A DNA stretch of 64,000 nucleotides, from assembly GCF_027531815.1 (NCBI RefSeq), contig NZ_JAPZSK010000002.1, positions 372,001-436,000 of the forward strand, in the 5' to 3' direction. Every line of letters begins with the position of its first letter. Positions within the stretch are counted from its first letter, which is position 1. Below the pieces are notes generated by a model, which worked only from the letters and a program-made list of their open reading frames with translations, ran no database searches and was not told where the DNA came from. Positions 1 to 64,000 of the stretch are shown here, in pieces. A program made the position numbers and the translations under genes. The stretch comes from Gemmatimonas sp. Its GTDB lineage: Bacteria > Gemmatimonadota > Gemmatimonadetes > Gemmatimonadales > Gemmatimonadaceae.

Positions 1-1217
1 ACCCGAAACGTATCCCGCGCAATCAGCAGTTCTTCGTCGGTTGGCACCACCCATGCCTCCAGCGTCGAACCCTCCACCGAGAAGCGGCCTTCCTTCCCTC
101 CCACCAGCGCACCATTGGTTTGCGCGTCGACGTGCAGCCCCGCCCATTCGAGACCGGCGCAGATGCGCGCGCGAATCTCGGCGCTGTTCTCGCCAATGCC
201 GCCGGCAAACACGACCGCATCGGCGCCGCCAAGTGCCGCGAGATAGGCCCCGATGTATTTGCGCGCCCGATAACAGAAGATCTCGATGGCCAGTCGAGCG
301 CGGCGATCCTGCAACTCGTTGGCTTCCGCCAGCAGGTCGCGCATGTCATTGGTGAGACCGGAAATGCCCAGCAGCCCCGACTGGCTGTTGAGCATCGCCT
401 CCACCTGGGAGAGCGAGAGTCCTTCCTTGGCGGCAATGTAGTCCAGCAACGCCGCGTCGAGGTCTCCCGATCGCGTTCCCATCACGAGCCCCTCGAGCGG
501 CGTGAAGCCCATGCTGGTATCGATCGACACGCCGCCCTGAATGGCGCAGGCCGAACAGCCATTGCCAAGATGCAGCGTAATGATGCGCACATCGCTGCGC
601 GCGCGTCCCGTGATCTTGCGATAGCGGTAGGCGATGGATCGGTGGGACGTACCGTGGAAGCCGTAGCGGCGAATCTTGTGTCGCCGGTACAGGGGATAGG
701 GTATGGCGTACAGGTACGCGTGCTCGGGGAGCGTGTGGTGAAACGCGGTGTCGAACACCGCGACCTGTGGCACGCCAGCGCCGAGCGCCTGGCGGGTGGC
801 TTCGATGCCGCGCAGGTTGTGCGGGTTGTGCAGCGGCGCCAGCTCCACATTGTCTTCGATGCCCTGCAGGACGGCCGCGTCGATGAGCACGCTGCTGCGG
901 AATTGTTCGCCGCCGTGCACCACGCGATGCCCCACGGCGTGAATGTCGGCCCGGGCCGAGAGGCCGCTACCGCTCTCTGGCGAGGTGACATGGCCAACCA
1001 GCCAGTCCACCGCGCCCCGCATGTCCCGTAGCGCTGCCGTCAGCCGACGCGTCGTACCGTCGGCGTGGCGCACGGTGATGACCGATTCGCCGCCGATGCG
1101 TTCGATCTGGCCGCGCAACAGCTTGGTGTCACCGTCGCTCGCAATGCGCTCCGCATCGGTGGCCACCACCTGGAACTTGACGGTCGCCGAGCCGACGTTG
1201 AGCACCAGAATGTTCAT
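1..1217 (-). CDS. ackA: Acetate kinase (C-terminus cut by window edge)
   Basis: Phosphorylates acetate with ATP to acetyl phosphate, or runs in reverse to make ATP, in the cytoplasm. The protein begins [17 protein letters not shown], the conserved acetokinase N-terminus with the NxGS phosphate loop. It continues with GHRVVHGG, the [11 protein letters not shown] segment, [15 protein letters not shown], the [10 protein letters not shown]-like stretch ([11 protein letters not shown]) and FAGGIGEN near the end, in the order expected for the ASKHA acetokinase fold. About 405 codons are visible, close to the usual family length of about 400, so only the last few residues are missing. The ATG at 1217 lies 4 nt after the stop of the small membrane-protein gene, so the two are probably co-transcribed. 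No phosphotransacetylase gene is visible; it could lie beyond the edge. Confidence 0.95.
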
Positions 1218-1221
1218 GCCG

Positions 1222-1599
1222 TCAGAACGGCTTGTAGAGCGCCATGTACACGGCCACTCCCGCCAGCAGCGGCAGCAGGAAAATGAACGGCCGGGCGAGC
1301 GCCGGCTTGCGATACGGCAGCAGCACGATGGCGCTGAGCACGAGCCAGACGATGATCTTCACCCAGAGCCAGCCGGGGAAGTTGCTGCCGTGCTGAAAGC
1401 CGATGCGCGCCAGCATGCCGAAGCCACCAACCAGGATGAGCAGCGCGCCGATGCCGTGCATGCTGCTCATGAGGCCGCGCGTCTGGCTCTGGGCCTTCGT
1501 GCCGCCGTTGGCGGCATGGGTGGCAACGCCGCCAATCGCCAGGAATAGCATGGCGATGCCAATGATGTGCAGGATCTCGTAGAAGTCGCGTGGAAACAT
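1222..1599 (-). CDS. Small four-helix membrane protein, function unknown
   Basis: A 125-residue integral membrane protein. The sequence shows about four hydrophobic helices (residues about 8-28, 44-64, 78-95 and 103-121) separated by short charged loops, with histidines in the first two helices (EILHIIG, SSMHGIG). This resembles small SirB/CopD-like or haem-associated four-helix membrane proteins, but I cannot assign a family with confidence. It sits 4 nt upstream of ackA on the same strand, which suggests co-transcription. It starts with ATG at 1599. No cleavable signal or enzymatic motif is visible. Confidence 0.75.
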
Positions 1600-1649
1600 G
1601 TGCAGTTAACCGGGCGCTAGAGCAGAGGGTTCCGTACAGCGGGGCGAAG

Positions 1650-2855
1650 TCAGGAGGTCACGTGGGCAAGCACCGGTTCGTGCACATCGAAGCTGGCCAC
1701 GGTGCCTGGTGACAGTCGACGATAGCACTCCAGCACGCGACCCAGCGCATCCTGTGCATCGGCGCCGATCGCCGAGAGGTGGCCCATCTTGCGGCCGGCG
1801 CGGGCCCCGGCCTTCCCGTACAGGTGGAGGCGGGTACCGGGAATGGCGAGCGCGTGCGAGATGTTGGGCGCCGATTCCTGCAGCCACACGTCGCCCAGCA
1901 GGTTGGCAATCGCGGATGGCGCGAAGACATCGGTGGCGCCGAGCGGCAGGTCGCAGATGGCGCGCACGAGCTGCTCGAACTGGCTGGTGGCCACGCCCCG
2001 TTCGCTGTGGTGATACGTATTGTGGGGACGCGGGGCGAGCTCATTCACCAGCAGTTCGCCCGTGGTGGTCACGAAACACTCCACCGCCAGCAGCCCCACG
2101 ATCCCGATGCGCTCCGCCACAGCCTTGGCGAGCGACTGGGCGCGTGCGGTCATGTCGTCGCTGATCACCGCCGGGACCACCGCCCAGGTGAGCACACCGC
2201 TCGTGTGGTGGTTGCGTGACGGCGGGTACACCGCCACCGCGCCACTCGGCGAGCGGGCCACCAGGACCGAAATTTCGTAGTGGATGTCCACCATCTGCTC
2301 CACGAGGCACGCGCGGGCGCCGAGGGCGTCCCAGGCATCCGCGCCCTGCGCCGCTTCGCGCAGGCGCACCTGTCCGCGCCCGTCGTAGCCACCGTGCGTA
2401 CTCTTCGCGATGCACGGGCCGAAGGTACTGACCGCATCGGCAATGTCGCTGGCCTGGGTGGCGGCCACGAAGTTACCCAGCGGAAACCCCTGCGCCGCGA
2501 GCCACTGCTTCTGGCGGATGCGATCCTGAATGATGTAGACGGGCTCGCGCCCCGGGCGCAGTGCACAGCGTGCCGCCACGGCATCGAGCACGTCGGGATG
2601 GATCTGCTCGATCTCCAGCGTCACGACGTCGCACTCGGAGGCGAGGGAAATGGCGGCCTCCACATCGTCGTACTTCGCGGTGATCGTGCGTGACGCCACC
2701 GGACGCGTGGCGCAGGCCGCCTCCGGGTCGAGCACCTGGATGTCATAGCCCATCGAGCGCGCGGCGAAGGCCGTCATGCGCCCCAGCTGTCCCCCGCCCA
2801 GAAAACCGATGGTGGCGCCCGGAAGGATGGGCGAGGGTGCGACGGTAACGGTCAC
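1650..2855 (-). CDS. purK: N5-carboxyaminoimidazole ribonucleotide synthase
   Basis: Uses ATP and bicarbonate to carboxylate aminoimidazole ribonucleotide to N5-CAIR in de novo purine synthesis. The 401-aa protein has the PurK N-terminal fold ([11 protein letters not shown]), the ATP-grasp core with [12 protein letters not shown], the acidic metal site [22 protein letters not shown], and a C-terminal domain with [16 protein letters not shown]. Canonical proteins have HNSGH after APRP; here it is [10 protein letters not shown], a mild variation. The start is a GTG at 2855 that overlaps the purE stop (GTGA), so translation is coupled and purE is upstream in the operon. Length fits the family. 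Confidence 0.95.
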
Positions 2856-3379
2856 GTGGCGGCGGGGCGAATGGCGTTGGGGGCGTCCAGCGGACGGGCG
2901 AGCGCTTCGGCGGCCTTGGCCGCGCGACGGTCGGCAAGACGCGCGAGGAGCGCCTCGTCGTGCGCGGCGAGCAGCTGCGCGGCGAACAGGGCGGCGTTGG
3001 CCGCTCCCGGCTTGCCCACCGCGAACGTGGCCACCGGCACGCCGGCCGGCATCTGCACGATGCTGAGCAGGGCGTCCATGCCGTTGAGCGGGGTGGCCAC
3101 CACCGGCACCCCCAGCACGGGCACCAACGTCTTGGCCGCCAGCATGCCGGGGAGATGCGCCGCCCCTCCGGCACCGGCAATGATGGCCCGCAGCCCACGC
3201 GCTCCCGCCTGCTCGGCGTACTCGAAGAGCCAGTCGGGCGTGCGATGCGCCGACACAACGCGCGCCTCGTACGGAATGCCAAGTTCGGCCAGGATGTCGC
3301 AGGCCGGCGCGAGCGTGTCGAAGTCGCTCGCGCTGCCCATGACCACACCGACGAGCGGTGTGGGAGCAGCAGGGGTCAC
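2852..3379 (-). CDS. purE: N5-carboxyaminoimidazole ribonucleotide mutase
   Basis: Interconverts N5-CAIR and CAIR, the step after PurK. The 175-aa protein carries the PurE signatures [13 protein letters not shown] near the start, [10 protein letters not shown], and [14 protein letters not shown], with the histidine of SAHR and the glycine-rich CO2-handling loop intact. This is the class I (PurK-dependent) form, consistent with the neighbouring purK. I chose the GTG at 3379, which has a GGAG about 8 nt upstream; reading further upstream would add an atypical 37-residue N-terminus that runs into the rhodanese gene. The last codons overlap the purK start. Confidence 0.93.
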
Positions 3380-3441
3380 GCGGTCTCCGGAGTGAGGGGA
3401 CAGGGGAAAAGTACCCTCACCCGGAAGGGGCCGCCCCGCGC

Positions 3442-4377
3442 CTATTCCTTGCCACCGGGCGCCACAATGGGGCGCGTGCTGCCACTCCACTCCTGGAACG
3501 ATCCGTCGTACATGCGCGCGTCGCGCTGCAGCAGCGTAGCCACGAACCAGAGCAGCGTGGCCTGCTGACCGATATGGCAGTAAGTAATGACCGGCTTGCT
3601 GCGATCCACCTGCTGCGCCGCGAACAGCGCCTCCAGTTCGGCGCGCGGGCGGAGGAAGCCGTTCACGCTGACGCTGGAGATCGGGATGTTCACGGCCGTG
3701 GGAATGTGTCCCGGGCGCGGGTAGCCGCCGCCGTCACCGTTGTAGAAGCGGGTGAGCCGCGCGTCGACGAGGAAACGCGAGCGGTCCTGGGTGGCCGATT
3801 CCACCTGCCCCACCACCGCGATGAGTTCGGGGCGCACGCGCGGGGTGAAGGTCACCGGGGCCACGGTACTCGGCGCGGCGGTGCTGACGGCGCGCTGCTC
3901 GCCCTTCCACGCCTGGTAGCCGCCGTCCATGAGTGACGTGCGATCACCGGCGCCCAGATACGACAGGGTGAAGAACACGCGGGTGGCGCTCTGCAGGTTG
4001 AAGTCATGCGGTACCACCACCACGCGGGTCCGGTCGCCGATGCCATTGCGCACCGCCCACGCCGTGAGCTGCTCCGTACCGGCCATCTGCAGCGAGAGCC
4101 CGCCTTGCACCTGTGGGAGGGCAATGTCTTCGAGCGACACATGGCGGCTGCCGGCCACATGGCCGCTGTCGTACTGCGCCTTGGTGCCCACGTGCAGCAC
4201 GACGAGGTCGCGATCGGCCGCATGCTCGGCCACCCACGCCGTGGACACGAGCATCGGCGCGGCATCGGCCGCTCGGGCGTTGGCGGGGGACGGGCGGGTG
4301 GCCGGTGTCTGCCGACAGGCGGACGCGACCAGGGAAGCAGCAAGCAACAGGACAGACCGTCGAGCAGAACGAAGCAT
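3442..4377 (-). CDS. Two-domain rhodanese (sulfurtransferase), lipoprotein
   Basis: A probable thiosulfate or 3-mercaptopyruvate sulfurtransferase exported to the periplasm. The N-terminus [21 protein letters not shown] is a lipoprotein-type signal ending in ASAC, so the mature protein is probably lipid-anchored. Two tandem rhodanese domains follow: a first, non-catalytic one ([29 protein letters not shown]) and a second with the catalytic cysteine in [13 protein letters not shown] and a matching [10 protein letters not shown] segment. This asymmetric arrangement is typical of two-domain sulfurtransferases. An alternative GTG start at 4407 would overlap the stop of the M16 gene upstream (GTGA), but the signal peptide favours the ATG at 4377. 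It probably belongs to the M16 operon. Confidence 0.85.
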
Positions 4378-4403
4378 CGGGAATGAGACTCGGTTGAGGG
4401 AGG

Positions 4404-5858
4404 TCACGGCACGATAACCGGGCGGCCGCGGGCGTCACGCACCTCGACCGGCGCGATCTTCGTGGCCTTGAGGGCGGGCTCGATCGTCGCGCGGTCGCCG
4501 GTGATCACGATGGTGAGCTTGGACGGATCGAGGTACTGCGCGGCCACCCGCTGCACGTCGGCCGTCGTGACCTTCGCGATCCCCGCGTCGAACGCGCCGA
4601 GGGTGGACAGCGGAAGGCCGTACGGCACGAGGTTCGCCACCTGGGCGGCGATGTCGCCGGTGCTCTCGAACCCGTCGGCGTACCCGAGGCGGAGATAGCG
4701 CTTCACCTTCTCCAGTTCGGCTGCCGGCATCGGCTTCCGGATGCTGCCCAGCTCCTTCATGAACTCAATCAGCGCCGAGTCGGTCTTGGCCGAGACCACC
4801 TCGGCGCGCGCCGTGAAGGGGCCGCGTTCCCGCCGCATCGCGAACGACGACCCGGCGCCGTAGGTGTATCCCTTCACCTCCCGAAGATTGTTGTTGAGCC
4901 GCGAGGTGAACGAACCGCCGAGGGCGGTGTTCATCACCTGCAACGGGTAGTAGTCGGGCGTGCGGCGCGCGACGCCGATGCCGCCGATGCGGAAGCTCGA
5001 CTGGGCCGCCTTGGGCTTGTCCACCACGTAGACGGTGGTGGGGCGGGGCGCCGTGCGGTTGGCGGCGTACACCGGGGCGGGTGGGAGCGTGGCGCGCTCC
5101 CAGTTGCCGAACGCACGAAGCGCCAGCGCCTCGGCCTCGGCAACGGTAAGGTCGCCAACGAGCACGAGCGTGGCGTTGTTTGGCCGATACCACCGCGCCC
5201 AGAACTGTTTCGCGTCGTCGAGCGTGATGGCCTCCACCGTTTCCTGCACACCGTTCGGGCTTCGTCCGTACGGGTGCTGCTCACCGAACACCAGCGACGC
5301 GTAGGCCCGATCGGCCATGGCAGGACCGCGATCCTGTTCCTGCAGCAGCGCGGTTTGGCGCTCACTGCGCAGGCGCGTGAACTCCTTCTCGGGGAAGGTT
5401 GGGCGCCGCACCACGTCGGCCATCACGGCCATCGCGCTGTCGAGGGTGGCGCGCGTGGTATGCAGCGAGACGGTGCTTTGCTCCAATCCGGCGAACGTGC
5501 CCACGCGGATGGCCAGAAAGCCGATCTCGTCGGCCAGAGCCAGGGCGTCGCGCGCGCCGGCCCCCTCGTCGAGCAGGTTCGCCGTGAGCGTCGCCAGCCC
5601 CGCCTTGCCGGCGGGATCGGCCTCGCTGCCGGTGCGGATCACGAGCTGTGCATCGACCACCGGCAGCTCGCGGTGCTCCACGATCACGAGCCGCAGACCG
5701 TTGGGTAGCGTGCGCTCGATCATGGCGGGGAGCCTGAGCGGCGTGGGCGCGGCGAGCGTGGGGGGCGTGCTGCTGGCCGCCTGCTGCGCACCGGCAAACG
5801 CGGGCCGTACGCCGACCGCGACCGCCGTGGCCATGGTGGTGATGATGAGTCGGCGCAT
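4404..5858 (-). CDS. M16 peptidase homologue, non-catalytic partner
   Basis: A secreted M16-fold protein of about 484 residues with a signal peptide ending near GVRPAFAGAQQ. It has both M16 domains (RTLPNGLRLVIVEH; GSFTSRLNNNLREVKGYTYG; LVLVGDLTVAEAEALA) but lacks the zinc-binding HxxEH. The equivalent region reads GLATLTANLLDEGAG, so it should not be an active protease alone. The gene directly upstream encodes an M16 protein that keeps HxxEH. This matches the known heterodimeric arrangement in which an inactive subunit completes the substrate chamber. The upstream stop overlaps this start (TGATG), and a GGAGGA lies upstream; a GTG at 5861 is an equally possible start. Confidence 0.88.
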   Translation of the reverse strand: MRRLIITTMATAVAVGVRPAFAGAQQAASSTPPTLAAPTPLRLPAMIERTLPNGLRLVIVEHRELPVVDAQLVIRTGSEADPAGKAGLATLTANLLDEGAGARDALALADEIGFLAIRVGTFAGLEQSTVSLHTTRATLDSAMAVMADVVRRPTFPEKEFTRLRSERQTALLQEQDRGPAMADRAYASLVFGEQHPYGRSPNGVQETVEAITLDDAKQFWARWYRPNNATLVLVGDLTVAEAEALALRAFGNWERATLPPAPVYAANRTAPRPTTVYVVDKPKAAQSSFRIGGIGVARRTPDYYPLQVMNTALGGSFTSRLNNNLREVKGYTYGAGSSFAMRRERGPFTARAEVVSAKTDSALIEFMKELGSIRKPMPAAELEKVKRYLRLGYADGFESTGDIAAQVANLVPYGLPLSTLGAFDAGIAKVTTADVQRVAAQYLDPSKLTIVITGDRATIEPALKATKIAPVEVRDARGRPVIVP

Positions 5859-7258
5859 CACTTGATTCCTCCGAGCGTGGCGGCCGTCAGGGCGACCGAG
5901 CGCTTCCCCTCCGGCACGATGGTAAGCACCACACGCGGGGTGCCGGCCAGGTAGGTCCGGGCTGCGCGCTGCACCATGGCCGGCGTCAGCGCATCGTAGC
6001 GCGCGAGGTCCTGCGCGAGATAGTCCGGCTGCCCGGTGAGATAGTTGTAGTAGCTCAGGCGGAACGCCTTGCTGGCCACGTTCGAGAGGCCATCGAGCAT
6101 GCTGGCGCGCATGCCGTTCTTGACGCGGGTGAGTTCCCGCTCGCTGGGACCGTCGGCGATCAGGGCGTTGAGGGACCGCGTGATCTCGGCGTCGATCTCC
6201 TGTGGCGTGACGTCCGGACGCGCCGTGACCACCAGCTGGATCATGCCATCGAGCTTCTGCGACTGGTTGCTCATGCGGACGTCCTGTGCCAGCTGCTTCT
6301 CGTACACCAGCGTGCGGTACAGCCGCGAACTCTTGCCACCCGCGATCACGTCGGCCACGGCATCGAGCGCAGCGTCATCCGTGCTGAACGCCTTCACACC
6401 GTGCCACGTGTAGTAGAGCCGGGGCAGCTGTACGCGGTCCTCGAGTACCAGCACCGTGTCGCGCGTGCGTGTGATTGCCGGGGCCGTGGGCCGGGTGATG
6501 GGCGAGGTACTGCGGGGAATCTGGCCGAAGTACTTCCGGACCCACACCTTCGCCGAGTCGGGGTCGAAGTCCCCGGCGATGGTGATGGTGGCATTGTCCG
6601 GCGCGTAGTATCGGCGGAAGAAGTCCTTCACGTCGTCGAGCGCGGCGGCGCTGAGGTCGTCCATGGAACCGATCACGTCCCACGAGTACGGATGCCCCGT
6701 GGGAAAGAGCACGGGCAGGATCGTTTCATCGGCCTTGCCGTAGGGGGCGTTGTCCACGCCCTGGCGCCGCTCATTCTTCACCACATCGCGCTGCAGGTCC
6801 AGCTTGGCCTGGTCCATGGTGGGGAGCAGCCATCCCATGCGGTCGGCGTCGAGCCAGAGCATGAGTGGCAGCGCGTTCGACGGACCGGTTTCGTAGTAGT
6901 TCGTGCGGTCGAAGTTGGTGGAGCCGTTGTTGCTCGCCCCCGCGGCCTCGAGCCACTCGTCGAACTTGCCCACAGGGACGTTCTGCGAGCCCATGAACAT
7001 CACGTGCTCGAACAGGTGCGCGAAGCCGGTGCGCCCCGGCTTCTCGTCGCCCGAGCCGACCTTGTAGAAGTTCTCCACGGTGACGATCGGCACCGATCGG
7101 TCCACGTGCAGAATGACTTCGAGGCCGTTGGGCAGGGTGAACTTTTCGTGCGGGATGGCGGGCGCCTTCTGGGCGCCAGCGCCCAGTCCCGGCAATGCGA
7201 GCAGCAGGGCGGACGCGAGCGGCACAAGGCGGCGGCCTCGCGGGGGCAATCGAAGCAT
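5858..7258 (-). CDS. M16 family zinc metallopeptidase, catalytic subunit
   Basis: A secreted zinc protease of the pitrilysin / processing-peptidase family, about 466 aa. A signal peptide (RRLVPLASALLLALPGLGAGAQ) precedes the first M16 domain with FTLPNGLEVILHVD and the metal and catalytic site TGFAHLFEHVMFMGS (HxxEH; the third ligand Glu lies downstream). The second domain contains GGKSSRLYRTLVYEKQLAQDV, the substrate-binding segment of M16B enzymes. I chose the ATG at 7258 because it directly precedes a good signal peptide; upstream in-frame sequence looks non-coding. It is first in a likely operon with the inactive M16 partner and the rhodanese. Substrate unknown; periplasmic peptide degradation is the likely role. 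Confidence 0.92.
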   Translation of the reverse strand: MLRLPPRGRRLVPLASALLLALPGLGAGAQKAPAIPHEKFTLPNGLEVILHVDRSVPIVTVENFYKVGSGDEKPGRTGFAHLFEHVMFMGSQNVPVGKFDEWLEAAGASNNGSTNFDRTNYYETGPSNALPLMLWLDADRMGWLLPTMDQAKLDLQRDVVKNERRQGVDNAPYGKADETILPVLFPTGHPYSWDVIGSMDDLSAAALDDVKDFFRRYYAPDNATITIAGDFDPDSAKVWVRKYFGQIPRSTSPITRPTAPAITRTRDTVLVLEDRVQLPRLYYTWHGVKAFSTDDAALDAVADVIAGGKSSRLYRTLVYEKQLAQDVRMSNQSQKLDGMIQLVVTARPDVTPQEIDAEITRSLNALIADGPSERELTRVKNGMRASMLDGLSNVASKAFRLSYYNYLTGQPDYLAQDLARYDALTPAMVQRAARTYLAGTPRVVLTIVPEGKRSVALTAATLGGIK

Positions 7259-7402
7259 GAGGGCGGGCTGGTGAATTCCGGGGTACGCGGGTAGCGAAGG
7301 AAATGTATACGGGGCAGTTTGGCCCCAGAGCCGCGCTGGTGGCCGCCCTGCGGCTCGGCTTTCGTCCACCGGTCTTCTTTCCCGCTGAGGAGCGCCTGCC
7401 GT

Positions 7403-8254
7403 ATGACGATGTCCACGCCCCGTGTTGCCGGACTCACCGTGTACCCGCTCAAGTCGGCCGCCGGGATCGCGGTGGAGCAGATGCCGCTCGACGACCGCGG
7501 CGCCGTGGGAGATCGGCGGTGGCTGCTCGTGGATGGGGGAGGGCAGGCCATTACGGCGCGCGAGTGCCATGCGCTGCTGCACATCACGCCGCGTTTTGCC
7601 ACCGCCGATCGTGATGGTGCCCTGCTGCTGGACGCCCCGCGACACACGACCCTCACGGCGCCGGTGCCCGGGGCCGACGCCATGGCGCGGCCGGTGTTCG
7701 TGTGGGAGGATGCCACCCTGGCGCTCGACGCCGGCGATGACGCCGCCGACTGGTGCAGCGACGTGATCGGGCGAGCCTGTCGTCTGGTGCATCTTGACGA
7801 TGACGCGTCACGACCACTCAAGCGCAAGTACGCCGGCCCGCTGCCGCACGAGGCCCGGCGCGTGGCCTTCACCGATGGGGCACCCCTGCTCGTGCTGGGG
7901 CTGCCGAGCGTTGATGCGCTCAATCTGCGGCTCCTCGAGGCGGGGGCGTCGGAGCCCCTCGATCGGCGACGCTTTCGCGCCAACGTGTGGCTGAGTCACC
8001 TCGAGCCGCACGAGGAAGACCGCTGGAGCCGCGTAACCGTGGGTGAGGTGACGCTCGGCGTGGGATCGCTCTGTACCCGCTGCGTCCTCACCACGGTGCA
8101 CCCCGACTCCCTTGCGCAGGGCGTGGAGCCGCTGCGCAGCTTCGCCGACTATCGGCGCACCAGCGAGGGCGTGGTGTTCGGCGTGAACGCCACGCACGCC
8201 GGTCCGGGGACGCTCGCGGTGGGCGACGCCGTAACCGTGCTCGAGCCCCGGTGA
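7403..8254 (+). CDS. MOSC domain protein (mARC-like N-terminal barrel plus MOSC)
   Basis: A 283-aa cytoplasmic protein with the MOSC N-terminal beta-barrel (GLTVYPLKSAAGIAVEQM, GDRRWLLVD) and a C-terminal MOSC domain (RFRANVWL, CTRCVLTTVHPDS, with the conserved cysteine proposed to bind molybdenum cofactor or sulfur). Relatives are mARC and YcbX, which reduce N-hydroxylated compounds using molybdenum cofactor. No ferredoxin domain is fused, so a separate electron donor would be needed. The ATG at 7403 has AGGAG about 10 nt upstream. It diverges from the M16 operon, leaving a 144-bp shared upstream region. Confidence 0.88.
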   Translation: MTMSTPRVAGLTVYPLKSAAGIAVEQMPLDDRGAVGDRRWLLVDGGGQAITARECHALLHITPRFATADRDGALLLDAPRHTTLTAPVPGADAMARPVFVWEDATLALDAGDDAADWCSDVIGRACRLVHLDDDASRPLKRKYAGPLPHEARRVAFTDGAPLLVLGLPSVDALNLRLLEAGASEPLDRRRFRANVWLSHLEPHEEDRWSRVTVGEVTLGVGSLCTRCVLTTVHPDSLAQGVEPLRSFADYRRTSEGVVFGVNATHAGPGTLAVGDAVTVLEPR

Positions 8255-9043
8255 CCCGTCGCCACCGGCGCGCCCACGTACGGCTCAGTACCGCGGTGCC
8301 CAGCGGCGTCGGTGGCGCGGGTGAGAATGGCCGACCCGCGCAACGCCGACGCCGTATCAAGTGAGTCCTGCTGGATCAGGTTTGAGGGCTAGACCATGTG
8401 GCCCGCCGGCACTGCAAGCGGGGAGGCGATTTTCGGGGTAACTCCAAATTGGATGTACCCCGAAGCGCCGCATCCACGACGCTCACGCTGGACGACCTTC
8501 GTCCCCGATCCGACGTGCCACCGTCGCCCCCAAGCCAGTGTGAGTCGGGCGTCTTCGAGATCGGATTCACAGCCAGCGTCCCTCAAGCTGGTGGTCAGTG
8601 CGTCGTTCTCGGCGAAGGGACCGTCGTCGTGCAACGGCGGGGCGCACCCGCCCGGGCGCTTCGGTACTGTCGCCAGCAGCGCGCTGGAACAGGAGAACGC
8701 GCACGTGAACCTCCTGTGCGGCGGTCTATCCCTCGGAGAGTGGTGCACTAATGCCTCAGCGTGTTGCGGCATCCCCACAACAGACGAGATTCATTCGGGC
8801 CATGGTGGCCGACGGTGACGTCTGCGACGTTCTTGTCGTGCATGCCCTCCACGATGCGGCTTCCGTCGTCCGTCGCCTCGTTGGGCCGCGGTGGCGGCGC
8901 ATGCAGTAGGCATGGTATGTCTATTGCACTGTATGTTGCCGTTGTCGCCCTTGCATGCCACTGCGCTATCCTTCCGGGATTCGATTTCGGTGCGTGGTCG
9001 GCAGGCAACGAACGGTCCGCGCAACCATTTGTCCCCGTCAAGC
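8255..9043. other. Gene-poor stretch between the MOSC gene and the PEP-CTERM gene
   Basis: About 790 bp in which I see no convincing gene. Open frames exist on both strands, but they are short, read as arginine- and serine-rich low-complexity peptides, and lack recognisable domains. A long-range inverted repeat (8254-8267 with 8310-8322, one bulge) follows the MOSC stop and could act as a terminator. Composition looks less GC-biased than the flanks. The stretch may hold decayed genes or a long regulatory region for the downstream PEP-CTERM gene; nothing more can be supported. Confidence 0.5.
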
Positions 9044-9730
9044 ATGACTATCCCACGTTTCTCGCGTTTCCTGGCGGTCGCGACCGCACTCGCGGCCTTT
9101 CCCGCGACGAGTTACGCCAGCCCCGTATGTGCTTCGAATTCCCAAGTGCTCGGGACGTCCGACGGCGCCACGTTCACCCTATTCTACGGAATCACCGGCG
9201 GAACGACGTGGACCGCTGCGAATACGGCCGGGTGTACGCCAGGGGGGAGATTGGCCGTGCTGGACAACACGACCCGAATGAACGACGTGTCCGGGTGGCT
9301 CGGGGCATTCTTGAACAGTAATCCCAGACCCGATGGCATCGTGAACGGTTTGCTTGGACCGTGGGTGGGAGCCTATTCAGATGGTCCCGGTTCGGGTTTC
9401 TTCTGGATTAACGGATCCCCCATCACGGACAAGACAAACGGATTCAATTGGACTCCTGGTCAACCGGACTTTCGCACGCAAGATGCGCAGGGTGTGACCT
9501 ACGGGCACGGCAGCGCTCCGATATTCTCTTCGTTTGGCGACTACGGACAGCAGTGTGGCACGACTCCGCCGCCGGGAAATTTTACGCCGCCGGCGAGTTG
9601 CATAGCCGGGCCCGTCACCGCCTTCGTATGGGAATCATCCGTCGTGGTCCCGGAGCCCTCGACGTACGCCCTCCTGGCGCCCGGCTTGTTCGCGCTTGGC
9701 GTGGCCGCGCGGCGTCGCCGGAACGCCTGA
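9044..9730 (+). CDS. PEP-CTERM sorting-signal protein with lectin-like domain
   Basis: A 228-aa exported protein. An N-terminal signal peptide (RFLAVATALAAFPATSYA) is followed by a domain with GGRLAVLD, GPWVGAYSD, FFWINGSPI, NGFNWTPGQPDF and VTAFVWE. The spacing resembles C-type-lectin-like folds, in which W-G and W-x-P-x-Q-P-D motifs line the ligand site. The C-terminus is a textbook PEP-CTERM tail: VPEPSTYALL, a hydrophobic helix and the basic end AARRRR. Such tails are cut and processed by exosortase (EpsH/XrtA), usually in exopolysaccharide producers. No exosortase is present here. The gene is isolated between two gene-poor stretches. The ATG at 9044 directly precedes the signal peptide; the Shine-Dalgarno is weak. 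Confidence 0.85.
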   Translation: MTIPRFSRFLAVATALAAFPATSYASPVCASNSQVLGTSDGATFTLFYGITGGTTWTAANTAGCTPGGRLAVLDNTTRMNDVSGWLGAFLNSNPRPDGIVNGLLGPWVGAYSDGPGSGFFWINGSPITDKTNGFNWTPGQPDFRTQDAQGVTYGHGSAPIFSSFGDYGQQCGTTPPPGNFTPPASCIAGPVTAFVWESSVVVPEPSTYALLAPGLFALGVAARRRRNA

Positions 9731-10396
9731 GGCGCAAGCCTCCGACCCTGCATCGACCTCCAGTCCGGTGGAGCGGCCGACCGCGACTGGGACCGTTGGA
9801 CGGTGGCGAGGAGGTCGGTTCCGGGTGACATCGACGTGAGCTGGCGCCGAGGCGCCCGGAGCCAGTCAGTCACTCCTCGTGGAACGCAGGAATCCAGCCG
9901 GTTGAGCGGCGCTGTCACTCCAGACGGCGCCGCTGTTTGCGTATGGGAGCTCCCGCAATGGTCTGGGCGGCGGATCCGGGGCGGTACATTCCGCTCACCC
10001 CAGATGGTCCGCACCGAAATTCGATACTGGGCCGCGACCTTACGGGGCCGCTCGCCCGCGTACAGCATCGACTGGACGGCGTGTCAATCCAAACATCCTG
10101 AGCATCCTCCTCGTGCGCCTCCCGCCCGGGGCACTGACCTACCCAGGGTCGACGCTATGGTGGGGCGAAAGGGCTCAGGTGTGACAGACTTTAGCGAGAT
10201 ACCGTGACGGAGTTTAGAGACCCACACCTCGAAACCCGGGGCGGTTCAGCCGTGGGCGGAAAGCAGCGCCGTTGTCGCTCTTGCAGATACAACGGGATTT
10301 CGCGTCGGACCTCGAGTCACGAGGCCCAATGCGTCTCGGGGAATGCCGAAGGCTCGCCCTTTATCCGGTGTAGCACCCGTGTAGATCCAAACGAAA
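9731..10396. other. Gene-poor stretch with possible mobile-element debris
   Basis: About 665 bp with no intact gene. On the minus strand, 9993-10068 can encode a short helix-turn-helix-like peptide (GERPRKVAAQYRISVRTIW) that resembles the DNA-binding helix of transposases or small regulators, but the frame soon becomes low-complexity. Around 10181-10220 two similar 16-19 nt boxes lie in tandem and look like an insertion-sequence terminus. No transposase remains. The stretch ends at the terminator of tRNA-Asn. Confidence 0.45.
10180..10220. repeat. Tandem boxes resembling an insertion-sequence end
   Basis: Two copies of a related box start with GTGAC: one at 10181-10199 (GTGACAGACTTTAGCGAGA) and one at 10204-10219 (GTGACGGAGTTTAGAG), 23 bp apart. 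Repeated GTGACGGA-TTT boxes near an end are seen in some IS481/IS3-like elements, where the transposase binds. No target duplication or opposite end was found, so this is a tentative solo relic. Confidence 0.3.
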
Positions 10397-10425
10397 AACG
10401 GCCAGCCCCTAGAAGGCTGGCCGTT
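10397..10425 (-). terminator. Intrinsic terminator of tRNA-Asn
   Basis: An 11-bp stem (AACGGCCAGCC with GGCTGGCCGTT) and a 7-nt loop, followed in the minus-strand direction by TTTTCGTTT. It lies 25 nt past the tRNA 3' end. The stem is perfect and the T-run is clear. Confidence 0.88.
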
Positions 10426-10450
10426 CTCGTAAGTCGTTGATATTCAACAG

Positions 10451-10523
10451 CTCCCGGGGAGGGACTCGAACCCCCGACAGGGTGATTAACAGTCACCTGC
10501 TCTACCACCTGAGCTACCCGGGA
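10451..10523 (-). tRNA. tRNA-Asn (GTT)
   Basis: The minus strand reads as a complete cloverleaf of 73 nt. The 7-bp acceptor stem is TCCCGGG/CCCGGGA with discriminator G. The D-arm is GCTC-AGGTGGTA-GAGC and the anticodon arm is GGTGA-CTGTTAA-TCACC with anticodon GTT. The T-arm contains GGTTCGAGTCC. CCA is not encoded. It has its own promoter (10563-10591) and terminator (10397-10425), so it is a single-gene transcription unit between uvrA and the gene-poor stretch. Confidence 0.96.
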
Positions 10524-10562
10524 ATACCTCTCCGACAGCTACCTGCGTTGCCGGAGCCCCAA

Positions 10563-10591
10563 ATAATCAACCACCTGCCGGGCAGAGTCAA
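10563..10591 (-). promoter_or_regulatory. Predicted sigma-70-type promoter for tRNA-Asn
   Basis: On the minus strand, TTGACT (10591-10586) and GATTAT (10568-10563) are separated by exactly 17 nt. They lie about 40 nt before the tRNA 5' end and just after the uvrA stop codon. Good matches to the -35 (5/6) and -10 (4/6) consensus with ideal spacing. Confidence 0.7.
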
Positions 10592-10601
10592 GCGGCCCGG
10601 G

Positions 10602-13439
10602 CTACCGGGGAAGCACGGTCTGCAGCCACCGCCCCGTGTGCGAGGACTCCGTCGCGGCGATCGCTTCCGGCCGTCCCATGGCCACCACCTGACCGCCGCC
10701 ATCCCCGCCGTCGGGGCCCATGTCGATGATCCAGTCGGCCAGCTTGATCACGTCGAGATTGTGCTCGATGAGCAGGAGCGTGTGCCCCTGGTCGAGCAGC
10801 CGCTCGAACACCTGCGCCAGCTTCCGGATATCCTCCAGATGCAACCCGGTGGTGGGCTCATCGAGGACGTAGAGCTTGCGGGCCGAGCCCTTCGCGGTGA
10901 GCGCCAGTTCGCGCGCAATTTTGAGCCGTTGCGCCTCGCCGCCGGACAGGGTGGTGGCCGGCTGGCCCAGCCGTAGATACCCCAGCCCAACCTGCTGCAC
11001 GTGCCACAGCGCCTGCGCCAGCTTATCCTCGCGCGGGAAAAAGCGGATCGCTTCGTCGACGGTGAGCTCGAGCACGTCGGCGATACTGCGGCCGCGCAGC
11101 CGGACCTCGAGAACCTCGGGCTTGAACCGCTTGCCCCCGCACGCATCGCACGGCACGAACACGTCGGCCATGAACACCATCTCCACCTCGATCGCGCCGG
11201 CGCCCTCGCAATGCTCGCAGCGGCCACCGGCCACGTTGAACGAAAAGTGCCCCGCGCCGTAGCCGCGGGTGCGCGCCAGCGGGGTCTCGCTGAACAGTCG
11301 CCGGATCTCGTCGTACGCCTTCACGTAGGTAACCGGGTTGGAGCGCGGCGATTTGCCAATGGGGCTCTGATCCACCAGCACCACATCGTCGAGGTGCTCG
11401 TCGCCCGAGAGTGAGACGAAGTCGCCAACGGTCTCGCCGAGATGCTCCTTCGCGGAGTGCTCACCATGCAGCCGCGATTCGATGGCGTGAAAGAGCACAT
11501 CGTGCACGAGCGTACTCTTCCCCGACCCCGACACACCGGTCACCACCGTCAGGGCGCCCAGCGGGATGCGCACGTCCACGCCGTGCACATTGTGCGCGCG
11601 CGCACCGCGCAGCGCGAGCCAGCGCGGGCCGAGCGTGCGTCGCGCCGCGGGGACGTCAATGCGTCGCGCGCCCGTGAGGTACTGCCCGGTGAGTGGGCTG
11701 CTGGCGACGTCGGCCATGGGGCCGGCAAACACCACCTGGCCGCCCTGTTCACCGGCTGCGGGCCCCATTTCCACCATGAAATCGGCAATGCGCATGGCTT
11801 CGAGGTCATGCTCCACCATCACCACGGTATTGCCGAGGTCACGGAGCCGCACGAGCAGCGAGAGCAGCCGGTCGAGATCGCGCGGGTGCAGCCCGATGCT
11901 GGGTTCGTCCAGCACGTAGGTGGTGTCGACCAGGGCGGCCCCCAACGCGTTCGAGAGCGTAATGCGCTGGGCCTCGCCGCCGCTGAGGGTGCGCGTCGCG
12001 CGATCGAGCGTGAGATAGGTGAGCCCCACGTCGGCCAGGAAGCGCACACGCGCGCGCGCCTCGCGCAGCACGGTCTCCGCGATGTGCGCAGCGCTGCCGG
12101 TGAGCGTCAGCTCATCGAGCCACCGCCGGAGATCGCGCACCGGCAGGCGCGTCACGTCGGCAATGGTGCGCCCCCCGATGCGCACCTGCAGGGCGTCGGC
12201 CTGCAGCTTGGTGCCGCCGCAGGTGGCGCAGTCCTGCGCGCTCTGGTATTTGCGCAGGAAGATGCGGATGTACTGCTTGTAGCGCTTGTCCTCGAGCGCC
12301 TTGAGGAACGGATAGATCCCGGTGTACTGCCGCGTGGCGCCGTGGAGCAGGTCGCGCCGCACCTTGGCGGGGAGCGATTTCCACGGAGCATCGGGCGAAG
12401 CGCCAAGCGCGCGAACCTGATCGACGACCAGCCGGCGCTGCTTCTCGTAGCGCGGCGCCGTCCAGGGATCGATCGCCCCGTCGCGAACGGAGCGATCCGG
12501 ATTGGGAACGATGAGTTTCTCGTCGTAGTCGAGCGTGGCGCCAAAGCCGTTGCACGTGGCGCAGGCCCCGCGCGGGTTGTTGAAGGAAAAGAGCTGCGGC
12601 GTGGGGGCCGGGGCGCGGGTGCCGTCGTTCGCGCACTCGAAGCGTTCGGTGAAGGCCATCCGGGTTACCGGGTGCCCGGCGGGGGCCGCCTGCAGCACTG
12701 GTGGTGGCAGCACCGGTTCCGGGAACAGCAGGACCGCGTCGCCGTCGCCCTCGAGAAACGCCGTCTGGACGGCTTCGGCAATGCGGCCGGCCGCCGCCGC
12801 CTCGATGCGCAGCCGGTCGATCACGACATGGACGTCGGGGGTGGCGGACAGGTCGAGCGTGTCCGCTGTCACGTCGTCGAGGTGGTGCACCACCTCGCCC
12901 ACGGCAACCCGCACGAACCCGCGGGCCCGCAGATTTTCGGCGATGACGGCGTGCGTGACCTGCGAGGAGCGCACGAGCGGGCAGGCCACCATGAAGCGCG
13001 TGCCGGCGGGCAGGGCCAGCACCAGGTCGGTAACGGATTGCACCGTGTCGGGGCGCAGCTCACGGTCGCAGATGCGGCAATACGTACGGCCAACGCGTGC
13101 CCAGAGCAGGCGCAGATAATCGTAGATCTCTGTGGCGGTGCCCACCGTCGAACGGGACGTGCGGGTGGGGTTCTTCTGCTCGATCGCCACCGCCGGCGAC
13201 ATGCCGTCCACCCCGTCCACCGCCGGCTTCTCCATGCGCTCGAGGAACTGGCGCGCATAGGCGGAGAGTGACTCCACGTACCGGCGTTGTCCTTCGGCAT
13301 AGAGCGTGTCGAAGGCCAGCGACGACTTCCCGGACCCCGAGACCCCGGTGATGACGGTGATGGCGCGTCGGGGCAACTCGAGGTCGAATCCCTTGAGGTT
13401 GTGCTGCCGTGCGCCACGGATGCGGATCTTGTCCTTCAT
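10602..13439 (-). CDS. uvrA: Excinuclease ABC subunit A
   Basis: The DNA damage-recognition ATPase of nucleotide excision repair, working with UvrB. The 945-aa protein has two ABC ATPase halves with Walker A motifs GVSGSGKSSLAFDTL and GVSGSGKSTLVHDVL. Signature motifs are TLSGGEAQRI and TLSGGEAQRLKIARELA, with Walker B segments in each half. The second zinc module is intact (CEHCEGAG and CDACGG). In the first module the usual CxxC is C269-A-N-D272, so one cysteine is replaced by aspartate, while the partner pair ACATCNGFG is kept. Full length for the family. ATG at 13439; it diverges from the ABC exporter gene with 72 bp between them. Confidence 0.96.
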   Translation of the reverse strand: MKDKIRIRGARQHNLKGFDLELPRRAITVITGVSGSGKSSLAFDTLYAEGQRRYVESLSAYARQFLERMEKPAVDGVDGMSPAVAIEQKNPTRTSRSTVGTATEIYDYLRLLWARVGRTYCRICDRELRPDTVQSVTDLVLALPAGTRFMVACPLVRSSQVTHAVIAENLRARGFVRVAVGEVVHHLDDVTADTLDLSATPDVHVVIDRLRIEAAAAGRIAEAVQTAFLEGDGDAVLLFPEPVLPPPVLQAAPAGHPVTRMAFTERFECANDGTRAPAPTPQLFSFNNPRGACATCNGFGATLDYDEKLIVPNPDRSVRDGAIDPWTAPRYEKQRRLVVDQVRALGASPDAPWKSLPAKVRRDLLHGATRQYTGIYPFLKALEDKRYKQYIRIFLRKYQSAQDCATCGGTKLQADALQVRIGGRTIADVTRLPVRDLRRWLDELTLTGSAAHIAETVLREARARVRFLADVGLTYLTLDRATRTLSGGEAQRITLSNALGAALVDTTYVLDEPSIGLHPRDLDRLLSLLVRLRDLGNTVVMVEHDLEAMRIADFMVEMGPAAGEQGGQVVFAGPMADVASSPLTGQYLTGARRIDVPAARRTLGPRWLALRGARAHNVHGVDVRIPLGALTVVTGVSGSGKSTLVHDVLFHAIESRLHGEHSAKEHLGETVGDFVSLSGDEHLDDVVLVDQSPIGKSPRSNPVTYVKAYDEIRRLFSETPLARTRGYGAGHFSFNVAGGRCEHCEGAGAIEVEMVFMADVFVPCDACGGKRFKPEVLEVRLRGRSIADVLELTVDEAIRFFPREDKLAQALWHVQQVGLGYLRLGQPATTLSGGEAQRLKIARELALTAKGSARKLYVLDEPTTGLHLEDIRKLAQVFERLLDQGHTLLLIEHNLDVIKLADWIIDMGPDGGDGGGQVVAMGRPEAIAATESSHTGRWLQTVLPR

Positions 13440-13511
13440 CCGTGAAAGCTATTGGCTCGCGCAAAGGGGGGCGGCGGGGCGAGGGCGGGGGCCTGCTAGA
13501 TTGCGCGGGTC

Positions 13512-15467
13512 ATGGCTGCCGCCCCTGCTTCCGCCCACCCCGACGACGACGCCCTGGGCGCGGCCTACGACGCGCGGCTGGTACGGCGCCTCCTGCGCTA
13601 CGTGCGCCCGTATCGGGCCCTCGCGGCGGCGGCCCTCGGGTGCATCGGGGTGGCGGCGGCGCTGCAGCTGGCCGCGCCTATCCTGACGCGCTGGGTCATC
13701 GACGTGGCGTGGCCCGCGCGCGACCGCATGCTGGTGGTGCAGGTGGCCGGCGGCTTTGCCGCCCTGCTCGTCCTGCAGTTTGCCGCCTCGTACGGCGAGA
13801 CGCTGTTCACCGCGTTGCTCGGGCAGCGCGTGATGCGCGACCTGCGGGCGGAGCTCTTTGCGCATGTGCAGCGGCTGCCCATCGCCTACTTCGACCGGAC
13901 GCCCGTGGGGCGGCTCGTCACGCGTGTCACCAGCGACGTGGAGGCGCTGAACGAGCTGTTCACCTCCGGCGTGGTATCGGGGGTGGGAGATCTGTTCACG
14001 CTGGTGGCCATCAGCGTGGTCATGCTGGTCGTGGACTGGCGCCTGGCGGTTGCCGCCTTCGTGGTGATTCCTCTGGTGCTGCTCACCTCCCGCGTCTTCC
14101 AGCGGCACGTGCGGGAGACCTACCGCGAGATCCGGGCGCGGGTGGCGCAGGTGAACGCCTATCTCGGCGAGCGACTGTCCGGCATGCGGCTCATTCAGCT
14201 CTTCGGTCGCGAGCACAGCGAGGCGCAGCGATTCGCCCGGCTCAACGACGGGCACCTCGACGCGCAGCTCCGCTCGATCACCGTGTACGCGCTGTATTTC
14301 CCGGTCATCGAGTTCCTCACCACGCTGGCGCTGGCCAGTCTGCTCGTGACCGCCGCCGGCGAAGTCGCGGGCCAGCGGGTGACCGTGGGGACCGTGGCGG
14401 CCTTTCTCCAGCTCGTGCGCCGCTTCTTCCAGCCCCTCCAGGATCTGTCGGAGAAGTACAACATCCTGCAGGCGGCCATGGCGGCGTCGGAGCGACTCTT
14501 CGGGCTGCTCGATACCCCGGGCACGGCCGGCCACGCCCCCTCTCCGGACCGGGAGGTCCGGGTGCGCGCCATGGCCAGCCAGGGGGTGACCGTGCAGTTC
14601 GAGCACGTCTGGTTTGCCTACGGTACCGCCACGCCGTCCGACGAACCGGTCGGAGAATCGGTGAGGGAGCCGGTCGGGGAGCCGGCGGGGGAACCGCACA
14701 GGGCACCGGAGACGGGCGACAACGTCCCCTGGGTACTGCGCGATGTCTCCTTCACGGTGGGACCCGGCCAGTCGCTGGCGCTCGTGGGGCACACGGGGGC
14801 CGGCAAGAGTACCATCGTGAACCTCCTGCTGCGCTACTACGAACCCCAGCGCGGGCGCATTCTGGTGAATGGGGAGGACGTCCGGCAGTTGCCGCTGGAC
14901 GTGCTCCGTTCCCTCATGGCCTATGTCCAGCAGGACATCTTCCTCTTCGCCGGCGACGTGCTCACCAATGTGCGCCTGTCGGCGCCGCTCGGTGAAGCGG
15001 AGGTCCGTCGGGCGGCGGCGCGGGTGGGGGCCGACCGTGTGATCGACCGGCTGCCGGGGGGCTGGGGGCATGTGCTGGGAGAGCGAGGGGCCGGCGTGAG
15101 CGTGGGGGAGCGGCAGTTGCTCGCCTTCGCCCGCGCTATTGCGGCTGATCCCGCGGTCCTGCTGCTCGACGAAGCCACCAGCGCGGTGGATTCGCGCGTG
15201 GAGGCCGACATCCAGGAGGCGGTACGCGCGTTGATGCGGGGGCGCACGACCATTGCCATTGCGCACCGACTCAGCACCATCACCGATGCCGACGAGATCC
15301 TCGTGCTGCACCACGGCGAAGTGATCGAGCGTGGCACGCACCGCTCGCTGATCGAGGCCGGCGGCACCTACGAGCGCCTGTTCCGGCTGCAGGCCGGCGA
15401 CGATGCGCTGGCAAACTTGCCCTCAGCCCAAGGGACACGCTTGCCAACCGACGCGACTGTCGGGTAG
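13512..15467 (+). CDS. ABC transporter, fused permease and ATPase (MsbA/BmrA type)
   Basis: A 651-aa half-transporter that should dimerise in the inner membrane and export a lipid, drug or peptide. Six transmembrane helices occupy about residues 30-310 (including FDRTPVGRLVTRVTSDVEALNE, typical of exporters). The nucleotide-binding domain follows with A-loop tyrosine (HVWFAYG), Walker A GHTGAGKST, Q-loop YVQQDIFLF, Walker B AVLLLDEATS and switch AHRLSTI. The signature motif reads GVSVGERQL instead of LSGGQ. About 30 residues with repeated EPVGE/EPAGE units are inserted between the A-loop and the next strand, an unusual place for a low-complexity segment. ATG at 13512. Substrate cannot be inferred. 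Confidence 0.92.
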   Translation: MAAAPASAHPDDDALGAAYDARLVRRLLRYVRPYRALAAAALGCIGVAAALQLAAPILTRWVIDVAWPARDRMLVVQVAGGFAALLVLQFAASYGETLFTALLGQRVMRDLRAELFAHVQRLPIAYFDRTPVGRLVTRVTSDVEALNELFTSGVVSGVGDLFTLVAISVVMLVVDWRLAVAAFVVIPLVLLTSRVFQRHVRETYREIRARVAQVNAYLGERLSGMRLIQLFGREHSEAQRFARLNDGHLDAQLRSITVYALYFPVIEFLTTLALASLLVTAAGEVAGQRVTVGTVAAFLQLVRRFFQPLQDLSEKYNILQAAMAASERLFGLLDTPGTAGHAPSPDREVRVRAMASQGVTVQFEHVWFAYGTATPSDEPVGESVREPVGEPAGEPHRAPETGDNVPWVLRDVSFTVGPGQSLALVGHTGAGKSTIVNLLLRYYEPQRGRILVNGEDVRQLPLDVLRSLMAYVQQDIFLFAGDVLTNVRLSAPLGEAEVRRAAARVGADRVIDRLPGGWGHVLGERGAGVSVGERQLLAFARAIAADPAVLLLDEATSAVDSRVEADIQEAVRALMRGRTTIAIAHRLSTITDADEILVLHHGEVIERGTHRSLIEAGGTYERLFRLQAGDDALANLPSAQGTRLPTDATVG

Positions 15468-15548
15468 CTTCGCCTGTGGCCGTCCTGCTCCTTGGGGGGC
15501 GGCTGCTGAGTTCCCAGTACTTCCTCTCCGGACGAACACCCCACCCAC

Positions 15549-16325
15549 GTGCAGCTATCTGTCGCCGCCGGTACCGATGTCGGACGCATTCGGGCAGGCA
15601 ATGAAGACAGTCTCTATGCGGACGCCGATCAGGAGCGCGGGCTCTTCATCGTGGCCGATGGCATGGGGGGACACGCCGCTGGTGAAGTGGCCAGCGAGAT
15701 GGCGGTCCAGATTGTCGCGCGGGATCTCTCCGACGTTCGTGACCTGACGACGGGCGGCGCCGGGTCGCGCATGGCCGACGCGCTCAAGAGCGCCAATCGC
15801 GCCATCTACGAGCGCACCATTCAGGAAGCCGACAAGCAGGGCATGGGCACCACGGCGTCCTGCCTGCTCATGGGGCAGGGTCGGTTCATCATCGGCCATA
15901 TCGGCGATTCGCGCGTGTATCTGCTGCGCGACGGCCAGCTCCGGCAGATCACGAAGGACCACTCGTACGTGCAGGAGCAGGTCGATGCCGGTTTCCTGAC
16001 CCCCGAGCAGGCGCGCTACCACCCCTACAGCAACGTCATCACACGTTGCGTTGGCGCCAACGCCGTGGTCGAGGCCGACGTGCTCACCGGCGAGCTGCAG
16101 ATTGGCGATCTCTATCTGGTCGCCTCCGACGGACTCACGGGCATGGTCGAGGACCCGCAACTCAAGAAGATCCTCGAATCCAGGCAGACGCCGGGACGCA
16201 TGGTGGACGCCATGATCACCGAAGCGAATCGGCGTGGCGGTCTGGACAACATCACGGCCATCGTGGTGCAGGTAGTGAAGGTCACCGGCATCGCGACGGG
16301 CGAAATGCCCGCGGTCCTTGGCTGA
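15549..16325 (+). CDS. PP2C-type protein serine/threonine phosphatase
   Basis: A 258-aa cytoplasmic metal-dependent phosphatase. The motifs occur in PP2C order: RAGNEDSLYAD, FIVADGMGGHAAGEVAS, GTTASCLLM, HIGDSRVYLLRDG, ITKDHSYVQEQV, YLVASDGLTG and a closing RRGGLDNITAIVVQV. The metal-binding aspartates (NED, DGMGGH, SDGLTG, DN) are all present. The likely start is GTG at 15549; its Shine-Dalgarno is weak. The last bases overlap the TTG start of the small gene that follows. It probably reverses Hanks-type kinase phosphorylation, but no kinase gene is in the window. Confidence 0.93.
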   Translation: MQLSVAAGTDVGRIRAGNEDSLYADADQERGLFIVADGMGGHAAGEVASEMAVQIVARDLSDVRDLTTGGAGSRMADALKSANRAIYERTIQEADKQGMGTTASCLLMGQGRFIIGHIGDSRVYLLRDGQLRQITKDHSYVQEQVDAGFLTPEQARYHPYSNVITRCVGANAVVEADVLTGELQIGDLYLVASDGLTGMVEDPQLKKILESRQTPGRMVDAMITEANRRGGLDNITAIVVQVVKVTGIATGEMPAVLG

Positions 16326-16536
16326 CGAGACGGTCGGCGGGTTGGCCGACCTGTATCTCGGCAACCTGCTGTACGCGCTCGAGCGGTGCGCACTGTCGCT
16401 CGAGTCTGATGGAAAGCCGCTCGACGCCGCGTTCTATCGCGGCATCGGTCGAAAACTGGCCGACGCCCACCGACAGGCGCGCCCCGGTGACGCGGCCTCT
16501 CCCTCCCCCTCCCCCTCCTCCGGATCGCTGCCATGA
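16318..16536 (+). CDS. Small 72-aa protein linking PP2C and thioredoxin-like genes
   Basis: An unrecognised small protein (LADLYLGNLLYALERCALSL near the start, then an amphipathic helix and a Ser/Pro-rich tail). It starts with TTG at 16318, overlapping the phosphatase stop by 8 bp, and its TGA overlaps the ATG of the next gene (ATGA). Both junctions therefore look translationally coupled. The N-terminal 50 residues look like a folded helical domain and codon use matches the neighbours; no catalytic motif is present. Start choice is uncertain because no Shine-Dalgarno is visible. It may regulate the phosphatase, but that is inference from position only. Confidence 0.6.
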   Translation: MADETVGGLADLYLGNLLYALERCALSLESDGKPLDAAFYRGIGRKLADAHRQARPGDAASPSPSPSSGSLP

Positions 16537-17300
16537 GCTCATTCCGTCGCTGTGCGATTGCCCTCCTGGGCGGCGCGGTGCTGGCGCCGACCGCCCCGCT
16601 GCGGGCGTTTCCGGCCCCCTTTGCGGTCGCCAATGGCGGCGCTGGTTCCGGCCTGGTGCCATGCGGAGCCTCGGCATCGCGCGTACGTCCGGCGCCTGAG
16701 GCGGCGCCTGAGGCGTGGCCCGTCCCGGCCTACGCCGACAGCACGCTGGCCGCCCTGCACGCCAGCGGACAGTCGTTCGCCGATTTCGTTGCCGCAACGA
16801 AGGCGCGCCGGGACGGGTGGCTGCGGCTGGCCGATAGTGCGCAGGTGGACGACGCCCTCGTGCAGCGCGCGCGGGCAGCGGGGGGAAGCTGGAAGCTGCT
16901 GGTGGTGGCGGTCGACGCCTGCGGGGATTCGATGAATACCGTGCCGTACGTCGCGCGTCTCGCCTCCCAGGCTGGCGTGGACCTGCGCATCGTGCTGCCG
17001 ACGGCCGGCCGGCCGGTGCAGGAGCAGCACCGGTCGCTCGACGGCCGCGTGGCCACGCCCACCTTCGTGCTGCTCGACGCCGAGGGGCGCGAGCGCGGCT
17101 GCATTGTCGAGCAGCCCCGGGCCCTGCGCGAGTGGTCGTCAGCTGAGCGGAAGCGCGCGCCGCTGGACTCGGTGCACGCCGGGATCCGCGCCTTCTACGC
17201 CAAGGATCAGGGCGCGGCCATTGCCCGCGAGACCGTGGAGATGCTCGAGGCAGCGGCCGCCGGCCGCGTCCACTGCGACCGCGGCAGCGCCGCCAGCTGA
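16533..17300 (+). CDS. Exported thioredoxin-fold protein
   Basis: A 255-aa protein with an N-terminal signal-like segment (RRCAIALLGGAVLAPTAPLRAF) and a thioredoxin-like core. The core has WKLLVVAVDACGDSMN followed by an alpha helix, VDLRIVLPTAG and the cis-proline-like ATPTFVLLDAEGRERG. The CxxC site is reduced to a single cysteine (CGDS), so a classic disulfide exchange is unlikely unless it pairs with the later Cys in RGCIVEQP. A similar single-cysteine arrangement is seen in thioredoxin-family proteins of unknown role. The start ATG overlaps the previous stop. It faces the HD gene with a 49-bp convergent gap. Confidence 0.7.
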   Translation: MSSFRRCAIALLGGAVLAPTAPLRAFPAPFAVANGGAGSGLVPCGASASRVRPAPEAAPEAWPVPAYADSTLAALHASGQSFADFVAATKARRDGWLRLADSAQVDDALVQRARAAGGSWKLLVVAVDACGDSMNTVPYVARLASQAGVDLRIVLPTAGRPVQEQHRSLDGRVATPTFVLLDAEGRERGCIVEQPRALREWSSAERKRAPLDSVHAGIRAFYAKDQGAAIARETVEMLEAAAAGRVHCDRGSAAS

Positions 17301-17349
17301 CCAGTCCGGCTCCCCGGTCAGGGGAAGGTCGGCGCAGAATGCAGGCGGG

Positions 17350-18630
17350 TCAGCCCAGGAGCGGCTGTCCCGTATCGAGCCGCCGGGTCACGTCGCCGGC
17401 ATCCATGCGAAGGACCGCCAGGACCCCACGTTCCGGCACCGGCGCGCGGTTGGCCGTGAAGACCCGCAGGCGCCGCGCACTGCGGTAGAGCTCGTCACTC
17501 AGGCGCGGCAGATTGAGCGCGCCCTCCCACCCATCGGCGGTCAGCTGCACCACGCGACCGTCGCGCCGTTGCATGGGAATGTCCACCCCCAGCATCTGCG
17601 TCTTGGCGGGGTAGTCGAGCAGCACCGCGCCCGACGCCAGTCCCAGTTCAGCGGCCAAGGCATCTTCCACCCGGCGGGTCAGACGATAGTCGGAGGCAAT
17701 CCACTCCCCGACATCCTCGCCCAGCGTAGCGGCGGGGCATTCGTAGGCCCGCTTGTGCAGACGTCGGATGCGGATGGCGTCCAACAGGCCACGCGCCTCC
17801 GGCACCAGAGCGGGCGTGTCGAGATGCACCAGCAGCCCTTCGTCGGTGAAGCGCGCCACGCTGTCGGCCGCCACGGCGCCGGTATCGATGGCCACGGCCA
17901 CCAGCCGCTTGTACATGGCCGTGGCACTGCGCACCGCGTGGTGCCAGTACACGTTGCGATACATCTGATACTTGGCGAACAGGAGCGACTCGAGCGCGGA
18001 GAGCCCCTTCTCGTGTACGCCGATGGCCGGACCCTGCCCCGGCAGCGACACCAGCACCAGCGAATTGAGCAGCCGGTCCACATCGATCTCACCGTACGGG
18101 ACACCACACATGGTCGCGTCACGCTTGAGGTACTCGATCTTGTCGAGGTCGATGGATCCGGAGATGAGGCCCTGCAGCGGGTGTGTGCTACGTCCGGTGA
18201 TGAGGGCGAACACCTCCTGTGGGGCGTACCCCCCGAGGTGCGTACGCAGGCAATCGCCAATTACGCCATCGGTGACGAGTGGGCGGGCGACCTCTTCGTG
18301 ATCGGTGACGCCGATCTCCTCGAGCGCATGGGAGAACGGGTAATGCCCCACGTCGTGCAGCAGCGCGGCCGCGCGCACCACCTGCTGCTCCCGTAGAGTG
18401 ATGCCGTGCAGCGCGCCACGTTCGTCGAGCAGGCGCAGCGCCATACCCGCCAGATGCCACGCGCCCAGTGCGTGTTCGAATCTCGAATGAGTTGCTCCCG
18501 GATACACCAGGAAGGCCAGCCCCAGCTGCCGCACATAGCGCAGCCGTTGCATGACCGGGGTTTCGAGCAGCGCCAGCGCCAACGGGTCGAGGCGGATGTT
18601 GTTCCAGAGCGGATCGCGCAGGATTTCCAT
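17350..18630 (-). CDS. HD-domain phosphohydrolase (dGTPase/SAMHD1-like)
   Basis: A 426-aa cytoplasmic metal-dependent phosphohydrolase. The HD site is spread over HSRFEHALGAWHLAG, LLHDVGHYPFSHALEE (the HD doublet) and a downstream aspartate in SGSIDLDKIEYLKRDA. These match the YdhJ/SAMHD1-like branch of HD proteins that act on deoxynucleotide triphosphates, although substrates of most members are untested. I chose the ATG at 18630 because MEILRDPLWNNIRLDPL matches the family N-terminus; an upstream start at 18693 would add 21 atypical residues. It diverges from the TonB-dependent receptor gene. Confidence 0.88.
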   Translation of the reverse strand: MEILRDPLWNNIRLDPLALALLETPVMQRLRYVRQLGLAFLVYPGATHSRFEHALGAWHLAGMALRLLDERGALHGITLREQQVVRAAALLHDVGHYPFSHALEEIGVTDHEEVARPLVTDGVIGDCLRTHLGGYAPQEVFALITGRSTHPLQGLISGSIDLDKIEYLKRDATMCGVPYGEIDVDRLLNSLVLVSLPGQGPAIGVHEKGLSALESLLFAKYQMYRNVYWHHAVRSATAMYKRLVAVAIDTGAVAADSVARFTDEGLLVHLDTPALVPEARGLLDAIRIRRLHKRAYECPAATLGEDVGEWIASDYRLTRRVEDALAAELGLASGAVLLDYPAKTQMLGVDIPMQRRDGRVVQLTADGWEGALNLPRLSDELYRSARRLRVFTANRAPVPERGVLAVLRMDAGDVTRRLDTGQPLLG

Positions 18631-18813
18631 GGTGCTAAAGATATGCAGGGCCCCCGTCACGCACCTGTCATCATTCGACACGGCCGGCGTCATTCACGCC
18701 CGACACAACGAAACGACCGACTCCCGCATTTACCTGAGAGGCGGGTTGTCATCCCGTGCAGCTGCGGCAACGATCCGGCTTAACGAACGCCGGGATCCTC
18801 TCGTCCAATCGTC

Positions 18814-21800
18814 GTGACCCTTTCCTCGCCTGTTCTCCGGCGCGCCCTGTGTGCGTTGACGGTGTGCCTTGCCCTTGCGGGCAGTGCCGCGTCCGCCTTG
18901 GCGCAGCAAGTCGATATCATTCGCGGACGCGTGCTCGGGACCGACACGCTCCCCATTCCCAACGTGCTCGTCACGGCCATGACGCTGTCAGGCAACGTCA
19001 GCCGTACGGCGCGCACCAATGCGCAGGGGCGCTACACCATTTCGTTCCCGGGTGGCGAAGGGGACTACTGGGTCACCTTTTCGGGCATCGGCCTGGCGCC
19101 CCGGCGGTATCAGGTCAAGCGCACGGCCGACCAGGAAATCCTCATCGCCGACGCGCGGATGGCACCAGCGACCATCACGCTCGACGCCGTGCAGGTCACG
19201 GAGCGGGTCGCCGCCTCGCGCAGCGATACGGTGTCCGACGTGGGTGGGACGGAACGCAGCGTGAGCGACGAAACCGCGGGCTTTCTCAACGCCGAGCAGC
19301 TGGGGGACCTCGCGGCCATGGCGTCGGCGATTCCGGGGGTGCAGCTGCTCATGGGGGCCGACGGCGCGGCCGACGCCTTCTCGGTCTTCGGTCTCGGTGG
19401 CGACCAGAACAATACGCAGCTCAACGGGCTCAACTTCGGCGACGCGCAGCTGCCCCGCGACGCGAACGTCATGTCGTCGCTCAACACGTCGCCCTACGAC
19501 GTGTCGCGCGGGGGCTTCTCCGGCGGGCAGTTGCAGGTGCGCACGCGCGCGGGGTCCAACTTCGTGACCCGTCGCCTGAGTGGCAACTTCATCTCGCCCC
19601 AGCTGCAGTGGACCGATCGCATCGGCGTAGCCACCGGTCAGCAGTACACGAACATGTCGCTGGGCGGCTCGGCGTCGGGGCCGATCAAGCCGGATCAGAT
19701 GTTCTACAACACCTCGTTCCAGTTCGATCGCCGCCTGCAGGATCTGCAGACGCTCATCAACAGCAACGACGCCGGGTTCGCTGCGGCTGGCGTGTCGGCC
19801 GACTCGGTTGCGCGACTCATCGACATCCTCGGCTCCGAGCAGGTGCCGGTGACGGTGCCCGGCTACGATCCGCAGCGCATCAACACGCGCATCAACACGC
19901 TCAACAGCTTCGACTGGGTGCCGCAGAACTCTTCCCGCGGCAGCACCTACTCCTTCACGCTGTCGGGGAACTTCAACCGCACGTCACCCGTGGGTGGCGG
20001 CGGCGGCTTCGGTGGGTTCGGCGGGTTCGGTGGCGGCGGCACCAGCCTCATCACGCCATCGCGCGACGGCACGCGCACCAACTGGGGCGGGTCGGCCCAG
20101 GCGCGCCACAGTGGGCTGCTGGGGTGGAAGGGGATCTTCTCGGAAACCACCATCGGCTACAGCATGAGCCGCAGCGATGGTGACCCGTTCTTCTTCCTGC
20201 CGTCGGGGAATGTGCGCGTCAACTCGCAGTTCGCCGACGGTTCCGCCTCGGTGACCAACCTGCAGTTCGGCGGCAGCACGGCGCTGAACAATGCCAACGG
20301 CAACAGCTCGCTGGCCGGCAACAATACGCTGTCGTGGTTCTCGAGCGACAATCGCCACCGCGTGAAGCTCACCACGGAGCTGCGGCGTGACGAGTTCTCG
20401 TCGCTGTTCAACTTCAACGAGTTCGGGTCGTTCGGCTACAATACGCTGGCCGACCTGCAGGCAAACCGCCCCGCGTCGTTCACGCGGCTGCTCTCGCCGC
20501 GCACCCGCGTGGGGAGCCAGTATGTGGGCGCTGTGTCGCTGGGTGACGCCTGGCGTCCCACCAACGATCTCCAGGTGCAGTACGGCGTGCGGGTAGACGG
20601 GAATCACTTCAACATGGGCCCGCAGAGCAACGCCGACGTGATCGACAAGTTCGGCTACGACAACGCCGCGGTGCCGAATCGCATTTACGTGAGCCCGCGT
20701 CTCGGTTTCTCGTGGACCGTGGGGCAGGCCGACCAGATGGCGTTGCTCCCCGGCATGATCCGCGCGCCACGCGCCGTCATCCGCGGCGGGGTGGGGCTCT
20801 TCCAGAACACGCCCGGCACGCAGCTCATTTCCAACGCGATCGACAACACGGGGCTGCCGAGCGGGTTGCAGCAGCTTACGTGCGTGGGGGCGGCCACGCC
20901 GTTTCCCGATTGGACGTCGTATGCGGCCGACGTGAACAACATTCCCCGCACCTGCGCCGACGGGACCAACGGGACGGTGTTCTCCAACAGCGCACCCAAC
21001 GTCACCCTGTTCCTCCCCGACTTCTACGCCCAGCGCTCGCTGCGCGGAAACCTCGGCTGGCAGGGGCCCATTCTCCGCAATCGCTTCAACTTCTCGGTGG
21101 ACGCGACCTTCTCGCGCAATCAGCGGCAGCAGGGCGGTATCGACATCAACTTCCCCAACCGGCAGCGCTTCTCGCTGGCCGACGAAGCCAACCGCCCCGT
21201 CTACGTCACGCCCACCGCCATCGTGCCGGCTACGGGTCAGGTGGCCTGGCGTGAGGCGCGCCTCTTTCAGCAGTACGGTCGCGTGACCGCGCAAACCTCC
21301 GACCTGGAGTCGGAGAGCCGGCAGGTCACGGCGTCGCTGCGCCCGTTCGTGTTCAACACCCGCTGGAGCTGGAGTCTCTCGTACGTGCTGGCCGATGTCC
21401 GCGAGCAGTTCCTCGGCTTCAACAGCACGGTCGACACGCCGGTGGGTATCGAGTGGTCACGCGGCGCCAACTTCTCGCGGCACCAGATCCAGTACTCGCT
21501 CAGCTACAATGCGTGGGACGCGGTGCGCATCTCGTGGTTCGGCAATTTCCGCTCGGGCATCTTCTACACGCCCACGGTCAATCAGGACGTGAACGGCGAC
21601 AGCTACGGGAACGATCGCGCGTTCATCTTCGACCCGGCGGCAGTGTCCGACCCCCAGCTCAGGGCGGGGCTCGAGAACTTCCTTGCCACCGGCACGCGTG
21701 AGGCCACGGCGTGCCTGCGCAACCAGCTCGGCCGGTTTGCGGCACGCAATTCGTGTGAGGGCCCCTGGTCGATGACGGGGAACCTGAACATCTCGTTCAA

Positions 21801-22587
21801 CTCGCTGAAGCTTGGCCTGCCGCAGCGTGCCAACCTCTCCTTCCAGGTCGCCAATCCGCTCAACGGTATCGATCGCCTCATCAACGGCGAGGCGGGGCTC
21901 AAGGGGTGGGGCGCGTTCGTGAATCCGCAGAGCAACGGGGCGCTGCTGTTCGTGCGCGGCTTCGATCCGGTGGCGAACCGCTACAAGTACGAAGTGAACG
22001 AACGCTTCGGCTCGACGCGTCCCAGCCAGACGACGCAGCGGTCGGCGCCGGTGACCTTCACGATGCAAATGGGGTGGGACCTCGGCCCCACGCGTGAGCA
22101 GCAGCAGCTGCTGCAGCAGCTCGATCGCGGCCGTTCGCGCCCCGGCAACAAGCCCAGCCTGCAGCAGCTGCGACAGACGGCGAGCGTGGGGCTCATCAAC
22201 CCCATGCAGCAGATCCTCCAGCAGGCCGACACGCTCAAGCTCACGCGCAAGCAGGCCGACAGCCTCGCCACGCTCAACCGGCTGTACGTGCTCAAGAGCG
22301 ACAGCATCTGGACGCCTGTGGCGCGCTTCCTCGCCGACCTGCCCGACAAGTACAACCACGACGATGCCTACGGGCGCTACCGGCAGGCGCGCGAGTCGAG
22401 CGTGGATATCCTCATTCAGGTGGCCCCCGGCATTCGCACCCTGCTCACGCCGGAGCAGATCCGCATTCTCCCCGAGTCGCTCATCCCGTTCATGGACAAG
22501 CGGAACCTGCAGGGCATTCGCTCGGGTACTGCTGGTGGGAACCGCTTCATGGGTGGTGGCATGGGCGGCGGCATGGGTCGGCGCTGA
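18814..22587 (+). CDS. TonB-dependent receptor with regulatory-like N-terminal domain
   Basis: A 1257-aa outer-membrane protein. Signal peptide (RRALCALTVCLALAGSAASALAQ), then a carboxypeptidase-regulatory-like beta domain (IIRGRVLGTDTLPIPNVLV to ITLDAVQVTE). A plug follows (AIPGVQLLMGADGAADAFSVFG) and a long beta-barrel rich in aromatic and Asn/Gly turns. A glycine run (GGGGGFGGFGGFGGGG) near residue 395 and a glycine/methionine-rich end (GNRFMGGGMGGGMGRR) are unusual. No clear C-terminal aromatic barrel signature is seen because of an added helical tail rich in Gln and Leu after residue 1090. GTG start at 18814. The next gene begins 2 bp after the stop, so the pair probably works together; the substrate is unknown. 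Confidence 0.87.
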   Translation: MTLSSPVLRRALCALTVCLALAGSAASALAQQVDIIRGRVLGTDTLPIPNVLVTAMTLSGNVSRTARTNAQGRYTISFPGGEGDYWVTFSGIGLAPRRYQVKRTADQEILIADARMAPATITLDAVQVTERVAASRSDTVSDVGGTERSVSDETAGFLNAEQLGDLAAMASAIPGVQLLMGADGAADAFSVFGLGGDQNNTQLNGLNFGDAQLPRDANVMSSLNTSPYDVSRGGFSGGQLQVRTRAGSNFVTRRLSGNFISPQLQWTDRIGVATGQQYTNMSLGGSASGPIKPDQMFYNTSFQFDRRLQDLQTLINSNDAGFAAAGVSADSVARLIDILGSEQVPVTVPGYDPQRINTRINTLNSFDWVPQNSSRGSTYSFTLSGNFNRTSPVGGGGGFGGFGGFGGGGTSLITPSRDGTRTNWGGSAQARHSGLLGWKGIFSETTIGYSMSRSDGDPFFFLPSGNVRVNSQFADGSASVTNLQFGGSTALNNANGNSSLAGNNTLSWFSSDNRHRVKLTTELRRDEFSSLFNFNEFGSFGYNTLADLQANRPASFTRLLSPRTRVGSQYVGAVSLGDAWRPTNDLQVQYGVRVDGNHFNMGPQSNADVIDKFGYDNAAVPNRIYVSPRLGFSWTVGQADQMALLPGMIRAPRAVIRGGVGLFQNTPGTQLISNAIDNTGLPSGLQQLTCVGAATPFPDWTSYAADVNNIPRTCADGTNGTVFSNSAPNVTLFLPDFYAQRSLRGNLGWQGPILRNRFNFSVDATFSRNQRQQGGIDINFPNRQRFSLADEANRPVYVTPTAIVPATGQVAWREARLFQQYGRVTAQTSDLESESRQVTASLRPFVFNTRWSWSLSYVLADVREQFLGFNSTVDTPVGIEWSRGANFSRHQIQYSLSYNAWDAVRISWFGNFRSGIFYTPTVNQDVNGDSYGNDRAFIFDPAAVSDPQLRAGLENFLATGTREATACLRNQLGRFAARNSCEGPWSMTGNLNISFNSLKLGLPQRANLSFQVANPLNGIDRLINGEAGLKGWGAFVNPQSNGALLFVRGFDPVANRYKYEVNERFGSTRPSQTTQRSAPVTFTMQMGWDLGPTREQQQLLQQLDRGRSRPGNKPSLQQLRQTASVGLINPMQQILQQADTLKLTRKQADSLATLNRLYVLKSDSIWTPVARFLADLPDKYNHDDAYGRYRQARESSVDILIQVAPGIRTLLTPEQIRILPESLIPFMDKRNLQGIRSGTAGGNRFMGGGMGGGMGRR

Positions 22588-22589
22588 CC

Positions 22590-24242
22590 ATGAACACCTC
22601 CGGTACGCACACCTCTCTGGGACATCCCATGCACATGATCGCCCGCACGACCGGGTCGTTGGCCCGCTGGAGCGCCGTGGGCGTGCTGCTCACGGCCGGC
22701 ACGGCGCTGGCGCAGAACGCCCCACCGACCAGCCCCACCACGGCGCAACTGCGGGTGCGCGAAGTCACCGCGGCCATCGCCCGCAGCGCGCAGCCCATCC
22801 TGAGCGCCACCATGGTGCGGCCGCTCAGCGACGGGTCGGTGCTGGTGAACGACGTGCAGAAGCGTCAGTTGCTGCGCTTCGATGCCTCGCTCAAGAACAC
22901 CCTGGTGGTTGCCGACACGGCGCGCGGGGCGCTCATGCCCTATGGGCAGCGCCCCGTCGGCCTGCTGCCGTACGCCGGTGACTCCAGCATCGTGGTCGAT
23001 GCCTCCACGCTGTCGCTGGTGGTCATCGACGGCATGGGGCGCACCGTGCGGGTCATGGCATCACCGCGCCCCAACGACATCAATCTGCTTACCAGCACGA
23101 ACCTCGGATCACACGCATTCGATGCGAAAGGGCGGCTCTACTACCGCCAGGGTGGCACCGGAGGAGGGCCCGGCGGCGGCGGCATGGCGGGCATGATGTT
23201 CGGCGGCGGGAACGACCGTGGAGGGGCTCGCGGACTCCAGGGGGGTGGGCAGGGGGGCAATACCCGCACCCAGGCCGCCCGTGGCGGCGGTGATGCCGGT
23301 GCTCCGCCGGGTGGTGGTGCCGGTGGTGCCGGTGGTGCCGGCGCGCAAGCGTTCGGTGGTCCCGGGGGGCGCGGCTTCAACCCCGCCAACCAGCCGGACT
23401 CGGTCCCCATCGTTCGTGTCGATTTCGACACCCGCAAGGCCGACACCGTCACCTTCGTGAAGGTGCCGAAGAACGAAACGCAGATGACGCGCGGCGAGGA
23501 TGGGTCGACGCGTCTCACCATCAAGATCAACCCGCTGCCGCAGGCCGATGACTGGGCCTTGCTGGCCAACGGAACCGTGGCGGTGATGCGCGTGCTCGAC
23601 TACCACGTCGACTACTATCGCCCCGATGGCACCCACGTCGCCTCCGACAAGCTGCCGTTCGACTGGAAGCGCATCTCCGACGAGGAGAAGACCAAGCTGG
23701 TGGATTCGCTGGCCACCATGGCCAAGGCGGCGTCCGAGCGCTCGGGGCAGGGCGGAGGCGGTGGGTTCCGCATGAGTTTCGAGCCGATCGGCGCTGACAA
23801 GCTGCCCGACTACTACCCACCGGTGCGTCAGGGCTCGAGCATTGCCGATCGCGATGGCAACCTGTGGGTGGTGCCCACCACCTCCAACCTGTCAGCGCAG
23901 CTGGCGCAGACGTTCATGGGGGCACGCGGGGCAGGTGGGCCTCCGCCGGGTATGATGGGGGGCGCAGCGAGGGCACCCGGCGCAGCGAGAGCGCCCGGTG
24001 CGCCGGGTGACTCCACGCGGCAGGCGCCTCCCGCGGCCCTGATGGCCATGATGGGCGCCATGGCCAATCAGCCGCCACTCGTCTACGACGTCATCACGCC
24101 CGAAGGCACGCTCATCGAGCGCGTCAAGCTGCCACCTGGTCGACAGGTGGTGGGCTTCGGCCCCAACGGATTGATCTACGTGACGGCGCGCGAAGGGCGC
24201 CAGCTGTTCCTCGAGACCGTCCGTCTGGCCGACCCCAAGTAG
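22590..24242 (+). CDS. Secreted propeller-like protein with Gly-rich linker
   Basis: A 550-aa exported protein of unknown function. A signal peptide (residues about 17-42, ending AGTALAQ) precedes repeated beta-strand units such as RPLSDGSVLVNDVQKRQLLRFD, YAGDSSIVVDASTLSLVVID, DWALLANGTVAVMRVLDYHVDYY and VGFGPNGLIYVTAREGRQLF. These resemble blades of a six-bladed propeller (NHL/Vgb-like). Two low-complexity segments rich in Gly, Ala and Pro interrupt it at about residues 190-265 and 445-480. It starts 2 bp after the TonB-dependent receptor stop. Coupling suggests a periplasmic or surface partner of the receptor. Start could also be ATG codons at residues 14 or 16. Confidence 0.7.
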   Translation: MNTSGTHTSLGHPMHMIARTTGSLARWSAVGVLLTAGTALAQNAPPTSPTTAQLRVREVTAAIARSAQPILSATMVRPLSDGSVLVNDVQKRQLLRFDASLKNTLVVADTARGALMPYGQRPVGLLPYAGDSSIVVDASTLSLVVIDGMGRTVRVMASPRPNDINLLTSTNLGSHAFDAKGRLYYRQGGTGGGPGGGGMAGMMFGGGNDRGGARGLQGGGQGGNTRTQAARGGGDAGAPPGGGAGGAGGAGAQAFGGPGGRGFNPANQPDSVPIVRVDFDTRKADTVTFVKVPKNETQMTRGEDGSTRLTIKINPLPQADDWALLANGTVAVMRVLDYHVDYYRPDGTHVASDKLPFDWKRISDEEKTKLVDSLATMAKAASERSGQGGGGGFRMSFEPIGADKLPDYYPPVRQGSSIADRDGNLWVVPTTSNLSAQLAQTFMGARGAGGPPPGMMGGAARAPGAARAPGAPGDSTRQAPPAALMAMMGAMANQPPLVYDVITPEGTLIERVKLPPGRQVVGFGPNGLIYVTAREGRQLFLETVRLADPK

Positions 24243-24277
24243 CACGCGCCCGTGCGTGGGCCACGTCCCATACGGCA

Positions 24278-24313
24278 GCGAGCCCGCTGAATCGACGGAT
24301 TCAGCGGGCTCGC
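24278..24313. terminator. Bidirectional hairpin between convergent genes
   Basis: A perfect 16-bp inverted repeat (GCGAGCCCGCTGAATC / GATTCAGCGGGCTCGC) around the tetraloop GACG, between the convergent propeller-like gene and pckA. No T-run is present, but stem strength and position suit a shared terminator. Confidence 0.75.
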
Positions 24314-24337
24314 GTGTCATGCGACGGGGCCGCGCGC

Positions 24338-25957
24338 TCAGCCCTGCGGGCCAGCGGCGAGAATGGCCGGCGAAACGGCGTCGCCGAACTTCCGGATGTT
24401 CTCGCGGAACATGCCGGCGAGCTTCTGCGCCTGCGCGTCGTACTCGGCGCCGTTCGCCCACGTGCCGCGCGGTTCGAGCACCTCTCCCGGCACGTCCGGT
24501 ACCCACTTCGGAATGTGCAGGCCGAAGACGGGATCGGCGACGAACTCGGTGCCATCGAGCGCACCGCCAAGCGCCGCCCGCACCATGGCGCGGGTGTAGC
24601 CGAGCTTCATGCGCCGCCCCACCCCATACGCGCCGCCACTCCAGCCCGTGTTCACGAGCCACACCTGCGAGCCGTGCTCCTTGAGCAGTGCCCCCAGCAT
24701 CTCGGCGTACTTGGTGGGGTGCCACACGAGGAAGACGGCGCCGAAGCAGGCCGAGAACGTCGCCTGCGGTTCGGTGACGCCGCGCTCGGTGCCGGCCACC
24801 TTGGCCGTGTACCCCGAAAGGAAATAGTACATCGCCTGCTCGGGGGTGAGCCGCGCAATGGGCGGCAGCACGCCGAAGGCGTCGGCGGTAAGGAACACCA
24901 CGTTCTTCGGGTGGCCGCCGCGGCCGCTCGGTACGTGATTCCCGATGTACGGCAGCGGATAGGACGCGCGCGTATTCTCGGTGATGCTCTGGTTGGCGAA
25001 GTCGACCGTACGCGAGGGCTGGTGCAGCACGACATTCTCGAGGATCGTGCCGAACATCTGCGTGGTCTGGTAAATGTCCGGCTCCCCCTCGGCCGAGAGG
25101 TTGATGGCCTTCGCGTAGCACCCCCCCTCGAAGTTGAAGGTGCCCTCGCTCGACCAGCCGTGCTCATCGTCGCCGATGAGGCCGCGCTCGGGGTCGGCGG
25201 AGAGCGTCGTCTTGCCGGTGCCGGAGAGGCCGAAGAAGAGCGCCGTATCGCCGTCCCGGCCGATGTTGGCGGAGCAGTGCATGGACAGGACACCCTGCTT
25301 GGGGAGCAGGTAGTTCATGACCGTGAACATGGCCTTCTTGAGCTCACCCGCGTAGCGCGTGCCGCCAATGAGAATGGCGCGCTCGGCGAGATTGAGCACG
25401 ATGAACGTACCGGTGCGCGTACCATGACGGGCGGGATCCGCCTGCATTTCCGGTGCGTGATACACCGTGAAGTTGGGCAGGAACCCCGCCAGTTCGGCGA
25501 CATCGGGACGAATGAACATGTTGCGCACGAACGCTGCGTGCCACGCATTGGGGAGCACATAGCGCACGCTCAGGCGCGTGGCCGGATCGGCGCCGCAGTA
25601 CAGGTCCTGCACGAACAGTTCATCGAGGCCGTTGAGATACGCCTGCACATCGGCCTTGAGCGTGGCCCAGTGCTCGGGCGACAGGGGCTGGTTGACCTTG
25701 CCCCAATCCACATCGGCTTCGCTGGACGGTTCCTTCACAACGAACTTGTCGTTCGGCGAACGTCCGGTGTGCGGCGAGGTGACGGCCACGAACGGTCCCA
25801 TGTGCGCCAGCGTGCCTTCACCGCGGCGAATGGCCGACTCGATCAGCTCCGGGGCGACGTAATTCCAGTGGACCGTTCCACGCGGGGCGATACCCTGCGG
25901 GGCGAGACCGTCGGCACTTTCGCGGACGGGAGCGGACGGGGAGACCTGTGTCGCCAT
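24338..25957 (-). CDS. pckA: Phosphoenolpyruvate carboxykinase (ATP)
   Basis: Converts oxaloacetate and ATP to phosphoenolpyruvate, ADP and CO2 in gluconeogenesis. The 539-aa protein has the ATP-type signatures: kinase-1a loop GLSGTGKTTLSADPER, RYAGELKKAMFTVMNYLLP, the metal and oxaloacetate segment near HCSANIG, LIGDDEHGW, FEGGCYAKAI and the C-terminal YFLSGYTAK and NTGWSGGAYGVG. Length fits the family (about 530-540). I chose the ATG at 25957 because GAGG lies 7 nt upstream; two upstream ATGs in frame look non-coding. A strong hairpin ends the gene. The 230 bp upstream, up to the nfo stop, should carry its promoter. Confidence 0.96.
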   Translation of the reverse strand: MATQVSPSAPVRESADGLAPQGIAPRGTVHWNYVAPELIESAIRRGEGTLAHMGPFVAVTSPHTGRSPNDKFVVKEPSSEADVDWGKVNQPLSPEHWATLKADVQAYLNGLDELFVQDLYCGADPATRLSVRYVLPNAWHAAFVRNMFIRPDVAELAGFLPNFTVYHAPEMQADPARHGTRTGTFIVLNLAERAILIGGTRYAGELKKAMFTVMNYLLPKQGVLSMHCSANIGRDGDTALFFGLSGTGKTTLSADPERGLIGDDEHGWSSEGTFNFEGGCYAKAINLSAEGEPDIYQTTQMFGTILENVVLHQPSRTVDFANQSITENTRASYPLPYIGNHVPSGRGGHPKNVVFLTADAFGVLPPIARLTPEQAMYYFLSGYTAKVAGTERGVTEPQATFSACFGAVFLVWHPTKYAEMLGALLKEHGSQVWLVNTGWSGGAYGVGRRMKLGYTRAMVRAALGGALDGTEFVADPVFGLHIPKWVPDVPGEVLEPRGTWANGAEYDAQAQKLAGMFRENIRKFGDAVSPAILAAGPQG

Positions 25958-26189
25958 GCGTGCGACCCTCATGGAAATCGGAAAGCGGCGCTGCACCAGC
26001 AACAGCGGAGCAGGCCGCATGAAATTCGGTGGGGAGTACTGCCGAAATCACCGGCTTCGGCGTCCCTTTGGGCGCCGTGCGGCCGGATTCCGGAAATCTG
26101 CTCCAGTGTGACCGTCCGCTCAAGCGTTTGGCAACATGAAACGGCAGCGCACCAGCGCCTCGCGCGCTGTCGGGTCCCGCTTCGCCGGG

Positions 26190-27176
26190 TCAGCGTGCGG
26201 CGTAGCTCCGCAGTGTGCGCAGCATGCGGCCGTCGAGATGGGCCGGTGTATCGCCCTTGGGCGTTTCGATGATGCGTGGGACGTGGGCCAGTCGCTCGTC
26301 AGTCATGATGCGTCGGAACACCTCGCCGCCGATCGTGCCTTCGCCGATCAGCTCGTGGCGGTCGAGATGCGAGCTCAGCTTGGCCTTGGAGTCGTTGAGG
26401 TGCAGGCACCCCAGCTGCTGGAATCCGAGCTCGTCGCCGAAGCGCTGCCACACGCCGTCGTAATCGCCGACCAGGTCGTAGCCTGCGGCCCATATGTGCG
26501 CGGTGTCGAGGCACACACCCACGCGCGCGCGCAACGGTGCCGGAATGCGCCCAAGCAGGTCGGCCATTTCCTCGAAGGTGGAGCCAAGGACGGTGCCTTG
26601 ACCCGCGGTGAGCTCCATCAGCAGCCGCGTGGGTCCCGCTTCCGCCTCAAGCGCCTGCACAATCCCGTCGGCGTTGCGGGCGATGCCGCTGGCCCGGTCA
26701 TCCATGTAGTTGCCCGGGTGCGACACGAGCGCGTTCAACCCCAGCGCGTGACAGCGACGCAGCTCGGCACGGAAACTCTCCACCGAGCGCGTCCGCAGGT
26801 CGGCATCCGGCGACGCGAGGTTGATGAGATACGAGTCGTGAGCGCAGATCCAGCGCACGGGTGTCTCCGCCATGGCCGCGCGGAAGCGTGTGGCCTCGGC
26901 CGCGTCGATCTCGCGTTCGGCCCAGCGGTTGGCCTGCTTGGTGAAGATCTGGGCGCCCGTGGCGCTGATCTCGCGCGCCCGGGCTGCGGCCTCCCAGGTA
27001 CCGCCGGCGATGGACACGTGCGCACCGAGCGGCGCGACATCGGTGGTGTGATCACCGGCATCGACGGTGATCGGGGCATCGATGGGCGGCGCCTTTGGCG
27101 ACGCCGGCTTGCGGGTGCTGGGCTTCGTGGCGGCGGTGCCGGAGGCCGGCTTTGCGGCGGTCTTCTTGGCAGGCAT
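26190..27176 (-). CDS. nfo: Endonuclease IV (AP endonuclease) with basic N-terminal tail
   Basis: Cuts DNA at abasic sites in base-excision repair using a trinuclear zinc centre. The 328-aa protein contains the TIM-barrel signatures GAHVSIAGG, AHDSYLINLAS, VSHPGNYM, ELTAGQGTVLGSTFEE, GVCLDTAHIWAAGYD, LHLNDSK with SHLDRHELIGEGTIG and IIETPKGD, together supplying the His, Glu and Asp metal ligands. Residues 1-45 form an extra lysine/alanine/proline-rich tail (PAKKTAAKPASGTAATKPST), not part of the enzyme; it may help bind DNA like histone-H1-type tails. ATG at 27176. It follows envC by 67 bp and may be the last gene of that operon. Confidence 0.94.
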   Translation of the reverse strand: MPAKKTAAKPASGTAATKPSTRKPASPKAPPIDAPITVDAGDHTTDVAPLGAHVSIAGGTWEAAARAREISATGAQIFTKQANRWAEREIDAAEATRFRAAMAETPVRWICAHDSYLINLASPDADLRTRSVESFRAELRRCHALGLNALVSHPGNYMDDRASGIARNADGIVQALEAEAGPTRLLMELTAGQGTVLGSTFEEMADLLGRIPAPLRARVGVCLDTAHIWAAGYDLVGDYDGVWQRFGDELGFQQLGCLHLNDSKAKLSSHLDRHELIGEGTIGGEVFRRIMTDERLAHVPRIIETPKGDTPAHLDGRMLRTLRSYAAR

Positions 27177-27210
27177 GTCCCAACAGTAACAGCCGGCCGT
27201 GCCCGGGTCA

Positions 27211-27246
27211 GCGTCCTCGTCCGCGTCCGCGTCCGCGTCCGCGTCA
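27211..27246. repeat. GCGTCC hexanucleotide array
   Basis: Six near-identical hexamers (GCGTCC; one TCGTCC, last one GCGTCA) in tandem between nfo and envC, with the final unit containing the envC stop codon. Units 3 to 5 are identical. A simple-sequence array like this may vary in copy number. Confidence 0.85.
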
Positions 27247-28452
27247 GCGCCGGGCGCGCAGATACTCCAGTGGATCGATCGCGCGCCCCTTGGGGCGGAT
27301 CTCGAAGTGCAGGTGCGGCGGCAACTCCGGATCGATATCCCCCACGGTACCGATGACCTGCCCCTTGTTCACCTGCTGTCCGCGACGCACGCCGATAGCC
27401 TGCAGCGAGCCGTACACGGAGTAGTCGCCGCCACCATGTTGCACAATGACGGTGGGGCCATAGGTGCCCACGTTGTCGGCCAGCACGACTTCGCCGCCCG
27501 AGATGGTCTTCACGGCCGTCCCCGCGGCGGCGCCAATGCCGATGCCGTTCCAGCGGGTCGTGGTATTGTTGGGGTTGACCACGCGCCCGAAGCGGTACAG
27601 GATGGCGCCGTCCACCGGCCAGTCGAGCTTGCCCAGGTCACTGGTGCGAATCGTCGACGGTGCTGCCGGTCGCGCATCGGGCGCCATCTCGGCACGGCGA
27701 CGCGCCGTTTCGAGCGTGTTGATGGCATTGGCAATGCGCGACTCGTTGCGCGTCAGCTGCTGCAGGCGCTCTCGCGTGCGCTGGGCACTGAGCTGTACCG
27801 CCGTGAGGTTGCGCTGGCGCGTCGACTCCAGGTCGGCCAGTCGGCGCGCCTCGCGTTCCTTTTCCTGCCGGTTGCGGCTCACTTCGTCCTGCAGTCGCAC
27901 CAGGAGCATGCGCTGCGTGATGATCTGATCGCGCAGCCTCTCCACCCGGCGCACGAGATTGCGATCGTTCAGCGCCAGTTCGTGCAGGTACCTGTAGCGC
28001 GCGACAAGGCCGGCGAACGATTGGGCCGACAGCATGGCTTCCACGTCGTACAGGCTGCCGCGCTTGTAGATCTCCACCATGCGGCGCTGCAGCCCGCTCC
28101 GCTTGGTATCGAGTTCCCGTTCGGCGCGTCTCAGGCCACTGCCCGCCTTCACCACTTCCTCGTTAATTGTTTCCAGCTGCCGGTCGAGCGCGGCCACGAG
28201 GCGTCGCGTGGTCTGGCGCTGTGCCTCGAGGTTGTTCACTTCGTCGGTCAGGGAGCGGGCGCTGCGCTGCAGTTCGGTCATGCGCGTCTCCAGGTCGGCC
28301 CGCTCCTTGCGCAGCTTGTCCAGCTCGTCCCGCTGCTGGCGCAACCGCTGTTCGGGGGTCGCCTGTTGTGCGCGCAGCGCCAGCGGCACCACGCTGCCGG
28401 CGAACAGCACCGCGACGCCCATGATGGCCACGATTCGCAGGAACCCACGCAT
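27244..28452 (-). CDS. envC: EnvC-like murein hydrolase activator (degenerate M23)
   Basis: A 402-aa periplasmic protein with an N-terminal signal (RIVAIMGVAVLFAGSVVPLALRAQ), two long coiled-coil segments rich in Arg, Glu, Gln and Leu, and a C-terminal LytM/M23 domain (WPVDGAILYRFG, SGGEVVLADNVGTYGPTVIVQHG, HLHFEIR). In active M23 enzymes the first zinc site reads HxGxD; here it is WNGIG (RWNGIGIGAAAGT), so both ligands are lost, as in EnvC, which activates amidases rather than cutting peptidoglycan. The later HxH is retained, unlike in E. coli EnvC. It follows ftsX by 14 bp, matching the known FtsEX-EnvC partnership in septal splitting. ATG at 28452 was chosen because it does not overlap ftsX. 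Confidence 0.9.
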   Translation of the reverse strand: MRGFLRIVAIMGVAVLFAGSVVPLALRAQQATPEQRLRQQRDELDKLRKERADLETRMTELQRSARSLTDEVNNLEAQRQTTRRLVAALDRQLETINEEVVKAGSGLRRAERELDTKRSGLQRRMVEIYKRGSLYDVEAMLSAQSFAGLVARYRYLHELALNDRNLVRRVERLRDQIITQRMLLVRLQDEVSRNRQEKEREARRLADLESTRQRNLTAVQLSAQRTRERLQQLTRNESRIANAINTLETARRRAEMAPDARPAAPSTIRTSDLGKLDWPVDGAILYRFGRVVNPNNTTTRWNGIGIGAAAGTAVKTISGGEVVLADNVGTYGPTVIVQHGGGDYSVYGSLQAIGVRRGQQVNKGQVIGTVGDIDPELPPHLHFEIRPKGRAIDPLEYLRARR

Positions 28453-28466
28453 GCGGGTCGGGGCGA

Positions 28467-29324
28467 TCAGTCGCGCCACACCTGGCGCAGGTGGCGTCCC
28501 ACCGACACCCAACTGCCGAGCAGGCCCAGCAGCCCGCCCGCCAGAATGCCGAGGAACAGCTGCCGGGCGTCGAAGAACTGCGTCTGCATGAGCGAACGTG
28601 CCAGCACCACCGTGGTACCGTACGACAGGATGGCGGCCAGGATGCCGCCCAGCAGCCCCTTGAGCGCGCCGTCGATGAGATACGGCAGGCGTACGAACAT
28701 GTTGGTGGCACCCACCAGTCGCATGATCTCGATCTCGCGCGTGCGCGCCAGGATGGCCATGCGGATGGTACTGCCAATGATGATCACGGCCACGAGCGCG
28801 AAAACGCTACCCAGCACCGTGCCCACGAGCGCGGCGATGTTGCGGATGCGGTAGAGCTTCTCCACCCACTCTCGCCCGTAGCGCACTTCCTCCACGACGG
28901 GGTAGGTCTGCAGGTGTCGCGCGAGCTCGGCCACCGTCTCGGGATCGCGTTGCCCTTCACGCAGCCGCAGTTCCACCGACCCCGGCAGGAACGTGCCATC
29001 CATGACGTCGCGGAACTCCTCGAGCTCCGCGCGCGCGCGGGCGAGCGCCGAATCCGGCGACACGTACCCCACGTCAGCCACGGCCGGATTCCTCTCCATG
29101 CGCCGCATCAGTTGCTCGACCTGCGTATCGGTGGCGCCCTCCACGAGGAACGCGCGGATCTCCACTCGGTCTTCGACTTCGCGCAGCGCCGTACGAATGT
29201 TGAGCGCCACCAGGCCAAAGAGCCCGAAGGCGAAGAGCGAAAACGCGATGGTGACGACCCCGAGGATCGCCAGGAGCGGCGCGCGGCGGGAGGCGAGGAT
29301 AACCTCGCGCAGGGCGAGCTTCAT
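28467..29324 (-). CDS. ftsX: Cell division protein FtsX
   Basis: The permease-like subunit of the FtsEX complex at the division site, transmitting ATP hydrolysis to EnvC-type hydrolase activators. The 285-aa protein has the FtsX layout: a first transmembrane helix (LLAILGVVTIAFSLFAFGLFGL), a periplasmic loop (about residues 45-160, including VGYVSPDSALARARAELEE), then three C-terminal helices with VVIIIGSTIRMAILARTREIEIMRLVGA, the MacB-like signature. ATG at 29324, 7 nt after the ftsE stop. Order ftsE-ftsX-envC is as in many bacteria. Confidence 0.95.
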   Translation of the reverse strand: MKLALREVILASRRAPLLAILGVVTIAFSLFAFGLFGLVALNIRTALREVEDRVEIRAFLVEGATDTQVEQLMRRMERNPAVADVGYVSPDSALARARAELEEFRDVMDGTFLPGSVELRLREGQRDPETVAELARHLQTYPVVEEVRYGREWVEKLYRIRNIAALVGTVLGSVFALVAVIIIGSTIRMAILARTREIEIMRLVGATNMFVRLPYLIDGALKGLLGGILAAILSYGTTVVLARSLMQTQFFDARQLFLGILAGGLLGLLGSWVSVGRHLRQVWRD

Positions 29325-29331
29325 GGCCGGC

Positions 29332-30045
29332 TCACCCGCGCCGTCCGCGCATGTTGGCCACCAGACTACCCACGTCGGTGCCGTCGAACACGAGCTGCCC
29401 GTGGTCCAGTTCAAGGCAGCGCATGCCCGCCCGCTGAATCATGGCCACGTCGTGCGTCGCCATGAGCACCGAGGTGCCGCGCGCGTTGATCTCACGCAGC
29501 AGCAGGTAGATGGCGTGGGTGGCACGATCGTCGAGATTGCCCGTGGGCTCGTCGGCAAGCAGCAGGAACGGATCGTTGGCCAGGGCACGCGCAATGGCCA
29601 CGCGTTGCTGCTCACCGCCCGACAGCTCGTGCGGATACGCCGTGGCCCGAGCGGCGAGCCCCACCTGCGTCAACAGTCGCGCGACCTTCGGCGCAATCTG
29701 CGCGCCGGGTGTCCCCGTCACCTCGAGGGCAAAGGCGATGTTCTGTTCGGCCGTGCGGTCGGGAAGCAGGCGGAAATCCTGAAACACCACGCCAAGGCGG
29801 CGGCGCAACTGCGGGATCTCACGCGGCCTGATCGAAACGCTGGAGAAGCCCGAGACCCGCACCTCGCCGGTGGTGGGGCGCTCGGCCATCGTGAGCAGCT
29901 TGAGCAGCGTGCTCTTGCCGGCGCCCGAGTGCCCCACGAGAAAGACGAACTCGCCCTTCTGCATCTCGAAGGTGACATCACGCAGCGCCATCCCCGAACG
30001 TGGATACTCTTTCGACACGTTCGCAACATGAAGAATTCCGGACAT
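29332..30045 (-). CDS. ftsE: Cell division ATP-binding protein FtsE
   Basis: The ABC ATPase of the FtsEX complex. The 237-aa protein has Walker [16 protein letters not shown]-loop [17 protein letters not shown], signature [16 protein letters not shown], Walker [14 protein letters not shown] and H-loop ATHD. The segment [12 protein letters not shown] is characteristic of FtsE rather than other ABC proteins. ATG at 30045. It lies 3 nt downstream of the PLP-fold gene, so this group is transcribed as one unit with the upstream sugar-kinase and STAS genes. Confidence 0.96.
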
Positions 30046-30048
30046 CGG

Positions 30049-31005
30049 CTACGCGGGAGAGGCGGCCGTAACGGCCAGGGCGGCGGCCAGGGCATCCATG
30101 ACGTGTTCGGCGGGCTCCAACCCCACCTCCACGCGCAACCATCCGGACTCGCCGTGCGCGAGGAACCGGGTGGCCACCCGCTTGGGCCCGACGCCCTGCT
30201 GGAGGCGCGCGGTGGCGTGCGCGCCCACGCGCGCGGGGTTGTGTCCGTCGGGCAGCTGCAGCAGCAGCAGCGCACCGGTGCCCCTGAACGACTGCGCCAG
30301 TACCGGGTGGTCCGGGTGGTCGGGGAGACCGGCGTATACCACGCTGGCCACGTGGGGGTGCGTACCGGCCCACTGGGCGACCTGATGTGCCGCGTTGTTC
30401 TGATGGTGCACACGCACCTCGAGGGTGGCGAGGCCGCGCTCGAGCTGGGCGTATGCCGCCGGGTGGGGCTCAGCACCCCAGGCCTTCATCTTGAGCCGCA
30501 CTTCCTCCACCAGCCCCTCGGTACCGGCCACGATTCCCACCTCGCCCTCGCCATGCGGTTCGATGAACGCCGTGGCGTCGTGCAGCACGACATCGGCGCC
30601 ATGCGCCAGCGGGGTGAAGTTGACCGGTGAGGCGCCCGTGGCGTCCACGATGAGCGCGATCCCGAGTTCATCGGCGATGGTGCGGGGCGGGCGCAGGTCC
30701 ACCAGCCGTCCGCTGTCGATCACCGGTGACTCCACGAACAGCGCCCGCGTGGTTCGCTGCAGACCGCGTCGCCAGCCACGCGGCTCCCGCGGATCGACGT
30801 ACGTAACCTCTGTGCCAAGCGCGGGGAGTTCATGCATGAAGAACTCCCGCGTGGACACGCGCAACGCCAATCCGGCCAGCAGGTGATCACCCGGCCGGAG
30901 CAACGCGAGCGCCGTGCAGGCAACTGCCGCGCGACCGCTGGCCAGCACGAGGGCCGACTCAGCGCCCTCGAGCTCGGCCAGCCGACGGGACAGCGATTGA
31001 GACAC
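30049..31005 (-). CDS. Cystathionine gamma-synthase-like protein lacking the PLP lysine
   Basis: A 318-aa protein with the fold of Cys/Met-metabolism PLP enzymes but with catalytic parts missing. Visible family segments are ELEGAESALVLASGRAAV, LLRPGDHLL, LIVDATGASPVNFTPLAHGADVVLH, LERGLATLEVRVHHQNNAA and ESGWLRVEVGLEPAEHVMDAL, which includes the carboxylate-binding Arg. The Schiff-base motif, normally SATKY, reads DATAF with Ala at position 146, so no lysine can bind PLP there. About 55-60 N-terminal residues with the Tyr-x-Arg...NPT loop are also absent. It starts with GTG and sits between the 116-aa gene and ftsE with short gaps (12 and 3 nt). It is probably a non-enzymatic scaffold or regulator; that is inference. 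Confidence 0.85.
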   Translation of the reverse strand: MSQSLSRRLAELEGAESALVLASGRAAVACTALALLRPGDHLLAGLALRVSTREFFMHELPALGTEVTYVDPREPRGWRRGLQRTTRALFVESPVIDSGRLVDLRPPRTIADELGIALIVDATGASPVNFTPLAHGADVVLHDATAFIEPHGEGEVGIVAGTEGLVEEVRLKMKAWGAEPHPAAYAQLERGLATLEVRVHHQNNAAHQVAQWAGTHPHVASVVYAGLPDHPDHPVLAQSFRGTGALLLLQLPDGHNPARVGAHATARLQQGVGPKRVATRFLAHGESGWLRVEVGLEPAEHVMDALAAALAVTAASPA

Positions 31006-31017
31006 AGGAAGTGGGGA

Positions 31018-31368
31018 TCAGGGACGAGGACGGGGAGGGCGGTCTACCCGGAGGACCCGGATGACGTCCGCCAGCGAAGCCCCCACCACGTCCCGCAGGA
31101 CGACGGCCCCGCGCGGGAGCGATTCATCGATCTCGAGGACGGCCAGCTCGGAACAGCGGTCCGATACCACACGCACGAGATCGCCGGCGGTCACGAGGCG
31201 AACGAGCGCGTCATCGGGGCGCATGCGCACCATGGGTCCGCGGTCGGGATCGCCCTTGCGGGTGCCGATGAACCCCATCACCTGCAGCGGGGGGGAGAAC
31301 CCGCTGAACACCCCCAGCTTGCGCCCCCCGCCAACGGAGCCCCCGAGGCGCTTCTTGTCGTCGCTCAC
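31018..31368 (-). CDS. Uncharacterised 116-aa protein
   Basis: I do not recognise this small basic/acidic mixed protein. It has a glycine-rich start (LGGSVGGGRKLGVFSGFSP) and then regular beta-strands (AGDLVRVVSDRCSELAVLEI, LPRGAVVLRDVVGASLADVI), which loosely resemble a double-psi beta barrel as in molybdopterin-binding domains; that similarity is weak. The GTG at 31368 overlaps the stop of the STAS-like gene (GTGA) and 12 nt separate it from the PLP-fold gene, so it is inside the coupled operon. No signal peptide or transmembrane helix is visible. Confidence 0.7.
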   Translation of the reverse strand: MSDDKKRLGGSVGGGRKLGVFSGFSPPLQVMGFIGTRKGDPDRGPMVRMRPDDALVRLVTAGDLVRVVSDRCSELAVLEIDESLPRGAVVLRDVVGASLADVIRVLRVDRPPRPRP

Positions 31369-31949
31369 TGTACTCCCTGTCCCTGGCCCGGCAGCGTGCC
31401 GGACGCGCCGTGGACCACGCCCGGTACCGAATACCCCAGCTCGTGACGCATGACGAGGCGACGGCGGGCCAGACGCTCCAGCTGCCCCTCGGCGAACTCC
31501 AGTGCCACCCCCAGCAACGTGGCAACGGTGGCAGAAACCACCGGCCCGTGGTCCCGCACCGTGAGCCAGTGATCGCGCTCGTCGTCGTCCACGTAGCCGA
31601 ACAGCTCCGCCTCCCCCTCGTGCCAGGAGACCAGCGCCAGGGCGTGCCGTTCGAGCACGGTTTCGATGGGATCGATATGGCCTTCGTGAATGCCGCGGAA
31701 GGTGAGATACCCCGACGGACCATCCTCACTGGTATAGCGCAGCAGCAGCTTCGCCACGATTTCGTCAGCGCAGGAGAAATCGAGCAGGTTGACCTGCGAG
31801 AAGTCGATGGTGGTCACCACCGGCGCCCCGATCTCGGTGACCTGGCGCTCGATTGCCGACCGCACCGCTGCTCCGGTGGGGCGGGTGACGAGATTGGAAT
31901 ACAGGTCGCACACCGTGCCGCGCAAAACCGTGCCCACGTCGATGTGCAT
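31365..31949 (-). CDS. STAS-like (DUF4325-type) protein
   Basis: A 194-aa cytoplasmic protein. The core VTTIDFSQVNLLDFSCADEIVAKLLLRY followed by GYLTFRGIHEGHIDPIETVLERHALALV matches STAS-like/DUF4325 domains: the first strand-turn carries the FxxxxxxDxxxxDE pattern and the second the GI..H..PI segment. DUF4325 proteins commonly lie beside HATPase-type partners, as here. The start ATG overlaps the stop of the HATPase gene by 1 bp (ATGA). I left out a 48-residue upstream extension that would overlap the HATPase gene further. It probably forms a partner-switching pair with the upstream protein. Confidence 0.82.
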   Translation of the reverse strand: MHIDVGTVLRGTVCDLYSNLVTRPTGAAVRSAIERQVTEIGAPVVTTIDFSQVNLLDFSCADEIVAKLLLRYTSEDGPSGYLTFRGIHEGHIDPIETVLERHALALVSWHEGEAELFGYVDDDERDHWLTVRDHGPVVSATVATLLGVALEFAEGQLERLARRRLVMRHELGYSVPGVVHGASGTLPGQGQGVQ

Positions 31950-32893
31950 CAGAAACGGCTCCGGCCGCGGGTTGCGGTCGCGGTACTGCGTGGGCGCGCC
32001 GGCGCATCGGCCGAGCGCTCCGGGATGATGATCTGCATCTGGGCCCCCGGAAAGAACGGCAACCCTTCGGTCATGGGCACATCCTCGTCCCACTCGGGAA
32101 TGATCCCCAGGCGCGCCGTCCCGCTGCGCACCGTGAGCTTGCCGTGCCAGCGCCCGACAAAACGGCGGATCCCCGCGAGTCCCTGGCCACGACCGGCATC
32201 GCCATGACGAAAGCGGGAGACGGCGCGCAGCACCGCATCTTCGAGGGCCATGGCGTCATCCCAGCGATCCTTGTGGCGATGACCGGGCGCACTCTCGAGC
32301 GACGTGCGGAAGCCCACGCCGGCATCGCAGACGGCAATCTGCACCACCCGACGGCCCAGGCGCTGCTTGTAGTTGTAGGTCTGCACCGCCACCCACCCGC
32401 CCAGGCCGGCGTGTTCGACGATGTTCTGGCACGACTCGCTGAGCGTCATGCCGAACGCGCCGGTCACCGCGGTATCGAGGTTGAGCTGACCGTGCAGGAT
32501 GTCGGCGGCCTTCTGCTGGATGCGTCCCACCACGCCGTGCACATCGTCGCTCTTGGTGATGGGCGTGATCTCCAGCAGCACCTCGCTTTCGTGCGCCTCG
32601 CGGGGTCGCGGCACGGTACCGTGCAGTTCGTACAACTCGGCCGCGTGACGGAAGAAGCCGGCGCGCGACCAGTAGCTCACCGTGTCGGGGTGCTCGGGCA
32701 CCGCGAATCCAATGGGCTCGGAGCGCGCCTGCGGCACGCACAGCAGGGCGGTGAGCCCATACGGCGACGCCCAGCGCGCGTGGCGCGCGTCGAGCAGGAT
32801 CTTCGATCCGTCGGGAGCGGCGGCGAGCTGCTCGATGACCTGCTCGAACGAGTGCTCGTCGAGCGAGGGCGGCACGCTGATGACGATCGTCAC
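31949..32893 (-). CDS. STAS domain fused to GHKL/HATPase domain
   Basis: A 314-aa protein, one candidate half of a partner-switch. Residues about 5-90 look like a STAS antagonist domain (KILLDARHARWASPYGLTALL, in the place of the usual DSSG loop). Residues about 130-290 are an HATPase fold with N-box ESCQNIVEHA (153-162), G1 CDAGVGF (189-195) and G2 GRGQGLAGI (234-242). No histidine-phosphotransfer H-box is visible, so it behaves more like an anti-sigma-type kinase than a sensor kinase. The start is GTG at 32893, overlapping the PfkB stop (GTGA). Whether it phosphorylates its own STAS domain or the neighbour is unknown. Confidence 0.8.
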   Translation of the reverse strand: MTIVISVPPSLDEHSFEQVIEQLAAAPDGSKILLDARHARWASPYGLTALLCVPQARSEPIGFAVPEHPDTVSYWSRAGFFRHAAELYELHGTVPRPREAHESEVLLEITPITKSDDVHGVVGRIQQKAADILHGQLNLDTAVTGAFGMTLSESCQNIVEHAGLGGWVAVQTYNYKQRLGRRVVQIAVCDAGVGFRTSLESAPGHRHKDRWDDAMALEDAVLRAVSRFRHGDAGRGQGLAGIRRFVGRWHGKLTVRSGTARLGIIPEWDEDVPMTEGLPFFPGAQMQIIIPERSADAPARPRSTATATRGRSRF

Positions 32894-33936
32894 GTGGTGC
32901 TGAGCTCTCCGCGGAGATGATTCGCGAGACCGTTGGCCCCACGATGTTCGACGTTGCGCGACGCAGCCCTGTTCGCCGCCGCGATGGCGTCCGTCAACTT
33001 ATCACCGGCGAGGAGCCGTGAGAAATGGGTGGCGCCCCACACATCGCCGCATCCCGTGGGATCCCCGGGGCCATCGACGCGCGGCGCGACGCCGGGAACG
33101 AGCGCCGTGCGCACGGCGCCAAGCGCCCCAGCGCCACCCCGGGGCGATGTGGACAGCGCAGCGTTGTGACCTCGTCGTGGCGGCAGATCCTGCAGGCGCT
33201 CAATGCCCGGGGCCGCGAAGTACGCCGCGCCGCGCTTGCCGAGGGTGACGCCCAGAATGGAGACCCCCGCCGCCATCGCGGTCGCCGCGAGCGCCATGGA
33301 GTCGGGGGCCATGAGGCGCATCTCGTCCTCGTTCACCTGCAGCACGTCGAAGCAGCTGCACCACTCCGCGACATTGGGAAGCGGGCGCGGCGTGCGCAGG
33401 CCGTCGGCCTGGACCGCCATGACGAGCATGTGCAGGTCACAGTAGATGGGGCCGGTGAAGTGGGCGCGAATGAGCTGCGCCGTTTCGAGGTCGAGCTCCC
33501 ACCCGCTGAGCAGGTTGATGTAGAGCGCGTCGAGGCGCGCCGCTTCCAGCACCGGCTTGAGCCCCAGCCATGTCCATCCGGGGACGCCACCGGTGAGATG
33601 TTCGGTGCGCCGTTCATCGTCGAGGTAGCGCAGCTCGACGCGATTGTTGGGGTAGGGCACACCGATGAGCGCGGCATCGGGGGCCATACGCCGCAGCCCC
33701 CGGATGTACAGCTGCGCCCGTTCCACCAGATCGTCGCCCACCATGGCGAGCGGCACGATCTCCCAGTCATCGGTGAGTGCCGCGTCGAGCGCCGACAGCG
33801 AGTAGGTAATGCCCCCCCACTCCTCCATGGGCACGCTGCGCCGGTCGCGTCCATGCAGCACATCCCACACGAAGGAGCCGATCACTCCCACGCGTTGGCG
33901 TGGCGCACCGGGTCCGGGAGCGGCCGACATCGTCAC
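32890..33936 (-). CDS. PfkB-family carbohydrate kinase
   Basis: A 348-aa cytoplasmic kinase of the ribokinase/PfkB fold. The N-terminal VGVIGSFVWDVLHG and the C-terminal DPTGCGDVWGATHFSRLLAG are the two PfkB signatures, the latter with the catalytic Asp and anion hole; TLGKRGAAYF marks the nucleotide site. Substrate cannot be told from sequence. The GTG at 33936 overlaps the ROK stop (GTGA), though an ATG at 33930 is also possible. The next gene (STAS-HATPase) starts within its stop codon. Possible substrates are ribose, a nucleoside or a sugar phosphate. Confidence 0.86.
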   Translation of the reverse strand: MTMSAAPGPGAPRQRVGVIGSFVWDVLHGRDRRSVPMEEWGGITYSLSALDAALTDDWEIVPLAMVGDDLVERAQLYIRGLRRMAPDAALIGVPYPNNRVELRYLDDERRTEHLTGGVPGWTWLGLKPVLEAARLDALYINLLSGWELDLETAQLIRAHFTGPIYCDLHMLVMAVQADGLRTPRPLPNVAEWCSCFDVLQVNEDEMRLMAPDSMALAATAMAAGVSILGVTLGKRGAAYFAAPGIERLQDLPPRRGHNAALSTSPRGGAGALGAVRTALVPGVAPRVDGPGDPTGCGDVWGATHFSRLLAGDKLTDAIAAANRAASRNVEHRGANGLANHLRGELSTT

Positions 33937-34949
33937 GCCGGCGGTTGGCCGGTGGTCTGCGAAATGAACGAGGCCACGGCACCCACCACGCCGGCGGTTC
34001 CGGGCAATGTGCCGGGCACGATACGGCAGCTGTCGGAGACACTCTTGAAGGCGCGGCGGCGGACTTCCGTGCGCAACGGGCCGAAGAGCGCTTCCCCGGC
34101 CTGCGTGACCCCACCGGCGATCACGACCACGTCGGGATTGAAGACGTTGAGCAGATTCGCGATGCCGGCGCCCAGATACTTCGCCGTGTCCCGTACGATT
34201 TCCAGCGCCAGCGCGTCACCCCGACCCGCGGCCTCATAGACGACGGCCGCCGTGATGCGACTGACATCGCCGTCGACGAGCGATGGCAGCACCGACGATT
34301 CATCGTTGTGCAGCGCTTCGCGCGCCCGCTCGGCGATGGCGCTGCCGGAGGCGTACGCCTCGAGGCAGCCGTAGTTGCCGCAGCCGCAGCGACGTCCGTT
34401 GAGGTCGATGGTGATGTGCCCGATCTCGCCGGCGGCGTCGCTCGAGCCGTGGTACACATGCCGGTCCACGATGATGCCCCCGCCCACGCCCGTCCCGATC
34501 GTGACGCCCACCACGTTGGTCCCCCCGCGCGCCGCGCCCAGCCACCACTCTCCGTAGGTGGCGCAGTTCGCATCGTTGTCGATGCGCACCGGCAACCCCG
34601 TGAGCGCAGCCATGCGCTCGATGAGGGGGAAGTCGTACCACTTGAGGTTGGGGGCGGCGAGGACCAGGCCACGCTGTCGGTCCACGGTGCCGGGGGCGCC
34701 GATGCCCACGCCGAGCACGGCACTCCGCGGTACCCCCGCCTCGTGCGTCGTGATGTCGATGGTGGTGTTCACCATGCGCGCCATGCGCGCCACCACGGCG
34801 TCCGCCCCCTCCTGCGCGTGGGTCGGCTCGCTCTGGGCGCCGAAGAGCCGCGATCCATCGAGCGACATGGACGAGACGACAATGTTGGTGCCGCCAAGGT
34901 CGACACCAACGATGAACTGCGACGCGGGGGAGAGGGACGGTGAAGACAT
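33933..34949 (-). CDS. ROK family sugar kinase (glucokinase-like)
   Basis: A 338-aa cytoplasmic kinase of the ROK family. The ATP loop GVDLGGTNIVVS, APGTVDRQRGLVLAAPNL, GNYGCLEAYASGSAI with the zinc motif CGCGNYGC and GGVTQAG are present in family order; the catalytic Asp lies in RIDNDANCATYGE. ROK kinases phosphorylate glucose or N-acetylated sugars; this form lacks an N-terminal helix-turn-helix, so it is an enzyme rather than a NagC/Mlc-type repressor. ATG at 34949; an ATG at 34961 would add four residues. First gene of the long minus-strand operon. Confidence 0.92.
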   Translation of the reverse strand: MSSPSLSPASQFIVGVDLGGTNIVVSSMSLDGSRLFGAQSEPTHAQEGADAVVARMARMVNTTIDITTHEAGVPRSAVLGVGIGAPGTVDRQRGLVLAAPNLKWYDFPLIERMAALTGLPVRIDNDANCATYGEWWLGAARGGTNVVGVTIGTGVGGGIIVDRHVYHGSSDAAGEIGHITIDLNGRRCGCGNYGCLEAYASGSAIAERAREALHNDESSVLPSLVDGDVSRITAAVVYEAAGRGDALALEIVRDTAKYLGAGIANLLNVFNPDVVVIAGGVTQAGEALFGPLRTEVRRRAFKSVSDSCRIVPGTLPGTAGVVGAVASFISQTTGQPPA

Positions 34950-35013
34950 GACCGGAAACATAACGTCCCACCGGGCGTGGTTAACACGCCGGGCGCTGGC
35001 GCGTCTATAGGGG

Positions 35014-36138
35014 ATGCCTTCGATCGCTCGTCTCCTCCGGCTTCTCGCGCCGGGAATGCTCATGGCCTGCGGCGGTGCCCCCACGGCGCCAGCGCCCACG
35101 CCGGCGACATCGTCACCGGCACCGTTGCCGGCACCGCCAGCCGATGTGCGTGCCTTGCCCTTCGTGCACCCCGCTCCGGGGGCGGAGTGGCCCACGGTGA
35201 GTGCCGGTGCCCTGGGCTGGGACACCACGGCGCTGCGCGCCGCCCTCGACTGGGCCGGTACCCAACGCTCCACCGCTGTGGTCATCACCTGGCGGGGGCG
35301 CCTGGTGGCGGAGCGGTACTGGCGCGGATGGACCGGCGAGACCGACAGCATCATCGCCTCCGCCGGCAAGAGTGTGCTTGCCACGCTCATCGGGCAGTTG
35401 CAGGCGGAGGGGCGCCTCTCGATCGATGCCCCGGCCAGCCAATACCTGGGGGCGGGATGGTCGCGCAGCCCCAGCACCGAGGGGCGCATTACCGTGCGTC
35501 ACCTGCTGCAGATGTCCTCCGGGCTCGATGACTCCCTGCGCACGGTCGCCGCACCGGGGACGCGGTTCTACTACAACAATCCGGCCTACTACCAGCTCTT
35601 TGCGGCGGTCACGCGCGCCGCGGGACAGGACATCACCACGGCCTCGCGCACGCGCCTGTTCGATCGCATTGGCATGACGTGCAGCTGGCGATTCAACGTG
35701 GACACCGGCGAGCCGGGCTTCATTCTCAGCTGCAGCGCCCGGGACATGGCACGCTTCGGCCTGCTCACGCTGTCGCGCGGGGCGTGGGGCCCCACGCGCA
35801 TCGTGGCCGACACGTCGTGGGTGACGCAGATGTGGCGCCCGGCGCCGCATGACAATCCGGCGTACGGCATGCTCTGGTGGCTCAACGGCACCGAGCGGCA
35901 CCGCATTCCCGGGCCCTCTGTTCTTCCAACACTCACTGGCCCGCTGATGCCGTCGGCGCCCCGTGACCTGGTGGCGGCCCTCGGGAAGGGGGACAAGAAG
36001 ATCTATGTGATCCCGAGCCTCGACCTCGTGGTGGTACGACACGGCGACGAGGCCGATGTGAGCGGCGGCAACCCGCTGGCAATGAGTACCTTCGACGAGC
36101 AGTTCTGGCAGCGATTGCGCCAGGCGATCCGCTACTGA
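35014..36138 (+). CDS. Serine hydrolase (beta-lactamase class C fold), lipoprotein
   Basis: A 374-aa secreted penicillin-binding-protein-like hydrolase. The lipoprotein signal ends in LMAC at residue 19; a Pro/Ala-rich linker follows. The catalytic SxxK reads SAGKS (after TDSIIA) and the YxN motif is YNN (FYYNNPAYY); a final His/Lys-type motif (VVVRHGDE) occupies the KTG position. These suit esterase or D-aminopeptidase-type members rather than true beta-lactamases. ATG at 35014. Its 3' end overlaps the convergent heptosyltransferase by 7 bp. Confidence 0.88.
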   Translation: MPSIARLLRLLAPGMLMACGGAPTAPAPTPATSSPAPLPAPPADVRALPFVHPAPGAEWPTVSAGALGWDTTALRAALDWAGTQRSTAVVITWRGRLVAERYWRGWTGETDSIIASAGKSVLATLIGQLQAEGRLSIDAPASQYLGAGWSRSPSTEGRITVRHLLQMSSGLDDSLRTVAAPGTRFYYNNPAYYQLFAAVTRAAGQDITTASRTRLFDRIGMTCSWRFNVDTGEPGFILSCSARDMARFGLLTLSRGAWGPTRIVADTSWVTQMWRPAPHDNPAYGMLWWLNGTERHRIPGPSVLPTLTGPLMPSAPRDLVAALGKGDKKIYVIPSLDLVVVRHGDEADVSGGNPLAMSTFDEQFWQRLRQAIRY

Positions 36139-37184
36139 GCGGTTGCCGCGCGCTCCGCCGCCGCGCGCTCCGCCGCCGCGCGCACGGCCGCTGGCGAGAG
36201 ATCGCGCATGCAGCGCCAGTGCCCCAGGGGGCACTGCATGGGGCCGTGCGCATGACAGGGGCGGCAGGGCAGGGTGTCGTGCTGCACCACGACCTGCCGC
36301 TCGGCCAGCGGCCCGAATCCGAGTGCGGGGACCGTAGGGCCGAAGAGCGCCACCGTGGGGGTGTTCATGGCGCTGGCGAGGTGGAGGGGCGCCGAATCGT
36401 TGGTGACGAGCACGCGGCAGCGGGCCAGCAGCGCCGCTGATCCGAGCAGTGACAGGCGCCCCGTGGCATCGATTACGGACGGCGCCCCCACGTTGCGTGC
36501 GGCGGCGGCAATGGCGGCGGCGAGCGGCGCATCGCCCGCGGCGCCCAACACCACCAGACGTGCGTTGGGCAGTGCGGCGGAGCGCACCAGCTCCGCGGCG
36601 AGAGCGTCGAAAGACGGCCAGCGCTTGGTGGCCCACACGCTGCCGGGGGCGAGGGCGACCAGCGTGTCGCCGTCGTGAACGTCGTGCATGGCCAGCAGGG
36701 CCGCCACCGCGGCCTGCTCGCGCTCCCCGGGAAACAGCGACGGGCGAAGTGGCGGAGGTACCGTGGGCTCACCGGGGGCATTGGCAAGCTGCCACAGGCG
36801 CGCGGCGTGATGCAGCGACGGCTGGTATGGTACCCGCCGCGTGGTGAAGAGACGCCCACCGCTGGTGTCGAACCCGATCCGTTCCGGGATGCGCGCCAGG
36901 AAGGCCAGCGCGGCGGTGCGGTTCGAGCCCTGCGCCAGAAAGGCACGCTGCGCCCCCACCGCCCGCAGGCGCCTGGCCACCCGACGCAGCCCGCTCACCC
37001 CGCGGTCGGCGCCGCGCTTGTCGAACACGATGACGCTCGCCACGGCGGGGTGGTTGGCCAGCAGCGCCGCATTCGCCGGGGTGCCCACCACATGCACAAG
37101 GCCCTCACCAGCCAGCCGCTCGAGGAGCGGGGTGGTGAGGACCATGTCGCCGAGAAACGAGGTCTGGAGGACGGCGGAGATCAT
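36132..37184 (-). CDS. Glycosyltransferase family 9 (ADP-heptose:LPS heptosyltransferase)
   Basis: Transfers ADP-heptose to the lipopolysaccharide inner core. The 350-aa protein has the GT9 N-terminal TSFLGDMVLTTPLLERL, central GSVWATKRWP, LLARCRVLVTNDSAPLHLASAMNTP with the catalytic/ligand loop, and VALFGPT. Between these lies a C-terminal cluster of cysteines and histidines (LPCRPCHAHGPMQCPLGHWRC). The final residues are an AAAERAAAERAAT tract caused by a GC-rich repeat at 36150-36180. ATG at 37184; the intergenic repeat at 37205-37266 separates it from lepA. An LPS-bearing outer membrane is implied. Confidence 0.9.
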   Translation of the reverse strand: MISAVLQTSFLGDMVLTTPLLERLAGEGLVHVVGTPANAALLANHPAVASVIVFDKRGADRGVSGLRRVARRLRAVGAQRAFLAQGSNRTAALAFLARIPERIGFDTSGGRLFTTRRVPYQPSLHHAARLWQLANAPGEPTVPPPLRPSLFPGEREQAAVAALLAMHDVHDGDTLVALAPGSVWATKRWPSFDALAAELVRSAALPNARLVVLGAAGDAPLAAAIAAAARNVGAPSVIDATGRLSLLGSAALLARCRVLVTNDSAPLHLASAMNTPTVALFGPTVPALGFGPLAERQVVVQHDTLPCRPCHAHGPMQCPLGHWRCMRDLSPAAVRAAAERAAAERAATAQ

Positions 37185-37204
37185 CGGGGACGTTTCAAGT
37201 GCTT

Positions 37205-37266
37205 AGTGGTAGTTCTCAGTTGTCAGTGAACTGATGGCCAAAGACGTCAACTGAAAACTGAAAACT
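37205..37266. repeat. Imperfect palindromic intergenic repeat, AGTTTTCAGTT type
   Basis: A left arm at 37211-37231 (AGTTCTCAGTTGTCAGTGAAC) pairs with the complement of a right arm at 37246-37266, 17 of 21 positions matching; the core unit CAGTT is repeated with period about 7. It lies between lepA and the heptosyltransferase. Sequences of the (A)AACTGAAAACTG type are, to my knowledge, seen repeatedly in some bacterial genomes, but I could not check other copies here. Confidence 0.75.
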
Positions 37267-37293
37267 TCCCGGACGATCACGCGCAGCCTGCCG

Positions 37294-39090
37294 TCAATCC
37301 ACCTGAAGCACCGCCAGGAAGGCTTCCTGCGGAATCTCCACGCTGCCCACCTGCTTCATGCGCTTCTTGCCCTCCTTCTGCTTCTCCAGAAGCTTGCGCT
37401 TGCGGGAGATGTCGCCGCCGTAGCACTTGGCCAGCACGTCCTTGCGGAGCGGCTTCACGGTCTCGCGCGCAATGACCTTCTGACCGATGGTGGCCTGAAT
37501 GGCCACTTCGAAGAGCTGGCGCGGAATGAGCTCCTTGAGCTTCTCCGCCACCTTGCGCCCCCACTCGTAGGCCTTGTCCTTGTGCACGATCACCGAGAAC
37601 GCATCGATGGCGTCGCCGTTGATGAGCATGTCGAGGCGCACGAGGTCACTGGAGCGGTACTCGAGCATCTCGTAATCGAGCGACGCATACCCGCGGCTCA
37701 CCGTCTTCATCTTGTCGAAGAAGTCGAGGATGATTTCGCCGAGGGGAAACTCCCAGTCCAGCTCCACGCGCACGGTGTCGAGGAAGCGCGTGTTCTTGTA
37801 GATGCCCCGCCGTTCCATGCCCAGCGTCATGATGGGCCCGATGTATTCGGCCGGGCACATGATGCGCGCGCGCACGTACGGCTCCTGCACGTCGTCGATC
37901 ACCACCGCCGGCGGCATGAGCGCCGGGTTCTCGACCAGCAACTCCGTGCCGTCCGTCTTGGTGACGTGGTACTCCACGCTCGGCACCGTGGTGACGAGGT
38001 CGAGGTCGTATTCGCGCTCGAGACGTTCCTGCACGATCTCCATGTGCAGGAGCCCCAGAAACCCGCACCGGAAGCCGAAGCCAAGTGCGGTGGACGTTTC
38101 GGGCTCGTACTGCAGCGACGCGTCGTTGAGCTTCATCTTCTCGAGCGCGTCGCGCAGTGTCTCGTACTGCGTGGTGTCGGTGGGATAGATGCCCGCGAAC
38201 ACGAACGACTTGACTTCCTGATAGCCGGGCAGCGCTTCGGCCGCGCGGTTGTCCTTGTCGAAGATCGTGTCGCCGGCTCGCGTTTCGCGCACGGAGCGCA
38301 CGGCGGCGAGCACGTACCCCACTTCCCCGGCGCGCAGCGCGTCGGTGGGCACCTGGCGCAGCTGCAGGTACCCCACTTCGGCGACTTCGTAGACGTTGTC
38401 GGAGACGCCGAAAGTGATCTTCATGCCCTTGCGGATCTCGCCATCCACCACGCGGATGCTGGGAATGGCGCCGCGGTACTTGTCGTAGTACGAGTCGAAG
38501 ATGAGGGCGCGCAGCGGGCCATCCAGCTCACCCGTGGGCGGCGGGACGCGACGCACAATTTCCTCGAGCAGCTCGGGCACGCCCGTGCCCTCCTTGCCGC
38601 TCACGCACAGCACGTCTTCGGGCAGGCAGCCGATAAGGTCCACCACTTCCTGCCGACGGCGCTCCGGCTCGGCGCCGGGGAGGTCGATCTTGTTGAGCAC
38701 GGGGATGATTTCGAGCCCCGCGTCCATGGCCAGGAAGAGATTGGACAGCGTCTGCGCCTGAATGCCCTGCGACGCATCCACCACGAGAATGGCGCCCTCA
38801 CAGGCGGCCAGCGACCGCGACACCTCGTACGTGAAGTCCACGTGGCCGGGGGTGTCGATGAGGTTGAGCTCGTAGTGCTGTCCGTCGCCCGCGGTGTAGC
38901 TCATGCGGACGGCGTTCAACTTGATGGTGATGCCGCGTTCGCGCTCGAGGTCGAGCGTGTCGAGCACCTGTGACTTCATTTCGCGCTTTTGCAGTGTGCC
39001 GGTCTTCTCGATCAGGCGGTCGGCGAGCGTGGACTTGCCGTGATCGATGTGGGCAACAATGCAGAAGTTGCGGATGTGGCTGAGATGCAA
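37294..39090 (-). CDS. lepA: Elongation factor 4 (LepA)
   Basis: A ribosome-bound GTPase that back-translocates or remodels stalled ribosomes and helps 30S biogenesis. The 598-aa protein contains G1 [10 protein letters not shown]2 ERGITIKL, G3 DTPGHVDF, G4 NKIDLP and G5 SGKEG, then domain [22 protein letters not shown] (LepA-specific) and the unique C-terminal domain ending [19 protein letters not shown]. The visible start is TTG at 39090, giving [17 protein letters not shown]; an AAGG lies about 8 nt upstream and no ATG or GTG fits the family start. It is flanked on both sides by palindromic intergenic repeats. Confidence 0.95.
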
Positions 39091-39462
39091 CGGAATGCCT
39101 TGCTTAGGGACAGGAGCCGGACAGGAAATCCCGGCCAACCTCGAAAAATAGCGGGGACAGGCGGCGCGGGGCACTGGGACCGGGCTCGGAGGCGTGGCGA
39201 GGCTGGGATCAGCGTCCATCTGATGGTGACCCCAATTCAATCCACCCGGTCGGGAGCGGGGCAACGCGCCAACACGGAGTTCGCCGAGGATGGTGAGGGC
39301 ACGGAGACCGGCCCCTTGAACTGCCGAGTTCACGTATTCGGCGGTTCTCCAAGCCCTCACCAGCCTCCGTGAGCACTGTGTGGACGCGTTGCTCTCGCAC
39401 CGAGTCCCCGGTCGAGAATAGGACGTGGAGCGAAATATCCGCCGCCCGCGTATTCTCCCCAC
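39091..39462. other. Intergenic region between divergent lepA and the DUF58 gene
   Basis: A 372-bp region with no gene I can support. It contains the repeat at 39271-39385 and presumably both outward promoters; none could be picked with confidence. Short open frames here read as low-complexity peptides. Confidence 0.6.
39271..39385. repeat. Imperfect palindromic intergenic repeat, CACGGAG type
   Basis: CACGGAG occurs at 39273-39279 and 39300-39306 and is inverted (CTCCGTG) at 39365-39371. An outer stem GGTGAGGGC (39292-39300) pairs with GCCCTCACC (39353-39361), and an inner stem at 39318-39327 pairs with 39338-39347 with one G-U pair. The element as a whole can fold into a long hairpin with alternative pairings. 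CACGGAG/CTCCGTG-type repeats occur in many genomes of soil bacteria as I recall; unchecked here. Confidence 0.7.
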
Positions 39463-40368
39463 ATGTCCACCCGCGCCGACCAGCTCGATCCCGCCGTCCT
39501 CGCCGCCCTTGGCCACCTCGAACTGGTCGCCCGCTGGGTCGTGGACGGCTTCATCACCGGGCTCCACCGGTCGCCGCGCAAGGGGTTCAGCGTGGAGTTC
39601 GCCGAGCATCGTCCGTACATGCCGGGCGATGACCTGCGCTATCTCGATTGGCGCATTGCCGGCCGGGCCGACCGCTGGGTGGTGAAGCAGTTCGAAGAGG
39701 AGACCAACGCCCGCGCCATGCTCGTGCTGGACGTGAGCGCCTCCATGCAGTGGGCCGGGGACCCGGCGCGCCTTACCAAGCTGGCGTACGCGGAGCGGCT
39801 GGCCAGTGCCATGGCGCTGTTGCTGCTGCGCCAGCGCGATGCCGTGGGGCTGGTGCGCTTCGACGCCGCCTTGCGCGATGTGGTCCCGCCCCGCTCGCAG
39901 CGCGGGCAGTGGCGTCGGCTCGTGGCGGCCTTCGCCGAACCGGGGGGCGGAACGGCCTCGAACGTGGGGGAGGCCCTCGCGGCTGCCGGCAAGTTGGTGC
40001 GCCGCCCCGGCTTCGTGGTCTTGCTCTCCGATCTCCTCACCGACCCCGCGCCCGCCGCCGATGCCGCGCGCACCCTGCGCGCTCGCGGCCATGAGGTGCT
40101 GGTGCTGCACGTCATGGACCCCGCCGAGCGCGACTTCCCCGAGAGCGGCGAGGCGCGCTATCGCGATCCCGAAAGCGGCCACGAAGTGCCGGCCAGCCCC
40201 GGCGATGTGCGCACCACCTATCGCACCACGGTGCAGGAAGCGCTCGCCGACTGGAAGTCGGCGCTTGGTCGGGCCGGTGCCCGCTACGCGCTGGCATACA
40301 CCGACGAGCCGTTCGGGCGCGCCCTGCGGCACCTCGTGGGCGTCAACGGCCGCGGGGCGATGGTATAA
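39463..40368 (+). CDS. DUF58 protein (von Willebrand factor A-like)
   Basis: A 301-aa cytoplasmic protein with the DUF58 core ([38 protein letters not shown]-type stretch, near residue 50) and a von Willebrand A domain whose metal site reads [19 protein letters not shown] supplies the further acidic position. DUF58/VWA proteins are typically coupled with a MoxR ATPase that acts as a chaperone for metal or cofactor insertion; none is seen nearby here. Its stop codon overlaps the ATG of the next gene (TAATG), so the two are coupled. ATG at 39463. Confidence 0.88.
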
Positions 40369-42272
40369 TGGCGTTCCTGGCCCCCGCTTTTCTTGCCCTC
40401 GGCCTGCTGGCCGGTGTGCCGCTGCTGGTACACCTGCTGCGCCGCCGCGTCGGGCGTGTGATCGATTTCCCCGCCGTGCGCTACCTCGAGCGCATGGAGC
40501 AGGAGCACAGCCGCGATCTCAAGCTGCGCAACCGGCTGTTGCTGCTGCTGCGGCTGCTGGCGGTGCTGGCGCTGGCCTTGGCTGCCGCGCGGCCCATCGC
40601 CCGGCTGCTTGGTGTGGGGCATGCTCCCATGGCGTTGGCCATCGTCGTGGACAACTCGCTCAGCACCGGCGTGGTGCAGAACGGGCGGGTGCTTTTCGAC
40701 AGCCTGCGGGTGGATGCCCGGGCGCTGGTGGGTGAACTCACCGCCGACGATCGCGCGTGGATCGTCACGGCCGACGGCCGGGTCATCGGTGGGGGGCCGG
40801 ACGCGCTGCGCGCCGGGCTCGACGCGCTGCAGCCGTTGGGGGGGCGTGGCGATCTGGCCGCCGCCACCCGGCGCGCCGTGGGACTGGCGCGCAGCGGGGC
40901 GCCGCGCACCCCGGTGGTGGCCATCGTAAGCGACGGCCAGCGCAGCTCGTTTCGCAGCGACTCGGTGGTGCAGAGCGACGAGGTGCCGGTGATCACGCTG
41001 CAACGTGACGGCCCCCTGCCGCGCAATCGCGCCGTGCTGCAGGCCACACCGGAGCCGGTGCGCTGGACCCCTGGTGGCACGGTCACGCTGGCGGTGACCT
41101 CCCCCGATTCGGCCGCGTGGCGGCTGACCCTCAACGGCCGCACCGTGGCGCGTGGTACGGTGCCGCCCGCCACGCTCGAGGCACCGGCCCGCGTGACGCA
41201 GCGTCTTGCCAGCACCAGCAGCGGGTGGGTGCGCGGCAGCGTGGAACTCGACGCCGACGCCCTGCGCGCCGACGACACGCGGTGGTTTGCCGTGCGCGTG
41301 GCGCCGCCTCCCACGGTGAACGTGCGCGGTGAGGGGGGCGTGTTTCTGGGCGCCGCGCTGGGTACGCTGGTGGACGAAGGGCGGCTGGCCCGCGCGCGCG
41401 CCGGGGAATCACGTGCCGTGACCGTATCGGGGGCCGACGCACCCGGTACCCGGTTGCCCGTGCTGCTCACGGCACCGCGCGACCCCATTGCGGTGGGTGA
41501 GGCCAACCGCCAGCTCGAACGCCTCGGCATTCCGTGGCGCTTTGGCGCCATTGCCCGCTCGCAGGTGCTGGCCCGCGTGCCGGCGCGCGGCGGTGCCGTG
41601 GACACCAGCTCCATCTCGGCCCGCGCCTTCGACGGCACACCGGTACGCACCCGGTACCCCTTGCAGTACTCCCCGGGCAGCGGGGCGGCGGCGCCGACCG
41701 GCGCCCCCGATACCATCGCCACCGCCGGCGGCGCGCCGTGGGTGGTGGCCGGCGAGGGGTACGTGCTGCTTGGCTCGCCAGTGGACCCCGAGGCCACCGA
41801 CCTGCCGCTCGATGCGGCGTTCGTGCCCTGGCTGCTGGAGGCGCTCGCGCGGCGGCTGGGCGACGACGGGCGCCTCATCGAGGCCAGCCCTGGGCAGGTG
41901 GTGAGTGGCCTGCGCGACCTGACCGGCCTCGAGGCGCCCGACGGCACGGTATCGCCGCTGGCCTCCGACCGGCTCACCGTGCCCACGCAGGCCGGTGTGT
42001 ATTTCTTGCGGCGGCAGGAGACCCGGGCGGGGGCCCTCGTGGTGAACGGGGAGCCCTCGGAGTCGGAGTTTGCCGCGGCGGCCACCGCGACCGCCGCACC
42101 CAACGCGGCCGTCGCGGCACTCGTGACCGGCCGCGATGTGGTGACCGCGACCGACGGAACGAAGTGGCAGGAGGCTGTGTTCTCCCGAGCGGCGGGTCAG
42201 GCACTGCTGTTGCCCCTCGTGGCGCTGGCCTTGGCAGCGCTGTTGGCGGAAGCCTATGTGAGCGGTCGTTAG
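40368..42272 (+). CDS. BatA-domain membrane protein with von Willebrand A-like domain
   Basis: A 634-aa membrane protein. It begins with a BatA-type N-terminus ([27 protein letters not shown]), a second helix ([27 protein letters not shown]) and a VWA-like domain ([12 protein letters not shown], replacing DxSxS, and [13 protein letters not shown]). A long beta-rich periplasmic part follows, and the last helix ([22 protein letters not shown]) returns it to the membrane. It overlaps the DUF58 gene start/stop by 1 bp, which suggests the two form a MoxR-linked Bat-like complex (role in stress or envelope metalloprotein maturation is inferred only). Confidence 0.85.
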
Positions 42273-42308
42273 CGTTCGGGCTTTCTGTTCTCTTGCTTCA
42301 GGTTGTCG

Positions 42309-45300
42309 ATGGGACTTCCACGTCTGCTCGACGCGGTCGCCGGGCTCTCGGCCTTCGATCGTGTGCTCAAGACCCTTCCCGGTCCGGGTGGGTCGCTTCG
42401 TGTTGGCGGCCTTGCCGGTTCGGCCGACGCCGTGCTGGTGGCCGCGCTCGCGCGTGCCATGCCGCAGCGGCTGGTCGTGGTCATCACCGACCAGCTGGGT
42501 GACGCGGAGCGGTGGCTCGCCGACCTGCAGGCGCTGGTCGACGATGTGCCGGTGGCGCTCTACCCGCCGCGCGAAGGGTTTGGTGAAGTGGAGCCGCACG
42601 CCGAAGTGGCCGGCGAGCGGGTGGAAACGCTCGAGAAGCTTGGGCGCAGCGGCGTTCGCATTCTGCTCACCACCTCGCGGGCGGTGCTCGAAAAGACCGC
42701 GCTCCCCAGGGCGCTCTCAGGCGCGCGCCTCGAGCTGCGCAAGGGGGATGTGCGGCGCCCCGAGGAGCTGGCGGCGCACCTGGAGAGCATCGGCTTCGAA
42801 CGCGTGCCCATGGTCGAAGACGTGGCGCAGTTCAGTGTGCGCGGCGGCATCTTCGACATCTACTCGTTCGGCATGGCGGAGCCGGTGCGCCTCGAGTTCT
42901 GGGGCGACGACATCATCGAGCTGCGTCACTTCGACCTCAACACGCAGCGCAGCACGCGCGACGCCGCGGTGGCGCTCGTGCTGCCAGTGGACGGGCGCGT
43001 GCAGCTGGGCGACGACACGGGGGAGCGCGTCACGCTCCCCGAGCTCTGGCCCGCCGATTCGCTCGTGATCATGCCGAGCGGCAGCAGCGTGTTGCCGGAG
43101 CTCGTGCGCACCTGGGAGGAGGCGTCGCATCACATCGAGCTCGCCCTGCGCCGCGGCGAGGAGTACACGCACCGCGACCGGCTCTTCGTGGAGCCGCCGA
43201 AGATGGCGAGCACGCTGGCGCGCTTCGGCACGGTGCGCTTCAATCCGCCGCCACAGCGCGCCGTCAGCACCAACGCCGCCGACAACGTGCCGGTGGGGCC
43301 GGAGCCCGACGTGGCGTTCCCCATTCGGCATCCGGAGACGATCTCGCGCGACCTGCGCGTGCTGCGTCGCCTGCAGCGGGATGGTCTGCATACGGTCATC
43401 CTGTGCGACAACGCCGGTCAGGCGGAGCGCCTCGAGGAGCTCCTTGGCGAAGACGGACCCGTGGCCGCGTCGCTCGCCATTGGCGTGCTGGGAGGCGGCT
43501 TCGTGGTGCCCAATGTGGTGCGGGTGCTCACCGACCACGAGATCTTCCGCCGCGAACGCCGCCTGCGCCGGGCACGCCGCTACAGCACCGGCGCATCGCT
43601 CGAGTCGCTGGGGGCGCTCAAGCCGGGGGACTATGTGGTGCACCTCGAGCACGGCATCGGCATCTATCGCGGCATCGAACAGGTGTTCGTGCGCGAGGCC
43701 ACCATCGAAAGCGCCGTCATCGAGTACGAAGGGGGCGATCGGCTGAATGTGCCGCTGTACCGCATCGATCAGATCGAACGGTATCGCAGCGCCAGCGATG
43801 TGAGCGACGATGCGCCCCCGCCGCGATTGCACAAGCTGGGGGGCAACAAGTGGAAGGCGCAGCGCGAAAAGACGCGCATGGCCATTCTGGAAATGACGCA
43901 GGAGCTGCTGCACCTCTATGCGCGCCGCAAGGTCACCACGCGGCCGCCACACGGCACCGATGGGGCGTGGCAGCGCCAGCTGGAGAGCAGCTTCCTGTTC
44001 GAGGACACGCCCGACCAGCGCAAGGCCACCGAAGACGTGAAGCGCGATCTCGAGGGCGAGCGCCCCATGGATCGCCTGCTCGTGGGCGACGTGGGCTACG
44101 GCAAGACCGAAATCGCCATTCGCGCCGCCTTCAAGGCGGTGCAGAGCGGACGGCAGGTGGCGGTGCTGGTGCCCACCACCATTCTGGCCGAACAGCATGC
44201 GCGCAGCTTCGGCGACCGTCTGGCCGACTTCCCGGTCACGGTGGAGGTCATGAGCCGCTTCCAGACCGCCGGTCAGCAGGCGGTGGTGGTGGAGAAGCTC
44301 AAGAAGAAGCAGATCGACATCATCATTGGCACGCACCGGCTGCTCAGCCCCGATGTGTCGTTCGCCGAGCTTGGCCTCATCATCGTGGATGAGGAGCACC
44401 GCTTTGGCGTGAAGCACAAGGAACGGCTCAAGCAGCTCAAGCTCAGCACCGACGTGCTCACGCTCACGGCCACCCCCATTCCGCGCACGCTGCATCAGTC
44501 GCTGGCGGGGCTGCGCGACCTCACGCTCATGCAGACGGCGCCGCGCGACCGCTCGCCGGTGCTCACCTTCGTGGAGCCGTTCGACGACGCGCTCATCGAG
44601 GAGGCGGTCAGCCGGGAGCTCGACCGCGGCGGGCAGGTGTTCTTCGTGCACAACCGCATCGAAACCATCGAAGCGATCGCCGACCATCTGCGCCGCATCG
44701 TGCCCCGCGCCCGCGTGGGGGTGGGGCACGGGCAGATGAAGGAGCGCGACCTCGAGAAGATCATGCGGCAGTTCGTGGAGGGGGAGCTCGACATCCTCGT
44801 CTCGACACTCATCGTGGAGAGCGGCCTCGACGTACCCAACGCCAACACGATGTTCGTGAACCGGGCCGACCATCTGGGACTGGCGCAGCTGTACCAGCTG
44901 CGTGGGCGCGTGGGCCGGTCACACCGGCGTGCCTACTGTTACCTGCTGGTGCCCGACCGGGTGGACGAAGATGCCGAGCGTCGTCTGGCGGTGCTGGAGC
45001 ACCATACGGAACTGGGCGCCGGCTACCGGGTGGCCCTCAAGGACCTCGAACTGCGCGGCGCCGGCAACCTGCTGGGCCCCGAGCAGTCCGGGTTCGTGCA
45101 CTCCGTGGGGTTCGACCTGTACCTGCGCCTGCTCGACGAAACGGTGCGGCAGCTGTCCGATGACGGGTCGCAGAAGGCGTGGATCCCGGCCGACGTGAAC
45201 CTCGACTTCCCGAGCTTCCTCCCCGACGACTACATCGCGTCGCCGGAAGCCAAGCTGGATGTCTACCGCCGCCTCACGGCGCTACGGGATGCCGGCGCCA

Positions 45301-45620
45301 TCGAGGCGCTGCGGCAGGAGGTGCGCGACCGGTTCGGGGCGCTGCCGGCCCCCGCCGAGGCGCTCTTCGGGAGTGCCATGCTGCGGGTGATCGGGGCCGC
45401 CCTGGGGGTGGAGGGGGTGCTTGTGCGCGCTTCCGAGGCTCGTATTACTTTCAGGGCTGACGCAGTTCCGCGCCTGAAGGGGCTGTCAGCGGCATTCCAC
45501 GGGGTACAATTCCAGGTGGATGTCCGCCGTGCGCAACCGTTGGCACTCAAGCTCACCCGACTGGGGGGCGCCGAGATGCTCGACGGGCTGATCCGTGCAC
45601 TCAAGGCCCTCGTTCCCTGA
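42309..45620 (+). CDS. mfd: Transcription-repair coupling factor
   Basis: Releases RNA polymerase stalled at DNA lesions and recruits UvrA, using ATP. The 1103-aa protein has the UvrB-like N-terminal part (RLVVVITDQLGDAERWLADLQ; RGGIFDIYSFG), the polymerase-interacting CarD-type module (LKPGDYVVHLEHGIGIYRGI), the helicase core with GDVGYGKTEIAIRAAFKAV, DEEHRFGVKHKE, TLTATPIPRTLHQSL and QLRGRVGRSHRRAYCYLL, and the C-terminal TRCF domain. I chose ATG at 42309 (AGG 6 nt upstream) over the TTG at 42303. Its neighbour PpiC lies 30 bp downstream; uvrA is elsewhere in the window. Confidence 0.96.
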   Translation: MGLPRLLDAVAGLSAFDRVLKTLPGPGGSLRVGGLAGSADAVLVAALARAMPQRLVVVITDQLGDAERWLADLQALVDDVPVALYPPREGFGEVEPHAEVAGERVETLEKLGRSGVRILLTTSRAVLEKTALPRALSGARLELRKGDVRRPEELAAHLESIGFERVPMVEDVAQFSVRGGIFDIYSFGMAEPVRLEFWGDDIIELRHFDLNTQRSTRDAAVALVLPVDGRVQLGDDTGERVTLPELWPADSLVIMPSGSSVLPELVRTWEEASHHIELALRRGEEYTHRDRLFVEPPKMASTLARFGTVRFNPPPQRAVSTNAADNVPVGPEPDVAFPIRHPETISRDLRVLRRLQRDGLHTVILCDNAGQAERLEELLGEDGPVAASLAIGVLGGGFVVPNVVRVLTDHEIFRRERRLRRARRYSTGASLESLGALKPGDYVVHLEHGIGIYRGIEQVFVREATIESAVIEYEGGDRLNVPLYRIDQIERYRSASDVSDDAPPPRLHKLGGNKWKAQREKTRMAILEMTQELLHLYARRKVTTRPPHGTDGAWQRQLESSFLFEDTPDQRKATEDVKRDLEGERPMDRLLVGDVGYGKTEIAIRAAFKAVQSGRQVAVLVPTTILAEQHARSFGDRLADFPVTVEVMSRFQTAGQQAVVVEKLKKKQIDIIIGTHRLLSPDVSFAELGLIIVDEEHRFGVKHKERLKQLKLSTDVLTLTATPIPRTLHQSLAGLRDLTLMQTAPRDRSPVLTFVEPFDDALIEEAVSRELDRGGQVFFVHNRIETIEAIADHLRRIVPRARVGVGHGQMKERDLEKIMRQFVEGELDILVSTLIVESGLDVPNANTMFVNRADHLGLAQLYQLRGRVGRSHRRAYCYLLVPDRVDEDAERRLAVLEHHTELGAGYRVALKDLELRGAGNLLGPEQSGFVHSVGFDLYLRLLDETVRQLSDDGSQKAWIPADVNLDFPSFLPDDYIASPEAKLDVYRRLTALRDAGAIEALRQEVRDRFGALPAPAEALFGSAMLRVIGAALGVEGVLVRASEARITFRADAVPRLKGLSAAFHGVQFQVDVRRAQPLALKLTRLGGAEMLDGLIRALKALVP

Positions 45621-45650
45621 CCTTCGTCTCCGCTACCGGAGTCCGACCTG

Positions 45651-47105
45651 ATGAAATCATACCGTTTGTCCGTGCTGGGTGCCGTCGCGTTCGCCGTTGC
45701 CTGTGGGGCAGCGTCCAATCCCGATGTCGCGGCGACCGCCGGCAATCAGCAGCTCTCGGCGGCCCGGCTCGCGGAGATCGTGGGGCAGTCGCAGGCGCCC
45801 CTCGAGAAGGACGTGGCGCGCTCCATTGCCGAGCTGTGGGTCAACTACCAGCTGGTCGCCCTCGCGGCGGCCAAGGGTGACTCGCTCACCGATCCCAAGG
45901 TCATGCAGGACGCGCTGTGGTCGAATCTCGACAACATCCGCGTGAAGAAGTTCTACGACAACGTCTCCAAGGGCTGGGACGCACAGGTGCCGGGGAGCGA
46001 CGAGGACCGGTACAACAGCGGCGAGGCGTATGCCGCCCGCCACATCCTCATCAAGACCGATCAGGGCGCCACGCCCGAGCAGATCGCGGCCGCCAAGAGC
46101 AAGGCGCAGGGGATCCTGCAGCAGGCCACCACGGCCAACTTCGTGTCGCTGACCGCCCGCTCCGACGAGCCTGGCGCCAAGGAGCGCGGGGGAGATCTGG
46201 GGCTGTTCGGCAAGGGCATGATGGTGCCGGAGTTCGAGAAGTGCGTGGCCGCGATGAAGCCGGGTGAGATCTCCAAGGAGCTCTGTCAGACGTCGTTCGG
46301 CTTCCACATCATCTACCGCACGCCGTTCGCCGATGTGGCGGAGAAGTTCGCGCCCATCGCCAAGCAGCGGAACGTGGCCATTGCCGAGAGCACGTACCTG
46401 GCCAAGCTCGAAGCCGGCAACGAAGTCAAGGTCGAGGCCAACGCCACAGTGAAGGCCAAGGCCATCGCGAAGAACACGCTGGGGTACATGAAGGACACCG
46501 ACGCCATGGCCACCTACAAGGGTGGCAAACTCACCGCGTCGCGCTTCGCTGAGTGGCTCGCGGCCTATCCGCCGTCGTCGCAGATCCGCCCGCAGCTGGT
46601 ACAGGCGCCGGACACGCTCGTGGAGAAGTTCGTGAAGCAGATCGTGCGTAACGAGCTCGTGCTGCGTCAGGCCGACAGCGCCAAGGCCACGGTGGACACG
46701 GCCGAGATGTCGAACCTGTTCCTGAACTTCAAGAACGCGGTGACGCAGTCGTGGGCGTCGCTCGGGGTGGAGCCCAGCAAGCTGGCCGACAGCGCCAAGG
46801 TGGCGGGCGGTGACAAGGAGAAGATCGCCGGCGCCAAGGTGGATGCCTTCTTCGGCAAGCTCGTGAAGAACGAAGTGCCGTTCGTGGACGTGCCGTACCC
46901 GGTGGCCCGTGCGGTGCAGAAGAAGTACACCTTCGCCATCAACGAGGCCGGGCTGGACAAGGTGCTCGAGCTGGCCAAGGGCGTGCGCGCCAAGGCCGAT
47001 TCGAGCAAGGCGCAGCAGGGGCCGCCGGCGGCGCCCGGTGCGCCCGGTGCGGCGGCGCCCAGTACGCCGGCCCCGGCTCCGGCTCCTGACACGACCAAGA
47101 AGTAA
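45651..47105 (+). CDS. PpiC-type peptidyl-prolyl isomerase, lipoprotein
   Basis: A 484-aa periplasmic chaperone/foldase. The lipoprotein signal ends FAVAC at residue 18. A parvulin domain follows (ARHILIKTDQGATPEQIAAAKSKA; GGDLGLFGKGMMVPEFEKCV; QTSFGFHIIYRT), with helical segments on both sides as in SurA/PrsA-like chaperones. The C-terminal tail is Pro/Ala-rich (PPAAPGAPGAAAPSTPAP) and hydrophilic. ATG at 45651, 30 bp after mfd. It precedes a hairpin terminator and a second foldase gene, suggesting a local outer-membrane-protein folding unit. Confidence 0.9.
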   Translation: MKSYRLSVLGAVAFAVACGAASNPDVAATAGNQQLSAARLAEIVGQSQAPLEKDVARSIAELWVNYQLVALAAAKGDSLTDPKVMQDALWSNLDNIRVKKFYDNVSKGWDAQVPGSDEDRYNSGEAYAARHILIKTDQGATPEQIAAAKSKAQGILQQATTANFVSLTARSDEPGAKERGGDLGLFGKGMMVPEFEKCVAAMKPGEISKELCQTSFGFHIIYRTPFADVAEKFAPIAKQRNVAIAESTYLAKLEAGNEVKVEANATVKAKAIAKNTLGYMKDTDAMATYKGGKLTASRFAEWLAAYPPSSQIRPQLVQAPDTLVEKFVKQIVRNELVLRQADSAKATVDTAEMSNLFLNFKNAVTQSWASLGVEPSKLADSAKVAGGDKEKIAGAKVDAFFGKLVKNEVPFVDVPYPVARAVQKKYTFAINEAGLDKVLELAKGVRAKADSSKAQQGPPAAPGAPGAAAPSTPAPAPAPDTTKK

Positions 47106-47127
47106 GCGCCCACACCGGTGGGTCTCA

Positions 47128-47156
47128 GCGCCCCGGCCGGCTTCCGGCCGGGGCGC
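47128..47156 (+). terminator. Strong hairpin after the PpiC gene
   Basis: A 13-bp stem (GCGCCCCGGCCGG / CCGGCCGGGGCGC) with a 3-nt loop, 22 nt after the PpiC stop; only a short T-run (GTTG) follows. It sits between the two foldase genes, so the downstream one probably has its own promoter. Confidence 0.7.
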
Positions 47157-47219
47157 GTTGTACACGGGGCCACGATGGCCGCACTGCAACCCTGTTCCCG
47201 CCCGCGGGTACCTACCCGA

Positions 47220-48623
47220 ATGATGCCTCGCATGAACCACCGCCTTCTGCTCACTGCTGTCGCCCTCATGGCGGCGCCCGTGCTCGTGCGCGCGCAGGCG
47301 ACCGCCGCGTCAACCGCCGCGGCGGCAGCCAAGCCCGCGCAGGATACCGTCCGTGGTCTGCCTATCGACGGCATCGCCGCCATCGTGGGGGATCAGATCA
47401 TCCTCGTGTCGGAGGTCATGACGGCGGTCAACCAGGCGCGTGCCTCGGGCGCCAAGGTGGAGTCGGCTGCGGACCTCGCCAAGCTCGAGGCCGACATCCT
47501 CGAGCGCCTCATCGACGCCGAGCTGCTGGTGCAGAAGGCGAAAGACGAGAAGGTGGAGGTGCAGGACGGCGACGTGGCCAGTTCGGTGGACGACCAGGAG
47601 AAGAACATCCGCAAGCGCTTTCAGAGCGACGCCGAGTTCAAGGCGGCGCTCAAGGAAGCCGGCATGGGCACCATCGAGGAGTGGCGCAAGATCACCGGCG
47701 ATCAGCTGCGCCGCGACAAGATGCAGCAGCAGGTCATGCAGAAGCTGCAGCGCGACGGCAAGGTCAGCGCGGTGAATGTGAGTGAGGAGGAAATCCGCGA
47801 GGCGTTCGAGGTGTTCAAGCAGCGCATTGGCCGCAAGGAAGCCCGCGTGGGCCTGCGGCAGATCGTGGTGGCCACCAAGCCCAGCGAGGCGGCCAAGAAG
47901 CGCGCGCGCGACAAGATCGACTCGCTGTGGAACGAGCTGCAGAAGCGGCCGGAAGACTTCGAGCTGATGGCCAAGAAGTACTCCATGGACGGCTCGGCGG
48001 AGCTGGGGGGTGACCTCGGCTGGAACCGCCGCGGGCGCATGGTGCCCGAGTTCGACCGCATGATGTTCTCCCTCAACCCCGGCGTGATCAGCCCCATCGT
48101 CGAGACGGCGTTCGGCTTTCACATCATTCGCGTGGATCGCGTGCAGCCGGCGGAGGTGAAGGCGCGGCACATCCTCATCCGCCCGCAGGTGGACTCGAGC
48201 GACGAGCGTCGCGCCAAGGAGCTGGCCGATAGCATCGTGGTGGCGTGGCGCGCCGGCGGCAGCTTCGACTCGCTCAGCGTGAAGTTCCACGACAACGCGA
48301 GTGGTGAGGACAAGACCATTCCGGAGTATCCGCGCAGTGAGTTGCCGGAGCCGTACCGGAATGCGCTCGAGGGCGCCACGCTCAACCAGATCGTCGATCC
48401 GTTCCCGCTCCCCGATCCGTCGGCCGGTGTGGCGAAGTTCGTCATCGCCCAGGTCACGTTTCTGGATGAGGCGGGGGAGTGGACGCTGAACGAGGCGCGC
48501 GATCGCATCCGCGACCAGCTGTCGGAGGAGCGCAAGATGCGCCGCCTCATCGACAACCTGAAGAAGCAAACCTACGTGAGCGTGCGCTACGATCCCACCA
48601 AGCAGGGGGGCGGCGATCGGTGA
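47220..48623 (+). CDS. SurA-like peptidyl-prolyl isomerase
   Basis: A 467-aa periplasmic foldase for outer-membrane proteins. Signal peptide (HRLLLTAVALMAAPVLVRAQA), a SurA N-terminal helical domain (DGIAAIVGDQIILVSEV, with the conserved EADILERLIDAELLVQKA), and two parvulin domains. One is VGLRQIVVATKPSEAAKKRA...GGDLGWNRRGRMVPEFDRMMF and the second is VKARHILIRPQVDSSDERRA. Both SurA domain types are present in the right order. The ATG at 47220 has alternatives at 47223 and 47232. Its stop overlaps the pdxA GTG start (GTGA), the surA-pdxA neighbourhood known from other Gram-negatives. Confidence 0.92.
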   Translation: MMPRMNHRLLLTAVALMAAPVLVRAQATAASTAAAAAKPAQDTVRGLPIDGIAAIVGDQIILVSEVMTAVNQARASGAKVESAADLAKLEADILERLIDAELLVQKAKDEKVEVQDGDVASSVDDQEKNIRKRFQSDAEFKAALKEAGMGTIEEWRKITGDQLRRDKMQQQVMQKLQRDGKVSAVNVSEEEIREAFEVFKQRIGRKEARVGLRQIVVATKPSEAAKKRARDKIDSLWNELQKRPEDFELMAKKYSMDGSAELGGDLGWNRRGRMVPEFDRMMFSLNPGVISPIVETAFGFHIIRVDRVQPAEVKARHILIRPQVDSSDERRAKELADSIVVAWRAGGSFDSLSVKFHDNASGEDKTIPEYPRSELPEPYRNALEGATLNQIVDPFPLPDPSAGVAKFVIAQVTFLDEAGEWTLNEARDRIRDQLSEERKMRRLIDNLKKQTYVSVRYDPTKQGGGDR

Positions 48624-49570
48624 GGCGGCTCGCGCTCACGCTGGGTGACCCGCGGGGCATCGGTCCGGAGATCGTTGGCAAGGCGCTCAGTGATCCGCGA
48701 ATCGCGGCGCTGAGCGCCTCGGCGCATGGGCCGAACGCGGTGGCGTGGCGGGTGATTGGCCCGAGTGGCTGTGGGGTGCCGGTGCACGACGATCTGGGCG
48801 TGTGGGCGCCCACGGGCGATGCCGCGCGCGACGAAGCCGCCGGCGGGCGCTTCGCCGGGCGCGCGGTGGAGCTGGCGGCGCAGCTCGCGTTGCGCGGCGA
48901 GGTTGCGGGCATGGTGACGGCGCCGCTCGACAAGCATGCGTTGCAGGCCGGCGGCTTCGATTTTCCCGGGCACACCGAAATGCTGGCGCATCTGGCGGGC
49001 GTCCCCACGGCCATGATGCTGGCCAGCGACCGGCTGCGGGTGGTGCTGGCCACCACGCACATCGCGCTGCGCGACGTGCCGGCCGCGCTCAGCCGCGACG
49101 TGCTGGAGCAGACGTTCCGCACGACCCACGAGGGGCTGCGCCGCGACCTGGGCATCGCGGTACCGCGCATTGCGCTCTGTGCCCTCAATCCGCACGCGGG
49201 CGACGGCGGGCGCTTTGGCCGCGAGGACGATGACCTGCTGGCGCCGGTTGCACGCGCCTGCGGCATGTTCGGCCCCTTTCCCGCCGATACGGTGTTCGTG
49301 CGTGCGCTGCGCGGAGAATTCGATGCCGTCATTGCGCCGTACCACGACGTGGGGATGACGGCCATCAAGGTCGCGAGCTTCGGCAGCGCCGTGAACATCA
49401 CCCTCGGGCTGCCGTTCGTGCGCACCTCGCCGGATCACGGCACGGCGCTGGACATTGCGGGGCAGGGGATCGCCAGCGCCGAGAGTCTGGTGCGGGCGAT
49501 GCAGGTGGCCATCGACATGGTGGAGCGCCGGCAGGCGGGCAGGAGCGGCGGCGGCGAGGGGCAGGTGTGA
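48620..49570 (+). CDS. pdxA: 4-hydroxythreonine-4-phosphate dehydrogenase
   Basis: Oxidises 4-phosphohydroxy-threonine in pyridoxal phosphate synthesis. The 316-aa protein shows the PdxA signatures [13 protein letters not shown] near the start, [24 protein letters not shown] (two of the metal-binding histidines and the Lys of the substrate loop), [10 protein letters not shown] and [13 protein letters not shown] with the third metal ligand. GTG start at 48620 overlaps the SurA-like stop. Length fits the family (about 320-330). Confidence 0.95.
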
Positions 49571-49639
49571 CCGCGGGGGATCATTCCGGACCGGCAGGCC
49601 GTTGTTTTGGTATCCCTGTCCCCGCTATCCTTTAAGGCT

Positions 49640-51481
49640 ATGGAAATTCGCAACGTCGCCATCATCGCGCACGTCGACCACGGGAAGACCACCCTCGTCG
49701 ACAAAATGCTCCGCCAGGCCGGAGCCTTCCGCGAAAATCAGGTCGTCGAAGAACGCGTGATGGACTCCAATCCGCTCGAAAAGGAGCGGGGGATCACCAT
49801 TCTGGCAAAGAATACCTCCATCCGGTGGAAGGACACGAAAATCAACATCGTGGACACGCCGGGGCACGCCGACTTCGGCGGCGAAGTGGAGCGCATTCTG
49901 CGCATGGTGGACGGGGTACTGCTGGTCGTCGACGCCTTCGACGGCCCCATGCCGCAGACGCGATTCGTGCTGCGCAAGGCGCTGGAACTCGGGCGCACGC
50001 CCATCATCGTCATCAACAAGATCGACCGTCCGGGTGCCGACCCGCTCCGCGTGCACGACGAGGTGCTCTCGCTCTTCATCGAGCTCGAGGCCACCGAGGA
50101 GCAGCTCGACTCGCCGGTGGTGTACTGCTCGGCCAAGAACGGCATTTCGACGCTCGATCTCGACCAGGAAGCAGTGGACTTCGAACCCCTGTTCGAAACC
50201 ATCGTCAAGACGGTCCCGCCGCCGCCGACCGACAAGGACGGCCCCTTCCAGATGCTCGTCTCCACGATCGACTACTCGGCCTATCTCGGCCGCATGGCAA
50301 TCGGGCGCATCGAGCGCGGCATGGTGCACATGGGGGACAGCATCACCCTCGTCACCCCCGACAACAGCGCCGCGCCCGTGCGCGGCCGTGTCACGAAGCT
50401 GTACGGCTACGAAGGGCTCGAGCGCGTGGAAATCCAGGAGGCGTCGGCAGGGGAAATCGTGCTGCTCGCCGGCTTCGAAAACGTGGACATCGGCACCACG
50501 CTCACCGATCCCAACACGCCGGAGGCGCTGGAAGGGATCAGCGTGGAGGAACCCACGATCAGTGTCGACTTCGTGGTGAACAATTCCCCCTTCGCCGGCA
50601 AGGATGGGAAGTTCGTTACCTCGCGGCAGATCCGTGAGCGGCTCTACAAGGAGCTCGAGCGCAACGTGGCGCTGCGGGTGGAAGACAGCGACACCACCGA
50701 CGCCTGGAGTGTGTCGGGGCGTGGGGAGCTGCACCTGTCCATCCTCATGGAGACGATGCGGCGCGAAGGGTTCGAGTTCCAGGTGTCGCGCCCGCGCGTG
50801 ATCACCCGCATCGACGACAACGGCCAGAAGCTCGAGCCCTTCGAGGAGCTCGCCATCGACGTGCCCGAGGACTATCTCGGCGTGGTCATCGAGAAGCTGG
50901 GCCCCCGAAAGGCCGAGATGATCGAAATGAAGAACCCGGGGCAGGGGCTGGTGCGCCTGCTGTACCGCGTGCCGGCGCGCGGGCTCTTCGGCTACCGCTC
51001 GGAGTTCCTGACCGATACGCGCGGGACGGGCATCATGCACCACCGGTTCCTGGAGTACGGGCCGTGGGCGGGGCCGCTGTCGGGGCGCTCGCGCGGCGTG
51101 CTGGTGTCCATGGAAAACGGCACCATCATCGCCTTTGCGCTCTTCTCGCTGCAGGAGCGTTCGACGCTCTTCGTCACCCCGGGCGATGCCGTGTATGAGG
51201 GCATGCTCATTGGCGAGAACTCGCGTCCGGGAGACATGGACGTGAACCCCTGCAAGGAAAAGAAGCTCACGAACATGCGCTCCAAGGGCGCGGACGAGGC
51301 CATCGTGCTGGAGCCGCCCCGCCAGATCACCCTCGAAAGCGCCCTCGAGTACATCGAGGATGACGAGCTGATCGAAGTCACCCCGCAGAGCATCCGCCTG
51401 CGCAAGCGCATGCTGGCCGCCAGCGACCGCAAGCGCGTCACGCGCGAAGTCAAGCGCGAGCGGGACCGCGCCTCGGCGTAA
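49640..51481 (+). CDS. typA: Translational GTPase TypA/BipA
   Basis: A ribosome-binding GTPase needed for 50S assembly and stress growth at low temperature. The 613-aa protein carries G1 [10 protein letters not shown]2 ERGITIL, G3 DTPGHADF, G4 NKIDRP, the TypA-specific [20 protein letters not shown] and the C-terminal [21 protein letters not shown] chose the ATG at 49640, which begins [16 protein letters not shown] as in the family. Upstream, TTGTTT and TATCCT 18 nt apart end only about 10 nt before the ATG and could be its promoter, giving a very short leader. Confidence 0.96.
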
Positions 51482-51510
51482 CCCCCCGCCTCCGCTGCCG
51501 CAGTCACCAT

Positions 51511-51539
51511 CCGGGCCCAGCCGATCACGGTGGGCCCGG
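51511..51539 (+). terminator. Hairpin after typA
   Basis: A 9-bp stem (CCGGGCCCA/TGGGCCCGG) with an 11-nt loop, 30 nt after the typA stop. No clear T-run follows. Supported by position and stem strength. Confidence 0.5.
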
Positions 51540-51671
51540 GTTCGCGTCCGGGTGCGTTTTTCGGGGTGTCGGTGCGTTGTGTCGGCTTGCGCCCTGCGCG
51601 TCGCCTGCCGATACTCCCGCACAGCAGGCACACGCGTGCCCTTTCTTTCACACTCGCAGGAGAATCGTCCC

Positions 51672-51953
51672 ATGTTGGAGCTGTTCGGGTCGTCGTCGAT
51701 GGACGCGCTCGAAGAGAAGGTGCAGTCGTCGGTCTTCATGCTCGCCGCCGACGACGAGGAGTTCGATGACGAGGGCTTCGACGAGGATGATCTCGACGAG
51801 GACGAGGACGAGGACGACGTCGATTTCGACGATGACGACGATCTCGACGACGAGGACGACGACGATCTCGACGACGACGACGACGACGAGGACGACGACT
51901 ACGACTTCGACGAGGACCTCGGCTACGGCGACGAGGACGACCCCGACGCGTGA
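51672..51953 (+). CDS. Extremely acidic small protein (Asp/Glu tail)
   Basis: A 93-aa protein. The first 26 residues form a short amphipathic segment (MLELFGSSSMDALEEKVQSS, then VFMLAA). From residue 27 on, 51 of 67 residues are Asp or Glu, interrupted only by single F, L, V, Y, G or P. Predicted pI is extremely low. A GGAG lies about 10 nt before the ATG and a terminator follows, so it looks like a real gene and not a coding accident, although low-complexity GAC/GAG repeats can also produce open frames by chance. Calcium binding, nucleic-acid mimicry and a chaperone-like anion tail are all possible; none is shown by the sequence. Confidence 0.7.
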   Translation: MLELFGSSSMDALEEKVQSSVFMLAADDEEFDDEGFDEDDLDEDEDEDDVDFDDDDDLDDEDDDDLDDDDDDEDDDYDFDEDLGYGDEDDPDA

Positions 51954-51995
51954 GCGTGCGTCGCGTATCCCTCGTGGGATACCGGCGGAGGGAAG

Positions 51996-52019
51996 ACGGG
52001 CGACCTCAGGGTCGCCCGT
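51996..52019 (+). terminator. Terminator of the acidic-protein gene
   Basis: A 10-bp stem (ACGGGCGACC/GGTCGCCCGT) with loop TCAG, 43 nt after the stop, followed by TGTGCGTTT. Confidence 0.75.
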
Positions 52020-52092
52020 TGTGCGTTTCCCGGAGGCGTCGTCCTGGCTGAGCTCCGGCCACGGGGAGAGCAAGGAAAAGCGGGCTGCTCCC

Positions 52093-52121
52093 TTTACTCG
52101 AGCCCCCACCGGGGATACATT
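52093..52121 (+). promoter_or_regulatory. Predicted promoter for tRNA-Ile
   Basis: TTTACT (52093-52098) and TACATT (52116-52121) are separated by exactly 17 nt, about 45 nt upstream of the tRNA. Moderate matches to the sigma-70 consensus (4/6 each). Confidence 0.5.
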
Positions 52122-52166
52122 ATGCGGCTCTGGTGGATTGGCACCCCGGTTCGGGTGTCTGGCACC

Positions 52167-52240
<74 letters not shown>

Positions 52241-52273
52241 CTGATCGGTTCGTCGCATTTCGCACAGGTACGC

Positions 52274-52300
52274 AAGGGCCCCGGACATTCCGGGGCCCTT
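52274..52300 (+). terminator. Intrinsic terminator of tRNA-Ile
   Basis: An 11-bp perfect stem (AAGGGCCCCGG / CCGGGGCCCTT) with loop ACATT, 34 nt after the tRNA. A short T-run (TTTGCCTT) follows. The pullulanase gene begins 18 nt later. Confidence 0.85.
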
Positions 52301-52317
52301 TGCCTTAGGCTCACTGC

Positions 52318-55059
52318 ATGCGCTCGTCCCTCCGTCCCCTCACCGCGGCCGTCCTGCTGGGCGCCGCCGGGTCGGCCGCCGCCCAGCCGCTGTCGGCAGG
52401 CGACTGCACCGCCGAGACCCACGCCCGCCTGCTCCAGCCGGTACAGGGCCACCCCGCCGCGGCACGTGCCGTCTGGCTCGACGCCCGTACGCTGCGCTGG
52501 CCGCAGGCGCCGCTCGATAGCGGCCGGTTCGTGCTGTATGCCAGCCGGGGGGCCTCGCTGACGGTGCGCCCGGGCGAACGAGTGGTGGGCGCCACCGACA
52601 CGGTGCTGCTGGTGGTGCGTACCGGCTCCCTTGCCGCGCCGTTGGCGCAGGCCACCCGTCACGTGCTCCCCGGCGCCACCCTCTCACTGGCACGCGGCAG
52701 GCCAGTGTCACGCACGCTGCTGGCGGCGCCGCTGGTGCTCGTGCGTGAAGATGGGGAGGGACGGGTGCTGGCGGCCACACACACGCAGACCGCACGGGCA
52801 ATTGACGCGCTATATGCCACCGCCGCCGAATCCGTGACGCTGGGGGCCCGGCCCACGACCGGGCAGCGCACCCGCTTTGCCCTCTGGGCACCAACCGCCC
52901 GGGAGGTGGCGGTGTGTCTCCACGAGGGAACGGGGGGCGCGCGCCTTGTACCGTTGCACCCCGATACCGTCAGCGGCGTGTGGGAGGCCACGGTCCCCGA
53001 CGCGCCGCAGGGCACCGCGTATCGCTATGTCGTCGATGTGCATGTCCCCGGGACCGGGATCGTGCGCAATCGGGTCACGGACCCCTGGTCGCTTGCCCTC
53101 ACGGCCAACTCCGCGCAGTCGGTGGTGGTAGACCTCGACGATCCGACGCTGGCGCCCCCGGGGTGGAACCGGCGCCGGCCGCCAGCGCTGGCCCATGCGG
53201 TGGATCAGGTCATCTACGAGCTGCACGTGCGCGACTTCTCCGTGCAGGATGAGCGCGTACCCGTGGCCCATCGCGGTCGGTATCTGGCGTTCACGGACAC
53301 CGCGAGTCACGGCATGCGTCACCTGCAGGCACTCGCGCGCGCCGGTGTCACCGACGTGCATCTGCTGCCGGTGTTCGACCTCGCCAGCATTCCCGAGATC
53401 GGCTGCCACACGCCGGACGTGCGCGGCACACCCGCGGGAGAAGAGCAGCAGGCCACCGTCATGGCCACGGCCGGGAGCGACTGCTTCAACTGGGGCTACG
53501 ACCCCTTGCACTACACGGTGCCCGAAGGCAGCTACGCCAGCGATGCCGGTGCCTATCAGGCCCGCATCCGCGAGTTCCGCCAGATGGTGCTGGCGCTCAA
53601 CGCCGCCGGGGTGCGGGTGGGCATGGACGTGGTCTACAACCACACCACGGCAGCCGGTCAGTCGCCGCAATCGGTGCTCGACCGCATCGTGCCAGGCTAC
53701 TTCCATCGGCTGGATGCCGACGGACGCGTGGCAACGTCCACCTGCTGCGCCAACACGGCCACCGAGCATCGCCTGATGGCGAAGCTCATGATCGAGTCGG
53801 CGGTGACGTGGGTGCGGCACTATGGCGTCAGCTCGTTTCGTTTCGATCTCATGGGGCACCAGCCGCGTGCTGCCATGGAGCGTCTCCAGCGCGCGGTGAA
53901 CGCGGCCGCCGGCACCACCGTGCCGCTCATCGGCGAAGGGTGGAACTTCGGCGAAGTCGCCGATGGCCGGCGCTTCGTGCAGGCGTCGCAGCGTGCGCTG
54001 GGGGGCAGTGGCATCGCCACCTTCTCCGATCGCGCGCGCGATGCCATTCGCGGCGGCAGCGCCCTCGATGATGGCGTGGCGCAGCTACGCCACCAAGGCT
54101 GGGTGAACGGCCTGGGCTATGCCCCCAACACGGAGCGGCAGCAGCTCGACACGCCGGCCGCCGATCGCGCGGCGCTGCTCGAGGCTGCCGATCTCGTGCG
54201 ACTGGGGCTCGCCGGCACATTGCGCGACTACCGCTTCGTTACCGCCAGCGGCGCGGTGCAGTCGGGGGCGTCGCTGCGCTACGGCGATCAACCCGCAGGG
54301 TATGTGCACACACCGGCCGAAGTCGTGAACTACGTGGAGAATCACGACAACACCACCCTGTTCGACGCGAACGTGCTGAAGCTGCCGCGCGGCACGACCA
54401 TGGACGACCGGGCACGGGTGCAGCTGCTGGCGTCGGCACTGGTCCTCTTCAGTCAGGGCATCGCGTACGTACATGCGGGGCAGGAGCTGCTCCGCAGCAA
54501 GAGTCTCGATCGCAACAGCTTCGATTCGGGAGACTGGTTCAACAGCTACGACCCGACGGGCGCGCGACACGGATTCGGCCGTGGGCTGCCCCCGCGCAAC
54601 GACAACGCGGCCAGCTGGCCGCTGCAGCGCGAGCGGCTGGTCGATACCGCGCTGGTGCCGTCGCCGGCAGCGGTGCGCTTCACGCGCGCCGCCTTCCTCG
54701 ACCTGCTGCGCATCCGCGCGAGCTCCACACTCTTCCGGCTGCGCACGGCGGGGGAGGTGCGCACCCGACTGCGCTTTGCCAACGTGGGGCGTGCGCAGCA
54801 GCCCACGGTGGTCGCCGCCCATCTTGATGGCCGTGGACTGGCGGGTGCCAACTTCGCCGACCTGCTGTACGCCGTGAACGCCGACACGGTGGCGCACGAG
54901 GTGACAGTCCCGTGGCTGGCCGGCGCACCGCTGCAGCTGCATCCGGTGCTGGGCGCCCCCACGGCGGCCGACGCGCGCGTCCACAGCGCCCGCTGGGACC
55001 GTGCGCGTGGTGTGCTCACGGTGCCGCCACGCACCGCTGTGGTCTGGGGACGCCGCTAG
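52318..55059 (+). CDS. Secreted pullulanase (GH13, type I)
   Basis: Cleaves alpha-1,6 branches of pullulan, starch or glycogen outside the cytoplasm. The 913-aa protein has a signal peptide (LRPLTAAVLLGAAGSAAAQ), an N-terminal extra domain, a CBM48-like domain (RFALWAPTAREVAVCLHEG, about residues 180-270) and the GH13 barrel. The pullulanase hallmark FNWGYDP is at 390-396 (usually YNWGYDP), DVVYNHT follows, the nucleophile is D510 in FRFDLMGH, the acid/base E540 in GEGWNF, and the third Asp D677 in VENHDN. It follows tRNA-Ile after a terminator, so it is transcribed separately. Catalytic residues are all intact. Confidence 0.92.
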   Translation: MRSSLRPLTAAVLLGAAGSAAAQPLSAGDCTAETHARLLQPVQGHPAAARAVWLDARTLRWPQAPLDSGRFVLYASRGASLTVRPGERVVGATDTVLLVVRTGSLAAPLAQATRHVLPGATLSLARGRPVSRTLLAAPLVLVREDGEGRVLAATHTQTARAIDALYATAAESVTLGARPTTGQRTRFALWAPTAREVAVCLHEGTGGARLVPLHPDTVSGVWEATVPDAPQGTAYRYVVDVHVPGTGIVRNRVTDPWSLALTANSAQSVVVDLDDPTLAPPGWNRRRPPALAHAVDQVIYELHVRDFSVQDERVPVAHRGRYLAFTDTASHGMRHLQALARAGVTDVHLLPVFDLASIPEIGCHTPDVRGTPAGEEQQATVMATAGSDCFNWGYDPLHYTVPEGSYASDAGAYQARIREFRQMVLALNAAGVRVGMDVVYNHTTAAGQSPQSVLDRIVPGYFHRLDADGRVATSTCCANTATEHRLMAKLMIESAVTWVRHYGVSSFRFDLMGHQPRAAMERLQRAVNAAAGTTVPLIGEGWNFGEVADGRRFVQASQRALGGSGIATFSDRARDAIRGGSALDDGVAQLRHQGWVNGLGYAPNTERQQLDTPAADRAALLEAADLVRLGLAGTLRDYRFVTASGAVQSGASLRYGDQPAGYVHTPAEVVNYVENHDNTTLFDANVLKLPRGTTMDDRARVQLLASALVLFSQGIAYVHAGQELLRSKSLDRNSFDSGDWFNSYDPTGARHGFGRGLPPRNDNAASWPLQRERLVDTALVPSPAAVRFTRAAFLDLLRIRASSTLFRLRTAGEVRTRLRFANVGRAQQPTVVAAHLDGRGLAGANFADLLYAVNADTVAHEVTVPWLAGAPLQLHPVLGAPTAADARVHSARWDRARGVLTVPPRTAVVWGRR

Positions 55060-55111
55060 TGCGGCACCGGTTGGGCGTTTCGCCCGTCGCCCCATGCAAT
55101 AGCTTGCGCCC

Positions 55112-56341
55112 ATGAACACGCGCAGTGAAATCTCTGCCTACGACACGTGGCAGGTGGGACGGGTGCCCGTCATGGACGCGGTGGTGGCCGTGGCGTCCAA
55201 GCCGGGCGTCATGGCCCACGGTGGTGCCGACGCCCCCGCCGGCATGCTGGCCGAAGCCGTGGCCGCCCGCCTGCCGTCGGCCGTTGGGGTACGGTCCCTG
55301 CACCTGGGCAGCGGCAATGGGCTCGTGCCCGCCGTGGCACAGGCTGTGGGTTTTGCGCCGCTCGCCTTCGACCGGTACGCGGCGAACGCCGAGGCCACCC
55401 GACGGTCGCTGCTCGCCTCCGCTCCCCAGGGCGAGCACGACGGCCACCCCGCACCGGCCGTGTTCCACGCGGCGTGCGTCAATCCGCACGTGGAGGCGGG
55501 CTCGTGCGAGCTGGCGACCATTCGCATTCCAACCGATAAGCTGGGCGTGCAGCTGGCCGTGGTGGAAGCCTTCCGCGCTCTCGCGGTGGGGGGACGGTGT
55601 CTGCTGGCGGGGGCGAACGACGAAGGCGCCAAGCCGGCGGCGCGCCTGTTGGAGCAGCTCTTCGGGGCGGCGCGGCTCGAGAACCAGCATAGTGGCTGTC
55701 GGCTGCTGTCGGCGGTGAAGATGCGCGAGGCGCCGGGAGACGCGGCGCTCACGCACATCCGCTGGCTCGACGGCGACGCGTTCTCCGAACAGCCGGTGGT
55801 CGCGGGCGGTACGTCGTTCGTGCTGGCCACGCGCCCCGGGGTGTTTTCGTGGGAGCATCTCGACGAGGCATCCGGCATTCTGGCCGACCTCATGCGCGTC
55901 GACGACGGCGAGTCCGTGCTCGACCTGGGGTGTGGTGCCGGCGTACTGGGGGTGGTGGCCGCACGCCTCACCCCGACCGGCTCGGTGTGCATGCTCGACG
56001 CCGACGCCGACGCCATCCGCTGCGCTCAGCGCACCGCCCGGCTGGCGGAGTGCTCCAACGTGGACGTGCGGGCCAGCGATGTGTGCCGCGCCGTCGCTGA
56101 GCGCACCTTCGATGTGGTGGTGAGCAATCCGCCGTTTCACCTGGGCAAGGGCACCGATCTGGCCATTCCGCGCGCCTTCATCGAGCAGGCCCATGCGCGG
56201 CTGCATCGCGGCGGGCGCCTGTATCTGGTGGCCAACCGCACGCTGCCGTACGAACGCCTCATCGCCGAGGTCTTCGGCGAGGTGCGCACGGCGCACGACG
56301 GACGCCGCTTCAAGGTCATCGGCGGGGTGCGCCGTGCCTGA
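55112..56341 (+). CDS. RsmC/RlmG-like class I methyltransferase
   Basis: A 409-aa cytoplasmic SAM-dependent methyltransferase, likely acting on rRNA guanine N2. It has two related Rossmann halves, as in RsmC: an N-terminal one with weak motifs (SLHLGSGNGLVPAVA) and a C-terminal one with SAM loop VLDLGCGAGVLGVVAA, acidic CMLDADADAI and the catalytic VVSNPPFHLGKG. The SNPPF motif marks N2-type nucleobase or Gln methylation. ATG at 55112. Its last 8 bp overlap the start of the TlpA-like gene. The precise target (m2G1207 or a 23S site) cannot be read from sequence. Confidence 0.88.
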   Translation: MNTRSEISAYDTWQVGRVPVMDAVVAVASKPGVMAHGGADAPAGMLAEAVAARLPSAVGVRSLHLGSGNGLVPAVAQAVGFAPLAFDRYAANAEATRRSLLASAPQGEHDGHPAPAVFHAACVNPHVEAGSCELATIRIPTDKLGVQLAVVEAFRALAVGGRCLLAGANDEGAKPAARLLEQLFGAARLENQHSGCRLLSAVKMREAPGDAALTHIRWLDGDAFSEQPVVAGGTSFVLATRPGVFSWEHLDEASGILADLMRVDDGESVLDLGCGAGVLGVVAARLTPTGSVCMLDADADAIRCAQRTARLAECSNVDVRASDVCRAVAERTFDVVVSNPPFHLGKGTDLAIPRAFIEQAHARLHRGGRLYLVANRTLPYERLIAEVFGEVRTAHDGRRFKVIGGVRRA

Positions 56342-56993
56342 GGAGCGCGAGCCGCGGCCTGCTGGTGAGCCTGCACGGGCGCCCGCCTGGGCTCCGGCGT
56401 GGATTCCCGCGCGGCTCCTCCGCTGGCTCACGCTGTCCAACCTCTTTACCGCCGCCGTCGTGCTGTGGGCGGCGCCACGCTGCTGGCCGCACGTGGAGGC
56501 CCTGCTGGGCGTGCGGCAGCGCGCCGCGCTGCGACCGGACTACGCCGTGACCACGCGGGGCGGCGACCGGCTCACCGCCGACAGTCTTCGCGGACGCGTC
56601 GTGTTCGTGAACGTGTGGGCAACCTGGTGCCCACCGTGCCGGGCGGAGATGCCGGCGTTGCAGCAACTCGCCAACGCCTATGCCGCCGACGGGCTGGTGA
56701 TGTTGGGGCTGTCGGTGGATCGCGGTCCGGCGCAGGCGGTGGACGCCTTTCTCGCCGAGCGCGACATCAGCTATCCGGTGGCGATCGTCACCGATGAGGT
56801 CATCACCGCCTTCGGTGGCGTGCGCGGGTACCCTACGAGCTTTCTCGTCGACCGGCAGGGCGTGGTGCGCCACACCGTGATGGGCCCGGTGGGCCCCCTC
56901 ACGCTGCGGCCGGCCATCAAGCGCCTGCTGGCCGAACGCCCCACGGCTACCGCGACCCCTTCGCCTCCAGCACGGCCAGACGCAGTGCGCTGA
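56334..56993 (+). CDS. TlpA-like thioredoxin, membrane-anchored
   Basis: A 219-aa thiol-disulfide reductase. After a Pro/Ala-rich start, a transmembrane anchor (WLTLSNLFTAAVVLWAA, about residues 29-48) places the domain in the periplasm. The thioredoxin fold has ATWCPPCRAEMPALQ with the active CxxC, then LSVDRGPAQAV and the cis-proline YPTSFLVD. TlpA/ResA proteins reduce cytochrome c or other periplasmic cysteines. GTG start at 56334 overlaps the methyltransferase by 8 bp. Its 3' end overlaps the convergent pseudouridine synthase by 47 bp. Confidence 0.9.
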   Translation: MPEEREPRPAGEPARAPAWAPAWIPARLLRWLTLSNLFTAAVVLWAAPRCWPHVEALLGVRQRAALRPDYAVTTRGGDRLTADSLRGRVVFVNVWATWCPPCRAEMPALQQLANAYAADGLVMLGLSVDRGPAQAVDAFLAERDISYPVAIVTDEVITAFGGVRGYPTSFLVDRQGVVRHTVMGPVGPLTLRPAIKRLLAERPTATATPSPPARPDAVR

Positions 56994-57672
56994 CTTCCTC
57001 GGGAGACAGCACGCGCCAGTGTCCGAGTGCCACGCCCGTCAGGTCGAGCGGGCCGAAGGTGGCGCGGTGCAGCGTCACCACATGATGGCCCACGGCAGCG
57101 AACATGCGCCGCACCTGGTGATAGCGTCCCTCGCTGATCGTCAGACGAAGCTGCCGCGGCGCCTGTGCCGTCAGCACCGCCGGACGCAGGGGAGCATCGT
57201 CTCCCTGCAGCCGCAGCGTCCCGCTGGCAAACCGCTCGGCCTCTTCCCCCCGTAACGGGTCGGAAAGCGTCACGTCGTAGCCTTTCGGCAGGTGCCATCG
57301 CGGGGACGTCAACTGGTGATTCAGCGGGCCGTCATCGGTGAGCAGCAGCAGGCCGCTCGTGTCGGCGTCGAGACGCCCCACGGTAGCCAGCACGGGGGTG
57401 CGCTGCAACCATCGCGGTGGCGCCAGGTCGTACACAAGCGGCGGCCGATCGCGCGTGGAGCACACGTAGCCCACGGGCTTGTGCAGCAGGACCACGGACC
57501 CGGGCGGAGGATCGAGCGGGGCACCGTCCAGGCGCACATCATCGTGGGCAAACGGATCGGCGTCCCGCAGGATGGCCCCGCTGGCCGAACGGACCTGCCG
57601 ACTGGCAACCAGCCGTTCGCACTCCTTGCGGGTGCCGTAACCGAGGCGGGCGAGATAGCGGGCGAGGGACAC
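56947..57672 (-). CDS. rRNA pseudouridine synthase (RsuA/RluB family)
   Basis: A 241-aa enzyme that isomerises uridine in rRNA. An S4 RNA-binding domain (SLARYLARLGYGTRKECERLV) is followed by the catalytic domain with GRLDADTSGLLLLTDDG (catalytic Asp), KGYDVTLS and QVRRMFAAVGHHV. The RluB/RsuA subfamily is indicated, but the modified site is unknown. I chose GTG at 57672 because it gives the canonical VSLARYLA start; no clear Shine-Dalgarno is seen. The upstream ATG at about 57760 would add an unusual basic segment overlapping the divergent gene's upstream region. Confidence 0.87.
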   Translation of the reverse strand: MSLARYLARLGYGTRKECERLVASRQVRSASGAILRDADPFAHDDVRLDGAPLDPPPGSVVLLHKPVGYVCSTRDRPPLVYDLAPPRWLQRTPVLATVGRLDADTSGLLLLTDDGPLNHQLTSPRWHLPKGYDVTLSDPLRGEEAERFASGTLRLQGDDAPLRPAVLTAQAPRQLRLTISEGRYHQVRRMFAAVGHHVVTLHRATFGPLDLTGVALGHWRVLSPEEVSALRLAVLEAKGSR

Positions 57673-57819
57673 GCGAAGCGCTGAGGGCGGGGCAGAAGGA
57701 TCGAAACGGGCCCGTGCATTATACTGCCGGAGCCATTGCCGGGGGCCCGTGCACGCCATCGGCCCGCTCGCGGCGCTCCCGTAGGGCGCCCTGCACATTC
57801 CCATTCGTTCCGAGCTCGC

Positions 57820-59004
57820 ATGCCGCGTCGCCCTGCCATCACCACCAGTGACTTCTACGACTGGTTTTCCACGGTGCCCGACGAGGTCAACGCGGAGCGC
57901 CTCGCCTTGCGGCAGTTCATGACGGAGGAGTGGGAGCCGCAGGCGAACGAATGGTGGGAGAAGGGGGAGTTCCCCCGCGACTACCTCATAGCGCGCATGA
58001 AGGCGTTGGACCTGTTGCGGCATCGGTACACGCCGGCCCACGCACCTGTGGCCACCGTGTCGGACGGACTGCTCAGCATGGAGTTCGCACGCGTCGATCC
58101 CTCACTGGCCACCTTCTTCGGTGTGCACGCCGGGCTGTGCATGAGCGCCATTGCGCTGTGCGGGTCACTGGAGCAGCAGGAGGAGTGGTTGCCGGCGTTG
58201 CGTCGGTGGGAGTTGGTGGGCGCGTTTGGTCTCACCGAACCCGATGTGGGGTCGGGGGTCGCGCGCGGACTCACGACCACCTGTCGGCGCGACGGCGACA
58301 CGTGGGTGCTGAACGGCCAGAAGAAGTGGATCGGCAACGCCACCTGGTGCGACGTGGTGGTGATTTGGGCGCGTGACGAAGCCGACGCGACGGTGAAGGG
58401 GTTCATCGTGCGGACCGCGCTGCCGGGGTACTCGGCGGAGCTCATGCGCGGCAAGATCGCGCAGCGCACGGTGCACAACGGCCTCATTACCATGCGCGAC
58501 CTTCGGGTGGCGGAAGCCGACCGGTTGCAGCGTGCCACCTCGTTTGCCGATACCCAGCGGGTGCTGGTCACGGCGCGCTGCGGGACGGCGTGGCAGGCGG
58601 TGGGATGCGCGATGGGGGCGTACGAACACGCGTTGCGTTACGCCGGCGAGCGCAGCCAGTTCGGTCGTCCCATCGCCTCCTATCAGCTGGTACAGCAGAT
58701 GCTGGTGAAGATGCTGGGCAACGTGACGGCCATGATCGGCGTGGCGCTGCGGGCGTCGGAGCTGCAGGACCGGTTGGGTCCCCGCGATGAGCACTCGGCG
58801 CTGGCCAAGCAGTTCTGCGCGGCCAGGTGCCGCGAAACGGTAGCGCTGGCGCGGGAGGCGCTGGGCGGCAACGGCATCCTGCTCGAGTATCACGTGGCGC
58901 GATTGTTTGCCGACGCCGAGGCCATCTACAGCTACGAAGGGTCGAATGAGATCAACACCATGATCGTGGGGCGCGCCATTACTGGCCACTCCGCGTTCGT
59001 GTAG
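57820..59004 (+). CDS. Acyl-CoA dehydrogenase (glutaryl-CoA dehydrogenase-like)
   Basis: A 394-aa flavoenzyme that dehydrogenates acyl-CoA at the alpha-beta bond. It has the N-terminal helical domain, the FAD/acyl-binding GLTEPDVGSGVARG, WVLNGQKKWIGNA, the C-terminal RSQFGRPIASYQLVQQML and LGGNGILLEYHVARLFADAEAIYSYEGSNEINTMIVGRAI. The catalytic-base glutamate is in the YSYEGSNE segment, the position used by glutaryl-CoA and related dehydrogenases. ATG at 57820. No CoA ligase or electron-transfer flavoprotein gene lies nearby, so its pathway is unclear. Confidence 0.9.
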   Translation: MPRRPAITTSDFYDWFSTVPDEVNAERLALRQFMTEEWEPQANEWWEKGEFPRDYLIARMKALDLLRHRYTPAHAPVATVSDGLLSMEFARVDPSLATFFGVHAGLCMSAIALCGSLEQQEEWLPALRRWELVGAFGLTEPDVGSGVARGLTTTCRRDGDTWVLNGQKKWIGNATWCDVVVIWARDEADATVKGFIVRTALPGYSAELMRGKIAQRTVHNGLITMRDLRVAEADRLQRATSFADTQRVLVTARCGTAWQAVGCAMGAYEHALRYAGERSQFGRPIASYQLVQQMLVKMLGNVTAMIGVALRASELQDRLGPRDEHSALAKQFCAARCRETVALAREALGGNGILLEYHVARLFADAEAIYSYEGSNEINTMIVGRAITGHSAFV

Positions 59005-59023
59005 CGACCGGCGGGCGGGCGCC

Positions 59024-59776
59024 TCAGTCGTCGAGCCCGTACACCACGGTGGTCACGACCCGCACGCGCTTGCGCACCTGGCTCTCTTCCGTGATTCCCG
59101 CCGCCTGGTCGCGCGGCAGGATCTCGAAGACGCCCTGGCTGGCCGTGCGGATACCGGAGAGGGTGCTGTTCGCGTCGCGCGCAAACTGCTCGGCGCCTTC
59201 GCGCGCCCGGGCGGTGGCTTCGGCAATCATGGCCGGCTTGAGCGCATTGAGGCCAGTGAAGACGAAGGTGGGGCCACCGCCGCCGTACTCCTGACCGCTC
59301 GACAGCACCACCCCGTTGCGGACCAGCTCGGGGACACGCTGGCTGGCGGCCTGCACCTTGTCCACGTCGGCGGAGCGCACCACGAGCGTCTGGCGAATGA
59401 TGTAGCGGGCGGTGTTGGCGTAGCCGCCCACCGTCCGGGCGTCTTCCACCCGGAACTCCTGCACCGTGATCTCGGAGGCGGCGGAGTCGAGCCCGCTTTC
59501 ACGCAGGAACCCGCGCACCTGCTGCACGTTGCGCTCGAGAGCGGCGTTGGCGCGCCCGAGGTCATCGTCGGTGGCCACCAGGCGCAGCGGCCAGATGGCG
59601 AGGTCGGCCTTGGCTTCGCGCTCGGCGACGCCCTTCACCGCGACGGTGCGATCGGCGGTGCGCATGCGGGCGAAGCCGGTGCCAATCAACGCGCCAGCGC
59701 CGGCCACCCCCACGGCCAGCACGAGGGCGCCGAGCAACAGGGGCGTGGAAAGAGCCGGCCGAGCAACCGTGGTCAT
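59024..59776 (-). CDS. SIMPL domain protein (DUF541)
   Basis: A 250-aa exported or membrane-anchored protein. One N-terminal hydrophobic helix (TPLLLGALVLAVGVAGAGALIG) precedes the SIMPL domain (VAVKGVAEREAKADLAIWPLRLV, then RYIIRQTLVVRSADVDKV and ALKPAMIAEATARAREGAEQFARDA). SIMPL proteins occur in Brucella BP26 and mammalian SIMPL and form beta-rich assemblies; their function in bacteria is not settled. ATG at 59776; it ends 20 bp from the convergent acyl-CoA dehydrogenase gene. Confidence 0.85.
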   Translation of the reverse strand: MTTVARPALSTPLLLGALVLAVGVAGAGALIGTGFARMRTADRTVAVKGVAEREAKADLAIWPLRLVATDDDLGRANAALERNVQQVRGFLRESGLDSAASEITVQEFRVEDARTVGGYANTARYIIRQTLVVRSADVDKVQAASQRVPELVRNGVVLSSGQEYGGGGPTFVFTGLNALKPAMIAEATARAREGAEQFARDANSTLSGIRTASQGVFEILPRDQAAGITEESQVRKRVRVVTTVVYGLDD

Positions 59777-59875
59777 GGGCACTGTCTGAAGAGGTGGAGA
59801 ACGGCGGAGCACGTCATTTTCCGTGTAAACCCGTCGGGGGGCAAGGGGGCCATGTCCCACGCGTTGTGCACACGC

Positions 59876-61021
59876 TCAGCTCTGCGCGGGCAAGCGGATG
59901 TCCACGCGGCACCCGCCGGTGGACTGGTTGCTCATGCGGAAGGCGTAGCGGTCGCCATAGAGCATGGCGAGCCGTGAGCGCGTGTTGGTGAGCCCAATGC
60001 CCAACCCGTCCACCGATGGCACCGCCGCGAGAAAACGCCCGCTCGTGGTGAGGAGTCCATCGAGCCCCTTGCCGTTGTCCTCCACGACGATCTCGAGACT
60101 GCCACCCACGCGCACGAGACGCACGGCGATCGACTGATCGGGGTGCCCCGGCGCCAAGCCGTGCTTGAGGGCGTTCTCCACGATCGGCTGCAGCAGGAAG
60201 CTCGGCACCAGGAGATCGACGGCGTTGGGGTCCACGTCGATGTCCACGTCCAGCCCGCTGCCGTAGCGAACGCGGGCGATCTGCAGGTAGAGCTCCACCA
60301 GCTCGATCTCCTGCCAGACGGGGATGAGCGACTGCCCTGCCGACCGCAGCGACAGCCGCAGCAGATCGCTGACGCGAATGAGGGTGCGTTGCGCCTCTTT
60401 CACGTTCATCTCCATCAGCTCGGCCACCGAGTTGAGCGCGTTGAAGAGGAAATGCGGATTGAGCTGCATGCGCAGCGCTTCCAGCTGCGTGCGCGCGAGC
60501 TTCTGTTCGAGCTCCGCCGCCGCGCGATCACGCTCACGATACCGCCGCACGAACTCGACCATGTACGCGGCCCCAAGCACGGCCCAGTAGAGCACGACTT
60601 GGATATCCAGATGATTGACGATCACCACGCGCAGGGCGAACGCATAGGTCGTGACCTGCCCGACAGCGCCGAACACGTGATCGAGCCAGGCAATGGCCAG
60701 CACGTTGGCCGCACTGATCATCACGGTGAAGCCGGCGTGCAGGGCCAGCCACGGCAGAACGCGGGCCGTGTCGAGTTGCACGCGATCAACGAGGGTGAGA
60801 ATCAGCTGCGACCAGAGCCCCCACAGCATCCAGGCCGAGCCCTGCCAGAGCAGCGCCGTGCCGATCCCGTAGTGGACGCCGGAGGTGTCGCCCACCACGG
60901 TGAGTTGCAACGCGGCGAGTGAGGAGGGCACCACCCAGATGCTGGCAAACAGCACGCGGGTGAGCCGCCGCAGCCGTGCGCCCTCGTCGGCAATCGTGAG
61001 CGGAAGTGACGAGTTGGTCAT
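59876..61021 (-). CDS. LytS-type sensor histidine kinase
   Basis: A 381-aa membrane sensor kinase of the HisKA_7TM/LytS type. About four hydrophobic helices occupy residues 25-175 (VLFASIWVVPSSLAALQL, ALLWQGSAWMLWGLW, VMISAANVLAIAWLDHVF, VLYWAVLGAAYMVEF). They are followed by the His_kinase core RMQLNPHFLFNALNSVAEL (phosphorylated His in NPHFLFN) and an HATPase domain with LLQPIVENALKHGL (N-box), VEDNGKGLDG and GIGLTNTRSRL. ATG at 61021. It is divergent from the LytTR regulator gene 357 bp away, its probable partner. Confidence 0.93.
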   Translation of the reverse strand: MTNSSLPLTIADEGARLRRLTRVLFASIWVVPSSLAALQLTVVGDTSGVHYGIGTALLWQGSAWMLWGLWSQLILTLVDRVQLDTARVLPWLALHAGFTVMISAANVLAIAWLDHVFGAVGQVTTYAFALRVVIVNHLDIQVVLYWAVLGAAYMVEFVRRYRERDRAAAELEQKLARTQLEALRMQLNPHFLFNALNSVAELMEMNVKEAQRTLIRVSDLLRLSLRSAGQSLIPVWQEIELVELYLQIARVRYGSGLDVDIDVDPNAVDLLVPSFLLQPIVENALKHGLAPGHPDQSIAVRLVRVGGSLEIVVEDNGKGLDGLLTTSGRFLAAVPSVDGLGIGLTNTRSRLAMLYGDRYAFRMSNQSTGGCRVDIRLPAQS

Positions 61022-61378
61022 GGATGAGACAAGACGCGTATGGGGATGACAGGACGAATGCGACCCGGCGGTATACCGCGCTGGTGCTCAGGCGAACTCT
61101 GGAGCGGGAGCGGGGTACTGGGGCGCAGCGGACAGCGTGTCACGGTGCGGCGGCACTTCCCTCCTTCGGGCTTCGGTGCAACCGTTCGAGACAGCGTGGG
61201 CCACGACCCAGGCAACCACACTCCGCAATCTGGTGTTTGTCACCGGTCTGGGTATCCGCTGGCGATCGCGACATTGGTCTCAGGCGGTATGATCGTCGAA
61301 GCGTAACCGTCACGTCGCACCTCCCGACGTGATGGCCCGGTGCGCTTCGGTTCGTCAACGGGAGGGGAGAAGGTACGA
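61022..61378. promoter_or_regulatory. Shared upstream region of the kinase and regulator genes
   Basis: A 357-bp divergent region. A perfect 12-bp palindrome GCGGTATACCGC lies at 61068-61079, and its half GGCGGTAT recurs at 61283-61290, about 215 bp away. These could be binding sites for the LytTR regulator, which would then control itself and the kinase. LytTR sites are usually short direct repeats, so this remains a guess. Confidence 0.4.
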
Positions 61379-62248
61379 GTGCGAGTCCTCATTGTGGATG
61401 ACGAGACGCTGGCCCGCCAGCGCGTACGCCGCCTGCTGCAGAATGAATCCGACGTGGAAATCGTGGGCGAGGCCGAGTCGGGGCTCGAGGCGGTCACCAT
61501 GATTCGCGAACTGCGTCCGGATCTGGTGTGCCTCGATGTGCAGATGCCCGGGCTCGACGGCTTCGGCGTGCTGCAGGAGATCGATGGTGGCCCGGTTCCC
61601 ATGGTCCTGTTTGTCACCGCGTACGATGAGCACGCGCAGCGCGCGTTCGATGTGCACGCCGTGGATTACGTGCTCAAGCCGGTCGATGGCGATCGCTTCC
61701 GCGCGGCCTTCGACAAGGCACGCAAGCAGCGCGCGAACGCCGTGGCGGCCGAACGGCTGGGTGAGCTGCTCGAAACGGTGCGTCGTCTTGCCGACGGTGC
61801 TGGCGAAACGCGCGACGGGGCCGCGGCCCTCGCCGGTTTGGCCCCGGACGCGGGCGGCAACAGCACCGCGATGGCGGCAGCGCCGACGGCGGCGGCAGCC
61901 GCCGCGCCGAGTGGCAGTTACGCCAGCCGTATTCTGGTCAAGCAGGACGGCCGCATGTTCTTCGTGAAGACCACCGAAATCGACTGGATCGAGGCCGATC
62001 GCAACTACGTCCGCCTACATGTGGGGAAGACGGCGCACACCATCCGGGAGCGCATCTCGCATCTCGAGGAAACGCTCGATCCGCGACTCTTCGCCCGCAT
62101 CCACCGCTCCACCATCGTGAACCTCAACCGGGTGCGCGAGATGCAGCAGTGGTTCTCGGGAGACTACGTCGTGATTCTCGAGGATGGGACGCGGTTGCGC
62201 CTCAGTCGCCATTATCGCGACCGGGTGGAAAAGCAGGTCGGCGTCTAG
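61379..62248 (+). CDS. LytTR-family response regulator
   Basis: A 289-aa cytoplasmic transcription regulator. The receiver domain (residues 2-120) has the acidic pair D7-D8 (LIVDDETLARQRV), phosphorylated D53 (LVCLDVQMPG), Thr/Ser in LFVTAYDEHA and Lys in YVLKPVDGD. A Gly/Ala-rich linker follows (about 160-180). The DNA-binding LytTR domain is residues about 185-285 (DGRMFFVKTTEIDWIEADRNYVRLHV, RIHRSTIVNLNRV). GTG at 61379 is preceded by GAGAAGG at proper spacing. It faces the LytS-type kinase, so the two form a two-component system. Confidence 0.94.
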   Translation: MRVLIVDDETLARQRVRRLLQNESDVEIVGEAESGLEAVTMIRELRPDLVCLDVQMPGLDGFGVLQEIDGGPVPMVLFVTAYDEHAQRAFDVHAVDYVLKPVDGDRFRAAFDKARKQRANAVAAERLGELLETVRRLADGAGETRDGAAALAGLAPDAGGNSTAMAAAPTAAAAAAPSGSYASRILVKQDGRMFFVKTTEIDWIEADRNYVRLHVGKTAHTIRERISHLEETLDPRLFARIHRSTIVNLNRVREMQQWFSGDYVVILEDGTRLRLSRHYRDRVEKQVGV

Positions 62249-62287
62249 GCACCGTGCACATGCGCGTCCGGCGTCGGTGATTCCGTG

Positions 62288-63256
62288 ATGGAATCCATGC
62301 GGCCGTTGCTGGCCGCCAGCCGCCCGAGCTGGCAGGCGCACCTCGTGCACTGGCTGGTGGCGGCGCGCATGCGCCCGCATGCGCTGCGCCCCATCGATCC
62401 GCTGTGGGTGCGCGCCAACATGGGCAAACCCCGCGGACCCCGCCGGCTCATGGCGCGATCCACCGGGGCGCGCTTCGCAGTGCGACCGGCGACCAGGGGG
62501 TGGCCAGGCGGGGAACACCTGGTCTGGCCTGCGGCCTCCCCCGGTGCTCCCACGCTGTTGTACCTGCACGGCGGCGGCTATATCGCCTGCTCCCCCGAGA
62601 CCCATCGGTCTCTCGTCGGGTCGCTGGTGCGGCGTACGGGCGGCGAGGCGTGGGTGCCACAGTATCGTCTGGCCCCCGAACATCCGCATCCCGCTGCACT
62701 CGAGGACGCGCTGTCGGCCTACCGGTTCCTGCTGCGCGATCAGCGGGTGGCGCCCGAGCAACTGGTGGTGGCTGGGGACTCGGCCGGTGGGGGGCTCGCC
62801 CTGGCCCTCGTGTTGGCCCTGCGTGACGCGGGTGAGCCGCTCCCGGCGGCCGTGGTCACCTTCTGTCCCTGGACGGACATGGCGGCGACCGGCGCGTCGC
62901 TCTACGAGAACAGCGAGCGGTGTGCCATGTTCGCCGGCGAAACGATCCGGCGGGCGGCCGGGTTTTATGTGGGCAACGGCGACCCGAGCGCCCCCACGGT
63001 CTCGCCGCTGTACGGCGACTATCGCGGGTTCCCCCCGTTGCTGGTGCACGCCAGCGCCGACGAAGTGCTGCGCGATGATGCCGTGCGGGTGGCGGAGCGC
63101 GCGCGCGAAGCCGGTGTGCGTGTGGAATGCGCCCTCTGGCCCCGTGTGCCTCATGTATGGCAGTTCTTCGCGGCGGTGCTTCCGGAAGCCCGCGAATCGC
63201 TGACGCGCACGCGGGACTTCATTGCGCGTCACACGGCGGGCAGGTCCTCGGCGTAA
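62288..63256 (+). CDS. Alpha/beta hydrolase, hormone-sensitive lipase-like
   Basis: A 322-aa cytoplasmic esterase. The oxyanion-hole motif HGGGY (LYLHGGGYIA), the nucleophile elbow GDSAGGGLALALVL, a catalytic Asp in HASADEVLRDD and the His in PRVPHVWQFF match the HSL/GDSAG family (esterases such as Est2). ATG at 62288, with a GTG 3 nt upstream. It begins 40 bp after the LytTR gene and could be its operon partner. Substrate is probably a short-chain ester. Confidence 0.9.
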   Translation: MESMRPLLAASRPSWQAHLVHWLVAARMRPHALRPIDPLWVRANMGKPRGPRRLMARSTGARFAVRPATRGWPGGEHLVWPAASPGAPTLLYLHGGGYIACSPETHRSLVGSLVRRTGGEAWVPQYRLAPEHPHPAALEDALSAYRFLLRDQRVAPEQLVVAGDSAGGGLALALVLALRDAGEPLPAAVVTFCPWTDMAATGASLYENSERCAMFAGETIRRAAGFYVGNGDPSAPTVSPLYGDYRGFPPLLVHASADEVLRDDAVRVAERAREAGVRVECALWPRVPHVWQFFAAVLPEARESLTRTRDFIARHTAGRSSA

Positions 63257-63352
63257 CGGTGTGATCCCGGCAGCATGGTCGTTCGAACGACCGTGACCGC
63301 TGGCGTGACGATCCGTGACGAGGGGACACGCAGGGCGTCCAGCGGAAAGCCC

Positions 63353-63646
63353 ATGCCCATGTCCGACGACATTTTCCCCCCGTATCGCCAACCCGACTGG
63401 TACCCGCTGCAGCGCGTGTTGGCGAGCGTGTTCGGCGTGGTCGCCATCGACGCCACGGGCGCCTTCTGGTTCATCGGCTTCGTGCCCGGGCCCGTGGATG
63501 TCGGCGAACTGCGCCTGTATGAACACAGCGAGACCAGGCGACGGCTGGCGCTGGACTCCACGGGCGGAGCCTACCGCTGGCTGGACGGCGTGGGGCGCTA
63601 CGTGCGGGTGGATGATGAGGATGCGTTGGTCGAGGCGCTCGTCTAG
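63353..63646 (+). CDS. Uncharacterised small protein, about 97 aa
   Basis: I do not recognise this gene. It encodes a soluble alpha/beta-looking protein (YPLQRVLASVFGVVAIDATGAFWFIGFVPG, then LRLYEHSETRRRLALD and a Val/Asp-rich end). Aromatic residues and alternating charges suggest a compact fold. The ATG at 63353 or 63359 has only a weak Shine-Dalgarno. It is followed by the partial gene at the right edge. Confidence 0.55.
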   Translation: MPMSDDIFPPYRQPDWYPLQRVLASVFGVVAIDATGAFWFIGFVPGPVDVGELRLYEHSETRRRLALDSTGGAYRWLDGVGRYVRVDDEDALVEALV

Positions 63647-63673
63647 TCGGCGGCAGCGACCGATATAACACGC

Positions 63674-64000
63674 ATGTCCCCTGAAGTCGCCGGAACGGGC
63701 GGCGCCGCTAGCGGCGTCCCGATTCCGCCGTCCACCGCTGTGCGGCCGGCGGCGCCGTCGCGCGCCGTGGTGCCGGTTCAACGCACCGGAACGGCGCTCT
63801 CCCCCAGCACCTCGCCCTTGGGGCGAAGCGGGGTGCCGCTCGACACGCTGCTCGCCATTGGCGATGCCGTGGAGACGCGGGATACGGTGGCCCCGGTGGC
63901 CATGGAAATGGGGCTGGAGAGCGCACGCCGCCAGTTGCTCCAGCGGCAGCCGGAGGGGGCGCTCGCCGTACTCGATACCATCTGGGCGGGGGCCGCCGAC
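63674..64000 (+). CDS. Partial CDS running off the right edge, unknown function
   Basis: An open frame from ATG 63674 to the window end with no stop (109 codons visible). The first 50 residues are Pro/Ala/Ser-rich and probably disordered (GGAASGVPIPPSTAVRPAAP). The following part (GVPLDTLLAIGDAVETRDTV, then GLESARRQLLQRQPEGALAVLDTIW) looks helical and could be a TPR-like repeat. Codon use resembles a real gene. No function can be given. Confidence 0.6.
   Translation, partial: MSPEVAGTGGAASGVPIPPSTAVRPAAPSRAVVPVQRTGTALSPSTSPLGRSGVPLDTLLAIGDAVETRDTVAPVAMEMGLESARRQLLQRQPEGALAVLDTIWAGAAD

Follow-up and report, generated by a model that had tools for sequence, protein, structure and literature searches.

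Upstream of ftsE in one Gemmatimonas genome lies a gene for a protein of the cystathionine gamma-synthase (CGS) family that has alanine where the family carries its catalytic lysine. Is this protein still an enzyme, and if it is not, what keeps the gene in place? The window analyzed here is a stretch of 64,000 nucleotides from that genome. The gene, its critical codons and its neighbors are as follows:

27244..28512, reverse strand: M23 peptidase with a coiled coil (EnvC/PcsB-like), downstream of ftsX (PF01551, E 2.6e-26)
28467..29324, reverse strand: ftsX, taken to start at an ATG inside the open frame (FtsX_ECD and FtsX domains)
29332..30045, reverse strand: ftsE, an ABC ATPase that follows the pseudoenzyme stop after 3 nt (PF00005)
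30049..31005, reverse strand: CGS-family pseudoenzyme without the lysine and with a truncated N-terminus, 318 aa from a GTG start (open reading frame; PF01053, E 7.8e-58; AlphaFold2; dN/dS <1)
30568..30570, reverse strand: GCG codon for Ala146, where the family has the pyridoxal phosphate (PLP) Schiff-base lysine, HDATAF for HSATKY (sequence and alignment)
31018..31020, reverse strand: in-frame TGA, the stop of the upstream gene, which bounds the pseudoenzyme N-terminus 4 codons before the GTG
31018..31368, reverse strand: upstream operon gene, 116 aa, a stand-alone molybdopterin-dinucleotide-binding-like domain (PF01568, E 1.6e-6)

The 318-aa frame contains no internal stops. Its product scores 196 bits against PF01053 (curated Pfam cut-off 27) and is a member of this family by homology, and it falls far below all NCBIfam cut-offs. 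The match covers positions 55-307 of the 381 in the profile, leaving about 55-60 N-terminal residues missing. Because the TGA lies in frame 4 codons before the GTG, the missing arm is physically absent and cannot be recovered by shifting the start. The position of the GTG is kept in the window's subclade. The AlphaFold2 model has a mean pLDDT of 92 and a pTM of 0.90. The closest PDB folds are methionine gamma-lyases, with 5e4z at the top (TMq 0.89, 28% identity).

The protein aligns to Citrobacter methionine gamma-lyase without gaps at an offset of +64, which places A146 at K210, R49 at Y113 and D121 at D185. The residue roles given below are those of methionine gamma-lyase, which we take to apply to the aligned positions. 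The codon read at 30570-30568 is GCG and its aligned column is that of the family lysine, so the Schiff-base lysine of the SATK[YW] motif is replaced by alanine. Most residues that bind the phosphate and the ring are lost as well (equivalents of Y59, R61, Y114, N161 and S208). Y59 and R61, which bind phosphate in the neighboring subunit, belong to the absent N-terminal arm. The equivalents of Tyr114, Asn161, Ser208 and Thr210 are Arg, Ile, Asp and Thr. Only the threonine is kept, and it is lost in most other lysine-less (dead) copies. The window protein retains D121 in VDAT, equivalent to Asp186 that contacts the PLP ring nitrogen, the RG.ATL segment, and R291 in GWLRVEVGLE, equivalent to Arg375 that binds the substrate carboxylate. 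K172, considered as a shifted catalytic lysine, is shared by the dead copies and many of the enzymes. The original prediction had described the alanine, the retained segments and the short N-terminus from the letters of this stretch, and each was confirmed. The sequence gives good support to its claim that such a protein cannot form the usual aldimine, and the window protein is predicted to be unable to form the internal aldimine.

We searched 30 Gemmatimonas genomes for the locus and found an orthologue in 27. All 27 adjoin the 116-aa molybdopterin-binding-like gene, ftsE or both, as far as the contigs reach. The lysine is absent from 26 of them, replaced by A, V, L, M, H, E, R, T, F or G, and the YTRY.N.PN N-terminal arm is missing from every lysine-less copy. 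Possible remnants of the arm are seen as LLHGGRD (L046) and LLHDVG...DAPN (L027), suggesting that the junctions differ between lineages. In the core Gemmatimonas clade, Y114->R, Q178->A and D181->H are new residues that have become fixed, each shared by 12-13 of 13 diverse dead copies. The sole genus copy with the lysine is that of G301 (L047, a metagenome-assembled genome), which reads SATKYLNGHHD and starts at a contig edge. A scan of the contigs with the window protein found a single other Gemmatimonas copy; the remaining matches were distant family members, which served as the comparison set. The orthologue alignment proposed in the original prediction thus bears out both the lysine loss and the short N-terminus across the genus. 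A sequencing or assembly error, a frameshift or a wrong start is ruled out with near certainty, by the sister genome G055 (protein 87% identical), which has the same alanine and the same start, by the lysine-less state of the other genus copies and by the in-frame stop upstream.

Outside the genus, 15 loci from other genera and 84 further sequences from the family and order were compared. The lysine is kept in 15/15 and 82/84, respectively, and 80 of the 84 have the complete scored catalytic set. The expectation that sister species lack the lysine therefore stands within Gemmatimonas and does not extend to other genera, where the orthologues keep it. In most sampled Gemmatimonadaceae, a full-length CGS-family PLP enzyme, predicted from its residues to be active, lies between the molybdopterin-binding-like gene and ftsE. 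Since the lysine is kept in nearly all of these copies, the ancestral gene encoded a full-length enzyme and the window protein is derived. The two lysine-less copies, L169 (G202) and L238 (G101), come from separate genera. Both stand at the ftsE locus, and further cofactor residues are gone from each.

The lysine was probably lost more than once. On a tree of FtsE, FtsX and the upstream gene, the active G301 copy is nested among lysine-less species, and a single lysine-less Gemmatimonas clade is rejected (p-AU 9e-5). The pseudoenzyme's own tree rejects a single lysine-loss clade weakly (p-AU 0.09). A single ancient loss is thus disfavored by the host genes and not firmly by the protein itself. 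One loss followed by re-entry of an active allele into G301 could also account for these trees. Counting L169 and L238, there were at least three lysine losses, and at least four if the G301 gene was vertically inherited.

Selection on the lysine-less gene was analyzed next to that on its neighbors. In sixteen related pairs dN/dS is 0.01-0.27. When ten pairs were read out of register, four of the five alternative frames gave 1.2-12, and frame -2 was low because it shares third positions. About 2.4% of random single changes would create a stop, and none is found inside the 27 genus copies. The low dN/dS and the absence of stops indicate that the proteins are made and selected, and rule out a simple pseudogene. 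The window-type gene therefore combines catalytic loss with purifying selection at the protein level. The constraint is weaker than that on the neighbors, as dN/dS is usually above that of ftsE and ftsX, which are mostly more constrained. Branch lengths show the dead copies evolving several-fold faster than the enzymes.

As predicted, the pseudoenzyme lies upstream of ftsE in a tight operon, 12 nt from the upstream gene and 3 nt from ftsE, and the 116-aa gene adjoins the CGS gene or ftsE in nearly all family loci read. Upstream of the operon, 31365-33936 on the reverse strand holds a weak HATPase-like gene below the Pfam cut-off, a frame without a Pfam match that appears by eye to be a STAS-type protein, and a PfkB-type kinase, all on the same strand as the operon. 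In most dead copies the spacing to ftsE is -1 to +3 nt, which would fit a leader that couples translation to ftsE and whose peptide sequence is irrelevant. We consider this very improbable, as purifying selection acts on the amino acids and, in genomes that have lost the frame by deletion, ftsE comes directly after the upstream gene.

Six genomes (G300, G302, G040, G089, G155 and G195) have lost the gene by deletion or replacement, and all of them keep ftsE. An internal deletion in G300 (L054) has reduced it to about 36 codons, which lie between the upstream gene and ftsE. No remnant is left in G302 (L057), and G040, G089 and G155 have the upstream gene directly next to ftsE. In G195 (L237, G195:C415), a multi-pass membrane protein that resembles an AI-2E family transporter by eye occupies 2157-3560 on the reverse strand between the molybdopterin-binding-like gene and ftsE. 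A series from active enzyme to dead short protein to loss is seen at this locus. Deletion in lineages that keep ftsE shows that the pseudoenzyme is not needed for FtsEX and is dispensable over evolutionary time.

This gradient, running through the ~36-aa remnant of G300 to absence or replacement, is also what is expected of a relic in slow decay, in which a redundant enzyme lost catalysis and persists under residual constraint, for example against toxic misfolding, with no positive role. The accelerated evolution and the many different residues at the lysine site point the same way. However, dN/dS stays at 0.01-0.27 and the 27 genus copies have accumulated no internal stops over a large divergence, the start of the short form is conserved, and the three new residues are fixed. 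We regard a relic as a rather unlikely explanation. With modest confidence, we favor a pseudoenzyme kept by selection because it has a binding or regulatory role that needs no catalysis; the active ancestor probably had this role already.

Residue conservation indicates what may have been kept. The comparison took in 81 enzymes linked to ftsE, 19 dead copies and 81 further proteins of the CGS family. The positions that every enzyme conserves and the dead copies have lost are active-site positions. In the dead copies, K211 and Y114 are retained in 0%, N161 in 5%, S208 in 16% and T210 in 26%, D186 in all and R375 in 89%. P72, R76, A117, E168 and V169 are kept in 100% of the dead copies and E59 in 95%, and these residues occur in 0-12% of the other CGS proteins. 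They are the top entries of a table to which no filter was applied, and where some subfamily-specific positions are lost and some kept. W78 and R79 are invariant in the dead copies. Judging from the alignment, the kept residues are at non-catalytic positions, and they may form one surface patch.

A selected binding role could have arisen as follows. In Gemmatimonas and, separately, in two other genera, the enzyme lost the catalytic lysine and most of the Tyr, Arg and Asn residues that bind the cofactor. In Gemmatimonas the N-terminal arm was lost too, with the remaining fold staying under purifying selection. The window genome has three lysine-bearing paralogues (L001, L002 and L004), which makes redundant chemistry plausible, and catalysis at this locus may have become dispensable through them. 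The protein would then have been preserved by a second role that needs no catalysis and that the active ancestor already had. The simplest such role would be binding of a partner protein through P72, R76, W78 and R79 together with E168-V169. The partner might, more tentatively, be made from the same operon. The putative scaffold or sensor role put forward in the original prediction is plausible. A link to FtsEX may be proposed; the one pointer to it is the conserved adjacency, while ftsE persists where the gene is gone. A bolder version seems unlikely to us, namely that the ancestral ftsE-linked PLP enzyme was bifunctional, acting in metabolism and binding a partner in cell division or the cell wall (either FtsE or the 116-aa protein), and that its chemistry was repeatedly shed while division-linked regulation was kept. 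If true, a sulfur-amino-acid enzyme would have turned into an FtsEX regulator.

Fold type I enzymes build their active sites at dimer interfaces. A lysine-less chain could therefore form a mixed dimer with a lysine-bearing paralogue and support or regulate that enzyme, as LCB1 does with LCB2 (PMC3794620), and such paralogues are encoded in the genome. However, the closest of them are only ~31% identical, the arm carrying Tyr59 and Arg61 for the neighboring subunit is lost, and the gene remains linked to ftsE rather than to a paralogue. We judge a mixed dimer to be quite improbable, and return to a selected non-catalytic role as the preferred explanation.

Two other family members deserve mention. 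An O-acetylhomoserine-sulfhydrylase homologue in the window genome (C2:370394-371563, L003/L058) lies ~440 bp before the window's first base. Its Schiff-base lysine is replaced by threonine (HSATTWIGGHG), and compared with the sister G055 it has an in-frame N-terminal deletion of 27 aa. HSATKWIGGHG is kept in the 17 other genus orthologues with the motif read. This is either a second, very recent lysine loss in this genome or an assembly fault. A homologue of the same enzyme near a contig start (L075, G289:C143) keeps the lysine and seems to be without a large N-terminal stretch (TLALHLGQEKPDGATDVFEQR). Its short N-terminus is possibly an assembly artefact.

Genes annotated as CGS-family enzymes at the ftsE locus of Gemmatimonas are unlikely to encode enzymes. 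Pseudoenzymes are a known kind of protein; our literature searches on PLP pseudoenzymes of this family and on Gemmatimonas ftsE found no prior report of an ftsE-linked one in the open-access papers searched. The locus offers a bacterial case in which active, dead-but-selected, remnant and absent stages, with probably repeated losses, can be compared at one syntenic position among close species. If the retained protein binds a product of the ftsE operon, it would connect sulfur amino-acid enzymes, unexpectedly, with the cell-wall hydrolase system of FtsEX.

The window protein has its fold, the equivalents of Asp185 and the C-terminal Arg, and its domain order in common with the PF01053 enzymes methionine gamma-lyase, cystathionine gamma-synthase and O-succinylhomoserine sulfhydrylase. 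Unlike them, it is without the Schiff-base lysine and the Tyr/Arg N-terminal arm, and has lost the equivalents of Tyr113, Asn160 and Ser207. The ftsE-linked enzymes of other Gemmatimonadaceae (for example L024, L017 and L018) are direct orthologues at the same locus, with ~41-55% identity and shared R.WR and E-V residues. In contrast to the window protein, they are full length, carry YTRY.N.PN, WIYGG and SATKYLNGHHD, and are predicted to be active. LCB1/SPTLC1, the lysine-less subunit of serine palmitoyltransferase, is likewise a fold type I PLP protein kept as non-catalytic (PMC3794620). It differs in being an obligate heterodimer with its active paralogue, eukaryotic and of a different subfamily. 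The fungal Ssd1/Dis3L2 pseudonucleases lost catalysis repeatedly and independently with their non-catalytic function conserved, and that second function is proposed to predate the loss (PMC8097288). This is the same evolutionary model as the one proposed here for the window protein, in a fungal protein of RNase II fold whose second function is known.

Follow-up and report, generated by a model that had tools for sequence, protein, structure and literature searches.

A hyperacidic protein gene that follows typA in six of eleven sampled families of Gemmatimonadota, and its possible role as a disordered polyanion beside TypA

The closest described counterparts of the protein reported here are disordered proteins of eukaryotes and bacteria. 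Prothymosin alpha, a eukaryotic chaperone of histone H1, is about the same size as our protein. It is highly acidic (net charge -44; PMC11592313), as ours is, and it is disordered and free-standing, features that ours would share. The delta subunit (RpoE) of bacterial RNA polymerase, as described in passages of PMC7749165, carries a disordered, polyanionic C-terminal region of similar charge (net -47), ahead of which residues 1-90 fold into an N-terminal domain that docks on RNA polymerase; the two precedents show that such charged chains can work. CrsL, a protein of actinobacteria with CarD and RNA polymerase as binding partners, is small and disordered and is found at rRNA promoters and tRNA genes; the passages of PMC12709188 that say so do not call it acidic, and place its gene in an operon with otsA. 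On the side of ribosome assembly, PMC6962249 reports that BipA is conserved in many bacteria, that it is involved in L6 incorporation, that a bipA deletion is suppressed by L20 expression, and that its precise mechanism in 50S assembly is incompletely understood. The titles and abstracts listed in searches of open-licence papers contained nothing on the gene described below and none that joined Gemmatimonadota with typA, and E. coli has no small annotated gene directly 3' of bipA.

We analysed a 64,000-nt stretch of a Gemmatimonas genome (the window), in which a gene for a hyperacidic protein lies between typA/bipA and a tRNA-Ile gene. The features of the locus are as follows.

49640..51481, plus strand: typA/bipA, with its start taken at ATGGAAATTCGC
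51534..51553, plus strand: hairpin resembling a terminator in the typA-acidic gap, with weak support (terminator scan)
51658..51662, plus strand: AGGAG Shine-Dalgarno sequence, nine bases before the ATG
51672..51953, plus strand: gene for the hyperacidic protein, 93 aa (translation; relatives compared)
51672..51749, plus strand: N-terminal segment of 26 codons, conserved in the genus, with M1 L2 E3 G6 S7 S8 D11 A12 L13 E14 invariant in 20 aligned sequences
51750..51950, plus strand: Asp/Glu tract with dispersed F/Y/L/V, ending in GYGDEDDPDA
51995..52020, plus strand: strong hairpin 3' of the acidic gene, with a weak T tract (folding)
52167..52241, plus strand: tRNA-Ile (GAT)

The translated protein (MLELFGSSSMDALEEKVQSSVFMLAADDEEFDDEG...GYGDEDDPDA, 93 aa) has 51 Asp/Glu (40 D, 11 E) among the 67 residues from residue 27 onwards and a calculated net charge of about -54 at pH 7; an earlier sequence-only reading had given the same frame, the same count and an upstream Shine-Dalgarno, all of which were borne out. 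Among 1780 stop-to-stop segments of the window it is the only one of its kind, with 26 D/E in 30 residues compared to 12 in the runner-up. In 2.0 Mb of a genome from another family (G108, f5), 35,560 segments were 20 aa or longer, and 3 of them reached 21 or more D/E in 30. Neither Pfam nor NCBIfam returned a match to the window protein up to E 1, it matched 0 PHROG families of described phage proteins, and four of its relatives matched no NCBIfam model. A single-sequence AlphaFold2 model had a mean pLDDT of 57 and a pTM of 0.12 and returned no secondary structure, a low-confidence result that is weakly consistent with disorder.

Set against the described systems, the protein resembles the delta C-terminal region in its charge and would resemble it in its putative disorder, but it has only 26 residues ahead of the acidic tract, and these showed no family match that would indicate a folded domain of the delta type. 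It differs from prothymosin alpha in the hydrophobic residues dispersed through its acidic tract and in being bacterial; the likeness lies in size, charge, free-standing form and putative disorder. Its likeness to CrsL, a protein from another phylum, is that of a small bacterial protein with disorder, which is predicted in our case.

Comparison within the genus showed that the open reading frame (ORF) is a real gene, as the earlier reading had thought it looked, and that it is under selection to remain acidic. The N-terminal segment was present in 23 of 30 genus genomes. One copy (G018) is cut by a contig end so that only its start is visible; the 22 complete copies, of 90 to 111 aa, all retain the start, the frame and both termini, with few substitutions at the termini (for example MLEQCGSSS in L022 and DALEG in L020). 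Assembly gaps likely explain the seven missing genes: six of these genomes also have no typA match (G002, G008, G015, G022, G023, G027), and in the seventh (G014) the contig stops 43 nt after typA. True loss of typA and the acidic gene is conceivable in G008, G022 and G023, which are 96%, 91% and 93% complete. Across eight genus pairs chosen for comparison, some of which share members and are not all independent, and with gap columns set aside, third codon positions of the tail accounted for 144 differences, first positions for 15 and second positions for 11; the codon changes were 106 synonymous, 32 D/E swaps and 18 other. Wobble bases were mixed (GAC 689, GAT 388, GAG 152 and GAA 78 among 1671 tail codons), and the longest pure (GAC)n was 7. 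The concentration of changes at third positions, together with these short runs, argues for selection on the protein and against a drifting repeat. A broken frame, a lost start or unconserved first 26 codons had been named beforehand as signs against a gene. None of these was seen within the genus, but outside it the first 26 codons were unrecognisable: an N-terminal profile run against 395 phylum genomes found 20 genus genomes and one chance-like match in G137.

The region from -19 to +45 of the gene is almost invariant in 20 genus loci, synonymous sites included, and we considered a conserved RNA element there. Mean commonest-codon frequency in these loci was 0.979 over the 12 codons at the acidic start versus 0.748 over 195 invariant typA columns. 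In the control, the same measure at gene starts was 0.970 for EF-Tu (19 of the 20 loci given) and 0.973 for the acidic gene (22 loci), and 0.956 for typA, where only 9 of 19 loci fitted the start pattern. The RNA element was dropped because EF-Tu and typA starts are about equally conserved at synonymous sites; folding of the start region was also ordinary (z about 0). Conservation at about the level of EF-Tu would fit strong expression. Mean identity from -20 to -1 was 0.959 in 22 genus loci, compared to 0.850 for typA and 0.761 for EF-Tu, which may reflect only a good Shine-Dalgarno and strong expression. A shared leader or regulon was likewise rejected: the genome of the window has a single exact occurrence of the leader pattern, and four other sites carry 3 mismatches.

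The earlier reading had placed the gene in a single-gene unit near typA and tRNA-Ile, closed by a clean terminator. The hairpin at 51995-52020 is indeed strong (46-nt fold of -28.7 kcal/mol, z -3.7), but its T tract is poor, and neither the terminator scan nor separate terminator criteria called it, so that the clean terminator was borne out only in part. By those separate criteria, 4 of 22 genus loci, the window excepted, have a terminator-like site 3' of the acidic gene, and 3 of 22 have one in the typA-acidic gap; the gap spans 111-273 nt in the 20 genus loci measured. The neighbourhood itself held, with tRNA-Ile 3' of the gene in 21 of 22 genus loci, whereas elsewhere the arrangement is often typA-operon-like (see below), and in the window genome the gene may form a transcription unit of its own. 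Pfam identified the neighbours checked as PdxA, TypA and a pullulanase.

Three further observations concern the surrounding DNA. The string TACATTAT at 52116-52123 precedes tRNA-Ile and is found 3' of the acidic gene in several other loci of the genus; it may be the -10 region of the tRNA-Ile promoter. An open frame of 704 aa on the minus strand (49625-51739) runs antisense to typA and reaches into the acidic gene; it is probably a GC-rich mirror frame. A tandem repeat of a 15-base unit (GCCGCGCGCTCCGCC; 3.1 copies, 93% matches) lies at 36145-36191.

Beyond the genus, we surveyed synteny in a sample of the 326 of 395 phylum genomes with a BipA_C match, covering families f1-f11; the loci read comprised 22 typA hits, 30 best typA matches, 40 chosen from the matches listed and 30 chosen genomes. 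The ORF was scored as present when a segment on the strand of typA, starting no more than 700 nt from the typA stop, held 18 or more D/E in 30 residues; a genome was judgeable if the ORF was seen or if at least 500 nt downstream of typA lacked it. G329 (149 nt downstream), G362 (267 nt) and G371 (contig ending inside typA) were left out of the count, while G296 was included despite having less than 500 nt since its ORF was seen, a small bias towards presence. Outside the genus, 65 of 106 judgeable genomes carried a hyperacidic ORF within 0.75 kb downstream of typA: 29/29 in f1, 12/12 in f2, 5/5 in f3, 6/7 in f4, 9/9 in f6 and 4/10 in f7. It was absent from the judgeable genomes of f5 (0/26), f8 (0/3), f9 (0/2), f10 (0/1) and f11 (0/2), 0/34 in total. 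The window's genus scored 8/8 under the same criterion. Six of the eleven sampled families thus keep the ORF after typA. Homology across families is inferred from position, layout and composition, not from alignable sequence. Profiles of the acidic protein missed seven genomes that bear the gene (G172, G065, G125, G179, G235, G296 and G342), two of which, G065 and G125, were rows of the query alignment, so that absence by profile is uninformative, including for 59 f5 genomes.

With starts chosen by script, at most 60 nt separate the typA stop from the acidic start in 32 of the 65 copies outside the genus (16/29 in f1, 11/12 in f2, 5/5 in f3), which makes the gene a likely member of the typA operon in many genera; none of the 19 copies in f4, f6 and f7 starts so close, their gaps being 68 to 737 nt. 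A tRNA-Ile or 16S motif lay 3' of the ORF in 42 of the 65 genomes that have it (16S motif in 17, tRNA-Ile core in 25), as against 0 of 41 judgeable genomes without it in the stretch read after typA. This difference suggests that typA, the acidic gene and the tRNA/rRNA genes may be inherited as a block, so that the acidic gene could be linked with the RNA genes instead of typA. Loci at which 16S follows the acidic gene within the stretch read include L064, L068, L072, L091, L103, L109, L125 and L153, and many of these contigs end there. A search of complete genomes for small-subunit rRNA (SSU) matched 9 of 15, two only in pieces or shortened, and says little outside the genus; among its 13 loci a hyperacidic ORF lay near 16S only at L233 (G112, f1).

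The two f5 genomes read beyond the typA locus carry a Trp-rich acidic ORF with a YigZ-like gene (UPF0029+DUF1949) on its downstream side (L239 1471-2295; L290 937-3352). The ORF in G125 (L239 1471-1674) precedes that gene, with tRNA-Ile 1.35 kb further on. In G108, of which 2.0 of 4.1 Mb was covered, a similar ORF (L290, about 3352-3071, minus strand) exceeds all others of the 35,560 segments in acidity and is followed by a rhomboid gene and the YigZ-like gene. This context is possibly a second translation-related neighbourhood, and from composition and layout we infer that these ORFs are homologous to the typA-linked copies. The next most acidic G108 segments start at L258 9936 and L311 2, both on the plus strand; judged by eye, they resemble, with their acidic stretches, a ribosomal protein of the S6 type and a protein with an S1 domain.

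The 65 non-genus proteins measure 64-170 aa and contain 39-68% D/E, again with script-chosen starts. Their spaced hydrophobic residues are mostly L/F/Y in f1-f3 and often W in f4, f6 and f7 (as in DDWDDEDW). In shuffling tests, which ignore relatedness of the proteins, adjacent hydrophobic pairs numbered 37 versus 118 expected, below all 200 shuffles, and the spread of hydrophobic gaps was 2.99 versus 4.41 expected, also beyond all 200. The genus proteins had 5 adjacent pairs versus 39 expected, and their gap spread was no different from expectation. Many f1 copies end in DLIDLDDEYD..RP.PG..Y[DE][DE], compared with GYGDEDDPDA in the window, and 7/12 f2 and 5/5 f3 copies close with a basic patch, then W, then one or two further residues. 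Since both termini diverge between genera, a specific docking surface is not evident. We also looked for co-evolution with the basic C-terminal tail of TypA, and dropped the idea because neither length nor charge of the tail differed clearly between genomes with and without the acidic neighbour.

We propose that the acidic protein is a disordered polyanion that chaperones basic components of the ribosome or translation machinery alongside TypA. This reading is favoured by the translational neighbours of the gene and by the role of BipA in 50S assembly linked to L6 and L20; we give it a probability of about 35%. The protein would be intrinsically disordered and free-standing, with spaced hydrophobic residues, and would shield or deliver such components, either r-proteins of basic character or regions of nascent 50S particles that carry positive charge. 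It would share a process with TypA/BipA, a GTPase of ribosome assembly, and act through fuzzy, charge-driven binding in fast exchange, as prothymosin alpha does with histone H1. The link to TypA is carried by gene order alone and is absent in f5, f8, f9, f10 and f11. More tentatively, the genes may form an undescribed family of free-standing polyanions, old within the host's class and encoded between typA and tRNA/rRNA, whose product would be a disordered ribosome-assembly chaperone, a bacterial counterpart of the prothymosin type and a missing partner of TypA/BipA.

Somewhat unlikely, and the best of the alternatives, is a role in transcription, in which the polyanion would displace nucleic acid from RNA polymerase as the acidic tail of Bacillus delta does, for example near strongly transcribed rRNA and tRNA genes. 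Its charge is comparable to that of the disordered delta region (about -54 versus -47, the latter from passages of PMC7749165), and the difference in downstream tRNA-Ile/16S between genomes with and without the ORF (42/65 versus 0/41) fits such a role. The lack of a folded domain for docking on RNA polymerase argues against it, as do the single-contig genus genomes G020, G028 and G029, where over 200 kb separate the acidic gene from the 16S genes found; tRNA-Ile still adjoins the acidic gene there.

A nucleoid role is improbable. As a DNA mimic, the polyanion would occupy the DNA-binding surfaces of basic nucleoid proteins, for which its size and charge are suitable. The sole match among solved structures, to an acidic stretch of a PC4 and SFRS1-interacting protein / IWS1 homolog chain, points the same way but is at chance level (E 0.64). 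To our knowledge DNA mimics are folded proteins, whereas AlphaFold2 gave no confident structure for the window protein, and the neighbours identified by Pfam (PdxA, TypA, a pullulanase) also count against this role.

We consider buffering or binding of Ca2+ or Mg2+ more improbable yet. Asp-rich chains generally bind divalent cations. G. phototrophica needs much calcium (PMC9862903), but the main text of that source contains none of the strings 'hypothetical', 'aspart' or 'typA'. The window protein matched no EF-hand or RTX family in Pfam up to E 1 and shows no RTX glycine pattern on reading, and metal binding would leave the linkage to typA, tRNA and rRNA unexplained. Least credible by far is the earlier suggestion that a GAC/GAG microsatellite opened the frame by chance: tandem repeat calls do span 51749-51948, inside the ORF, but the frame and termini kept in all 22 complete genus copies, the mixed wobble bases, the (GAC)n limit of 7 and the third-position bias of changes contradict it.

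Returning to the chaperone reading, the presence of the acidic gene beside typA in several families of the phylum makes its product a concrete, testable candidate for a BipA partner. The survey also indicates that gene order can trace genes of low complexity where the sequence profiles used here fail. If the proposed role is true, it would suggest that bacteria too use free disordered polyanions as assembly chaperones.
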